A DNA stretch of 35,344 bases from Verrucomicrobiota bacterium (lineage in GTDB: Bacteria > Verrucomicrobiota > Verrucomicrobiia > Limisphaerales > SIBE01): assembly GCA_016871535.1 (NCBI GenBank), contig VHCZ01000038.1, forward strand, positions 1 through 35,344, written 5' to 3'. Positions 1 to 35,344 of this stretch are shown here, piece by piece (positions within the stretch are counted from its first letter, which is position 1; the number at the start of each line of letters is the position of its first letter). The translations under genes were made by a program, and so were the position numbers. The notes beneath the pieces were generated by a model. That model was not told the DNA's origin. It did no database searches and was given only the letters and a program-made list of their open reading frames with translations.

Positions 1-1
1 T

Positions 2-256
2 ATCAGCAAGGAAACGATGGCGTACTTGGCCACACGCCCCAACCGCTTTGTGTATGTGCACACGCCCAAGCACGGTTCGTGGCTCAACCTGGTGGAGACG
101 CTCTTCGGGAAAATGGCGCGGACCTTTCTGCGCGGGATGCGGGTGGCGAGTTGGCAGGAGATGAAAGAGCGCATTCTGCGGGGCGTCGCGGAAATCAACC
201 AGGCACCAGTGGTCCATCGTTGGAGCAACTTTACCGCCCTGGAGACGCTGCCGTGA
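2..256 (+). mobile_element. IS630-family transposase, C-terminal fragment
   Basis: The open frame runs in from the left edge of the window and stops with TGA at 254-256, so only the last 84 codons are visible. The motif HGSWLNLVETLFGKMAR is the hallmark of the C-terminal part of the IS630/Tc1-mariner DDE superfamily (DDE_3 type), where the last acidic catalytic residue is the E of the WLN-x-VE motif. The protein would cut and join the ends of its insertion sequence at TA dinucleotides. No copy of the terminal inverted repeat of the MITEs found further on is visible beside this fragment, so a link between them is only a hypothesis. Whether the element is complete depends on sequence left of the window. 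Confidence 0.85.
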
Positions 257-383
257 TTGTTTACTTGTCACAAAAACGATGTACTAGCTTGAGTGTTGTT
301 CACAGCGACCCCGATCTGAAGCTGCCTGCCGACATGGTTTGATGTCATTTGCGCGGGGCGCTGGAACAGCAGAGCGACACACG

Positions 384-3300
384 ATGAACGAGACCGACAC
401 GGCGGATTTGGCGCGGATTCCGCTTGAGGAGATCCGTGAGCGCAAACCCGGCGATGCGCTCCGCGACAGTGAACTTCTCTATCGCGGCCTGCTCGATTCT
501 TTGCCCAGTGCAGTGTTTGTCTGCGATCGCTCGGCCGTGATTCAGGATTACAATCGACGCGCCGCGGAACTCTGGGGTCGCGAGCCCCAGCGCGGCGATC
601 CCAACGAGCGCTTCTGCGGCTCCTTGCGGCTGTATCGGCCCGACGGGACCCTCCTGCCGCACGCACAATGCCCGGTGATGGAAGTCATGCGCACCGGCGT
701 TCCCGTCCCAAACGTCCGGGTCGTGATCGAACGGCCGGATGGTTCGCGGCTCCCGGTTCGAGTCCATTTCGCGCCCCTGCGAAACCCCCAGGGTGAGATC
801 ATCGGCGGGATGACCTCGTTTGACGACATCACGGAATTCGAGCGCGCTCAGACGCTGGCGAGGCAGAGCGAAGCGCGTTTCCGGCAACTCACCGAGAATC
901 TTCTCGTGAGTCTTTTTAGCAAGGATGCAGATGGCCGCTTCAACTTCGTGAACCGACACTTCGCGACTCTGGTGGGCAGACCGGTTGAGGAGATCGTGGG
1001 CAAAACGGATCGAGATCTTTTTCCGCCGGAACTCGCGGACGCCTATCGCCGCGATGACCAGCGCGTGATGGAAAGTCAGGCTCCGCTGAATCAGGAGGAG
1101 GAACACCAAGACCCGGGCCGGGAGAAGGTCTATGTGCAAGTGATGAAGGTCCCGACCTTCGACAATCAAGGGCAGGTCACGGGAGTGATGGGCATCTTTT
1201 GGGATATCAGCGAACGCCGGCGCGCAGAGGAAGCGTTGCAAACCTCGGAAAAGCGTTACGCCGATCTGATGAACAATCTGGACGGGATCGTGTGGGAGGT
1301 GGACGCGCGGACCTGGCAGTTTCGCTTCGTCAGTCCGCAGGCCGAACGCATCCTGGGTTACCCGGTGAGCCGTTGGCTCAACGAGCCGAACTTCTGGCCC
1401 AACCACATCCACCCTGACGACCGCGAAGCGGCCGTGAAATACTGCGTCGAAAGCACCCGTCAAGCCTGCGATCACGATTTCGAGTACCGCATGGTGGCCG
1501 CCGATGGCCGCGCGGTCTGGTTGCATGACGTGGTCAGCGTGAAGGCGGACCACGGCGAGGTGGTCACGCTGCACGGCGTGATGGTGGACATTTCTAATCG
1601 GAAACAAACTGAATCGGAGTTGGCCGATCACCGCATCCTGCTCCGGACATTGATTGAGCACACGCCGGCGGCGGTGGCCATGTTTGACACGGAAATGCGC
1701 TACCTGGCCTGGAGCAAGCGCTGGCTCACGGACGACAAGCTGGGGAACCGTGAGCTTGGCGGGTTGAGCCATTACGAGGTGTTTCCGGAAATCGGCGAGG
1801 ATTGGAAAGCCGTCCACCGTCGCTGCCTGGCGGGCGCGACCGAGTGTCGCGAAGAAGATGCCTTTCCGCGCGCGGACGGGACGGTCGATTACCTGCGGTG
1901 GGTGGTCCAACCCTGGCACAAGCCGAGCGGCCAGATCGGCGGCCTGGTCATGTTCACGGAAGTCATCACAGAACGCATCCGAGCCATCCGGGCGCTGCGC
2001 GAGAGCGAGGAACGTTTTCAGGCATTCATGAACCAGAGCCCGGTCGTGGCCTGGATCAAGGACGACCAGTTCAAGTTCCGTTACGTCAATTAGGCCTTCG
2101 AGAAGCTGTTCGAACGGTCCGCCGACAGCATCCTGGGCCGGACGGATTACGATCTCTATGCCAGGCAGTCGGCCGACCAAACTCGCGCCAATGATCGTCA
2201 CGTGTTGGCGAGCGAGGAAATGCTCGAGACGATTGAACAGGTCCCCGGCGCGGACGGCAGAATGCGCCAATGGCTGGTGCAAAAGTTCCCGCTACTTCGG
2301 ACTGATCAACGGACCTGGGTGGGCGGAACTGCAGTGGATGTGACGGATCGGCACGAGGCTGAGGCCGCGCTGAAAGCCTCTCAGCAGATGCTCCGGATTG
2401 TCCTGGACAGCATCCCGCAAGGGGTTTTCTGGAAGGACCGCGATTCCCGCTTCCTGGGCTGCAACAGGGTCGCCGCACGCAAGCGAAGGATTCGATTCGC
2501 CCGACGAGGTGATCGGCAAAGACTGACTGCGAACTGAGCGTATCCACCCCAGAACAAGGCCAGGAATTTATCCGGATCGACCAGGAGGTCATGACCACGG
2601 ACGAGCCGGTGGTAGGACGCATTGAGCCGGCGACCTTTCCGGACGGCTCGATTCATTGGTTGGAAACCAACAAGAGGCCTCTGAGGGATTCGGAAGGTCG
2701 CATCATGGGTGTCCTGGGCACCTGGCAAGACATCACCGAGCGCCGTCAGCGGGAATTGGATCTGCGCCTGCGCAATGATGTCCTGGCGGCACTGGCCTAT
2801 ACCGCCAAAGAGTTGTTGCAAGCCGCGGATTGGCGCCAGGGCATCCAACCGACTCTGAAGGCCTTGGGCGAAGCCTTTCGCGTCAGCCGGGTCTTTGTCT
2901 TCGAGCGCTGTCGGAATAGCGCCGGAGCCGATTGCGTCAGCCAGCGCGCCGAATGGGCCGCCCCGGGAATCCCGCCCCAGATCGACGACCCGGACCTCCA
3001 AAACATGGATCTGGCGCGAGTGGGCTTTGTCAGTTGGCAGGCGAGCATGAGCGCGGGCCAACCCGTCGCCACGCTGGTGAAGGACTTGCCGGAGGCCGAA
3101 CGAGCCTTCCTTGAATCGAAAGGAGTGGTCTCCGTGGTGATCTATCCGATCCAGGGGGACGGGGAGTGGAGGGGGTTCATCGGTTTCGATGAGTGTTTCG
3201 TCGAGCGCCAATGGTCCGAAGCAGAGCTGAATGCCCTGCGCACGGCCAGCGGATTACTGGGCGCTGCGATGGTGCGCACCCGCTCGGCGGCCGCGCTGCG

Positions 3301-4858
3301 GGATAGTGAGATCTTCCTTCAGATGTCGCAGCACGCCGGACAGTGCGGGAGTTGGGAGTGGGACCTGGGGACCAACGGCGTGCGCTGGTCGGAGGTCATG
3401 TGCCGCATCCACGGCCTCGAGCCCACCCAATTCCCGGGGACACTCGAGGCCGCCGTGGCCTTCATTCATCCTGACGATCAGCCCGACGTGCGAGAGGGGA
3501 TGGCAATTCTATTGGAGACACACCGATTCCGCGACACCGAGTACCGCATCATTCGACGCAACGGCGAAGAACGCAAGCTCTGGGGCCGGGGGCAGATACT
3601 CTTTGACTCCGCCGGACACGCGGTCCGGGTCATCGGCACTTCGACGGACATCACCGAGCGCAAGCGCGCCGAGGAAGAGCGCCGCCGGCTGGAGGCTCAA
3701 ATCCTGCACGCCCAGAAATTGGAAAGCCTCGGCGTCCTGGCCGGTGGCATCGCTCACGACTTTAACAACCTGCTGACGGCCGTCCTGGGCTATGCCAACC
3801 TGGCGTTGGTCAGTCTGCCGGACGAATCGCCAGCCTGCCCCATGCTCCAGTAAATCGAGAAGGCGGCCCAACGGGCCGCGGACCTGACTCAGCAAATGCT
3901 GGCTTATTCGGGCAAGGGCAAATTCGTCGTTCAACCCGTGCGGCTGGACCGGTTGGTCCAGGAAATGGCCAAATTGCTGAATACGGTGGTGTCCAGGAAA
4001 GCCATCATGGAACTCGACCTGAAGCCGGCCACCGTCGAGGGGGATGCCACACAGCTCCGACAGGTCGTGATGAATTTGATCACCAACGCTTCCGATGCAC
4101 TCGAAAGCAACGTGGGAAAAATTTGCGTGCGCACCGGAGTTCAGGAGACCGCGGCCGCTGATCTGCGTTCCCCGTTTCTTCCGGAGGAACTTCCCCCGGG
4201 TTCGTATGCCTTTGTCGAGATCGAGGACACCGGCTGCGGCATGTCCGAGGAAACGATGCGCAAGATTTTCGATCCCTTCTTCAGCACCAAATTCACGGGA
4301 CGCGGCTTAGGACTGGCGGCCGTGCTGGGCATTGTCCGCGGCGATCGGGGAACCACCAAGGTGGCGAGCACGCCCGGTCAAGGCACGCGGTTTCAGGTGC
4401 TGTTACCCGGCGCAGCGCCCATAACAACGGACCGGCTTGCGCCGGGTCGCCAGATGCAACCGCGGCACGGCTCCGGCACGGTCCTGGTGGTCGATGACGA
4501 ACCGAGCGTCCGCGAATTCGCCCAGCGCGTCTTGGAGAGCGGAGGTTTTACCGTCCATTGGGCGGAGGATGGAGAACACGGCCTGAGAGTATTTGCGCAA
4601 CATCGACACGGGATCGTGGCCGTGCTTCTTGACCTGACGATGCCGCGCATGGATGGCGTGGAAGTTTTGCGGCAATTGCGCGCTCTTTCCCCGGACGTGC
4701 CGGTTGCGGTCATGAGCGGGTACAGCGAAATGGACATTGCCAGGCGCTTTGAGGGGATGCGCGTGGACGGCTTTTTGCAGAAGCCGTTTGTGTCCCAAGA
4801 TCTCCTCACGCTCGTGAGCCGGATGGTGCCGCCGAACACCGCACCGCGGTCTCTCTGA
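384..4858 (+). pseudogene. Multi-PAS hybrid sensor histidine kinase, broken by two stops and two frameshifts
   Basis: Read across three frames, this is one gene. PAS-type modules begin near 471, 870, 1245, 1640, 2005, 2380 and 3320. A GAF-like segment lies at about 2780-3290. HisKA has the H-box [11 protein letters not shown] near 3745. The HATPase has the N-box NLITNASDAL, DTGCGM, FDPFFSTK and GRGLGL (4060-4400). A receiver domain starts at VLVVDDEPS, has the phosphoacceptor D in LLDLTMPRMDG, and ends near 4840. TAG at 2091-2093 interrupts YVN/AFEKLFERS. A +1 shift falls near 2472-2482 and another at 2521, after which TDCELS resumes. TAA at 3851-3853 splits LQ/IEKAAQRAADL between the H-box and the ATPase domain. 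The intact family senses signals through PAS/GAF modules and relays phosphate from His to Asp. Here no product can hold both the phosphoacceptor His and the ATPase. An ATG at 342 is an alternative start. Assembly error is the main alternative to real decay. Confidence 0.85.
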
Positions 4859-4910
4859 CCGTGCCAGCACTCTCCCAAAGCGCTTAACCTAACTTCTGAC
4901 CTCAGAAAAA

Positions 4911-5046
4911 CAAAAGATGCGGGTCCAGCAAAGGGGTTGATAATTCCCCGAATTCTTTGTTCTCTTCGTTGCCTTTTGTTAAGAAACAGAAGCCAACGAA
5001 GGGAACGAAGAAGAGAACCAAGGGAATTCTTCTTCCGCATTCTGAC
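4911..5046. repeat. Large imperfect inverted repeat between convergent genes
   Basis: The left arm around 4946-4980 (CCGAATTCTTTG, TTCTCTTCGTTG) is complementary, with gaps, to the right arm around 4985-5031 (CAACGAAGGGAACGAAG, AAGAGAACCAAGG, GAATTCTT). An outer pair AGATGCGG (from 4915) and CCGCATTCT (about 5035-5043) extends the fold. It fills the 238-bp gap between the kinase remnant and the oppositely oriented spermidine-synthase-like gene, where it could act as a bidirectional terminator. The style resembles a dispersed repeat rather than a simple terminator. No gene is seen in the gap. Confidence 0.6.
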
Positions 5047-5096
5047 TTGCTCCACGCAAACTTTTAGTGAGTTCAGAACTTCGCTGCGCGGCGGCG

Positions 5097-7787
5097 TCAC
5101 CGCTCCCTGGACAGCCGTCTCAGCAATTCATTGGCCACGGGCCGCGAGGGTTGGGCCTCAGCCAGCCGCTGCAACAGCCAGCGCGCCTCATCCGGTTGGG
5201 TCTTCGCTTGTTGCACCGCGATGGTCAGACAACGAGCGTACGCGGTCGAGAATTGGTCGCTGAGGCGGCAGCTTTCGAGGTAAGTGTCGAGTGCGCTCGC
5301 TAGCCGTCCTGCGGTTTCCTCGGCCAGCCCGCGCAGATAAACGTCGCGCGCCTGGATGAATTTCTCCAGTCGAAGGAGGAAGGTCTGATTTGCGTCCTCT
5401 CCAGCGCTTTCGATGAGTTCTCTTGGATTGCCCCGGACACGGTCCAGCCAACGGAAAAGCAGCCGGTGCGGCGCTTGGTTCCGCCGATACGCGAAATGCG
5501 GCGCGCGCAGAATGACGACCGGTTGGTCGTCCGTGTTCAAGGCGGCGCCTTGGGAAAATTCCCGCAGCGCGCTGGGTCCCGCGAGGAAACACCCGAAGAG
5601 ATGCAGGGCATCCGGCAAACCCAGGCTCTTGAGTTCTTGAATCAGGTTGGGATCGCGGACGCGGTTCTCGAACCAACCGGTGGAATCCACAGTCGCTTCG
5701 TCCATGGCGATGAGGCCCAGCACGGGCGTATCGACGTTGAACCGCAGCAGAAAAGCCCGGGCGTCGGGAAACACTTCCAGGCAAGTGCGAACGATGACTT
5801 GCAGCATGGCCTCATCGAGTTGAAACAGCGGCAGCCACTGGCAAAAAACTCCGTCCGGCGCCAGGCGCTGGCGCATCGCTTGAAAATGTTCCCGCGTGTA
5901 GAGCGCCCCCGCGCCGTCCCGTGCCGGATGAAAAAGGTCGGCCACGATCACGTCATACTGCTCGCGGGATGCGCGGACGAACCGGCGCGCGTCCGCCACG
6001 CGCACGTTCAGGCCGGGCCGAAGGCGGTTGTGCGGTGCAAAGTGATCCAAGACGTGAGGAATCTCAGGAATCAGTTCGACGCCGTCCGCCGCTAAATCGG
6101 CATACGGCCCGGCTGCGGCAAAAGTGATCCCTGTGCCCAGGCCAAGAAACAAAGCGCGCTTTGGATTCGGGTGCAGCAGGAGCGGAATGTGGGCATGGCG
6201 TCGCGCCGCGTCCGCCGCACCGGTGCCGCCCATCGTGAAGCGATTGTTGACCAGCAAACTCCGATGGCCGTCGAAGTGCTCGACCACCGCGATCGAATCC
6301 ATCACGCCTTCTCGATATTCGAGGATTTTGCCGCCCGGCGGCGCTTGAACGATCTGCAGCCGGCGCGGAAGCGCAACCATCAACACCAGCGGCAAAATCA
6401 GAAGCATCCAGGCTCGACCCGAACGTTTCGGCAGAAGCGCGACGTACGCGCCGGACAGGGACACGAAGCTCCATTTGGCCCCCAGGGCAGGCAGCAACAT
6501 AACTCCGAATATGAGCGGCGCCAGCGCGCTGCCCAAAGTGTTTAGAGCCACAGCACGGCCGACGCCATCGCGCTCGCGCTTGCTGGATTGAACGAGATGG
6601 CTGAACATCGCGCCCATCAGGATCGTGGGCAAACCAAAGACCAAAGCGGCGACCACGGCTTCCGCGGCAAATCCTCCGGCCAACGTGTCACCTAAGCTGG
6701 TTCGACAGAAAACGTAGATTTTCTGCGCCCCGGTGAGAACCCAGGCGCCAAGCAGACAACTCGTGGAAAGGCCGATCAGGAGCAACGGCCGGAGTCGGGT
6801 TGTCGAAGTTCGATTGCCGAAGCGATGGTAGATACTGGCGCCGATCGAGGTGCCGAGAAGGTAAACCGACAACGCCGCGGCAAAACTGTAAATCGTGTTC
6901 TCCAGCACTTCAGCCATCACACGCACCCCGAGGACTTCGTATCCAATGCCCAACAGGCCGGTGGCGAATAAGGTCAGGTCCAAACCCTGGCCCTTACGAA
7001 TCTGCTCATGCCCCGTGAACCAGGTAGGGCGAGTCCGTCCCGGCGAGCCGCGCGACATGCTTGGCGCACGTCCAGGGCGGCTCGCTGGGGACAGGCTCGC
7101 CTTGCCTTGAGGCTCAAGTGAAGGAGGCCGCTGTTGCTCTTGAGTAGTTGAAACAAGAACTCGCCGTTGGCTTCGCGCCTCCACGATCAACATCACCACG
7201 CCGCAGAGCAGATTCAGCCCGGCCAAAGCGAAAAGCGACTTCGTGAAACCGAGCGATGGCACCAGGATGAACGTGCTGGCCAAGGTGCCCGCCACCGCGC
7301 CCAGCGTGTTGAGTGAATAAAGCACGGCAATGCACCGGCCATCGGCCATCCACGGGGACGCGAATCGTTCCATTGCGGGCAGCGTCGCTCCCATCGAAAT
7401 CGTTGCGGGAAGCAGCGCAAGAAAAGGGACTGCAAAGGCCGAGAACCAATGCCGTGCTGCGGAAGGGGCCAGTCCTATCAGACTCAACGCAAAATCGTTC
7501 GCGAGCGGCAACAGCGCCGTCAACAACAGTCCCCAGACTCCAATGACTATTTCGAGCGCGGCATACCAGCGCCCAGGGCGGGCGCTCCTTCCGATTGCGC
7601 CATCCAGCCTCCAAGCGCCCAGGGCCAGGCCGCCGAAGAACGCCGCTACCACGGCGAGCACCGCAGGCATTTCGTGCCCAAGGCCGATCCCGAACTGGCG
7701 AGACCAAATCATCTGGCAGCCGAGTCCACCGAGACCGGAGAGGAAGAAAACCGTGTAAACCGTCCGCCGTTGGAGTTTAGGCGTCAT
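5097..7787 (-). CDS. Fused MFS-like membrane protein / spermidine synthase-like protein
   Basis: A protein of about 896 aa. The first 400 or so residues hold many hydrophobic segments (FFLSGLGGLGCQMIWSRQ, GHEMPAVLAVVAAFFGGLALG, ATISMGATLPAME) typical of the membrane half of fused spermidine synthases. From about residue 482 (GKILEYREGVMDSIAVVEH) a PABS-type aminopropyltransferase-like Rossmann domain follows, with LFLGLGTGITFAAAG near 540 and DVIVADLFHP near 617. An alpha-helical tail (residues about 780-896) resembles TPR-like helices. The family is an inner-membrane protein, but the substrate is rarely known and polyamine synthesis is not assured. The ATG at 7785-7787 (MTPKLQRR) is preferred over an upstream GTG/ATG because the first membrane segment follows directly. 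Residues about 228-255 are encoded by an 84-bp dispersed repeat inserted in frame between two membrane segments. Confidence 0.85.
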   Translation of the reverse strand: MTPKLQRRTVYTVFFLSGLGGLGCQMIWSRQFGIGLGHEMPAVLAVVAAFFGGLALGAWRLDGAIGRSARPGRWYAALEIVIGVWGLLLTALLPLANDFALSLIGLAPSAARHWFSAFAVPFLALLPATISMGATLPAMERFASPWMADGRCIAVLYSLNTLGAVAGTLASTFILVPSLGFTKSLFALAGLNLLCGVVMLIVEARSQRRVLVSTTQEQQRPPSLEPQGKASLSPASRPGRAPSMSRGSPGRTRPTWFTGHEQIRKGQGLDLTLFATGLLGIGYEVLGVRVMAEVLENTIYSFAAALSVYLLGTSIGASIYHRFGNRTSTTRLRPLLLIGLSTSCLLGAWVLTGAQKIYVFCRTSLGDTLAGGFAAEAVVAALVFGLPTILMGAMFSHLVQSSKRERDGVGRAVALNTLGSALAPLIFGVMLLPALGAKWSFVSLSGAYVALLPKRSGRAWMLLILPLVLMVALPRRLQIVQAPPGGKILEYREGVMDSIAVVEHFDGHRSLLVNNRFTMGGTGAADAARRHAHIPLLLHPNPKRALFLGLGTGITFAAAGPYADLAADGVELIPEIPHVLDHFAPHNRLRPGLNVRVADARRFVRASREQYDVIVADLFHPARDGAGALYTREHFQAMRQRLAPDGVFCQWLPLFQLDEAMLQVIVRTCLEVFPDARAFLLRFNVDTPVLGLIAMDEATVDSTGWFENRVRDPNLIQELKSLGLPDALHLFGCFLAGPSALREFSQGAALNTDDQPVVILRAPHFAYRRNQAPHRLLFRWLDRVRGNPRELIESAGEDANQTFLLRLEKFIQARDVYLRGLAEETAGRLASALDTYLESCRLSDQFSTAYARCLTIAVQQAKTQPDEARWLLQRLAEAQPSRPVANELLRRLSRER
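7023..7106 (+). repeat. 84-bp GGTAGGGC palindromic element, copy A (inside a gene)
   Basis: It begins GGTAGGGCGAG and ends CTCGCCTTGCC, its near inverted repeat, with inner arms GCGAGCCG and CGGCTCGC. Copies of the same 84-bp length lie at 28464-28547 (opposite orientation) and 35230-35313. This copy lies within the spermidine-synthase-like gene and adds exactly 28 codons with no stop, producing a low-complexity Ser/Pro/Arg/Gly-rich linker between membrane segments. Confidence 0.85.
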
Positions 7788-8213
7788 CGAGAACTGGAGA
7801 GGGAGAAATCCGGGCGCCCGAAAGACGCGGACCAACACCGTGCGGCGCGCGGAACTAACCACGGATTACACGGATCATACGGATAGGAGCGAAGGAACGA
7901 ACTCGTGTATCCATGTTCATCCGTTGCCTCCACAAGTTGGCGGTGAAGCGTAGCTATACAGATTTTCAATCTGCCGTATCGCCGACTTGTAGTCGGCTGC
8001 GCGACAAACTCGCCCGACCGCACCGGATTGGCCGGCGTGCCGCGGATTCCAAATCCGCGATACGGCAGAGTGCAACTCTGCGCTACGTGGACGGCGATCA
8101 CCGACAACTCGTGGATGCACTGGTGTTCATCCGTGGCCGAACCTTGAACTCGAAACCTGGAACCTCGAACCTCGCCCCTGGGCGGCCTGGGCGGATACCC
8201 CATTTCTCGCAGC
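7788..8213. other. Intergenic region made mostly of repeats
   Basis: No gene is supported here. From 7858 it holds an ATCCGTG-type heptamer repeat (ACCACGGATTACACGGAT) and from 7949 a four-hairpin element. Near 8140-8180 there is a run of GAAC-CT-like units (TTGAACTCGAAACCTGG, AACCTCGAACC). The flanking genes diverge from this region, so both must be promoted from within or beside repeat DNA. Confidence 0.6.
7949..8087. repeat. Four-hairpin element, copy 1
   Basis: Order: outer CGTAGC; hairpin CAGATT-ttc-AATCTG; GTATCG; hairpin GCCGACT-tgt-AGTCGGC; a variable spacer; hairpin GCGGATT-cca-AATCCGC; CGATACGG; hairpin GCAGAGT-gca-ACTCTGC; outer GCTACG. The outer hexamers and the GTATCG/CGATAC pairs are complementary, so the whole unit can also close into one long stem. 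Further copies lie at 20827-20962 and 33297-33413. It sits between divergent genes. Confidence 0.85.
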
Positions 8214-8242
8214 TTGGATTTCCAGAACGATTCGCGCATAAT
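8214..8242 (+). promoter_or_regulatory. Putative metF promoter, leaderless layout
   Basis: TTGGAT (8214-8219), a 17-bp spacer, then CATAAT (8237-8242), which matches the sigma70 -10 box at five of six positions. Only 7 nt separate the -10 box from the ATG at 8250, so the predicted transcription start falls on or next to the start codon. This favours 8250 over the ATG at 8241, which overlaps the -10 box. Confidence 0.6.
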
Positions 8243-8249
8243 GCCAACG

Positions 8250-9182
8250 ATGCAGTTTATCCGCGACATCTACGCCGCCAAGCAAGCCAGCAATCGCCCG
8301 GTGATTTCCTTTGAATTCTTTCCGCCGAAAACGGAGGAAGGCGACCGGAACCTGCTGGAGAAAACCATCCCTGCGTTGAAACAACTTCAACCCGATTTCT
8401 GCTCGGTCACGTACGGCGCCGGCGGCAGCACGCGGGAGAAGACGTTGATGATCGTGGACCGCATTCAGCGGACCCACGGGATCACGGGCATGGCCCATTT
8501 GACCTGCGTCGGCTCGACCAGCCAGCAAATCGGCGAAGCGCTGGAGCAGGCCCGAGCGCTTGGAATCAAGAACATCCTGGCCTTGCGCGGCGATCCGCCC
8601 GGCGGCATGGGCGAATTCAAGAAAACTGAAGGCGGCTTCGAGTTTTCGTATCAACTGGTCCAGTTCATCCGGCAAACGGGCGGCTTTTCCATCGGCACGG
8701 CGGGGTTTCCGGAAGGCCACATCGCCTGCAAGGAAGGCAAGCAGGTCGATTGGGAGCGATTGAAAGCCAAGATCGATTGCGGCGCCGACTTTGTTATCAC
8801 CCAACTTTTCTTCGACAACGCGGACTTCTTTGTCTTCCGCGAATACATGGTGAAGAAGCTCGGCGTGACGGTCTCCATTACGCCCGGCATTCTGCCCATC
8901 CTGAGCGCCGCCCAGGTGAAGCGGTTTACGGAGATGTGCGGCGCGCGCATGCCGGCGCCGCTGCTCGCGCGGCTGGAGCCTTTGCGGGACAATGACGAGG
9001 CGGCGACCGAGTTTGGGATCGAGTACGCGACGAGACAGTGCGAAGAACTCCTGCGCGAAGGCGTGCCTGGGCTTCACATTTACACGTTGAATAAAGCTCG
9101 CTCCGCGACGCAAGTGCTGAAAAACTTGGGCCTGGCGTATCAAGTGGCTCGATCGCGCCTGCCAACCGGCGCAGCTTACTGA
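8250..9182 (+). CDS. metF: 5,10-methylenetetrahydrofolate reductase
   Basis: A 310-aa cytosolic flavoprotein of the MetF family, which reduces 5,10-methylene-THF to 5-methyl-THF with NAD(P)H to supply methyl groups for methionine synthesis. Family motifs are clear: ISFEFFPPKTEEG near the N-terminus, VTYGAGGSTREKT, HLTCVGST, NILALRGDPPGG, DFVITQLFFDNADF, and ITPGILPILS. The start at 8250 (MQFIRDIY) is chosen because a -10 box ends 7 nt upstream; ATG 8241 would add three residues. E. coli MetF has 296 residues and usually ends soon after the LKNLGL-like helix; here 15 or so extra residues lead to a stop codon (TGA 9180-9182) supplied by the inserted MITE, so the native C-terminus has probably been altered. 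Confidence 0.96.
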   Translation: MQFIRDIYAAKQASNRPVISFEFFPPKTEEGDRNLLEKTIPALKQLQPDFCSVTYGAGGSTREKTLMIVDRIQRTHGITGMAHLTCVGSTSQQIGEALEQARALGIKNILALRGDPPGGMGEFKKTEGGFEFSYQLVQFIRQTGGFSIGTAGFPEGHIACKEGKQVDWERLKAKIDCGADFVITQLFFDNADFFVFREYMVKKLGVTVSITPGILPILSAAQVKRFTEMCGARMPAPLLARLEPLRDNDEAATEFGIEYATRQCEELLREGVPGLHIYTLNKARSATQVLKNLGLAYQVARSRLPTGAAY

Positions 9183-9445
9183 TCAGACCGCGGGATAGAA
9201 TACACTTTGCCAGGAGGGATTTTGGCCAGCCGCGAGGAGCGCGCGAGGCGGTGTATCCCTGCGATCCACAACGAGCGAGCGACGAAGCGGCTGGCCAAAA
9301 GACCCCTGGCCCTGCGGGTTGCGCCGCATTTGGGCTCTGGCTTCGTTGCTCCTCAGTCGAAGAATCCACCAGGGATATTCTCCTTCGTCGCGCCTGAGCC
9401 CAAATGCGACGCAACAAAGTGTATTCTATCCCACGGTCTGATCAG
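9179..9445 (+). mobile_element. MITE copy 1, 31-bp terminal inverted repeats, TA duplication
   Basis: A 267-bp element bounded by TA (9177-9178 and 9446-9447). Its ends are inverted repeats of 31 bp with one mismatch, beginning CTGATCAGACCG and ending ATAGAATACACTTTG. The interior carries two large inverted repeats (TTTTGGCCAGC/GCTGGCCAAAA and GCATTTGGGCT/AGCCCAAATGC) and no transposase. A second copy in opposite orientation lies at 23331-23602. The TA duplication and size fit a non-autonomous IS630/Tc1-mariner-type MITE. It supplies the metF stop codon, and the A of its right-hand TA is the first base of the next gene's ATG. Confidence 0.92.
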
Positions 9446-9446
9446 T

Positions 9447-10538
9447 ATGAATCCCTCCGACACGGCTTTCTACGTCACGGGCGGCACGCTGCGGCACGAC
9501 GCGGCGTCGTATGTGGACCGCAAGGCGGACAAGGAATTGCTCGAAGGCCTCGTCAACAGCGAGTTTTGCTACGTGCTCACGTCCCGGCAAATGGGGAAAA
9601 GCTCCATCATGGTGCGCACGGCCAACAAGCTTCGCGCCGGCGGCTTCAAGGTTGTGGTGCTGGACCTCACGGCCATCGGCCAAAATCTGACGCCGGAACA
9701 ATGGTACGATGGTTTGCTGATGCGGCTGGGACGGCAATTGGGCCTGGAACAACAACTGGAGGATTTCTGGAGCACGCGCGACCGCGTCGGCGCCGTGCAA
9801 CGGTTCATGACCGCGATTCATGACGTCGCGCTCGCGACCCTCGCCGGCCCGCTGGTGATTTTCGTGGATGAAATCGACATCGTGCACAGCCTGCCGTTTG
9901 CCACGGACGAATTCTTTGCCGCGATTCGCGAGTGCTACAACCGCCGCGTGGAAGATCCCGCCTTCCAGCGCGTGACCTTTTGTTTGCTCGGGGTCGCGAC
10001 GCCTTCGGAGCTGATTCGCAATCCGCACACCACGCCGTTCAACATCGGCCACCGCATTGAACTCACGGATTTCACCGAGACGGAGGCCGCGCCCCTGGCT
10101 CAGCGGTTGGATGCAGACTCCGGCCAGGCCCAGGCTTATCTCAAGCGCATTCTTTTCTGGACGAACGGCCATCCCTATTTGACCCAGCGCTTGTGCCGTG
10201 CCGTTTTCGAGGAGAAACCCAAACTCAGGCTGACGCTGCAGGACGCGACACCGCTGCAATGCATCGACGATCTTTGCGAACGGCTCTTTCTCTCGCCGCG
10301 GGCGCGCGAGCAGGATGACAATCTGCTCTTCGTTCGGGAACGCATCCTGCGCGTGGAAGTCGATCTCGCCAAGCTGTTGAATCTTTACGAGCAGGTGCAC
10401 CACGAAAACCTGATTCCGGACGACGAAGCTAACGAATATATCAATCAACTGCGGCTCTCCGGCATCATCGCGGCCGACTCGGGCCGATTGAAAGTGCGCA
10501 ACCGAATTTACCGCGAGGTCTTTGATCCACAGTGCTAA
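9447..10538 (+). CDS. AAA_35-type P-loop ATPase, probably lacking a C-terminal effector domain
   Basis: A 363-aa protein of the AAA-like (PF14516, AAA_35) group. Near the N-terminus is YVDRKADKELLEGL, then the P-loop-like SRQMGKSSIMVR, the Walker B VIFVDEIDIV, the HRIELTDFTETEA segment, and the helical NGHPYLTQRLCRAV. A winged-helix-like end follows with the family signature RNRIYREVFD. In relatives this signature is often followed by WD40, TPR or other effector domains; here translation stops three residues later, so the gene is either a short form or truncated. The function is unknown; such ATPases are thought to belong to signalling or conflict systems. The frame is open upstream into the MITE (a TTG at 9207), but ATG 9447 gives the family N-terminus. 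No ribosome-binding site is visible, since everything upstream is MITE. Confidence 0.8.
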   Translation: MNPSDTAFYVTGGTLRHDAASYVDRKADKELLEGLVNSEFCYVLTSRQMGKSSIMVRTANKLRAGGFKVVVLDLTAIGQNLTPEQWYDGLLMRLGRQLGLEQQLEDFWSTRDRVGAVQRFMTAIHDVALATLAGPLVIFVDEIDIVHSLPFATDEFFAAIRECYNRRVEDPAFQRVTFCLLGVATPSELIRNPHTTPFNIGHRIELTDFTETEAAPLAQRLDADSGQAQAYLKRILFWTNGHPYLTQRLCRAVFEEKPKLRLTLQDATPLQCIDDLCERLFLSPRAREQDDNLLFVRERILRVEVDLAKLLNLYEQVHHENLIPDDEANEYINQLRLSGIIAADSGRLKVRNRIYREVFDPQC

Positions 10539-11010
10539 TTGCAGCCATCTGCTGGGGGGCGACTTAAAGTGTCGGTCAGCGACTCCGATAGACTTCCCTC
10601 TCTCCCCGCGAGGAACGAGTGGGGAGAGAGTTGGAGAGAGGAGTTTCTTGGAAACATGAGAAGCGAGCCGATAGCAGCCTCCCATGAAACTCGATCCTGA
10701 ATTCTGAGTTCGTTCGCGCTTCTGATTTGCACGAATCTTCTCCCTTCCTGAGTTACTACGGGAATGCTGAGATCCATCTTCTCTTTTTGCCACAGGAATT
10801 CACCTCCAATGGCTGTTCATTCCATATCCTGGCCTCTCAAAGAATTCAACTCTGTGTCCAAATCCCAACGCTTAAATCCCCTTTTTCCCTCGCGCATGAG
10901 TGCCCGAACAAGTCTATGCGCGAGCTCCGCCGCAGCCGCTAAAGAAGGAGCAAGGATAGTAAACGATAGTGAAGCATACCGTACGAAGGATGGAATCTGT
11001 TGCCGCGGGA
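10539..11010. other. Non-coding gap with one strong hairpin
   Basis: No convincing gene is seen; short open frames have no family features. The only structured element is the hairpin at 10598-10630. The remainder, from about 10650, is less GC-rich than its surroundings. Confidence 0.5.
10598..10630. repeat. CTCTCCCC/GGGGAGAG hairpin repeat
   Basis: Perfect 10-bp arms CTCTCTCCCC and GGGGAGAGAG enclose a 13-nt loop. The same type recurs inside uvrA at 20098-20128 with a similar loop. It lies 60 bp after the ATPase gene and could act as a terminator, but it has no U-tract. Confidence 0.65.
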
Positions 11011-11039
11011 TTGACCGACGACGCCGTCGCGGACAGAAT
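11011..11039 (+). promoter_or_regulatory. Putative ggt promoter
   Basis: TTGACC (11011-11016), 17-bp spacer, CAGAAT (11034-11039), 29 nt before the ATG at 11069. Confidence 0.45.
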
Positions 11040-11068
11040 GAAATCCGTTGCCACCCAGTCAGGTCACG

Positions 11069-12883
11069 ATGATGAAATCACTGAAATCCCACTTCGTAGC
11101 GCTCGCACTTCTTGCAGGGGCTTTCCCCTCGGTTGAAATCCAGGCTCAGACGACGACTCGAACCATGCGGCCCGTCATTCGCGGACGTTACCACGCTGTG
11201 ACCTCCATGAAACCCGAAGCCACTTGGGCAGCCGAACGAATCTTGCTTGCCGGCGGGAACGCGTTCGATGCCATCGTGGCGGGGCAGGCCGCGCTTTGCG
11301 TCGCCGATGCCGCTTCGAACGGCGTCGGCAGCGACGCGGTCATTCTCATCTATGACGCCAAAGCGAAGAAAGTCTGGTCGCTGAACGCGGAAGGGACCGC
11401 GCCGCAGCTCGCGACGATTGAGTGGTACCAGAAACACAACAACGGCAAGCTGCAGGTGGATGACGGACTATTGGCAGGCACCGTGCCGGGCGTGGTCGAT
11501 GCCTGGCACCTCCTGCTGGATCGCTGGGGCACGATGAGCTTTGCGCAGACGCTCGCGCCGGCGATCGATCTGGCGGAAAATGGTTTTCCCCTCAGCCGCA
11601 GTTTGGCCGGCGCCATCGCGGGCTCCAAGAAGCTCAAGAAATATCCTTCCAGCGTCCGCGTTTATTATCCGGGCGGGCAGCCGCCCAAGGCCGGCGAGAT
11701 CTTTCGCAATCCAGACCTGGCCCGGACGTTGAAAAAGCTCGTGGAAGCCGAGCGCCAGAACCGCTTCAAAGGCCGATCTCGCGCTTTGAAAGCGGCGCGC
11801 GACCGCTTTTACAAGGGCGACATCGCCCGAGCCATGGCGAAGTTTTCCGAAGAGAACGGCGGACTTTTCCGTTACGAAGACTTTGCGAATTACACGGCGA
11901 AGGTGGAGGAACCCGTCTCGCTCGATTACCAAGGCTACCAGGTTTACAAGAATCCTTCAGCCAACCAGGGACCGGCGGAGCTGTTTACGTTGAGTCTCCT
12001 CAAAGGATACGACCTGAAAGGACTCGGCCACAATACCGCCGAGTACATCCACACTTCCGTCGAAGCCCTCAAGCTCGCCTTCGCTGACCGCGAGAAATTT
12101 CTCGGTGACATGGATTTCATCCGCATCCCGTTCGAAGGCCTGCTCTCGGAGGAATACGCCCGCGAACGGCGCAAGTTGATCGATCCGGAGCGCGCGTCGC
12201 TCGAACTTCGGCCGGGCTCGCCCGAGAGATTTATGAAGACCAGCGGAATGTTCGGGGGCAAGGTCACGGTGAATTTCGAGGGGAAAGCGGACCACGAAGG
12301 CGACACGAGCTACATTGCGGTCGTGGATAAACAGCGCAACATGGTGACCTTCACACCGAGCTTGCACAGCGGGTTCGGAACGGGCGTCGTGATGGGCGAC
12401 ACGGGACTGATTTTCAACTGCCGCGGGGATTACTACTCGCTCGTCCCCGGCGAAGCCAACGCGCTGGCGCCGGGCAAACGGCCCCGCAGCACGCTGCAAA
12501 CGACGTTGGTCATGAAAGACGGAAAACCGCACATGGTCATGGGCAGTCCCGGCGGCGACGATCAGATCATGCGCACGATGCAGACCTTCCTGAACATGGT
12601 GGAATTCGGGATGAACGTGCAGCAAGCGATCGAAGCGCCGCGCTGGTCCACACGCAGTTTTCCCGCGTCGCCCTTTCCGCACACGATGTATCCGGGAGAA
12701 ATGTCCGTGGAATCCCGCGTGCCGGAACCTGTTCGCCAGGCGCTCGCCGCGAAAGGCCACAAACTTAAGACGACCGGCGACTGGTCGATGGGCAACAACG
12801 GCGCGATTGTCGTGGACTTGAACACGGGACTGCTGAGCGCCGGCGCGGACCCCCGCTGCGATGCCTACGCCTGGGCGTGGTAG
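11069..12883 (+). CDS. ggt: Gamma-glutamyltranspeptidase (secreted)
   Basis: A 604-aa precursor of the Ntn-hydrolase family that hydrolyses or transfers the gamma-glutamyl group of glutathione and similar peptides. A signal peptide (KSLKSHFVALALLAGAFPSVEIQA) predicts export. Family segments include AAERILLAGGNAFDAIVAGQ, SNGVGSDAVILIYD, GTVPGVVDAWHLLLDRWG and NPSANQGPAELFTLSLL. The autoprocessing/catalytic Thr is T413 in GDTSYIAVVDKQ; residues before it form the large subunit and those after it the small one. MGSPGGDDQIMRTMQ and VQQAIEAPRW complete the pattern. The ATG at 11072 is an equally possible start; an upstream TTG at 11048 is less likely because it pushes the signal peptide inward. 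The length is normal and no lesion is seen. Confidence 0.94.
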   Translation: MMKSLKSHFVALALLAGAFPSVEIQAQTTTRTMRPVIRGRYHAVTSMKPEATWAAERILLAGGNAFDAIVAGQAALCVADAASNGVGSDAVILIYDAKAKKVWSLNAEGTAPQLATIEWYQKHNNGKLQVDDGLLAGTVPGVVDAWHLLLDRWGTMSFAQTLAPAIDLAENGFPLSRSLAGAIAGSKKLKKYPSSVRVYYPGGQPPKAGEIFRNPDLARTLKKLVEAERQNRFKGRSRALKAARDRFYKGDIARAMAKFSEENGGLFRYEDFANYTAKVEEPVSLDYQGYQVYKNPSANQGPAELFTLSLLKGYDLKGLGHNTAEYIHTSVEALKLAFADREKFLGDMDFIRIPFEGLLSEEYARERRKLIDPERASLELRPGSPERFMKTSGMFGGKVTVNFEGKADHEGDTSYIAVVDKQRNMVTFTPSLHSGFGTGVVMGDTGLIFNCRGDYYSLVPGEANALAPGKRPRSTLQTTLVMKDGKPHMVMGSPGGDDQIMRTMQTFLNMVEFGMNVQQAIEAPRWSTRSFPASPFPHTMYPGEMSVESRVPEPVRQALAAKGHKLKTTGDWSMGNNGAIVVDLNTGLLSAGADPRCDAYAWAW

Positions 12884-12976
12884 AGCCGGCTTTCCAGCCG
12901 GCTCGTTTGGGCGACTTTCCAGTCGCCCGGCGGACGGGACTGGAAATTCCCGCCAACCCGCAGACAGGAATGTCTG
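12883..12976. repeat. Hairpin ladder with TTCC/GGAA loops
   Basis: Successive hairpins: GAGCCGGCT-ttcc-AGCCGGCTC (12883-12904), GGGCGACT-ttcc-AGTCGCCC (12909-12928), a weaker CGGGA/TCCCG hairpin near 12934-12951, and CAGACA-ggaa-TGTCTG (12961-12976). The first overlaps the ggt stop codon. It lies between the ends of two convergent genes and may serve as a bidirectional terminator, although no U-tracts are present. Confidence 0.75.
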
Positions 12977-13032
12977 CGCCACGTTTCATGGTCCCCTTGC
13001 GCGTTGCAGCGACCACGAAGGTTCCGCGTCCC

Positions 13033-14214
13033 TCACCACAACCGTGCCCGGACGAAATCTTGCCAGGGCCGCGCCCGGACGCCGGGCGCCACGGTTTCGT
13101 TCGGCGTCCCGACGCGAGCCGGTCGGTGGACGAGAGTCATCTTCACGCTGCGTTGAACGCCAGGCTGCCCGCTCATCGCTGCTGCGAGCCGCCGCATCCC
13201 GTGGGCATCGGATGGCGTCACCGTGTGCGCCGCCTTCGCTTCGATCAGGTGAACGGCGCCGTCTTTGCCTGGAACGACAAAATCCACTTCCAGCCCCTGT
13301 TGATCGCGGAAATAGTAGAGTTCGCGGCGGCGGCCGCTGTTGCACTGCGCTTTGACGATTTCACCGGCGATGAACCCCTCGAACAAGACTCCAAGAAACG
13401 GCGATTTTTCCAGTTCGGCCTCCGTTTCGATGCCGAGGAGATGGCAAGCCATTCCTGAGTCTGCGATAAAAATTTTGGGAGATTTGATCCGCCGCTTTCC
13501 CAGATTCTCAAACCACGGTGGCACCACAATGATCTGACCGGTGGTTTCCAGGATGTCGAGCCACCGTCCGATGCCGGGCACGCTCATGCCCAGCGGGGCC
13601 GCCAAATCCGTTTTGGTGAGGATTTGTCCATGACGGCTCGCGACCAGCGCGAGAAATCTCCGGAACGTCGCCGGTTCCTGAATTGCGCTGATGCTGCGCA
13701 CGTCGCGTTCCAGGTACGTCTGGACATAGGCGCTGAACCAGAGGGACGCGGCCCGCGGCCGGGCGAGCACCTCTGGAAAGCCGCCTCGGATCAAGCTCAC
13801 CTTTGGCGTCTCGCGCAGGGACATCGGCAGCAACTGGAGGACGGCCGCGCGCCCGGCCATCGACTCCGTCACGTTGTGCATCAGGCCGGCCTCCTGCGAG
13901 CCGGTGAGGAACCAGCGCCCCGCGCGCCGGGGTTCGCGGTCAATGCGTGCGCGGACAAAGTTGAACACTTCGGGAACATTCTGGATTTCGTCAAAAATGG
14001 CCGGCAGGCGCACCCGGTCGAGAAAGCCCTGGGGATCATCACGGAACCGCGACACCACGTCTGGATCCTCGAACAGATAGTAATCCGACGCCGGAAACAC
14101 ATGGCGAAGCAGGAATGTTTTCCCGGCTCGCCGCGGACCGGTGAGCACCACCGCGGGGAAATTCTTCGCGGCCATCGCCACCTGCGATTCCAGCTCTCGG
14201 TGAAGGTAGCGCAT
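13033..14214 (-). CDS. AAA_14 / DUF4143 family ATPase
   Basis: A 393-aa cytosolic protein with the fixed architecture of this family: an N-terminal P-loop domain (LTGPRRAGKTFLL, residues about 25-36; Walker B LPAIFDEIQ with D75-E76; sensor-like WFLTGSQE), then a winged-helix-like segment (HGQILTKTDLAAPLGMS) and the C-terminal DUF4143 domain with a nuclease-like core (ELYYFRDQQGLEVDFVV and VHLIEAKAA resemble the D/E-x-K core of restriction-endonuclease-like folds). These genes are very common, mobile between genomes, and of unknown role; a toxin or defence function has been suggested. The start ATG lies 5 bp from a perfect 31-bp palindrome. It ends tail to tail with ggt across a hairpin ladder. 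Confidence 0.9.
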   Translation of the reverse strand: MRYLHRELESQVAMAAKNFPAVVLTGPRRAGKTFLLRHVFPASDYYLFEDPDVVSRFRDDPQGFLDRVRLPAIFDEIQNVPEVFNFVRARIDREPRRAGRWFLTGSQEAGLMHNVTESMAGRAAVLQLLPMSLRETPKVSLIRGGFPEVLARPRAASLWFSAYVQTYLERDVRSISAIQEPATFRRFLALVASRHGQILTKTDLAAPLGMSVPGIGRWLDILETTGQIIVVPPWFENLGKRRIKSPKIFIADSGMACHLLGIETEAELEKSPFLGVLFEGFIAGEIVKAQCNSGRRRELYYFRDQQGLEVDFVVPGKDGAVHLIEAKAAHTVTPSDAHGMRRLAAAMSGQPGVQRSVKMTLVHRPARVGTPNETVAPGVRARPWQDFVRARLW

Positions 14215-14218
14215 ACGT

Positions 14219-14249
14219 GAGTTTTCTAAACTGGCAGTTTAGAAAACTC
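14219..14249. promoter_or_regulatory. Perfect 31-bp palindrome upstream of the DUF4143 ATPase
   Basis: Arms GAGTTTTCTAAACTG (14219-14233) and CAGTTTAGAAAACTC (14235-14249) are exact complements around a single G. The AT-rich makeup stands out against GC-rich DNA. It lies 5 bp before the ATPase start codon, on the 5' side, so an operator or a target site for the gene product is more likely than a terminator. Confidence 0.75.
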
Positions 14250-14452
14250 AAGCCAACAACCGTGCCGTCCGTCCCGCTTGCTGATCCCAAATCACCGATT
14301 AAGCCGAGGGAATTTGCTCTTGAACCGCGACTAAACGCCGATGGACGCGAATCGAAAGGAGAGCGAGGCGCCGCGCCGCCGCCGCCACTGGCTGTCGATG
14401 AGGTTCCTTGCGGGAAGAACTCATCTCAGCCATTTAAGGAGATTGCCTCCGC

Positions 14453-14481
14453 TTGACGCGCCGGAGATAAAATCCTACGGT
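14453..14481 (+). promoter_or_regulatory. Putative promoter of the DUF1080 gene
   Basis: TTGACG (14453-14458), 17-bp spacer, TACGGT (14476-14481), 18 nt before the ATG. The -35 box is strong and the -10 box resembles that of ileS (TACGTT). Confidence 0.45.
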
Positions 14482-14499
14482 GCCCACGTTCCTCATACT

Positions 14500-15132
14500 A
14501 TGAAACGAATAATCCTCCTCACTGCTGCACTCCTCTCCACCGCGTTCCTCGCGGCCGATGACAAAGACGGCTGGATTTCTCTCTTCGACGGCAAATCGCT
14601 CGAAGGCTGGAAAGCCAGCGAAAATCCCGACACCTTCAAAGTCGAAGATGGAAAGATCGTCGTGTTCGGCCCGCGCGCGCATCTCTTCTACGTGGGACCG
14701 GTTCAGAATCATAACTTCACGAACTTCGAGTTGAAGCTGGAGATCATGACCTTTCCCAAGGCGAACTCCGGAGTCTATTTTCACACCGAATGGCTCGAGA
14801 AGGGCTTTCCGCGCAAAGGCCACGAAGTCCAGGTCAACACCACGCACACGGACCCGAAGCGGACGGCGGGGCTTTACGGGGTCAAGGACAACTACGACTC
14901 CCTCGTGAAGGACGAGGAATGGTTCACGATGCACATCATCGTCCAGGGAAAACACGTCACGACGAAAGTCAACGGGAAGACCATCGTGGATTACACCGAA
15001 CCGGACGCGCCAGAGACCGGCCAGCGCGCTTCGGCCCGGCGCATCTCCAGCGGCACCTTCGCGCTGCAAGGCCACGACCCCGGCAGCAAGATTTACTACA
15101 AGAGTATCCTGGTGAAACCCTTGCCGAACTAA
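14500..15132 (+). CDS. DUF1080 (3-keto-disaccharide hydrolase-like) secreted protein
   Basis: A 210-aa precursor. The signal peptide is about residues 1-18 (KRIILLTAALLSTAFLA). The mature part starts with the family hallmark GWISLFDGKSLEGWKAS and continues with the beta-sandwich segments NFELKLEIMTFPKANSGVYF, KGHEVQVNTTH and WFTMHIIVQGKHVTTKVNGK, then ends with IYYKSILVKPL. The domain has a LamG/concanavalin-like fold; members are called 3-keto-disaccharide hydrolases, and in Verrucomicrobiota and Planctomycetota they are abundant exported proteins linked to sugar breakdown. The substrate cannot be read from the sequence. ATG 14500 is chosen over an upstream ATG because it starts the signal peptide and follows a promoter-like sequence. 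Confidence 0.9.
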   Translation: MKRIILLTAALLSTAFLAADDKDGWISLFDGKSLEGWKASENPDTFKVEDGKIVVFGPRAHLFYVGPVQNHNFTNFELKLEIMTFPKANSGVYFHTEWLEKGFPRKGHEVQVNTTHTDPKRTAGLYGVKDNYDSLVKDEEWFTMHIIVQGKHVTTKVNGKTIVDYTEPDAPETGQRASARRISSGTFALQGHDPGSKIYYKSILVKPLPN

Positions 15133-15151
15133 CCCAAACGCGGCGCGAGCA

Positions 15152-15176
15152 GGTAGGGCTGTGCTGCCGCACAGCC
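15152..15176 (+). repeat. Short GGTAGGGC-type hairpin
   Basis: GGTAGGGC leads into the hairpin GGCTGTGC-tgcc-GCACAGCC (8-bp stem). It shares its first eight bases with the 84-bp and 30-bp elements and may terminate the DUF1080 transcript. Confidence 0.6.
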
Positions 15177-15216
15177 ATTGGTTCTAACGGAATCTCACTT
15201 CACGAGCCGAACCATT

Positions 15217-15660
15217 ATGAAAAAGACAACCGCGATCTTCCTCGCAACCGTTGGCGTGGCATTCCCAGCCATTCTGGCCGCGCAGCAGCAAAACAGCGGC
15301 CCGGACAAACGAGCCGCCGCTCCTGGGACCAACCGCGACGTGAACTCAAAACTCGAGCAGATCGTGGCGATACGGGAGGTTCAACTTAAGAGCTATGAGC
15401 TTCAACTCCAGGCTGGGCGAGTCCATATTATTGATGGCTCTCCCGAAACCGCGCTGGCTGATGCTCGAATTCGGCTGGCACAGGAAAAGAATGACAACAA
15501 GGCCGTTGTCGATGAACTGAGAAACCTGGTTGCGGCGCTCGAACGCCGCCTGAAGCAGGTCCAGGCTATGACGCTGGATCGTTTGGCACCGGGAGACATC
15601 GACCGATTCAAGATCGCCTTGCTGGAGGCCGAGATACGCCTGTTAAAAGCGCAAAAGTGA
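15217..15660 (+). CDS. Small exported coiled-coil protein of unknown function
   Basis: A 147-aa protein with a signal peptide (KKTTAIFLATVGVAFPAILAAQ). The rest is mostly helical and charged: KLEQIVAIREVQLKSYELQL, DARIRLAQEKNDNKAVVDEL, LVAALERRLKQVQAM, DRFKIALLEAEIRLLKAQ. The heptad-like spacing of Leu/Ile suggests coiled coils, as in adaptor-like or periplasmic helical proteins. No known family is recognised. Its TGA stop overlaps a GTG in the frame of the downstream sulfatase, but that overlap is probably chance, since the sequence after it is repeat DNA. Confidence 0.7.
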   Translation: MKKTTAIFLATVGVAFPAILAAQQQNSGPDKRAAAPGTNRDVNSKLEQIVAIREVQLKSYELQLQAGRVHIIDGSPETALADARIRLAQEKNDNKAVVDELRNLVAALERRLKQVQAMTLDRLAPGDIDRFKIALLEAEIRLLKAQK

Positions 15661-15684
15661 ACCGCCTTCCTGTGATGATATTGA

Positions 15685-15769
15685 CCACGGATAACGCTGA
15701 TGGCACGGATAGGAATGCTGGTGCCTCATTTTACTCCTTCTTCATCCGTGTGATCCGTGTCATCCGTGG
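15685..15769. repeat. ATCCGTG heptamer hairpin, copy 1
   Basis: CCACGGATAACGCTGATGG plus CACGGAT on the left pairs with ATCCGTGTGATCCGTG plus TCATCCGTGG on the right. The same heptamer family occurs at 32644-32709 as a hairpin and as half units near 7858, 14320, 21010-21100 and 28690. It lies in the open region in front of the sulfatase. Confidence 0.7.
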
Positions 15770-15830
15770 TTCATTCCCCTGGGGCTCGCGGCGCAAAGAC
15801 CTCAACCCGGCTCTCGCCGCAACCGAAGGA

Positions 15831-15915
15831 GCGCGGCTGTGGTCGCAGACACAGCCGCAGCGCGCCAGAAACGCCAGACTGCTGCGGCTGGTGCTTTGCA
15901 CACAGCCGCGCGCCG
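15831..15915. repeat. GCGGCTGTG hairpin pair upstream of the sulfatase
   Basis: GCGGCTGTG-gtcgcaga-CACAGCCGC (about 15833-15858) is followed by a second partial unit (GCTGCGGCT ... CACAGCCGCGCG). It lies just before the likely sulfatase start and is read as protein only if an upstream start codon is used. Confidence 0.6.
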
Positions 15916-15935
15916 AAATCTTCGCAAGAACGAAA

Positions 15936-17369
15936 TTGATTCCAGTCACAATCGCAGGCCTGCTTGCACTACTCGGAGCCAATCCCTGTTTGCAGGCAGC
16001 CGCTCCTCAATCCGGAAAACCCAACATTCTCTTCATCCTCGCCGATGACCTGGGCTGGGCCGATGTCAGCTTCCATGGCGGCGAAATCAAAACGCCGAAC
16101 CTCGACAAACTCGCGGCGGCGGGCGTGCGGCTGGAACAATTCTATGTCCAGCCCGTCTGTTCGCCCACGCGCGCGGCTCTGCTCACGGGCCGCTATCCGA
16201 TACGGCACGGGCTGCAAGTCGGCGTGGTGCGGCCCTGGGCGCAATACGGCCTTCCGCTCGAAGAACGCACGTTGCCGCAAGCGTTGAAGGAAGCCGGCTA
16301 CATCACGGCTATTTGCGGCAAGTGGCATCTCGGCCACTTTGAACCCGCTTATTTGCCAACCCGCCGGGGGTTCGATCATCAATACGGCCACTACAACGGC
16401 GCGCTCGATTACTACACCCACGTCCGCGACGGCGGATTCGATTGGCATCGCGACGATACGGTTTGCCGCGACGAAGGGTACAGCACGCATCTGATCGCCC
16501 AAGAATGCGAACGGCTCATCGCGGCGCACGACGAGAGCAAGCCGCTTTTTCTCTACGTCCCGTTCAATGCCGTGCATGCGCCACACCAGGTGCCGGAGAA
16601 ATACACGGAACCCTATGCCCACCTCAAAGGGCCTCGCCGCACTTACGCCGGGATGGTCGCGGCCATGGACGAAGCGATTGGTCAGATCGTTGGCGCGTTG
16701 GAGAAGCGCGGCTTGAGAAAGAACACCCTCATTTTCTTTTGCAGCGACAATGGCGGGCCGCAGCCCGGCGTCGTCACCAGCAACGGGCCTCTGCGCGCGA
16801 GCAAAGGCACCCTCTACGAAGGCGGAATTCGCGTGCCCGCGCTGGCGGTTTGGGAGGGCAAACTCAAGCCCGGCACGATTTGCGACGAACCGTTGCACAT
16901 CGTGGATTGGTATCCCACGCTGCTGAAGCTCGCGGGAGTTTCACTTTCTCAAAAGCTGCCGCTCGATGGCCGCGATCTCTGGCCAACGTTAGCCGAAGGA
17001 AAACCCACACCGCACGAGGAGATTCTCCATAACGTGACGCCGGTCGCGGGCGCGATCCGCCAGGGCGATTGGAAGCTCGTCCTGAACGGCGGTCGTGGCA
17101 CGGCCGAGCCGGACGCGAAACCGGAGGGAGGGCAAGCGGCTCGAAGAGCCGGCAAACCTCAGGGCCGAGGCAATGCCAACGAGCGCGTCGAACTGTTCCA
17201 CATCGCTCAAGATCCGAGCGAGCAGACCGATCTGTCCGCGCGGTTGCCGGACAAAGTGAAAGAGCTCCGGGCGCGCCTCGATCATTACGCGAAGCAAGCC
17301 GTCCCGCCAAAGAGCACTCCCAGGCCTGCCGCCTTCAAATCGCCGAAGATTTGGGGGGAGAAAGATTGA
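15936..17369 (+). CDS. Sulfatase, arylsulfatase B-like (family S1)
   Basis: About 477 aa from a TTG at 15936, which opens a good signal peptide (IPVTIAGLLALLGANPCLQA). The mature protein has metal ligands in LFILADDLGWAD, the formylglycine motif CSPTR (Cys at codon 16158-16160, residue 75 from this start) in VCSPTRAALLTGRY, CGKWHLGH, and FCSDNGGPQPG. The layout, including RRGFDHQYGHYNGALDYYTH, is closest to arylsulfatase B / N-acetylgalactosamine-4-sulfatase-type enzymes. The enzyme would remove sulfate esters from polysaccharides outside the cytoplasm after Cys is converted to formylglycine by a separate enzyme. The frame is open back to GTG 15657, but that stretch is built from repeat sequences, so the start is uncertain. 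Confidence 0.9.
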   Translation: MIPVTIAGLLALLGANPCLQAAAPQSGKPNILFILADDLGWADVSFHGGEIKTPNLDKLAAAGVRLEQFYVQPVCSPTRAALLTGRYPIRHGLQVGVVRPWAQYGLPLEERTLPQALKEAGYITAICGKWHLGHFEPAYLPTRRGFDHQYGHYNGALDYYTHVRDGGFDWHRDDTVCRDEGYSTHLIAQECERLIAAHDESKPLFLYVPFNAVHAPHQVPEKYTEPYAHLKGPRRTYAGMVAAMDEAIGQIVGALEKRGLRKNTLIFFCSDNGGPQPGVVTSNGPLRASKGTLYEGGIRVPALAVWEGKLKPGTICDEPLHIVDWYPTLLKLAGVSLSQKLPLDGRDLWPTLAEGKPTPHEEILHNVTPVAGAIRQGDWKLVLNGGRGTAEPDAKPEGGQAARRAGKPQGRGNANERVELFHIAQDPSEQTDLSARLPDKVKELRARLDHYAKQAVPPKSTPRPAAFKSPKIWGEKD

Positions 17370-17379
17370 TTCGGCTTGG

Positions 17380-17407
17380 TTGACACACCGTCGCGCGTCA
17401 TTAGATT
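17380..17407 (+). promoter_or_regulatory. Putative uvrA promoter, leaderless layout
   Basis: Consensus TTGACA (17380-17385), 16-bp spacer, TAGATT (17402-17407), then 7 nt to the ATG at 17415. It begins 10 nt after the sulfatase stop codon. Confidence 0.6.
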
Positions 17408-17414
17408 GCGCCCG

Positions 17415-20400
17415 ATGTCGAAACGGTCCGCTGTTCCTGTGATTCGCCTGCGCGGGGTGCGTCACAACAATCTCAAAAATTTCGATCTCGATCTCCCGGC
17501 CAACCGACTGATCGTCGTCACCGGGCCGAGCGGTTCGGGAAAAAGTTCGCTGGCGTTCGACACGCTCTATGCGGAAGGCCAGCGGCGCTACATCGAGACT
17601 TTCTCGCCTTACGCCCGCCAGTTTTTCGATCGCATGGACAAACCGCGCGTGGACAGCATCGAAGGCATTCCGCCCGCGATCGCGATCGAACAACGCAACA
17701 CCGTCAAGACCACGCGATCCACCGTCGGCACGATCACGGAGATTTGCGACTACATGAAGCTGGCCTGGTCGCACCTGGCGCAGCTCTATTGCCGGCAATG
17801 TGGCCGGCCGGTGCGGAAAGATTCGCCGGATCAGATTTGGGCAAACCTGACTTCCGGCGGGGCAGGGGAGGGCCGCGTGGCAGAGGAAGTCCTGATCGCG
17901 TTTGAACTCGAACTTTCCGAAAAGCTTTCCCTGGCGGACTCGCTCGCCTTGATCGCCAAGCAAGGCTACCAGCGCTTGCTCCTGGCAAACTCAGACCACG
18001 ACCGCAAACTCGAAGTCGTGCGCGTGGAGGAAGCCGCGGCGCGTCTTCAGGACCGGAATGCCAAGCATCTGACCGTGCTTCAGGATCGACTGGGGCTGAC
18101 GGCGGCCAATCGCGCCCGCTTCGCCGAAGCGTGCGAGCAAGCGTATCATTTCGGCCGAGGCCAGATCGTCGTGCATCCTCCGAACGGCGGTCTGGCCCAG
18201 CGCTTTTCCAGCCGCTTTCATTGCGCGCAGTGCGACCTCGAATATCGGGAGCCGACGCCGGCGCTTTTCAGCTTCAATCATCCGCTCGGCGCGTGCCCCA
18301 CTTGCCGAGGCTTCGGGCGCACCATCACGATCGATTACGATCTGGCGATTCCGGACCGCTCGCTCTCGCTGGCGGAGGGCGCGGCCAAGCCCTGGCAGAG
18401 CGGCATGTCCGCCGAATGCCAGGACGACCTGCTGAAGTTCTGCAAACTCCGGAAAGTTCCGACTCAGGTGCCCTTCCAGGATCTCCCCAAAAACTCGCAG
18501 GACTGGGTTTTGAACGGCGACCCGGACTACGGCAAAGACAAAGAACACGAGTGGCCTCGCGCGTGGTACGGCTTGAAGGGCTACTTCCGTTGGCTGGAAT
18601 CGCGGTCTTACAAGATGCACGTGCGCGTGCTGCTTTCGCGCTATCGCGCTTACCGCACGTGCGCGGATTGCCACGGGCAGCGGTTTCAACCGGAGGCGCT
18701 TCACTTCAAGTTGCCGGATCACAACGCCCAGTTGATCACGCTGGCGGATTTCTATCGCCAGCCGGTTTCCAGCGCGCTGCTCGTCGTTGAAGCTCTCATG
18801 GCCTCGCGGAAGGAACGCAAATCTTCGGACCCCCTTTTCGTGAGCCTCAACGAAGTGCGCGCGCGGCTCAAATACCTCGACGAAGTCGGTCTGGGTTATC
18901 TGACACTGGATCGCGCGACGCGGACGCTTTCGGGCGGCGAGACTGAACGCGTGAGCCTCACCACGTGCCTGGGTTCTGGCCTGGTCAACACGTTGTTCGT
19001 TCTGGACGAACCCAGCGTTGGCCTCCACGCCCGTGACACGGCGCGCCTGGTCAAAATCCTGGAACGCCTGCGCGACGCAGGCAACACCGTCGTCGTCGTC
19101 GAACACGAAGCGAGCGTCATGCGCGCGGCGGATCAAATTGTCGATCTCGGTCCAGGCCACGGTGAAACCGGCGGGCGCCTGGTGTTTCAAGGCGCGTTCG
19201 GCTCGATCCGTCGGGCGAAAGGAACGCTGACCGGCGATTACTTGAGCGGCCAGCGGAAGATCGAGATTCTTCCGCGCCGCAAGGTTTCGCCGCAACGCAG
19301 GAAGCTCCAACTTGCGAACGCCATGCTGCACAATCTGAAGAATCTCGCGGTCGAAATTCCGTTGGAGCGGCTGGTTTGTGTCACGGGCGTCAGCGGTTCG
19401 GGGAAGACGACGCTGGTTCGGGGAGTTCTTTTGCCGGCGTTGGAGGCAAGGTTCAGGAGCCGGACGTCAGGGGTCAGGGGTCAGGGGTCAGGGGTCAGTG
19501 ATCCCCTCACCCGTCCTGCGGACACCGTCGCCATCTCTGAGGGGGAGAGGGACGGGGTGAGGGGGGACGTTCAGGGCGGAGATGGTGGTGCGGAGGGGGA
19601 CGATGGCGAAGATGCTTTGACGGCCGCAGCGGATTCTCCGCATCCCGCGGCGCAGCTTTCGGGCGCGGAGCATTTGGGGCGCGCGGTGCTGGTGGACCAA
19701 TCGCCCATCGGGAAAACGCCGCGTTCGACACCGGCGGTTTATACGGGCGCGTTCGATCATGTCCGCGAGCTATTCGCGCGATCGGAATTGGCCCGCCAGC
19801 GCGGCTTGAAAGCGAGCGCCTTCAGTTTCAATTCGCGCGAAGGCCAGTGCGAACGTTGCCGCGGCGCGGGCTTCGAGAAGATCGAAATGCAATTCCTGAG
19901 CGACGTCTTTATCCGTTGTCCGGAGTGCGATGGCCGGCGGTATCGGGAACACATTCTGGAGGTTAAGCTATCCAGGAGTTTGAGTCCTGAACAAGGGGCC
20001 AAGAACGCCCATCGCGCTTCTTGCTCTGTTCTCTGCGAAGGGAGGAGAGGGCAGGGGAGAGGAGGGCCGTTTGTGCCAAGCTCCCCCTCTCCTCGATCCT
20101 CTCCCCGCTCGTTTCTCACGGGGAGAGGAAGAAAATCCAAAGCCGACGTCTCTGCTGATTCAACCCCCGGGAGCGAGGTTGGGGGCTCTGGGACCGGTGA
20201 AGTGATTCAAGCCTGGAGCATCGCAGATTTTCTGGAGGCGACCGTCGAAGATGGGATTCAATTCTTGTCCGCATTTCCGGATTCACCCCCGGCCCGGCTG
20301 GCCGTCTCCAAACTGAAACTCCTGGAGGAAGTCGGTCTCGGTTATCTGCGGCTGGGCCAACCCATCAACACGCTGTCCGGCGGCGAATGCCAGCGGTTGA

Positions 20401-20726
20401 AGCTGGTGAGCCACCTCGCCGAATTCACCGAAGCCAACGCGCTGGAAAACAAGCCGACGCTTTTCCTCTTCGACGAGCCGACGACCGGATTGCACTTCGA
20501 GGACATCGCGGTCTTGCTCCGTGTGTTTCATCGGCTCGTGGAGGCCGGACACTCCGTCGTGATCATCGAACACAATCTCGACGTGATCAAATGCGCCGAT
20601 TGGATCATCGATCTGGGGCCGGAAGCCGGGGAAGAAGGTGGCCGCGTCGTCATTGAGGGGACGCCCGAACAAGTGGCTGCGTGCTCGGCCAGCCACACCG
20701 GGCAGGCTTTGCGCGAGCTGCTTTGA
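17415..20726 (+). CDS. uvrA: Excinuclease ABC subunit A (UvrA), with two repeat-derived inserts
   Basis: An 1103-aa protein, where about 940 is usual. UvrA finds DNA damage and loads UvrB in nucleotide-excision repair. Visible are Walker A GPSGSGKSS (residues about 37-45) and GVSGSGKTT (near 657); signatures LSGGETERV (near 505) and LSGGECQRL (near 988); Walker B LFVLDEPSVGLHARD and LFLFDEPTTGLHFED; and zinc-type Cys pairs including CAQC, CPTCRGFG, CADCHG, CERCRGAG and CPEC. The N-terminal style (FSPYARQFFDRMDKP) differs from classical UvrA and fits a divergent paralogue. About 65 residues at 680-745 and about 75 at 854-930 have no place in the family: the first carries GGGTCAG heptamers and a CCCTCACCC repeat, the second a CTCTCCCC hairpin repeat. 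Both lie between conserved blocks and keep the frame. TTG 17376 is a less likely start. Confidence 0.93.
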   Translation: MSKRSAVPVIRLRGVRHNNLKNFDLDLPANRLIVVTGPSGSGKSSLAFDTLYAEGQRRYIETFSPYARQFFDRMDKPRVDSIEGIPPAIAIEQRNTVKTTRSTVGTITEICDYMKLAWSHLAQLYCRQCGRPVRKDSPDQIWANLTSGGAGEGRVAEEVLIAFELELSEKLSLADSLALIAKQGYQRLLLANSDHDRKLEVVRVEEAAARLQDRNAKHLTVLQDRLGLTAANRARFAEACEQAYHFGRGQIVVHPPNGGLAQRFSSRFHCAQCDLEYREPTPALFSFNHPLGACPTCRGFGRTITIDYDLAIPDRSLSLAEGAAKPWQSGMSAECQDDLLKFCKLRKVPTQVPFQDLPKNSQDWVLNGDPDYGKDKEHEWPRAWYGLKGYFRWLESRSYKMHVRVLLSRYRAYRTCADCHGQRFQPEALHFKLPDHNAQLITLADFYRQPVSSALLVVEALMASRKERKSSDPLFVSLNEVRARLKYLDEVGLGYLTLDRATRTLSGGETERVSLTTCLGSGLVNTLFVLDEPSVGLHARDTARLVKILERLRDAGNTVVVVEHEASVMRAADQIVDLGPGHGETGGRLVFQGAFGSIRRAKGTLTGDYLSGQRKIEILPRRKVSPQRRKLQLANAMLHNLKNLAVEIPLERLVCVTGVSGSGKTTLVRGVLLPALEARFRSRTSGVRGQGSGVSDPLTRPADTVAISEGERDGVRGDVQGGDGGAEGDDGEDALTAAADSPHPAAQLSGAEHLGRAVLVDQSPIGKTPRSTPAVYTGAFDHVRELFARSELARQRGLKASAFSFNSREGQCERCRGAGFEKIEMQFLSDVFIRCPECDGRRYREHILEVKLSRSLSPEQGAKNAHRASCSVLCEGRRGQGRGGPFVPSSPSPRSSPRSFLTGRGRKSKADVSADSTPGSEVGGSGTGEVIQAWSIADFLEATVEDGIQFLSAFPDSPPARLAVSKLKLLEEVGLGYLRLGQPINTLSGGECQRLKLVSHLAEFTEANALENKPTLFLFDEPTTGLHFEDIAVLLRVFHRLVEAGHSVVIIEHNLDVIKCADWIIDLGPEAGEEGGRVVIEGTPEQVAACSASHTGQALRELL
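19466..19498 (+). repeat. GGGTCAG tandem heptamer inside uvrA
   Basis: Four perfect GGGTCAG units (19471-19498) follow a partial GTCAG. The 7-nt unit is not a multiple of three, so gain or loss of one unit would shift the uvrA frame after about residue 690. Confidence 0.85.
19502..19567. repeat. CCCTCACCC/GGGTGAGGG inverted repeat inside uvrA
   Basis: Left arm TCCCCTCACCCGTCC (19502-19516) and right arm GGACGGGGTGAGGGG (from 19550) are complementary apart from one bulged G. It directly follows the heptamer tract and forms the rest of the first uvrA insert. Confidence 0.75.
20037..20128. repeat. CTCTCCCC/GGGGAGAG repeat inside uvrA
   Basis: The core hairpin CCTCTCCCC (20098-20106) / GGGGAGAGG (20120-20128) has a 13-nt loop. 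Purine-rich GGAGAGGGCAGGGGAGAGG to its left pairs with CCCCCTCTCCTC. It encodes the Arg/Gly/Pro/Ser-rich part of the second uvrA insert. Confidence 0.75.
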
Positions 20727-21125
20727 CCCTATGAAGAAAGCACCCCAAACAGCGAGACACGACTTTCACGAATTAATTTAAGGGTCTGTGCAGACCGTGG
20801 GATTGACGACAGATCGACCGGAGAACCGTAGCGCAGATTTTCAATCTGCTGTATCGCCGATTTCCAATCGGCAGGGCGCCGGCAAGTCCCAGCGGGCTCG
20901 GACTGGGAGACGCCCCGCAGAATACAATTCTGCGCTACGGCAGAGTGCAACTCTGCGCTACGAGCTTTGTCGTCCATCCGCGGACCAAGCAGTAACACGA
21001 TTTGAAGTTACGTTCAGAATCCGTGATAATTCGTGCAATTCGTGTCTCGAGAAAGACTGGCGTCGTTGGATCTGCGTTGATCCGCGTCCATCTGCGGTTT
21101 CGAGGCCTTTCGCGTAACGCTAAAT
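20727..21125. other. Repeat-filled gap downstream of uvrA
   Basis: No gene is supported. The gap holds a four-hairpin element (20827-20962) and degenerate ATCCGTG/ATCTGCG-type units from about 21018 to 21105. It separates the end of uvrA from the end of the convergent zinc-ribbon gene. Confidence 0.6.
20827..20962. repeat. Four-hairpin element, copy 2
   Basis: CGTAGC; GCAGATT-ttc-AATCTGC; GTATCG; GCCGATT-tcc-AATCGGC; spacer; GCAGAAT-aca-ATTCTGC; CTACGG; GCAGAGT-gca-ACTCTGC; GCTACG. Relative to the copy at 7949-8087, hairpins 2 and 3 have changed on both sides of the stem so that pairing is kept. Confidence 0.85.
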
Positions 21126-21422
21126 TTAATCGCCGAGCAGTTTCTTCAATTGATCTCTCGCAGAGGACTCCCGAGCGTCGGATGCCGATTTAGGGACGAA
21201 ACCGCGTTTGGCCATCTCGAAGTATTCGCAAAAATTTGCCATGTTTTTCTCGGCCACCGGATCCGCGCGGCGGTCGCGGCATTGGTGGGCGACCTTGGGA
21301 TCGTAACTGACGCAGTTCAAACACACTTTCAGATCGGACCCGCAGCGATGGCACGAATCGCCGCGTCCCGGCTGGCCCGAGAGCGTCCATTCCCAGCCGC
21401 AGTTATGACAGTGACGAGTCAT
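21126..21422 (-). CDS. Small zinc-ribbon protein of unknown function
   Basis: A 98-aa protein. It opens with TRHCHNCGWEW, then SCHRCG, VCLNCVSYDP and HQC, so it has at least three Cys-x2-Cys pairs (C5/C8, C24/C27, C34/C37) plus further Cys at about 48 and 66. This predicts one or two zinc ribbons. Small proteins of this kind occur widely without assigned function. The C-terminal third (KSASDARESSARDQLKKLL) is charged and helical. The ATG is at 21420-21422; no strong Shine-Dalgarno sequence precedes it. Confidence 0.7.
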   Translation of the reverse strand: MTRHCHNCGWEWTLSGQPGRGDSCHRCGSDLKVCLNCVSYDPKVAHQCRDRRADPVAEKNMANFCEYFEMAKRGFVPKSASDARESSARDQLKKLLGD

Positions 21423-21575
21423 GCGGGAGAGCTTAAACCGGTAAAGGCGAAATCAGAAGTCCAAAGGCATGATCCACAGCAATGAGGGGTTTGATGTCGG
21501 TCATGACCTCAAGCTCATCCACAGCCAAGGGAAGCGCCAGCCTGAAATCGGATGGCTTACGGAAATCCGGCGACC

Positions 21576-21604
21576 TTGACGGACCTCACGACTCCGCCCA
21601 CGAT
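21576..21604 (+). promoter_or_regulatory. Putative promoter of the M28 peptidase gene, leaderless layout
   Basis: TTGACG (21576-21581), 17-bp spacer, CACGAT (21599-21604), then 8 nt to the ATG at 21613. The -35 is good and the -10 matches at three positions. Confidence 0.45.
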
Positions 21605-21612
21605 CCAGCGCC

Positions 21613-23052
21613 ATGAATCTTTCCCTGTGTTCCGTTCGTTTCGTGGTGTTCGGACTCATGCTGTCGATTCCGGCGTTCGCAGCAACGGTTGAACCGATCC
21701 TTGGCTTCAGTCCCGCCGCCGCCGAACGTCAACGCGCGTTGGAAGCGAAATTCGACGCGCAGCTTGACCCCCTTTTGCTCTCGGAATGGATGAAGCGGCT
21801 CGCGGCGAAGCCGAATCACGTCGGGTCCACGCACGTGAAGGCGAATGCCGAATTCATCGCCGCGCAGTTCCGTTCCTGGGGTTTCGATAACGTCGTGGCC
21901 AGGCTGCGCGGGCGCGAGCGCCCGGACCAATGGATCATCCGGGGCAATCATCACGACGCCTGGGTGTTCGGCGCGGAAGACCCGCTCAGTGGTTTGGTGG
22001 CGTTGATGGCGGAGGCCCGAGCCATCGGGCTTCTGGCCAGGGAAGGTTGGGCGCCAAGGCGCACCCTGATTTTCACGGCCTGGGATGCGGAGGAACCCGG
22101 ACTGCTGGGGTCGACCGAATGGGCCGAGACGCACGCGAAGGAACTTCGCGAGCATGCCGCGATTTACATCAACTCCGACAACAGCGGGCGCGGCTTCCTG
22201 CGCGTCGGCGGTTCGCACACGCTGGAAAAATGGATCAACGGCATCGCGCGCGACGTGATCGATCCGCAAAAAGGAATTCCGGTCGCCGAACGGCTGCGCG
22301 CCTTCCGCTTGATCAACGGCACAGCGGAAGATCGGCGTGACGCGCAACATCGCGCGGACCTTCGCATTGGGGCGCTGGGTTCCGGATCGGACTACACGCC
22401 ATTCCTCCAGCATCTCGGCATCGCTTCGCTCGATATCCGGTACCAAGGCGAGAATCGCGGCGGGTCTTACCATTCGATCTACGACTCGTTCGATCACTAC
22501 GCCCGATTCGGTGATCCCGGCTTTCAATATGGCATCGCTCTGGCGAAAACCGCCGGGCGCGCAGTGCTTCGCAGCGCGCAGGCCAACTTCCTGCCCTTCG
22601 AGTTTTCAAATTTTTTGGAAACGGTCCGCCGGTTTGCCAGAGACGTAGTGAAACTTGCCGACGACACGCGGGAAGAAACGCAGCGGCACAACCGCCTGGT
22701 CGGACAGCGCCAATTCGAGAAAGCCGCCGACCCGCGCGAACCCTTCGTGGCGCCGCGCCTGAAATCCCCGGTGCCGCATTTCAACTTCTCGCCCCTGCAC
22801 AATGCTCTGGATCGTCTGGAGACAGCGGTGCGCCAGTTCGAGTCCGTCCTCCAAAAGCGCACTCAACCGGAGTGGCAGCTTGACGCGGAGTCCGAGGCAA
22901 AGCTCGACAGTCTGCTCAAGGAGATCGAACGCGCGCTGACGTCCGAAGAAGGATTGCCACGCCGTCCGTGGTATCGGCATCTTGTCTATGCGCCGGGAGC
23001 TTACACAGGCTACGGCGTCAAGACGCTCCCAGGGACCCAAATCCTCGCCTAA
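21613..23052 (+). CDS. GCPII-like M28 zinc peptidase lacking the PA domain, 3' end cut by an inserted element
   Basis: A 479-aa exported protein with a signal peptide (SVRFVVFGLMLSIPAFA). Metal-site motifs match glutamate carboxypeptidase II/PSMA: GNHHDAWVFGAEDP, FTAWDAEEPGLLGSTEWAE (catalytic Glu), YINSDNSG, LGSGSDYTPFLQHLGIAS and YHSIYDSFDHY. A transferrin-receptor-like dimerisation domain follows, ending at WYRHLVYAPGAYTGYG. Two oddities: near 21887, FRSWGFD joins directly to NVVARLRG, although in the family about 200 residues containing the PA domain lie between; and after LPG (23032-23034) the frame enters a 163-bp inserted element and stops eight residues later. The lost 42 codons are still present at 23204-23330. 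The active site is intact but the C-terminal helices are missing, so activity is doubtful. Confidence 0.88.
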   Translation: MNLSLCSVRFVVFGLMLSIPAFAATVEPILGFSPAAAERQRALEAKFDAQLDPLLLSEWMKRLAAKPNHVGSTHVKANAEFIAAQFRSWGFDNVVARLRGRERPDQWIIRGNHHDAWVFGAEDPLSGLVALMAEARAIGLLAREGWAPRRTLIFTAWDAEEPGLLGSTEWAETHAKELREHAAIYINSDNSGRGFLRVGGSHTLEKWINGIARDVIDPQKGIPVAERLRAFRLINGTAEDRRDAQHRADLRIGALGSGSDYTPFLQHLGIASLDIRYQGENRGGSYHSIYDSFDHYARFGDPGFQYGIALAKTAGRAVLRSAQANFLPFEFSNFLETVRRFARDVVKLADDTREETQRHNRLVGQRQFEKAADPREPFVAPRLKSPVPHFNFSPLHNALDRLETAVRQFESVLQKRTQPEWQLDAESEAKLDSLLKEIERALTSEEGLPRRPWYRHLVYAPGAYTGYGVKTLPGTQILA

Positions 23053-23198
23053 GGATTTTGAAAACGAGTCTTGAGCCGGTGGGCGTGGCATTTTCGATAG
23101 ACGCGATTCAATACGAAATCTATTGAACCGCGACGTTGGCACGCCCCGAACTGGCCGCATCGCAAGGATGGTTTTGAAGATTTAGGCGAGGAACATGG
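23036..23198. mobile_element. 163-bp inserted element with inverted ends and AGGGA duplication
   Basis: AGGGA occurs directly before (23031-23035) and directly after (23199-23203) the element. Its ends carry an imperfect inverted repeat: TCCTCGCCTAAGGATTTTG on the left matches the complement of CAAAATCTTC-type right-end sequence (GGTTTTGAAGATTTAGGCG, then AGGA). There is no coding capacity. Removing the element and one AGGGA restores the peptidase frame to LPG-IREAIEERRW, which matches the expected C-terminal region of the family. Confidence 0.82.
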
Positions 23199-23203
23199 AG
23201 GGA

Positions 23204-23330
23204 TACGCGAAGCCATCGAGGAACGCCGTTGGGAAGAAGTGGACCCGCAAACCGTCCGTGTGGCCCTGGCGGTGGAAAGATGCGCGGAAATTTTGGATCG
23301 GGGGAGAACCGAAGTGCTGGCGAACCAGTA
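23204..23330 (+). pseudogene. Detached 3' end of the M28 peptidase gene
   Basis: After the AGGGA repeat, the frame reads REAIEERRWEEVDPQTV, then RVALAVERCAEILDRGR, then TEVLANQ. This fits the last helices of the GCPII/TfR dimerisation domain. The native stop was TAA: its T and A are 23329-23330 and its last A is now 23605, on the far side of the second MITE. No start codon or ribosome-binding site serves this piece, so it is not expected to be translated. Confidence 0.78.
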
Positions 23331-23602
23331 CTGATCAGACCGTGGGATAGAATACACTTTGTTGCGTCGCATTTGGGCTCTGGCTCAGGCGCGACGAAGG
23401 AGAATGTCCCTGGTGGATCTTCGACTGAGGAGCAACGAAGCCAGATCCCAAATGCGACGCAACCCGCAGGGCCAGGGGTCTTTTGGCCCGCCGCTTCGTC
23501 GCTCGCTCGTTGTGGATCGCAGGGATACACCGCCTCGCGCGCTCCTCGCCGCTGGCCAAAATCCCTCCTGGCAAAGTGTATTCTATCCCACGGTCTGATC
23601 AG
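23331..23602 (-). mobile_element. MITE copy 2, perfect 31-bp terminal inverted repeats, TA duplication
   Basis: A 272-bp element flanked by TA on both sides (23329-23330, 23603-23604). Its 31-bp ends begin CTGATCAGACCG and match each other perfectly. The interior is the reverse complement of the copy at 9179-9445, with few differences and a few extra bases. It sits exactly in the former TAA stop codon of the M28 peptidase gene; reading across the junction gives TAC TGA, so a stop reappears one codon later. Confidence 0.92.
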
Positions 23603-23651
23603 TAAGCAATGGCGGCGATGTTTCAACAGGAGGGAAGAGAGGCGCCAGAGT

Positions 23652-24872
23652 TCAACGACCTCGGAGTTCGTGGTCTGGCGCCGAAGTCCCCTCGTGGATG
23701 AGTCGGAGTGAACTCGGCGGCGTCGGCGGCGGCAAGGGGACGCGCTTCCAACCTTCCAGGCCAAGTCCGATGTCTCTTTCGACGAATTCCCAGAGAACCA
23801 CCTTTTTGTCCTTAAGAAATGCGGGACGTCCACGCAACTCCTGCCGCACCAGCGTGGATCCGCCGCCGTCATTCACCAACGCCAGCACCGGTTGTTTGAG
23901 TTCCTTGGCCAGGTGCGCGATGAAACCCGCCGCTTTCGGCTCGTCGGTTTGATAGACCCGCACGAAACTGTCGCCCAACACCAGAATCTCCGCATCCGGC
24001 GCGTCCTTGTAGAGATCGCCGTCGTCTCGACGCACCACCTGGAGGCATGGGACGGTTTCGGGGCGGATGCGCCGCTCGATCCTCGGCACTTGCATCATGC
24101 GCAAGATGTCGCCCAATCGCTGCACCGGCGCGGGCTTCTCGGTGTATTCAACCTGGCCAGGCTGCGCCCAGCCTAATTCAAGGAGACGCCGCGCTACGGT
24201 TTTGGCCGCGAGCGCGACTCCGGCCGGCGACCAATGCGTATCTTGCGCCAGATACAACGAAGCCTGGGAATTGGCACCCGCCTGCTCCCGCGCGTCGCCA
24301 AACGCCTGGAAAAGATCGATGATTTCGACGTTTGCCGCGCGAAGCTTCTCCAGCACCTCTCTCGTTCGTGGCGCCAGCACGCCGCGGCCAGGCTCAGCCC
24401 GTGAAGTCAGTTGATCCGGGTAAATGCTTTCCTTGTTCGGCACCGGCAGGAGCGCAAGCCGGATGCCGCGCGCCGCCAGTTGATCGTGAAAATCCACGAT
24501 GGCGGCGACCGGATCATTCGTGACGCCTGCGGTGATCGCGTTCTCAGGCCGAGCCAGCATGTAACTCAGTCCGGGTTTGTAGAAATACCAGCCCGCCGAA
24601 CCGATGGCGGCCTTTTCTCCGCCATCGTTCAGCCAGGCGAACTGGGCGAACTGAATCCAGGGCCGCGTTGCTCGCGCCGCCCAATTGCCGGCTTCCAGGT
24701 TTCGCTCGTAAGCGCGCAGATGGGCCGCGGTGGGCGGCTGGTTGAAGAGCTCGAAGGCGTGAATTCCGTCGTCCTGGCGCGCTTCGATCACGATTTGAAT
24801 CAACGGCACGGCGACGAGGATCCCAAGAAAGATCAGGATCAAGCACCATTGAGGATCGCGAAGGCGGCTCAT
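23652..24872 (-). CDS. AlgJ/AlgX-like SGNH-type acetyltransferase partner protein
   Basis: About 406 aa. An N-terminal membrane anchor (CLILIFLGILVAVPLIQIVI) places the rest outside the cytoplasmic membrane. The catalytic-type motifs of the AlgJ/AlgX (SGNH hydrolase-like) family are present: DTHWSPAGVALAA (Asp-x2-His block) and EILVLGDSFVRVYQ (nucleophile Ser). A Pro-rich tail (LPPPTPPSSL) ends the protein. Such proteins transfer acetyl groups delivered by an MBOAT partner to an exported polysaccharide. The MBOAT gene lies directly upstream; its TGA at 24879-24881 touches a GTG (24878), and the ATG used here is at 24872, so the two are surely cotranscribed. The acylated polymer is not identifiable; no other alginate genes are nearby. 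Confidence 0.85.
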   Translation of the reverse strand: MSRLRDPQWCLILIFLGILVAVPLIQIVIEARQDDGIHAFELFNQPPTAAHLRAYERNLEAGNWAARATRPWIQFAQFAWLNDGGEKAAIGSAGWYFYKPGLSYMLARPENAITAGVTNDPVAAIVDFHDQLAARGIRLALLPVPNKESIYPDQLTSRAEPGRGVLAPRTREVLEKLRAANVEIIDLFQAFGDAREQAGANSQASLYLAQDTHWSPAGVALAAKTVARRLLELGWAQPGQVEYTEKPAPVQRLGDILRMMQVPRIERRIRPETVPCLQVVRRDDGDLYKDAPDAEILVLGDSFVRVYQTDEPKAAGFIAHLAKELKQPVLALVNDGGGSTLVRQELRGRPAFLKDKKVVLWEFVERDIGLGLEGWKRVPLPPPTPPSSLRLIHEGTSAPDHELRGR

Positions 24873-24878
24873 GACCAC

Positions 24879-26285
24879 TCAGAACTGAAAATAGAGAAAC
24901 GGGTTGAAAGCCTGCGAGAACATCGCCATGAGCGAAACGGCAAACAACGGCACTACCACGGCGACTCGCCCCCACGTCACCGGTGACTGCGACCAGTCAT
25001 GCGCTTGCCACGGTTGAAAGACCAACCCGGCGCACACGGCCATGACCAGCAGGTGGTACGGGGTGTAAATCATGGCGCCGAGCAACGGCGCTACGCTTCC
25101 CAGTTGGCCAAAGCCAAACATCGCCCGGAAATACTCCAGAGCCTCCGTGAGATTGTCCGCCCGGAACAAAACCCAGGAGAACAGCATCAGGAGAAACGTC
25201 AAACCGATCCGCCCCGGCCGGGGCAACGCATCATAAATGCTCCGTTTGCCCCGCCACCTTTCAGCCGCCAGAAGCAAGCCGTGGAACGCGCCCCACACCA
25301 CAAAATTCCATTTTGCTCCGTGCCACAAGCCGCCCAGCAACATCACCACGATGAGATTGAAGTAAGTCCGTCCTTCGCCCCTTCGATTGCCGCCCAGCGC
25401 AATATACAAATAGTCCCGCAACACGCTGGACAACGAAATGTGCCAGCGCCGCCAAAGGTCCGTGATGCTTTCCGAGCGGTATGGCGCGTCGAAGTTCTTC
25501 AGGAATTCAAACCCCAGCATGCGCCCCAGCCCCACGGCCATGTCCGAGTAACCGCAGAAATCGAAGTAGATTTGGAACGCGTAAGCCAGCACGCCGGCCC
25601 AGGCATCGAGCGCGCACGGATCGGCGGTGTTGAAAACCGCGTCCGCCACGAGGCCGCAGGGGTTGGCGAGCAGAATCTTCTTCGCAAATCCGACGATGAA
25701 GATGGCCACGCCCGAAGCGAACCGCGACACCGTGTGTTCGCGTTCGTGCAGTTGCGCCGCCAGCGTCTTGTAGCGGATAATCGGCCCGGCCACGAGGTCC
25801 GGAAACAACGCCACGAACGCGGAGAACACCGAGAACGACTTCGCCGGCGTGGCGTGCCCGCGATACAAATCGATGATGTAGGTCAGCGAGTGAAACGTGT
25901 AGAACGAAATGCCGATCGGCAAGACCACCTGCAGCACGCGGAACTGTTGCGCCCCGACCGCCGCGAGGATTTGGTTCAACGTCTCCGCGGCAAACATGGA
26001 GTATTTGAAGAATCCCAGAAAACTCAGATTCGTCACCACACAAGCGACGACGGCGAGTTTCTTTTGCAGCGCGGTGGCGCCGGGGCGGGTGATGACTTTG
26101 CCCCAGACAAAGTCCATGACGGTGGTGAACAGCATGAGGCCCGCGAACCACGGCTCCCACCAACCATAGAAGACATAGCTCGCGAGCGTGATCCAGACGT
26201 TCCGCCAGCGATACGGGAGGTTGTAATACACCAGCAGAAACAACGGCAGAAAATAGAAGACAAATACCTGCGTGGTAAAAACCAT
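24879..26285 (-). CDS. MBOAT-family O-acyltransferase (AlgI-like)
   Basis: A 468-aa polytopic membrane protein. Hydrophobic segments start at VFVFYFLPLFLLVYYNLPYRW and continue to the C-terminus. Family blocks include VVLPIGISFYTFHSLTYIID, FPDLVAGPIIRY, QIYFDFCGYSDMAVGLGRMLG, LWRRWHISLSSVLRDYLYI and GGLWHGAKWNFVVWG, which holds the conserved catalytic His. AlgI-type MBOATs carry acyl groups across the membrane for polysaccharide O-acetylation, working with an AlgJ/AlgX-type protein, here encoded by the next gene. The ATG is at 26283-26285. The length is close to that of AlgI. Confidence 0.93.
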   Translation of the reverse strand: MVFTTQVFVFYFLPLFLLVYYNLPYRWRNVWITLASYVFYGWWEPWFAGLMLFTTVMDFVWGKVITRPGATALQKKLAVVACVVTNLSFLGFFKYSMFAAETLNQILAAVGAQQFRVLQVVLPIGISFYTFHSLTYIIDLYRGHATPAKSFSVFSAFVALFPDLVAGPIIRYKTLAAQLHEREHTVSRFASGVAIFIVGFAKKILLANPCGLVADAVFNTADPCALDAWAGVLAYAFQIYFDFCGYSDMAVGLGRMLGFEFLKNFDAPYRSESITDLWRRWHISLSSVLRDYLYIALGGNRRGEGRTYFNLIVVMLLGGLWHGAKWNFVVWGAFHGLLLAAERWRGKRSIYDALPRPGRIGLTFLLMLFSWVLFRADNLTEALEYFRAMFGFGQLGSVAPLLGAMIYTPYHLLVMAVCAGLVFQPWQAHDWSQSPVTWGRVAVVVPLFAVSLMAMFSQAFNPFLYFQF

Positions 26286-26456
26286 AACCGGATAGCTCGT
26301 TTAATCATGACCCAGGGAATCTCATCCCGTCGCAATCGGAGAAAACCCAAGGGAATCCCCTTCCATGCGCGGCGAAAGCATATTCTGCCGCGCGATCATT
26401 TCAAGGTTCGACCAACACGGCCACAGCTTTCGGATCGACCGGATCGACTGTGGCGC

Positions 26457-26485
26457 TTGAGTTCTGGCGTCGAACAGCGCATACT
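26457..26485 (+). promoter_or_regulatory. Putative promoter of the DUF5678 gene, leaderless layout
   Basis: TTGAGT (26457-26462), 17-bp spacer, CATACT (26480-26485), then exactly 7 nt to the ATG at 26493, the same distance as for metF and uvrA. Confidence 0.5.
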
Positions 26486-26492
26486 TGCGGCG

Positions 26493-26744
26493 ATGAAGAA
26501 AGACATGCTCGATCCGGCGAAACTAGCCAGCCTAAATCAGTGGCTTGCCGAACCCATGGATGAGATCGTCCACACATACGCCGGGAAATTTGTCGCCGTT
26601 CACGAACAAAGGATCGTCGCGATTGGAGATTCCTACCGGGATGTCTATGCGGGCGCAGAGAACCAAGGACTCGATGAGATTCCATTCGTCATGGAAGTTC
26701 CAACCGCCGATGAACTCTCTTCATCCCTGCCCACTGTTTTTTGA
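26493..26744 (+). CDS. DUF5678-like small protein
   Basis: An 83-aa protein. The core YAGKFVAVHEQRIVAIGDSY, then RDVYAGAENQGLDEIPFV and MEVP, has the DUF5678 layout (an aromatic/Gly-Lys strand, 'VA' strand, then a helix and a final VP strand). Its biochemical role is unknown; in other genomes such genes often accompany small aspartyl-protease-like proteins, which are not seen here. The ATG at 26493 is supported by a promoter-like -10 box 7 nt upstream. Its 3' end overlaps the start of the ThuA gene by 35 nt in another frame. Confidence 0.65.
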   Translation: MKKDMLDPAKLASLNQWLAEPMDEIVHTYAGKFVAVHEQRIVAIGDSYRDVYAGAENQGLDEIPFVMEVPTADELSSSLPTVF

Positions 26745-28698
26745 AAAGCCGGATGGTTCGCGGCAGTCGCTCCTGGTCTTCCTCATTGGCCTTCTTGTCC
26801 TCGGCCTTCACGCCGCGCGCGCGGCGGATCAGCCAAAGAAGATCGTTCTCATCGCCGGCCCCATCACGGGCCATCCGAAGGAATCGCACGAATACGAAAA
26901 GAACGTCACCTTGCTCAAGCACCTTCTCGAAACTTCGCCCTCTCTTCAGGGCAAACTCCTGGTCGAAGCTCACTTCAAAGGCTGGCCCAGTGATCCGGCA
27001 ACGCTCTCGGACGCGGACACGATCTTCCTCACTTCCGACGGCAGCGACCGCCGCGAAACGGACCATCCGCTTTACGTCGGAGATCGATTGAAGATTCTGG
27101 AGCGGCAGATGCAGCGCGGATGCGGTCTCGTGATGTTTCACTGGAGCACCTTCAACCCTGTGCGCGTTCATGATCAGATCACCGAGTGGGCGGGCGGTTA
27201 CTTCGATTACGAGACGGGGCCCGGGCCCCGCAAATGGTATTCGGCAATCCAGACATGGCAGGCTCGGAGCACTCTTGGAACGCCGGATCATCCGATCACG
27301 CGCGGCGTAAGGCCGTTTGACACCCAGGAAGAGTACTATTACCGCATTCGATTCCGCGACAATGACCCGCGCCTCAAGCCCATCATCCTCACCCGCCCGC
27401 CCAAAGAATCCAGCGACTTTGCGGTCGGTTGGGCCGTCGAACGCGCCGATGGCGGACGCGGCTTCGGCTTCACGGGCGGCCATTTTTACCAGAACTGGTG
27501 GAATCCGGATTTTCGGAAACTGATTCTCAACGCCATCGTCTGGAGCGCGAAGGTGGAAGTCCCGCCCGGCGGCGTGGAATCCGAACCCTTCGAGCGGTTC
27601 AAAGCGCTCATCCTGACCGGCCACAATCATCCAGCCCACGATTGGCGCGCCGTAACCGCGGCCCTGATCCTAGCGCTCGAACAGGATCCGCGCGCCGTTG
27701 TGCACGTCACCGAAAACATCGAGGACCTCGCCGCGGAAAAAATCCACGGCTACGACCTTCTCGTGATGAATTACTGCAACTGGGACAAGCCCGGCTTGAG
27801 CGACGCCGCAAAGGCCAACTTCGTTCGCTACCTCCAAAAAGGCGGCGGACTCGCGCTGATTCATTTTGCCAATGGCGCGTTCAATCTCACGCTCCCGAAC
27901 AACCAGGACTCCGACTGGCCGGAGTTTCGGACCAACATCGTCCGGCGCGCCTGGATGGCCGGGGAAGGGCGCAGCGGCCACGACAACTACGGGCCCTTCC
28001 GGGTCGAGATCACCGAGGCGAAGCATCCAATCCTCGCGAGGCTTCAGTCTTTCGACACGGTGGATGAGCTTTACTTTCGCCAGGAGGGTGTCGCGTTAAT
28101 CGAACCCTTGGCCACGGCCCGCTCCAAGGTCACCAGCAAAGACGAACCGATGGCCTGGGCCTACAATTACGGCCAAGGGAAAATCTTCCAAACGGTGCTC
28201 GGTCACGCGGACGAATCGGTTCGCAAGGCGGCCGCGCTCATCCGACGCGGCTGCGCCTGGGCTGCGGGCCGAAATCAAATCCGCTTCGACCCGCCGCCAG
28301 AATTGACCGAAGGCGCGCTCTTCCGCGAAGGCAGCCCCTGGACGCCAGAGCAATCCCGCAAGCGCGCAGAACGTTCGAAGGAAATCCAAAATGCCACCAC
28401 AGATGCCACAATGGTCGCGCGAACGAAAGGCGTGGTATTGGTGAGCGCGCGTTCCCTGGATCGGGTAGGGCGAAGTGTCCTCGCTGAGCCGATCAACCAT
28501 CGTCCACTCAACGGCTCGGCGGCTCGCCGGGACGGGCTCGCCCTACCATCGAAATTGCTTAATTCAACAGCAGTGCACCCCAGCCCTCATGCTCAGGGAG
28601 AGGGAGCATCGTTTACCGCGCCAGGAGGAACCGAGCGTGCCCGCTTTGGCGAGACCCGGGCTGCGCTCTCCCCTCACTCCAAAGATGAACCCAGATAG
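26710..28698 (+). CDS. Secreted protein with two ThuA-like domains and a repeat-derived tail
   Basis: About 662 aa. From ATG 26710 a signal peptide (SLLVFLIGLLVLGLHAARAA) is followed by a first ThuA-like, glutamine-amidotransferase-fold domain (KIVLIAGPITGHPKESHEYEK, GLVMFHWSTFNP, GFTGGHFYQNWWNPDFRKLI) and a second one (FKALILTGHNHPAHDWRA, YDLLVMNYCNWDKPG, GGGLALIHFANGAFN, GKIFQTVLGHADESVRKAA). ThuA proteins are linked to disaccharide use, often beside DUF1080 proteins. After about codon 28390 the protein no longer resembles the family: the frame runs through an 84-bp element (28464-28547) and then other repeat DNA to a stop at 28698, so roughly 100 C-terminal residues are repeat-encoded and the native stop seems lost. 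The start lies within the preceding DUF5678 gene. Confidence 0.82.
   Translation: MNSLHPCPLFFEKPDGSRQSLLVFLIGLLVLGLHAARAADQPKKIVLIAGPITGHPKESHEYEKNVTLLKHLLETSPSLQGKLLVEAHFKGWPSDPATLSDADTIFLTSDGSDRRETDHPLYVGDRLKILERQMQRGCGLVMFHWSTFNPVRVHDQITEWAGGYFDYETGPGPRKWYSAIQTWQARSTLGTPDHPITRGVRPFDTQEEYYYRIRFRDNDPRLKPIILTRPPKESSDFAVGWAVERADGGRGFGFTGGHFYQNWWNPDFRKLILNAIVWSAKVEVPPGGVESEPFERFKALILTGHNHPAHDWRAVTAALILALEQDPRAVVHVTENIEDLAAEKIHGYDLLVMNYCNWDKPGLSDAAKANFVRYLQKGGGLALIHFANGAFNLTLPNNQDSDWPEFRTNIVRRAWMAGEGRSGHDNYGPFRVEITEAKHPILARLQSFDTVDELYFRQEGVALIEPLATARSKVTSKDEPMAWAYNYGQGKIFQTVLGHADESVRKAAALIRRGCAWAAGRNQIRFDPPPELTEGALFREGSPWTPEQSRKRAERSKEIQNATTDATMVARTKGVVLVSARSLDRVGRSVLAEPINHRPLNGSAARRDGLALPSKLLNSTAVHPSPHAQGEGASFTAPGGTERARFGETRAALSPHSKDEPR
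28464..28547 (-). repeat. 84-bp GGTAGGGC palindromic element, copy B
   Basis: Begins GGTAGGGCGAA and ends CTCGCCCTACC. Its reverse complement matches copy A (7023-7106) at the outer arms (GTCCCGGCGAGCCG) with a diverged middle. It lies in the 3' extension of the ThuA gene and is read without a stop. Confidence 0.82.
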
Positions 28699-28771
28699 AC
28701 GCAGATGGGAATGGATCAGTCCTCCCTCTCGAAAGGAAAGGAGTGCGGGCAGCCTGCCCGCCCGCTTCTCA
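28548..28771. other. Repeat-derived stretch between the ThuA and phosphatase genes
   Basis: Contains fragments of CTCTCCC/GGGAGAG-type repeats (GCTCAGGGAGAGGGAGC near 28592, GCTCTCCCCTCACTCC near 28667), an ATGAACCCAGATAGACGCAG heptamer-type unit, and GCGGGCAGCCTGCCCGC at 28746-28762, a near-perfect palindrome just before the phosphatase ATG. No separate gene is seen. Confidence 0.5.
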
Positions 28772-29407
28772 ATGGTTTCGGCTAAACGATGCGCAGACAA
28801 GCTGTCCGCGCTCCTTCTTGCCTTCCTTGTCCAAATACTCCTTCCATTCTGTGCCGTTCCCCAGTGCGCGGCAGTTGACCAGACTCCGAAGGCCGCCGGC
28901 CAAACCAATTCCACGCCGAACCGCGCCCCGGCGGTGAAACTCGAGCGCCCTGGCGTAAAGAATCTCTATCAAGTTGCTCCTGGCTTATACCGCTGCGCGC
29001 AGCCGACCGCGCGCGGCATGCGCGAACTCGAAGCCCTGGGAATCAAAACCGTGATCAACCTCCGCCCGTTTCATTCCGACAAAGACGAAGCGAAAGGCAC
29101 CTCGCTGAAACGCGAGCGCATCTCGTTCAAGACGTGGCATCCCGAAGACTCGGACGTGATCCGCTTCCTGAAGATCGTCAGCGACACCAACCGCGCCCCG
29201 TTCGCGGTGCACTGCCTGCACGGTTCCGACCGCACCGGGATGATGATTGCCATCTACCGAATCGCATTCGAAGGCTGGACGAAGGATGAGGCTATCGCGG
29301 AGATGACCGGACCTGACTTCGGTTTCCACGAAATTTGGCAGAATCTCATCCGTTATCTCCGCGCGCTGGACGTTGGGAAAATCAAACGGAAGGCGGGGAT
29401 CAAATAG
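28772..29407 (+). CDS. Secreted dual-specificity/tyrosine phosphatase-like protein
   Basis: A 211-aa protein. The N-terminus has a signal-like segment (LSALLLAFLVQILLPFCAVP). The phosphatase core contains NLYQVAPGLYRCAQPTARGM, GIKTVINLRPF, and the active-site loop VHCLHGSDRTGMM, which fits Cys-x5-Arg with the usual Ser/Thr following. The general acid Asp may be in WHPEDSDVI. It would hydrolyse phosphate esters on protein or small molecules outside the cytoplasm; the substrate is unknown. ATG 28772 is preferred because the upstream open frame is repeat DNA. It ends 17 bp from the convergent ileS stop. Confidence 0.85.
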   Translation: MVSAKRCADKLSALLLAFLVQILLPFCAVPQCAAVDQTPKAAGQTNSTPNRAPAVKLERPGVKNLYQVAPGLYRCAQPTARGMRELEALGIKTVINLRPFHSDKDEAKGTSLKRERISFKTWHPEDSDVIRFLKIVSDTNRAPFAVHCLHGSDRTGMMIAIYRIAFEGWTKDEAIAEMTGPDFGFHEIWQNLIRYLRALDVGKIKRKAGIK

Positions 29408-29424
29408 CCGCTTCGGAATGGCGG

Positions 29425-32232
29425 TTAGCCAGAGACCGCCGCTACGGCCTTCACGCATCGGCTACACAGGCCGGGATGTTCATGATGCGAACCCACGTCC
29501 GTTTCCCAATGCCAGCAGCGTTCGCATTTCTGGCCGGCGGCGCGTTCGACTTTAAGGTCTTCAACCTCGGCGGGCGGGGCGACTACGAATTGTGAAACGT
29601 TCAGGAGTTCCTGAAATTGTTCTCGCTCGGACAGGACCGCCTTCGGCGTGTTCGCGCCCGGGGTCAAAATCACTTTTGCTTCAAGAGCTTTGCCAATGAT
29701 CTTTGCCTGACGTTGTTCCTCCAGTTTGGGCAGAACCAATTCGCGGTATTTGAAGAGGTCGTCCCAAAGCGAGGTCTCGGCGTCGGGGAGCGCGAAGGCG
29801 CGGGGGTGCCATTCGAGCAAGTGCACCGAGTCTGCCTCCCGGCCAGGCACAAACTCCCAGGCTTCGTCTGCCGTGAAGGCCAGCACGGGGGCGAGCATCT
29901 TGCACAGACTCGTGACCATTCGATACAGCGCGGTCTGCGTCGAGCGGCGCCGATGGGAGTTGGCCGGGTCGGTATAAAGCCGGTCCTTCACCAGATCGTG
30001 ATAGATCGCCGAAAGCTCCACCGCCGCGAACTGGCTGAGCTTCTGGTAAACCACATGGTATTGGTAGGCGTCGTAAGCGGCAGCGACCTGTTGTTCGAGC
30101 GCGCTGAACTTGCCAAGAACCCAGCGATCCAGGCCGGTCAGCTCTTCGTCCGCCACCGCCTGTTTGGCAGGATCGAAGTCGTAGAGATTGGAGAGTTGGT
30201 AGCGCAGCGTATTGCGCAGCAACCGATAGGTTTCAGCCACTTTGTTGATCCGTTCTTCGCTGACCACGATGTCATTTCGAAAATCTTGCGAAATGACCCA
30301 GAGCCTCAAAATGTCCGCGCCCCACTTTTGCACGTAGGTTTCTGAAGTCTGCGGTTTCTCATAGCCTCCCTGGCCTTGTTTGCTCTTGGAAATCTTTTCC
30401 CGGTCCGCATCGACCATGAAGCCGTGCGTCAGGACCGTTTTGTAAGGCGGCGCGCCCTGGCCGGCGAGCGAGATCAACAAAGAAGATTGAAACCAGCCGC
30501 GGTGCTGGTCGCTTCCTTCCAGATACATGTCCGCCTGGAACGGTCTGTCATTGCCTCGCAATTCCGGGCGCCGCGCGGTGACGGCCCGTGAGGACGAACC
30601 GGAATCAATCCAGACATCCAGGGTGTCGCCGGATTTTTTCACGGCTTCTGGTCCCGCCCAATTCGCCGGACGCAGCAGTTGCCACAGTTCTACGTCGGAT
30701 TTCTCGAACCACATATTTGAGCCGTGCTGCTCGATCAAATCGGCCGCGTTGCGGACGATTTGGGGGTTGAGGATCGGATTGCCTTCTGCGTCGTAGAAGG
30801 CGGGAATCGGCACGCCCCAGGTTCGTTGCCGCGAGATGCACCAATCCGGTCGCGTTTTGACCGCGGCTTCCATACGGTTCTTACCCCAATCCGGAATCCA
30901 CTCGATTTGCTCGAGGGCCGCGAGCGCCTTGTTTCGGAAATCCTCGTGATCGACGCGGATAAACCACTGGTCCATCGCGCGAAAGATGACGGGCGTTTTG
31001 CTGCGCCAACAATGCGGGTAGCTGTGCAGGTAATCTTCCTGATGCACCAGCGCGCCTCGCTCTCGAAGCAGATGAAGGACCGCCTCGTTCGCCTCGCTCT
31101 TGCGGTTCTTCTCCAGGATGGCCTTTCCCAGCAGTTCCGTTGGCATCTGCTGCGCGACGGGCAAATCGTTCGTGTGAGCGAAACGTCCGTCGTTATCGAC
31201 CGGCGAATAAATCGGGAGGTTGTTCTGCATGCCGAGCAGGTAATCCTCCAGACCGTGGCCCGGCGCGATGTGAACGAAACCCGTTCCGGTCGTGTTCTCG
31301 ACAAAACTGTCGCCCGCGAAGAGACGGCCCGTGCGCGCCGCGAACGGATGCCGATATTCGACTTGCCGAAGATGCTCCGCGTCGAGACTGCGGACGATCT
31401 GGTAGTTCTCCCATCCGCAGCGCTGGGCGACGGTCGAGAGCAGCAGCGTCGAGACGATGTAATTCTCGCCCTGCGCATGGATCAGCGAGTAACTGAAGGT
31501 CGAGTTGTAAGCCACGGCAAGATTCGCGGGCAAAGTCCAGGGCGTAGTCGTCCAGATAAGGATCGAAGTGTTCGGATGTCCGAGGAGGGGAAACTTCACA
31601 TAAACGCTCTGGCTGACGTGGTCCTTGTATTCGACCTCCGCTTCCGCCAGCGCGGTCCGGCACGGGATGCTCCAGTACACGGGCTTCTTGCCGCGATAGA
31701 CGAAGCCCTTTTCCACGAGGTCCGCGAAAAGCCGCAATTCCTCGGCTTCGTATTCCTTGTTGAGCGTGAGATACGGCTTGTCCCAATCACCCAGCACGCC
31801 CAGCCGCTTGAATTGCGTGCGCTGGATGTCGATGTATTTCCGCGCGTAGGCGTCGCACGCGTTGCGGATCGCGGCCGGATCGGTGTTCGTGTCGCCGGCC
31901 TTGCGCATTTCCTGGGAGACCTTGAATTCGATGGGCAAGCCATGGCAATCCCAGCCCGGCACGTAGGGGGCATATTGGCCCCGCAAGCTGTGGTATTTCA
32001 CCACGATGTCCTTGAGAATCTTGTTCAGCGCGTTGCCGACGTGGACGTCGCCATTGGCGAACGGCGGGCCGTCGTGCAACACGAATTTGTCGCGTCCCGC
32101 GCGCCGGGCTTGAATTCGCTCGTAAAGCCGGGAAGACATCCATTGCTCGATCCGTTGCGGCTCTCGCACGACCAGGTCCGCCTTCATGGAAAAGCCGGTC
32201 TTCGGCAAATTCAGTGTTTCTTTGTAATCCAT
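29425..32232 (-). CDS. ileS: Isoleucyl-tRNA synthetase
   Basis: A 935-aa cytosolic class I enzyme that charges tRNA-Ile and edits valine. The N-terminus (MDYKETLNLPKTGFSM) is typical. The HIGH motif is present as PPFANGDVHVGNA (near 57-67) and the KMSKS loop as KISKS near 613. The editing domain carries WTTTPWTLPANLAV and GTGFVHIAPGHGLEDY, and DVWIDSGSS marks the return to the catalytic core. A C-terminal zinc-binding segment has CERCWHWE and CSRC, as in the bacterial-type (IleS1) group. The start is the ATG at 32230-32232, giving the normal length; 18 codons of open frame upstream overlap the promoter. No lesion or repeat insert is seen, in contrast to most large genes around it. Confidence 0.97.
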   Translation of the reverse strand: MDYKETLNLPKTGFSMKADLVVREPQRIEQWMSSRLYERIQARRAGRDKFVLHDGPPFANGDVHVGNALNKILKDIVVKYHSLRGQYAPYVPGWDCHGLPIEFKVSQEMRKAGDTNTDPAAIRNACDAYARKYIDIQRTQFKRLGVLGDWDKPYLTLNKEYEAEELRLFADLVEKGFVYRGKKPVYWSIPCRTALAEAEVEYKDHVSQSVYVKFPLLGHPNTSILIWTTTPWTLPANLAVAYNSTFSYSLIHAQGENYIVSTLLLSTVAQRCGWENYQIVRSLDAEHLRQVEYRHPFAARTGRLFAGDSFVENTTGTGFVHIAPGHGLEDYLLGMQNNLPIYSPVDNDGRFAHTNDLPVAQQMPTELLGKAILEKNRKSEANEAVLHLLRERGALVHQEDYLHSYPHCWRSKTPVIFRAMDQWFIRVDHEDFRNKALAALEQIEWIPDWGKNRMEAAVKTRPDWCISRQRTWGVPIPAFYDAEGNPILNPQIVRNAADLIEQHGSNMWFEKSDVELWQLLRPANWAGPEAVKKSGDTLDVWIDSGSSSRAVTARRPELRGNDRPFQADMYLEGSDQHRGWFQSSLLISLAGQGAPPYKTVLTHGFMVDADREKISKSKQGQGGYEKPQTSETYVQKWGADILRLWVISQDFRNDIVVSEERINKVAETYRLLRNTLRYQLSNLYDFDPAKQAVADEELTGLDRWVLGKFSALEQQVAAAYDAYQYHVVYQKLSQFAAVELSAIYHDLVKDRLYTDPANSHRRRSTQTALYRMVTSLCKMLAPVLAFTADEAWEFVPGREADSVHLLEWHPRAFALPDAETSLWDDLFKYRELVLPKLEEQRQAKIIGKALEAKVILTPGANTPKAVLSEREQFQELLNVSQFVVAPPAEVEDLKVERAAGQKCERCWHWETDVGSHHEHPGLCSRCVKAVAAVSG

Positions 32233-32257
32233 CTGAACTCTTGTTTCAGGAGCGCGC

Positions 32258-32286
32258 AACGTAACAACCGCGACTGGGAGTGTCAA
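32258..32286 (-). promoter_or_regulatory. Putative ileS promoter
   Basis: On the minus strand, consensus TTGACA (32286-32281), a 17-bp spacer and TACGTT (32263-32258), with a 25-nt leader before the ATG. The short leader leaves no room for a T-box riboswitch between this promoter and the gene. Confidence 0.55.
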
Positions 32287-32333
32287 CGGGAGGGCGCTTC
32301 TCTCCGCTTTGCACTTCCCATGAACCGCCTCTT

Positions 32334-32408
32334 CGGACCGTGGCCTTTAGGCCGCTTCAACGATCGACTGCGGAGAGTGCGCGGAAGCAGCCTGAAGGCT
32401 GCGGTCCG
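32334..32408. repeat. Nested hairpins CGGACCG...CGGTCCG
   Basis: Outer arms CGGACCG (32334-32340) and CGGTCCG (32402-32408) enclose GGCC-ttta-GGCC and GCAGCC-tgaa-GGCTGC. It occupies the region upstream of the ileS promoter. Confidence 0.65.
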
Positions 32409-32643
32409 CCCGGTCTCAGGTTCATGGTCCGAGTGCATGGTTCTGAAACCAAGGCAACTTTCCATGAACCCGATAGGGACGGATTCCGAACGGATTCCAC
32501 TTCGTCCCTGACTTTACTCTGCGATCGGAAGGACAATTTCAGGGACGCGGTGGAACGCGTCCGGAACGCGTCCTTATCGGTTCATGGTCCGTCCGCACGG
32601 TTCGATGGTCGTGGGGGTTTCCCATGACTGAACCGACTTTTGA
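32409..32643. other. Repeat-like non-coding DNA between ileS and the ceramidase gene
   Basis: No gene is supported. TTCATGG units recur (near 32413, 32462 as the inverse, 32580). Around 32474-32512 and 32540-32572 there are hairpin-like stretches (AGGGACGGATTCC / CACTTCGTCCCT and GGGACGCGGTGGAACGCGTCC). These have the same short-stem, repeated-arm style as the other families but are single copies in this window. Confidence 0.5.
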
Positions 32644-32709
32644 CCGCGGATTTCGCGGATTTCACGGATGTTGAAGCGGGCTTATCCGTGTGATCCGTGT
32701 AATCCGTGG
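32644..32709. repeat. ATCCGTG heptamer hairpin, copy 2
   Basis: Left arm CCGCGGATTTCGCGGAT plus TTCACGGAT (32644-32669) pairs with ATCCGTGTGATCCGTG plus TAATCCGTGG (32684-32709) across a 14-nt loop. It lies 30 bp after the ceramidase stop codon (32739, minus strand), so it could end that transcript. Confidence 0.72.
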
Positions 32710-32738
32710 GTTGAATCAGGTTCGTGGAGACTTCCACC

Positions 32739-35210
32739 TCATTCGTTGATGCGCCCGGACCGGAAATGGCGCTGGATTTCTTTCCGGATCAACACGCGGT
32801 CGTAAATGGCGACTTCGTCAATCTTGCCCTCGAATGAGGAATCCCGTGCTTGCCACTCGCCGCCGATGCTGAGTTCCGGCGCGGTGGCGGCGTCTGGAAT
32901 CCGGGTGACGGCCGAGATTTCAGGAGCCAGGCTGCCGTTCAAGAAAACGGAGACGTTCTGGCGATCCCGCACGAACACGAGATGATTCCACGTCTTCAAA
33001 GTCAGCGGCGTCGTACCGTGGGATTGGGTTTTCCAGCCGCGTTGATGCGCGAACTCGTGCGACTCGAACACCAGAGCGCCCTCCGGACCGTTCATCCGGG
33101 GAATGAGGATCTTGTCCGCGGAACTTGTCGGCGCGCCCTCGGCTCCGCGAGAGAAGAGAACGCCAGTGACGGAACGCACGTTGGCCGGCAGCCCGTTCCA
33201 GAACCACAATTCCACGGTGTAGCGATCTCCCAGCCCGTTCGAGCTCGCACGCAATCGGCCGCCCGCCAGATGCACGCAGCGGTTGAGGGTGGCGGACGCA
33301 GCGCAGATTTTGAATCTGCTGTATCGCCGACTTGTAGTCGGCAGGCCCTCGGGGAAACCCACGTGCGGCGGATTGAAAATCCGCGATACGGCAGAGTGCA
33401 ACTCTGCGCTACGGAACCCTGGCGCAGTTGGCCCCTCTAAGTAATAGGCAATGCCGGAGGCGCTTCCGCGTTCGACGTTCGGCGCGGTGCCGTCTTCATA
33501 GATCGCGTGGTTTCCATTTCCGCTCGAATCGAACGCGGTCGGGCCGTTGAATTCGCCCAGGCGCCAATACGCAATCGGCTTCGAGGAGAGCACGGCTTTG
33601 GCGTAGGTGTCGTGCGTCGCTCCGGCGCTGGTAGGGCGGCGCGGCCGCGCCGCCCTACCCGCATCATGTGCATTGGTCCGAGATGTGGCTTCATGGCGAT
33701 GGAGGCGCTCCAGGAGCTGCAAAACGGCGTCGGCGATCTTCGGTTCGGCTTCGACTTCCAGCGCCGCCGTGCGCGCGGGCCAGGCCGTGTATCCGCCCAA
33801 CGCGTGTTGCGCGGGCGGGGGAATGTAACCTTCCGAGCCGTTGGCCAGTTCAATAGTGAACGTGGTCGGAAAAGGGCTGAGTGCTTTGATTTTCAATCCG
33901 GTGATCGCGAAGACTTCATTCGGAATGGCGGCGATTCCCAGAGCGCCGATGCGAATGGCTTGCAGCTTGAGTTCGCGCACAGGATCTTCGTGAAGAAAGA
34001 TTTGTTCACGGGCGTAAACTTCAACCTGGTTGGTGGGCTTGCGGCCTTCCATCTTCGCCACGATTGCCCGCGCCCAGTCCAACCGCTCCTTATTCGGCGT
34101 CCGGCGCCGCAAGGTCAGCCTGGATTCCGCCATGGCAACGGGCGCCCAATCACGAAAGCGGATCTTCTGATACGCGGCGAACGCCGAGCGCGCGACTCCG
34201 TCTGCGTATTCATCGAGGTTCAGATTGCGCCGCGGCTTCCCATAATCCATCCACATTTGGTCGCCGCTCGTGCCTTGGGACATGATGCCAATGAAAGGTG
34301 GATCGACGCCCTGAGCCCCGATGAGATTCTTAATCTTCTCCGCAAAGCGTCCGTAATAATCGGCGGAGACGGGCGCGGCGCCGAAATAGTGCATCGAGTA
34401 ATTCGCCAGGAGCACGATGGGCTTTCCTTGAGGTGACTGGATTGCGACCACGGTCAGTCCGGGGTCCACAGGACCGGACGGCCCGAGGCAGTCCGGGTTT
34501 TCGTAACCCGGATGCATATTTGCGCGAACCGTTTTTCCGCCGAAGGGGTCGGTCCTGATTTTGTCCGGGCGAAAAATCCAACGGCGATTGTGCGTGTGCT
34601 CGACATCATCGACCACCGCCCAGCCGATGCGCGCCGGAGCGAGGTTTTTTGCCGCCGCCGCAATGGCCTGAGCGATCTTGCCCGGCAGCGTCCGAGTGTA
34701 CTCCGGATCGGGCGATGCGCCCAGACACCCCATGGCGGACGGCGCCGAATGCGTGTGCGTCGCGGAAACCAGCATGCGATCCTCGGCAATGCCGGTCAGG
34801 TCGCGGGCCTGGCGTTTGGCGACGTCAATCGAGTCGCGCGGCAGCATGCAGCTATCAATTACGGCGATGGCGACCCGGTTTGTGCCGTCGTCGAGCACCA
34901 GAGCGCGCGCGTGGAGCGGGTCGTTGGCTTTGCCGGCTTGCGCTTCCAGGAACCCGCCGTTGACGATCACAGGAAATTTGTCCGGTGTGATGTCGAGCGC
35001 GCTCGCGCCGGCCTTGAGGCGCAGGACGGGCTGGCGTCCGGGCGCGGACAGCGGATGGAACGCCAAGAGAACCCATGCCAGGACGAGGTTCCTGGAAAGG
35101 TGCCATGGCCACGGTGTCCTGCCCGCGGCGCATGAACCCACCCCTTCCCCTCCCAGGAGGGGCGAAGGGGTAGGTTGGCTCGTGGAAAGCTGCCTGGGCC
35201 TGATTAGCAT
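32739..35210 (-). CDS. Neutral ceramidase-like protein with C-terminal LamG domain, carrying several repeat inserts
   Basis: About 823 aa from ATG 35208-35210; the frame is open to an ATG at 35339, but that part is an 84-bp repeat. A hydrophobic export segment (RNLVLAWVLLAFHPLSA) precedes a neutral/alkaline non-lysosomal ceramidase N-terminal-type domain (LKAGASALDITP, VSATHTHSAPSAMG with likely zinc His, LLANYSMHYFGAAPVSADYYG, GIMSQGTSGDQM). The C-terminal third is a LamG/concanavalin-like domain (AYWRLGEFNGPTAFDSSGNG, YTVELWFWNG, WNHLVFVRDRQNVSVFLNG, GKIDEVAIYDRVL). Members occur in sugar- and lipid-degrading gene sets; the true substrate is open. Inside the frame lie a CCCACCCC hairpin (35137-35174), a 30-bp palindrome between the two domains (33630-33659) and a 117-bp four-hairpin element within LamG (33297-33413), none of which breaks translation. 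Confidence 0.82.
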   Translation of the reverse strand: MLIRPRQLSTSQPTPSPLLGGEGVGSCAAGRTPWPWHLSRNLVLAWVLLAFHPLSAPGRQPVLRLKAGASALDITPDKFPVIVNGGFLEAQAGKANDPLHARALVLDDGTNRVAIAVIDSCMLPRDSIDVAKRQARDLTGIAEDRMLVSATHTHSAPSAMGCLGASPDPEYTRTLPGKIAQAIAAAAKNLAPARIGWAVVDDVEHTHNRRWIFRPDKIRTDPFGGKTVRANMHPGYENPDCLGPSGPVDPGLTVVAIQSPQGKPIVLLANYSMHYFGAAPVSADYYGRFAEKIKNLIGAQGVDPPFIGIMSQGTSGDQMWMDYGKPRRNLNLDEYADGVARSAFAAYQKIRFRDWAPVAMAESRLTLRRRTPNKERLDWARAIVAKMEGRKPTNQVEVYAREQIFLHEDPVRELKLQAIRIGALGIAAIPNEVFAITGLKIKALSPFPTTFTIELANGSEGYIPPPAQHALGGYTAWPARTAALEVEAEPKIADAVLQLLERLHRHEATSRTNAHDAGRAARPRRPTSAGATHDTYAKAVLSSKPIAYWRLGEFNGPTAFDSSGNGNHAIYEDGTAPNVERGSASGIAYYLEGPTAPGFRSAELHSAVSRIFNPPHVGFPEGLPTTSRRYSRFKICAASATLNRCVHLAGGRLRASSNGLGDRYTVELWFWNGLPANVRSVTGVLFSRGAEGAPTSSADKILIPRMNGPEGALVFESHEFAHQRGWKTQSHGTTPLTLKTWNHLVFVRDRQNVSVFLNGSLAPEISAVTRIPDAATAPELSIGGEWQARDSSFEGKIDEVAIYDRVLIRKEIQRHFRSGRINE
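33297..33413. repeat. Four-hairpin element, copy 3 (inside the LamG domain)
   Basis: CGCAGC; GCAGATT-ttg-AATCTGC; GTATCG; GCCGACT-tgt-AGTCGGC; spacer; GCGGATT-gaa-AATCCGC; CGATACGG; GCAGAGT-gca-ACTCTGC; GCTACG. The length, 117 bp, is a multiple of three, unlike the two intergenic copies (139 and 136 bp). On the minus strand it encodes a peptide starting RSAELHSAVSRIFNPP inside the LamG domain. Confidence 0.87.
33630..33659. repeat. 30-bp perfect palindrome of the GGTAGGGC family
   Basis: GGTAGGGCGGCGCGG (33630-33644) is followed directly by its exact complement CCGCGCCGCCCTACC (33645-33659). Ten codons long, it lies in the linker between the ceramidase and LamG domains and encodes an Arg/Ala/Pro-rich stretch. 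It shares GGTAGGGC/GCCCTACC ends with the 84-bp element. Confidence 0.85.
35137..35174. repeat. CCCACCCC/GGGGTAGG inverted repeat
   Basis: CCCACCCCTTCCCCTCC pairs imperfectly with GGAGGGGCGAAGGGGTAGG. It is read in frame (PTPSPLLGGEGVG) ahead of the export segment of the ceramidase-like protein. Confidence 0.65.
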
Positions 35211-35229
35211 TCTCACACGCCATGAGCCC

Positions 35230-35313
35230 GGTAGGGCGAGTCCATCCCGGCGAGCCGCTCCACGCGCTTGGAACACGTCCGACTCGGCTCGCTGGGGACA
35301 GGCTCGCCCTACC
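35230..35313 (+). repeat. 84-bp GGTAGGGC palindromic element, copy C
   Basis: Begins GGTAGGGCGAG and ends CTCGCCCTACC, with inner GCGAGCCG and CGGCTCGC as in copy A; same length and orientation as copy A. It lies just upstream of the likely start of the ceramidase-like gene, in an open frame that continues into the gene. Confidence 0.85.
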
Positions 35314-35344
35314 GTCAGGTTCATGGAAAGCTTTCTCATAGTTC

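Follow-up and report, generated by a model that had tools for sequence, protein, structure and literature searches.

Small mobile repeats that provide a gene with its stop codon are known from pneumococcus, where they were described in a report on BOX elements that is said to come from Croucher and colleagues. In Streptococcus pneumoniae the stop codon was found inside a BOX element in 36 genes, for which the accessible text of the report gives no strong evidence of truncated products (PMC3049150). QMITE1 and QMITE2 of Coxiella burnetii extend over 1 to 50 bp at the end of functional genes, and every affected functional annotated gene was, according to the accessible part of that paper, struck at its 3' end (PMC5896051). 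An RU-1 element at the end of an amidase gene is described in the excerpted text as having removed the normal stop codon and lengthened the protein (PMC2759123). A word search of a 2024 review of prokaryotic MITEs did not find the words "stop codon" (PMC10969869), and stop-restoring ends were not found as a main topic in titles or opening abstracts in a search limited to open-licence papers.

The window analyzed here, a stretch of 35,344 nucleotides, is contig C38, one of 460 in a draft genome of 6.67 Mb, probably from an environmental bacterium of Verrucomicrobia type. The assembly is of the metagenome type, genes were called with a simple gene finder of our own and not taken from a curated annotation, and the counts are small. 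An Rfam scan of the whole window gave no match. Joining of the flanks confirmed that a MITE of a family termed A landed in the TA of the TAA stop codon of an M28 peptidase gene, with the following features:

21613 to 23052, plus strand: M28 peptidase with a transferrin-receptor-like dimerisation domain, a remaining frame of 479 codons with the 3' end cut by element 1 (Pfam Peptidase_M28 2e-18, TFR_dimer 3e-17; orthologue G001:C384, 88% at the amino acid level)
21886 to 21891, plus strand: junction of an in-frame deletion of 239 codons relative to genome G001, between SWGFD and NVVARL (orthologue alignment)
23036 to 23198, no strand: element 1, 163 bp, of a family other than A, with AGGGA duplicated at 23031-23035 and 23199-23203 (sequence)
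23200 to 23328, plus strand: detached 3' end of the peptidase, 43 codons GIREAI...LANQ (translation, orthologue alignment)
23329 to 23334, plus strand: TAC TGA, formed by the first TA of the former stop and the MITE end, TGA being the regenerated stop (sequence, translation)
23331 to 23602, no strand: family A MITE, 272 bp, with terminal inverted repeats CTGATCAGACCGTGGGATAGAATACAC and TA at 23329-23330 and 23603-23604 (sequence, end searches, fold)
23603 to 23605, plus strand: second TA plus A, remnant of the original TAA stop (sequence, empty-site reconstruction)

An earlier note on this DNA had read the detached 3' end as ANQ followed by TAA once the MITE is removed, with the first two bases of the stop as the TA target, and the flanks bear this out. 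GCG AAC CAG TA closes the left flank and TA AGC opens the right one; joined at a single TA, they give ...GCG AAC CAG TAA GC as the uninterrupted site. From 23200 to 23340 a single frame reads GIREAIEERRWEEVDPQTVRVALAVERCAEILDRGRTEVLANQ and then TAC TGA. Since both family A ends start CTGATCAG, TA followed by CTGA reads TAC TGA, i.e., one extra Tyr codon and then a stop, and the claim that the MITE end regenerates a stop one codon later was upheld by sequence and translation. The orthologue in G001, a genome of the same genus, has the tail in the same frame, with 45 codons compared to 43 in the window, ending ...VLASARE TGA. Because of this match, TAA was either the natural stop of the peptidase or at most two codons away from it. 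The detached tail is 84% identical to that of G001, a level like that of the rest of the gene.

The observation that two different elements, element 1 (23036-23198) and the family A MITE, lie within the last 45 or so codons of the peptidase also holds, but in addition the gene lacks 239 codons relative to G001. As read from the DNA and the orthologue alignment, the peptidase is altered in two ways besides the MITE, by element 1 and by this deletion. Judged by position, the missing codons presumably form the protease-associated region, which precedes the catalytic domain. Element 1 has a second copy at locus L098, which is 99.4% identical over 168 bp. Since element 1 and the deletion already alter the gene, it cannot be claimed that the regenerated stop rescued the peptidase; the family A insertion probably did no harm anyway, with element 1 and the deletion damaging the gene before or later. 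The MITE has a predicted fold of -162.9 kcal/mol (z -12.1). No promoter or terminator was found in a scan of 23000-23900, and a "stop plus terminator" module was rejected because that scan gave no terminator, although the transcript would fold strongly.

Family A elements are short, multi-copy and bounded by terminal inverted repeats, as is characteristic of MITEs. The 17-base end had 57 matches in the genome at up to one mismatch, compared to none for a reversed-pattern control, and 11 two-ended copies were found in the stretches examined; the 50-base inverted ends are 84% complementary. TA flanked both sides of all 11 two-ended copies in a search whose pattern required TA. Host repeats lacking family B, or resembling the site of an A copy, were by eye found to carry a single TA, and TA is therefore taken as the duplicated target. 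The 272 bp would leave no space for a transposase, and the open reading frames within the element are of 79 amino acids. The TA duplication agrees with mobilisation of the MITE by an IS630/Tc1-mariner element, whereas a search of the genome for an IS630-type transposase with family A ends, the expected autonomous relative, gave none. The sole DDE_3 gene in the genome has AATACACTAACGTATT... as its best inverted ends, which are unlike family A, and an IS630-type transposase was rejected as the family A mobiliser because this lone copy has non-matching ends. An autonomous partner of family A would carry the end CTGATCAGACCGTGGGA.

One-ended copies, which show one flank only, make up 34 of the 45 family A loci. 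Most A loci (L060-L096, e.g., L066:9146, L078:8953, and L096:6472) consist of one perfect end of 17 to about 215 bp followed by unrelated sequence, and the part kept in the one-ended loci has hardly diverged. The one at L095:13141 has a visible microhomology join with a host repeat. At least eight one-ended copies were by eye found to have family B interiors, and an A end with a B interior is seen at L083:146, L086:8848, L088:9028, L090:9079, and L091:9222; such copies may be hybrids or ancestral forms. Selection for keeping a one-ended A end that faces the 3' end of a gene was rejected, since the counts, made by eye, were not clearly different from those of two-ended copies. The 13-base family A end was present in 6 of 97 related genomes, the window's own genome included, and G001 and G002, both of the same genus, have one-ended family A pieces. 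A wider scan of contigs gave four stretches, from the G001 record (Verrucomicrobia), a Verrucomicrobiales MAG, another bacterium, and Pseudomonas, of which the last two by eye look like chance matches. At L061:8833-9103 and L128:1884-2095, elements of families A and B occupy the same TA within one small palindrome (AAGCGGCATAAATGCCGC), possibly an insertion hot spot.

The window holds a second family A copy, located at the end of metF:

8250 to 9182, plus strand: metF (methylenetetrahydrofolate reductase) frame, with TAC TGA as its last codons, within the second A copy (TIGR00676 1.8e-93; orthologue ends)
9179 to 9445, no strand: second family A copy, with TA at 9177-9178 and 9446-9447, immediately upstream of the ATG with which the following gene starts (end searches)

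Within 8250-9447, the copy ends one base before this ATG. The G001 orthologue closes with TAA, a codon that is TAT in the window, 13 codons before the stop of the element, and without the element the metF frame would reach a length of 434 codons and overlap the following gene in a different frame. As the frames are read, metF has no nearby stop other than that of the second A copy, and the simplest interpretation would be that metF could do without its old stop once the element had brought one.

Family A copies were also found on the exact stops of genes that appear intact, at L070, L083, and L065 (minus strand). For the Gfo/Idh oxidoreductase at L070, all four close orthologues (G001, G002, G003, and G004) end after the residue at which the MITE starts. 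The TraB/GumN gene at L083 stops at the same residue in G001 and within about one residue in G002, while it is longer in G003. The empty site of the glycosyltransferase-TPR gene on the minus strand at L065 gives TAA, and G002 stops about three residues earlier. Two other genes run into the A end in a different register, which adds the tail TDQTVG before a stop: those for nicotinate phosphoribosyltransferase (L065, plus strand) and for FolK (L079), both with complete domains.

Family B, which has one copy in the window, differs from family A in that its ends do not restore a stop:

20786 to 20992, plus strand: family B MITE copy, the ends CTGTGCAG / CTGCTTGG of which give no stop in the stop register (end searches)

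The left flank of this copy is without the usual TA (GGGT), and the copy is flanked by a 23-base inverted repeat at 20753-20775 and 21027-21049. At least four further MITE families, D, E, F, and G, were seen at L067, L083, L085, L104, and other loci; they are about 265-273 bp where two-ended, and some are nested beside each other. Identical T-N-A duplications on both sides were found for 13 of 14 two-ended copies of family E and for 4 of 6 of family D, while F is without a two-ended copy; by the subgroup rule for IS5-type MITEs, the T-N-A duplication would place families D, E, and F among these. With this duplication, family E copies the whole stop when it is located on TAA or TGA, and three of its ends are exactly on the stops of predicted genes (L075, L085, and L110). 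In families D, E, and F, TA followed by G gives TAG. The family D element at L125 gives TAG, and the flanks of the gene there, joined either way by eye, give TAA or TAG.

The stretches examined have a G+C content of 60%, and the called genes use TGA 465, TAG 148, and TAA 143 times. The background was taken from 12,770 TA sites in element-free stretches, with 9,539 in gene interiors, 2,964 intergenic, and 267 (2.1%) in TAA or TAG stops. The view in the earlier note that such stops should be frequent landing sites of a TA-targeting element is therefore not supported in that form, but the event recurs at other genes, in two cases with orthologues that end on the same residue. Of the TA sites, 75% are in gene interiors, compared to 1 of the 11 family A sites, and the single one is at the base preceding a start codon. 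The target context is strongly T-TA-A, with TTAA at 5 of 11 A sites and 23 of 46 B sites.

Nulls were drawn from TA sites matched for the two neighbouring bases, and three gene-score cut-offs were used. Family A was located at stops at 3 of 11 two-ended sites, or at 2 of 10 without the peptidase site. The figure of 3 in 11 was rejected as proof of enrichment, since one of the three is the peptidase site itself and gene interiors must be excluded. Over all TA sites the flank-matched expectation was 0.50, which gives P 0.011 for the three stop sites, and outside gene interiors it was 1.04; for the two sites left without the peptidase, P was 0.066 to 0.091 over all TA sites. When the stop-restoring families A, D, E, and F were pooled, 135 ends gave seven verified stops (A at L065, L070, and L083; E at L075, L085, and L110; D at L125), compared to 1.65 expected over all TA/TNA sites and 5.35 outside gene interiors (P 0.29). 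Excluded from these hits were the peptidase's own site, metF (other flank TAT), E at L090 (empty site TAT), and F at L094 (one flank only); ends starting CTGTGCAG, which belong to family B, were excluded from the A ends. The count of MITE sites in stop codons that the earlier note had proposed thus exceeds the expectation from all TA sites, for A alone marginally, but not that from TA sites outside gene interiors. Family B had one certain (L234) and one possible (L068) end at a stop among 154 ends, with L225 and L239 excluded as being inside genes and L068 counted as doubtful. One of its 60 two-ended sites was at a stop, while 4.0 to 5.4 were expected outside gene interiors for the 59 tested, P for at most one being 0.025 to 0.085 depending on the gene-score cut-off; a single site at a contig end was excluded (46 of 47 used in the first test, 59 of 60 in the later one).

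There is no clear evidence of active targeting of stop codons in the genome, and insertion into TAA, tolerance at gene ends and purging from gene interiors are likely to account for the pattern without it. A non-autonomous, TA-targeting family A element would transpose into a TA; purifying selection would, judging from the counts, remove copies from gene interiors while intergenic copies persist, and a copy on a stop would persist if a new stop follows soon, as it would for A, D, E, and F. The surviving copies would then, as the counts suggest, be intergenic and now and then be located exactly on stops, with no stop preference needed beyond the T-TA-A type of target context. Against this, the seven verified stops exceed the 1.65 expected over all sites (P 0.0016), so some excess may exist, and from the family B deficit at stops (1 of 60, at TA targets similar to those of A) something beyond placement seems to act, for which selection against lost stops would do. 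A transposase with a preference for stop codons, or for a motif that the ends of genes are rich in, is highly improbable: the T-TA-A context is less frequent in gene interiors than at stops and outside genes, but when context was matched and interiors were excluded the family A excess was not significant (P 0.078 with the peptidase site, 0.19 to 0.29 without it), and family B has a deficit. For the peptidase itself there is an even chance that decay is the whole story, family A having fallen by chance on the disused stop of a gene that element 1 and the deletion had already made a pseudogene. The 239 missing codons and the 43 detached ones agree with this, but element 1 and the deletion may also have come after the A insertion, the tail has kept an identity to G001 like that of the rest of the gene, and decay would leave unexplained why apparently intact genes have insertions at their stops.

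The stop-restoring ends might also be an advantage to the element, in that a cost-free niche at stops, closed to families like B, would aid persistence of A, D, E, and F. Restoring families had 7 of 135 ends at stops compared to 1 or 2 of 154 for family B (Fisher P 0.027 or 0.087; 9 of 135 compared to 2 of 154, P 0.027, with E at L090 and F at L094 kept), and two-ended copies 3 of 11 for A compared to 1 of 60 for B (P 0.011, or 0.053 without the peptidase site), comparisons of small numbers that were devised after seeing the data and are suggestive only. Family B at the stops of L234 and L068 adds a 15-residue tail, YCADRGIDDRSTGEP. An advantage of this kind nevertheless appears rather unlikely, since B is a single non-restoring family, several A-ended copies have B interiors, and stop sites are a minority of the copies in every family. 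The suggestion in the earlier note that insertions recreating a stop are nearly neutral is plausible and fits the contrast with family B, but it leans on these few, post hoc counts and is moot for the peptidase with its element 1 and deletion. It is quite unlikely that several unrelated MITE families independently gained ends or duplications that keep the stop (TA plus CTGA in A, duplication of the stop in E, TAG in D, E, and F), making stops safe landing sites on which some host genes, such as metF, would now depend.

Several known systems are close to family A. Like family A, the BOX elements are short non-autonomous repeats that supply the stop at the extreme 3' end of genes, but they differ in sequence, modular structure and host, and the accessible text does not state that they land inside the stop codon (PMC3049150). 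QMITE1 and QMITE2 are other families with a variable overlap, and an exact stop-codon target is not stated in the accessible part of the paper (PMC5896051). RU-1, RU-2, and RU-3 of enterobacteria are, in the excerpts available, MITE-like with TA duplications, as is family A (PMC2759123, PMC2229807). In the RU-1 case the stop was lost and the protein extended, whereas family A regenerates a stop one codon later; as far as the RU-1 excerpt goes, family B is closer to RU-1 (PMC2759123). RUP of pneumococcus and the IS630-related MITEs share short length, a TA target and terminal inverted repeats with family A in the text available (PMC2229807), but no IS630-type transposase bearing family A ends was found in the genome. 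The peptidase MITE is a clear, orthologue-checked example of how small mobile elements can be placed at gene ends and leave the protein unbroken, and metF suggests that a gene's own stop can decay once an element has added another as a backup. A genome with both restoring and non-restoring MITE families makes it countable whether the end sequence decides where an element survives. MITE-encoded stops have already been published for the pneumococcal BOX elements, and the peptidase case is a known kind of harmless insertion.

Follow-up and report, generated by a model that had tools for sequence, protein, structure and literature searches.

Probable in-frame insertion of a GTAG-REP-type element into a ceramidase-LamG gene of a groundwater-type Verrucomicrobia genome

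We think it quite probable that an element of the GTAG-REP type was inserted in frame, in one lineage, into the gene for a ceramidase-LamG protein, that the protein kept its fold, and that a 54-bp insertion in the interdomain linker arose likewise. This reading rests on the identity of the repeat, its copy number, its absence from orthologues, the open reading frame and the predicted fold. The stretch examined (the window, 35,344 nucleotides) is contig C38 of a MAG of 6.67 Mb in 460 contigs. It comes from a groundwater-type Verrucomicrobia genome which is rich in dispersed short hairpin-rich repeats and whose closest relatives, in the same genus, are groundwater Verrucomicrobia MAGs.

The Ceramidase-LamG Gene

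An open frame of 866 amino acids on the minus strand (32739–35339) specifies a neutral/alkaline ceramidase-type domain and a LamG domain. The latter matches Pfam profile Laminin_G_3 (PF13385) with 67.7 bits against a cut-off of 27.6. The ceramidase match (PF04734, E 3e-6) falls under the curated cut-off, and the top fold matches of the modelled protein are the neutral ceramidases of P. aeruginosa and human, 2zws and 4wgk (E ~1e-21, prob 1.00); a neutral/alkaline ceramidase catalytic domain is indicated weakly by Pfam and also by the fold search. Jelly-roll, lectin-like fold matches of the LamG part were set aside as reflecting a common shared fold. The AlphaFold2 model (58 sequences) has a pLDDT of 85.9 and a pTM of 0.88.

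Two-domain relatives of the gene come from Verrucomicrobia, Planctomycetes and others; 80 orthologues were fetched and the 68 free of stop codons were compared. The invariant ceramidase motifs are retained in the host gene, and GC content by codon position displays a coding signal on either side of the LamG insert described below. Against a same-genus orthologue the dN/dS is ~0.08 in the ceramidase part and ~0.13 in LamG, where dS is saturated, both values being pairwise and spanning more than the branch after the insertion. Another same-genus orthologue, L083 (G002:C250, from the second same-genus genome), carries, in its ceramidase domain, an in-frame insert of its own of ~46 residues and of unrelated sequence.

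The Four-Hairpin Family

The repeat consists of two inverted REP units with two hairpins each. In 23 aligned copies it mostly measures 135 bp from GTAG to CTACG and holds four 7-bp hairpins; the strong copies are nearly all of this length (136 bp with the leading C), giving a canonical 135–136 bp. GTAG begins 20 of the 23 aligned copies and is followed by a 7-bp stem, as is the case in GTAG-REPs, and most copies have GTAG/CTAC ends. Pairing is retained in 97.8% of cells, with 65 double-change cells compared to 23.6 in shuffles. An 835-kb sample contains 20 places scoring >100 bits, which extrapolates to ~160 genome-wide, and ~90 strong places are among those listed for the whole genome. As in GTAG-REPs the copies are numerous, mostly intergenic and arranged as inverted pairs, with few in clear genes. 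Within the order, 25 of the 58 genomes have matches to the element, and Rfam had no match in the window. Judged by its sequence features the element is a GTAG-tagged REP dimer. Its copies have on average 3.29 of six frames open, versus 1.40 in shuffles; given the kinship of the copies, and an element almost identical to its own reverse complement, this excess was not taken as a sign of coding selection.

The Insertion in LamG

The preliminary description had placed a 117-bp copy of this element inside the LamG domain, and both its presence and its length were confirmed. The genic copy (a GTAG-type REP dimer, 33297–33413) has a spacer 19 bp shorter than that of the canonical 136-bp element, runs from CGTAGC to GCTGCG, and carries GCAG, not GTAG, at one end. 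DNA alignment with the same-genus orthologue showed that the 117 bp plus three bases constitute a clean insertion of net 120 bp, or 40 codons (33294–33413, minus strand): the empty site reads GGGTTTGCCACG, against GGGTTC-[120 bp]-GCCACC in the host gene. The insert is absent from all 68 stop-free orthologues compared and, together with the linker insert, is specific to this lineage. Its short spacer has no other occurrence in its own genome. Looked at as a MITE, the element has inverted ends; no clear target-site duplication was found at the insertion, only TTC/TCC.

In the orthologues the zone of insertion is a LamG loop of varying length. The LamG strands flanking the insert are modelled by AlphaFold2 with a pLDDT of ~86–97 and the insert is mostly below 50, hence the domain, the folding of which had been singled out beforehand as a point to check, is predicted to fold around a confident core, the insert forming a loop of low confidence. 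On this model the 40 residues probably form a disordered or floppy loop.

The Linker Insertion

The linker between the two domains is 18–19 residues long in 68 of 68 orthologues versus ~35 in the host gene. Alignment with the same-genus orthologue places a perfect 30-bp palindrome with GGTAGGGCG ends (33630–33659) within the 54-bp (18-residue) excess. Some 6e-5 such palindromes are expected by chance in the window. The palindrome had been reported in the preliminary description; orthologues lack the 18-residue insert which holds it. No second copy was detected in its own genome, allowing three mismatches, or in the genomes of 142 relatives, allowing two, and the palindrome therefore does not constitute a family. 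Its ends and left flank resemble the 84-bp family described below (weak local matches), and the palindrome is probably related to that element in degenerate form.

The 5' End of the Frame

Two other elements are located near the 5' end of the open frame: an 84-bp inverted-repeat element (GGTAGGGCG...CGCCCTACC, 35230–35313) and a hairpin module (CCCACCCC...GGGG, ~35137–35170). Both had been thought to be part of the coding frame, an assignment which was not confirmed. Residue conservation of the protein starts at about residue 100, and the two elements are upstream of all conserved residues. C38 ends 5 nt past the ORF, inside a repeat, and its end (35043–35344) is overlapped over 302 nt, with 2 mismatches, by contig C277 (L081:1–302); the contigs were kept unmerged. 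One of the mismatches is within the 84-bp element and the other within the hairpin. Beyond the overlap C277 carries, immediately upstream, a divergent gene which from its sequence we name a dehydrogenase. The start of conservation and the C277 dehydrogenase together place both elements either in the gap between two divergent genes or right where the ORF begins. The 84-bp element would accordingly lie in the divergent intergenic region or a 5' leader, the hairpin probably in the 5' leader or start region, and both are probably untranslated. N-terminal REPs have often been judged non-coding in genes with GTAG-REPs (PMC3733652).

Three candidate starts were noted on the minus strand: ATG1 at the 5' end of the ORF, ATG44 (35208–35210) and GTG67 (35139–35141). 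Read on the minus strand the CCCACCCC hairpin yields the SD-like sequence GGGAGGGGAAGGG just before GTG67, and a signal-peptide-like segment comes after it, so that GTG67 is plausible as the true start.

The 84-bp element is exactly 84 bp long in 19 of 22 sampled copies. The presence of ~400 first-look candidates in its own genome, and of stray matches only in relatives, suggests a recent burst. Elsewhere it can precede the CCCACCCC hairpin as a single composite, and the two at the 5' end of the ceramidase-LamG frame look like modules of one such repeat. The proposal of four repeat families in frame thus has to be reduced: a place in the coding sequence can be demonstrated for two of the four, the palindrome is not a family, and the 84-bp element and hairpin look like parts of one composite.

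Frame-Keeping and Other Genes

It had been argued that the 117-bp genic copy is a multiple of three and that intergenic copies of 136 and 139 bp are not, as expected if only frame-keeping insertions survive. The three lengths are correct for CGTAGC...GCTACG boundaries, and the 117-bp copy does keep the frame. A canonical copy inserted in the same manner (136 + 3 bp) would break it, and survival of the frame-keeping version fits this. As proof of the general rule the lengths fail, there being one genic copy and a near-fixed intergenic length: since the strong copies are nearly all of one length, two intergenic values are no sample of free lengths, and the 84-bp element has a length divisible by three wherever it is sited, within or outside genes. 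Survival of frame-keeping insertions only, as a general rule, is plausible; the lengths 117, 136 and 139 are no test of it. The idea that the canonical 135 bp is itself divisible by three was given up as boundary-dependent; what matters is solely the net change to the gene. A codon-score frame test over the 835-kb sample gave 7 in frame and open, 2 in frame with a stop and 1 shifted, numbers which are small and no more than suggestive.

This sample contains 229 intervals of dispersed repeats, of which 75 fall in ORFs 150 or more codons long. Many of the 75 are close to 5' ends or belong to paralogous domains, and many "genic" copies obtained from ORF calling were rejected as 5'-end artefacts. 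A clear case in the interior of a gene is tilS (L134:2001–2114, G000:C3), where a dispersed repeat of 39 residues is in frame between the ATP-binding and C-terminal domains and is absent from 10 of 10 relatives compared. Candidates include a type I PKS in which the composite of 84-bp element and CCCACCCC hairpin is in frame between KS and AT (L071:1516–1690, G000:C78), a 920-aa spermine-synthase-like protein with an in-frame 84-bp copy at 7003–7123 of the window (ORF 5103–7862, minus strand), an FAD/Fe-S oxidoreductase and an MFS transporter. The ceramidase-LamG gene does not look special in this genome, as in-frame insertions look common. Given tilS and these candidates we lean towards the view that in-frame insertion of hairpin repeats is a frequent and ongoing source of new protein segments in the lineage. 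The window also holds a repeat of ~270 bp in two inverted copies 97–98% alike and 14 kb apart (9174–9447 and 23329–23607), one of which belongs to a family with ~17 matches in the 835-kb sample.

Origin of the Insertions

As we envisage it, a non-autonomous four-hairpin element of the GTAG-REP kind would have been copied, in a single lineage, into a pre-existing ceramidase-LamG gene. The genome has 13 Y1_Tnp (RAYT-like) matches, one of them near a 31-nt piece of the end of the 84-bp element. The four-hairpin element flanks none of the 13, contig ends restricting the view, and we therefore infer the transposition step, which would have been carried out in trans by a transposase of the Y1/RAYT type acting on single strands. 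The net 120 bp, stop-free in the frame of the gene, would have landed between two LamG strands, in a surface loop whose length already varied among orthologues, a site that would let the protein keep its fold with a 40-residue loop. A 54-bp insertion with its GGTAGGGCG-ended palindrome would have lengthened the interdomain linker in like manner. Presumably the gene is expressed, and purifying selection against frame-breaking insertions would allow frame-keeping ones to survive; those in variable loops and linkers would be tolerated and persist as peptide inserts.

The same facts might be read differently. That the gene is a decaying pseudogene, in which repeats build up unselected and the frame stays open by chance, we hold to be quite unlikely. 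It would explain several repeat modules in a single gene, and in stop-poor, GC-rich sequence open frames come easily (the four-hairpin copies have 3.3 of 6 open); against this are an uninterrupted stretch of >860 codons, the GC signal by codon position to either side of the insert, dN/dS of ~0.1, invariant ceramidase motifs and a confident predicted fold. An error of assembly or binning, with another copy of the repeat as the source of an insert wrongly placed in the gene, seems very unlikely to us. Such errors might be looked for in a repeat-rich MAG of 460 contigs, with C38 ending in another repeat and overlapping C277 with 2 mismatches. However, orthologous in-frame sequence is found at both junctions, the short spacer of the genic copy is unique in the genome, and similar in-frame insertions occur in other genes.

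It is also unlikely, if a little less so than decay of the gene, that the insertions are adaptive or domesticated, with the loop or the mRNA hairpins acting in binding, in regulation of translation or in transcript stability. A role for REPs as RNA elements affecting transcripts has been put forward (PMC3733652), hairpin pairing is kept across copies, and through the 5' hairpin GTG67 is preceded by a strong SD-like run of purines. But pairing is a family-wide trait of mobile REPs and not specific to this site, disorder is predicted for the insert, and at this locus it is not conserved in relatives. We favor insertion of a mobile element which the protein tolerates.

Relation to Known Systems

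GTAG-REPs in frame within genes, some of them twice per gene, were described in 2013 and are abundant in the verrucomicrobium Opitutus terrae (PMC3733652). In-frame GTAG-REPs in bacterial genes are thus already known; the host, the element families and the orthologue-verified case are new. The present elements resemble those of PMC3733652 in that GTAG adjoins a short hairpin, the units form inverted dimers, and the copies are numerous and mostly intergenic, with some in frame in genes. They differ in that a four-hairpin composite of 136 bp gives rise to 40 residues, whereas the earlier inserts are mostly of 20–30 residues (up to 82 in clusters), and in that the search for a transposase gene with four-hairpin copies on its flanks was negative. 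The present family was not assigned to any of the 24 families of that work. As in Pseudomonas REPIN/RAYT systems (PMC3116915), paired inverted REPs would spread as a unit, and Y1 transposases are present in this genome; the four-hairpin unit is longer, however, and association of RAYT with the element was not seen here.

An older precedent is provided by the palindromic elements of Rickettsia (RPE) described by Ogata et al. (2000/2002; see PMC10969869), which measure ~100–150 bp and are translated in frame in unrelated genes, housekeeping genes included. The likeness is in-frame palindromic insertion in genes, and we claim no sequence relation; unlike the CGTC-tagged RPE-4 and RPE-6 of Rickettsia (PMC3733652) the elements here have GTAG ends and a host which its nearest named relatives place among the Verrucomicrobia. 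If our reading is correct, an orthologue-verified bacterial REP dimer has been turned into 40 codons of a protein with a predicted fold, and the genome holds many further candidates. Because same-genus genomes supply empty sites, the frequency with which selfish palindromes become protein could be counted site by site. If such insertion is frequent and ongoing, the lineage, with what would be an old order-wide four-hairpin family and a recent genome-specific burst of the 84-bp element, would offer a free-living counterpart to the protein-coding palindromes of Rickettsia.
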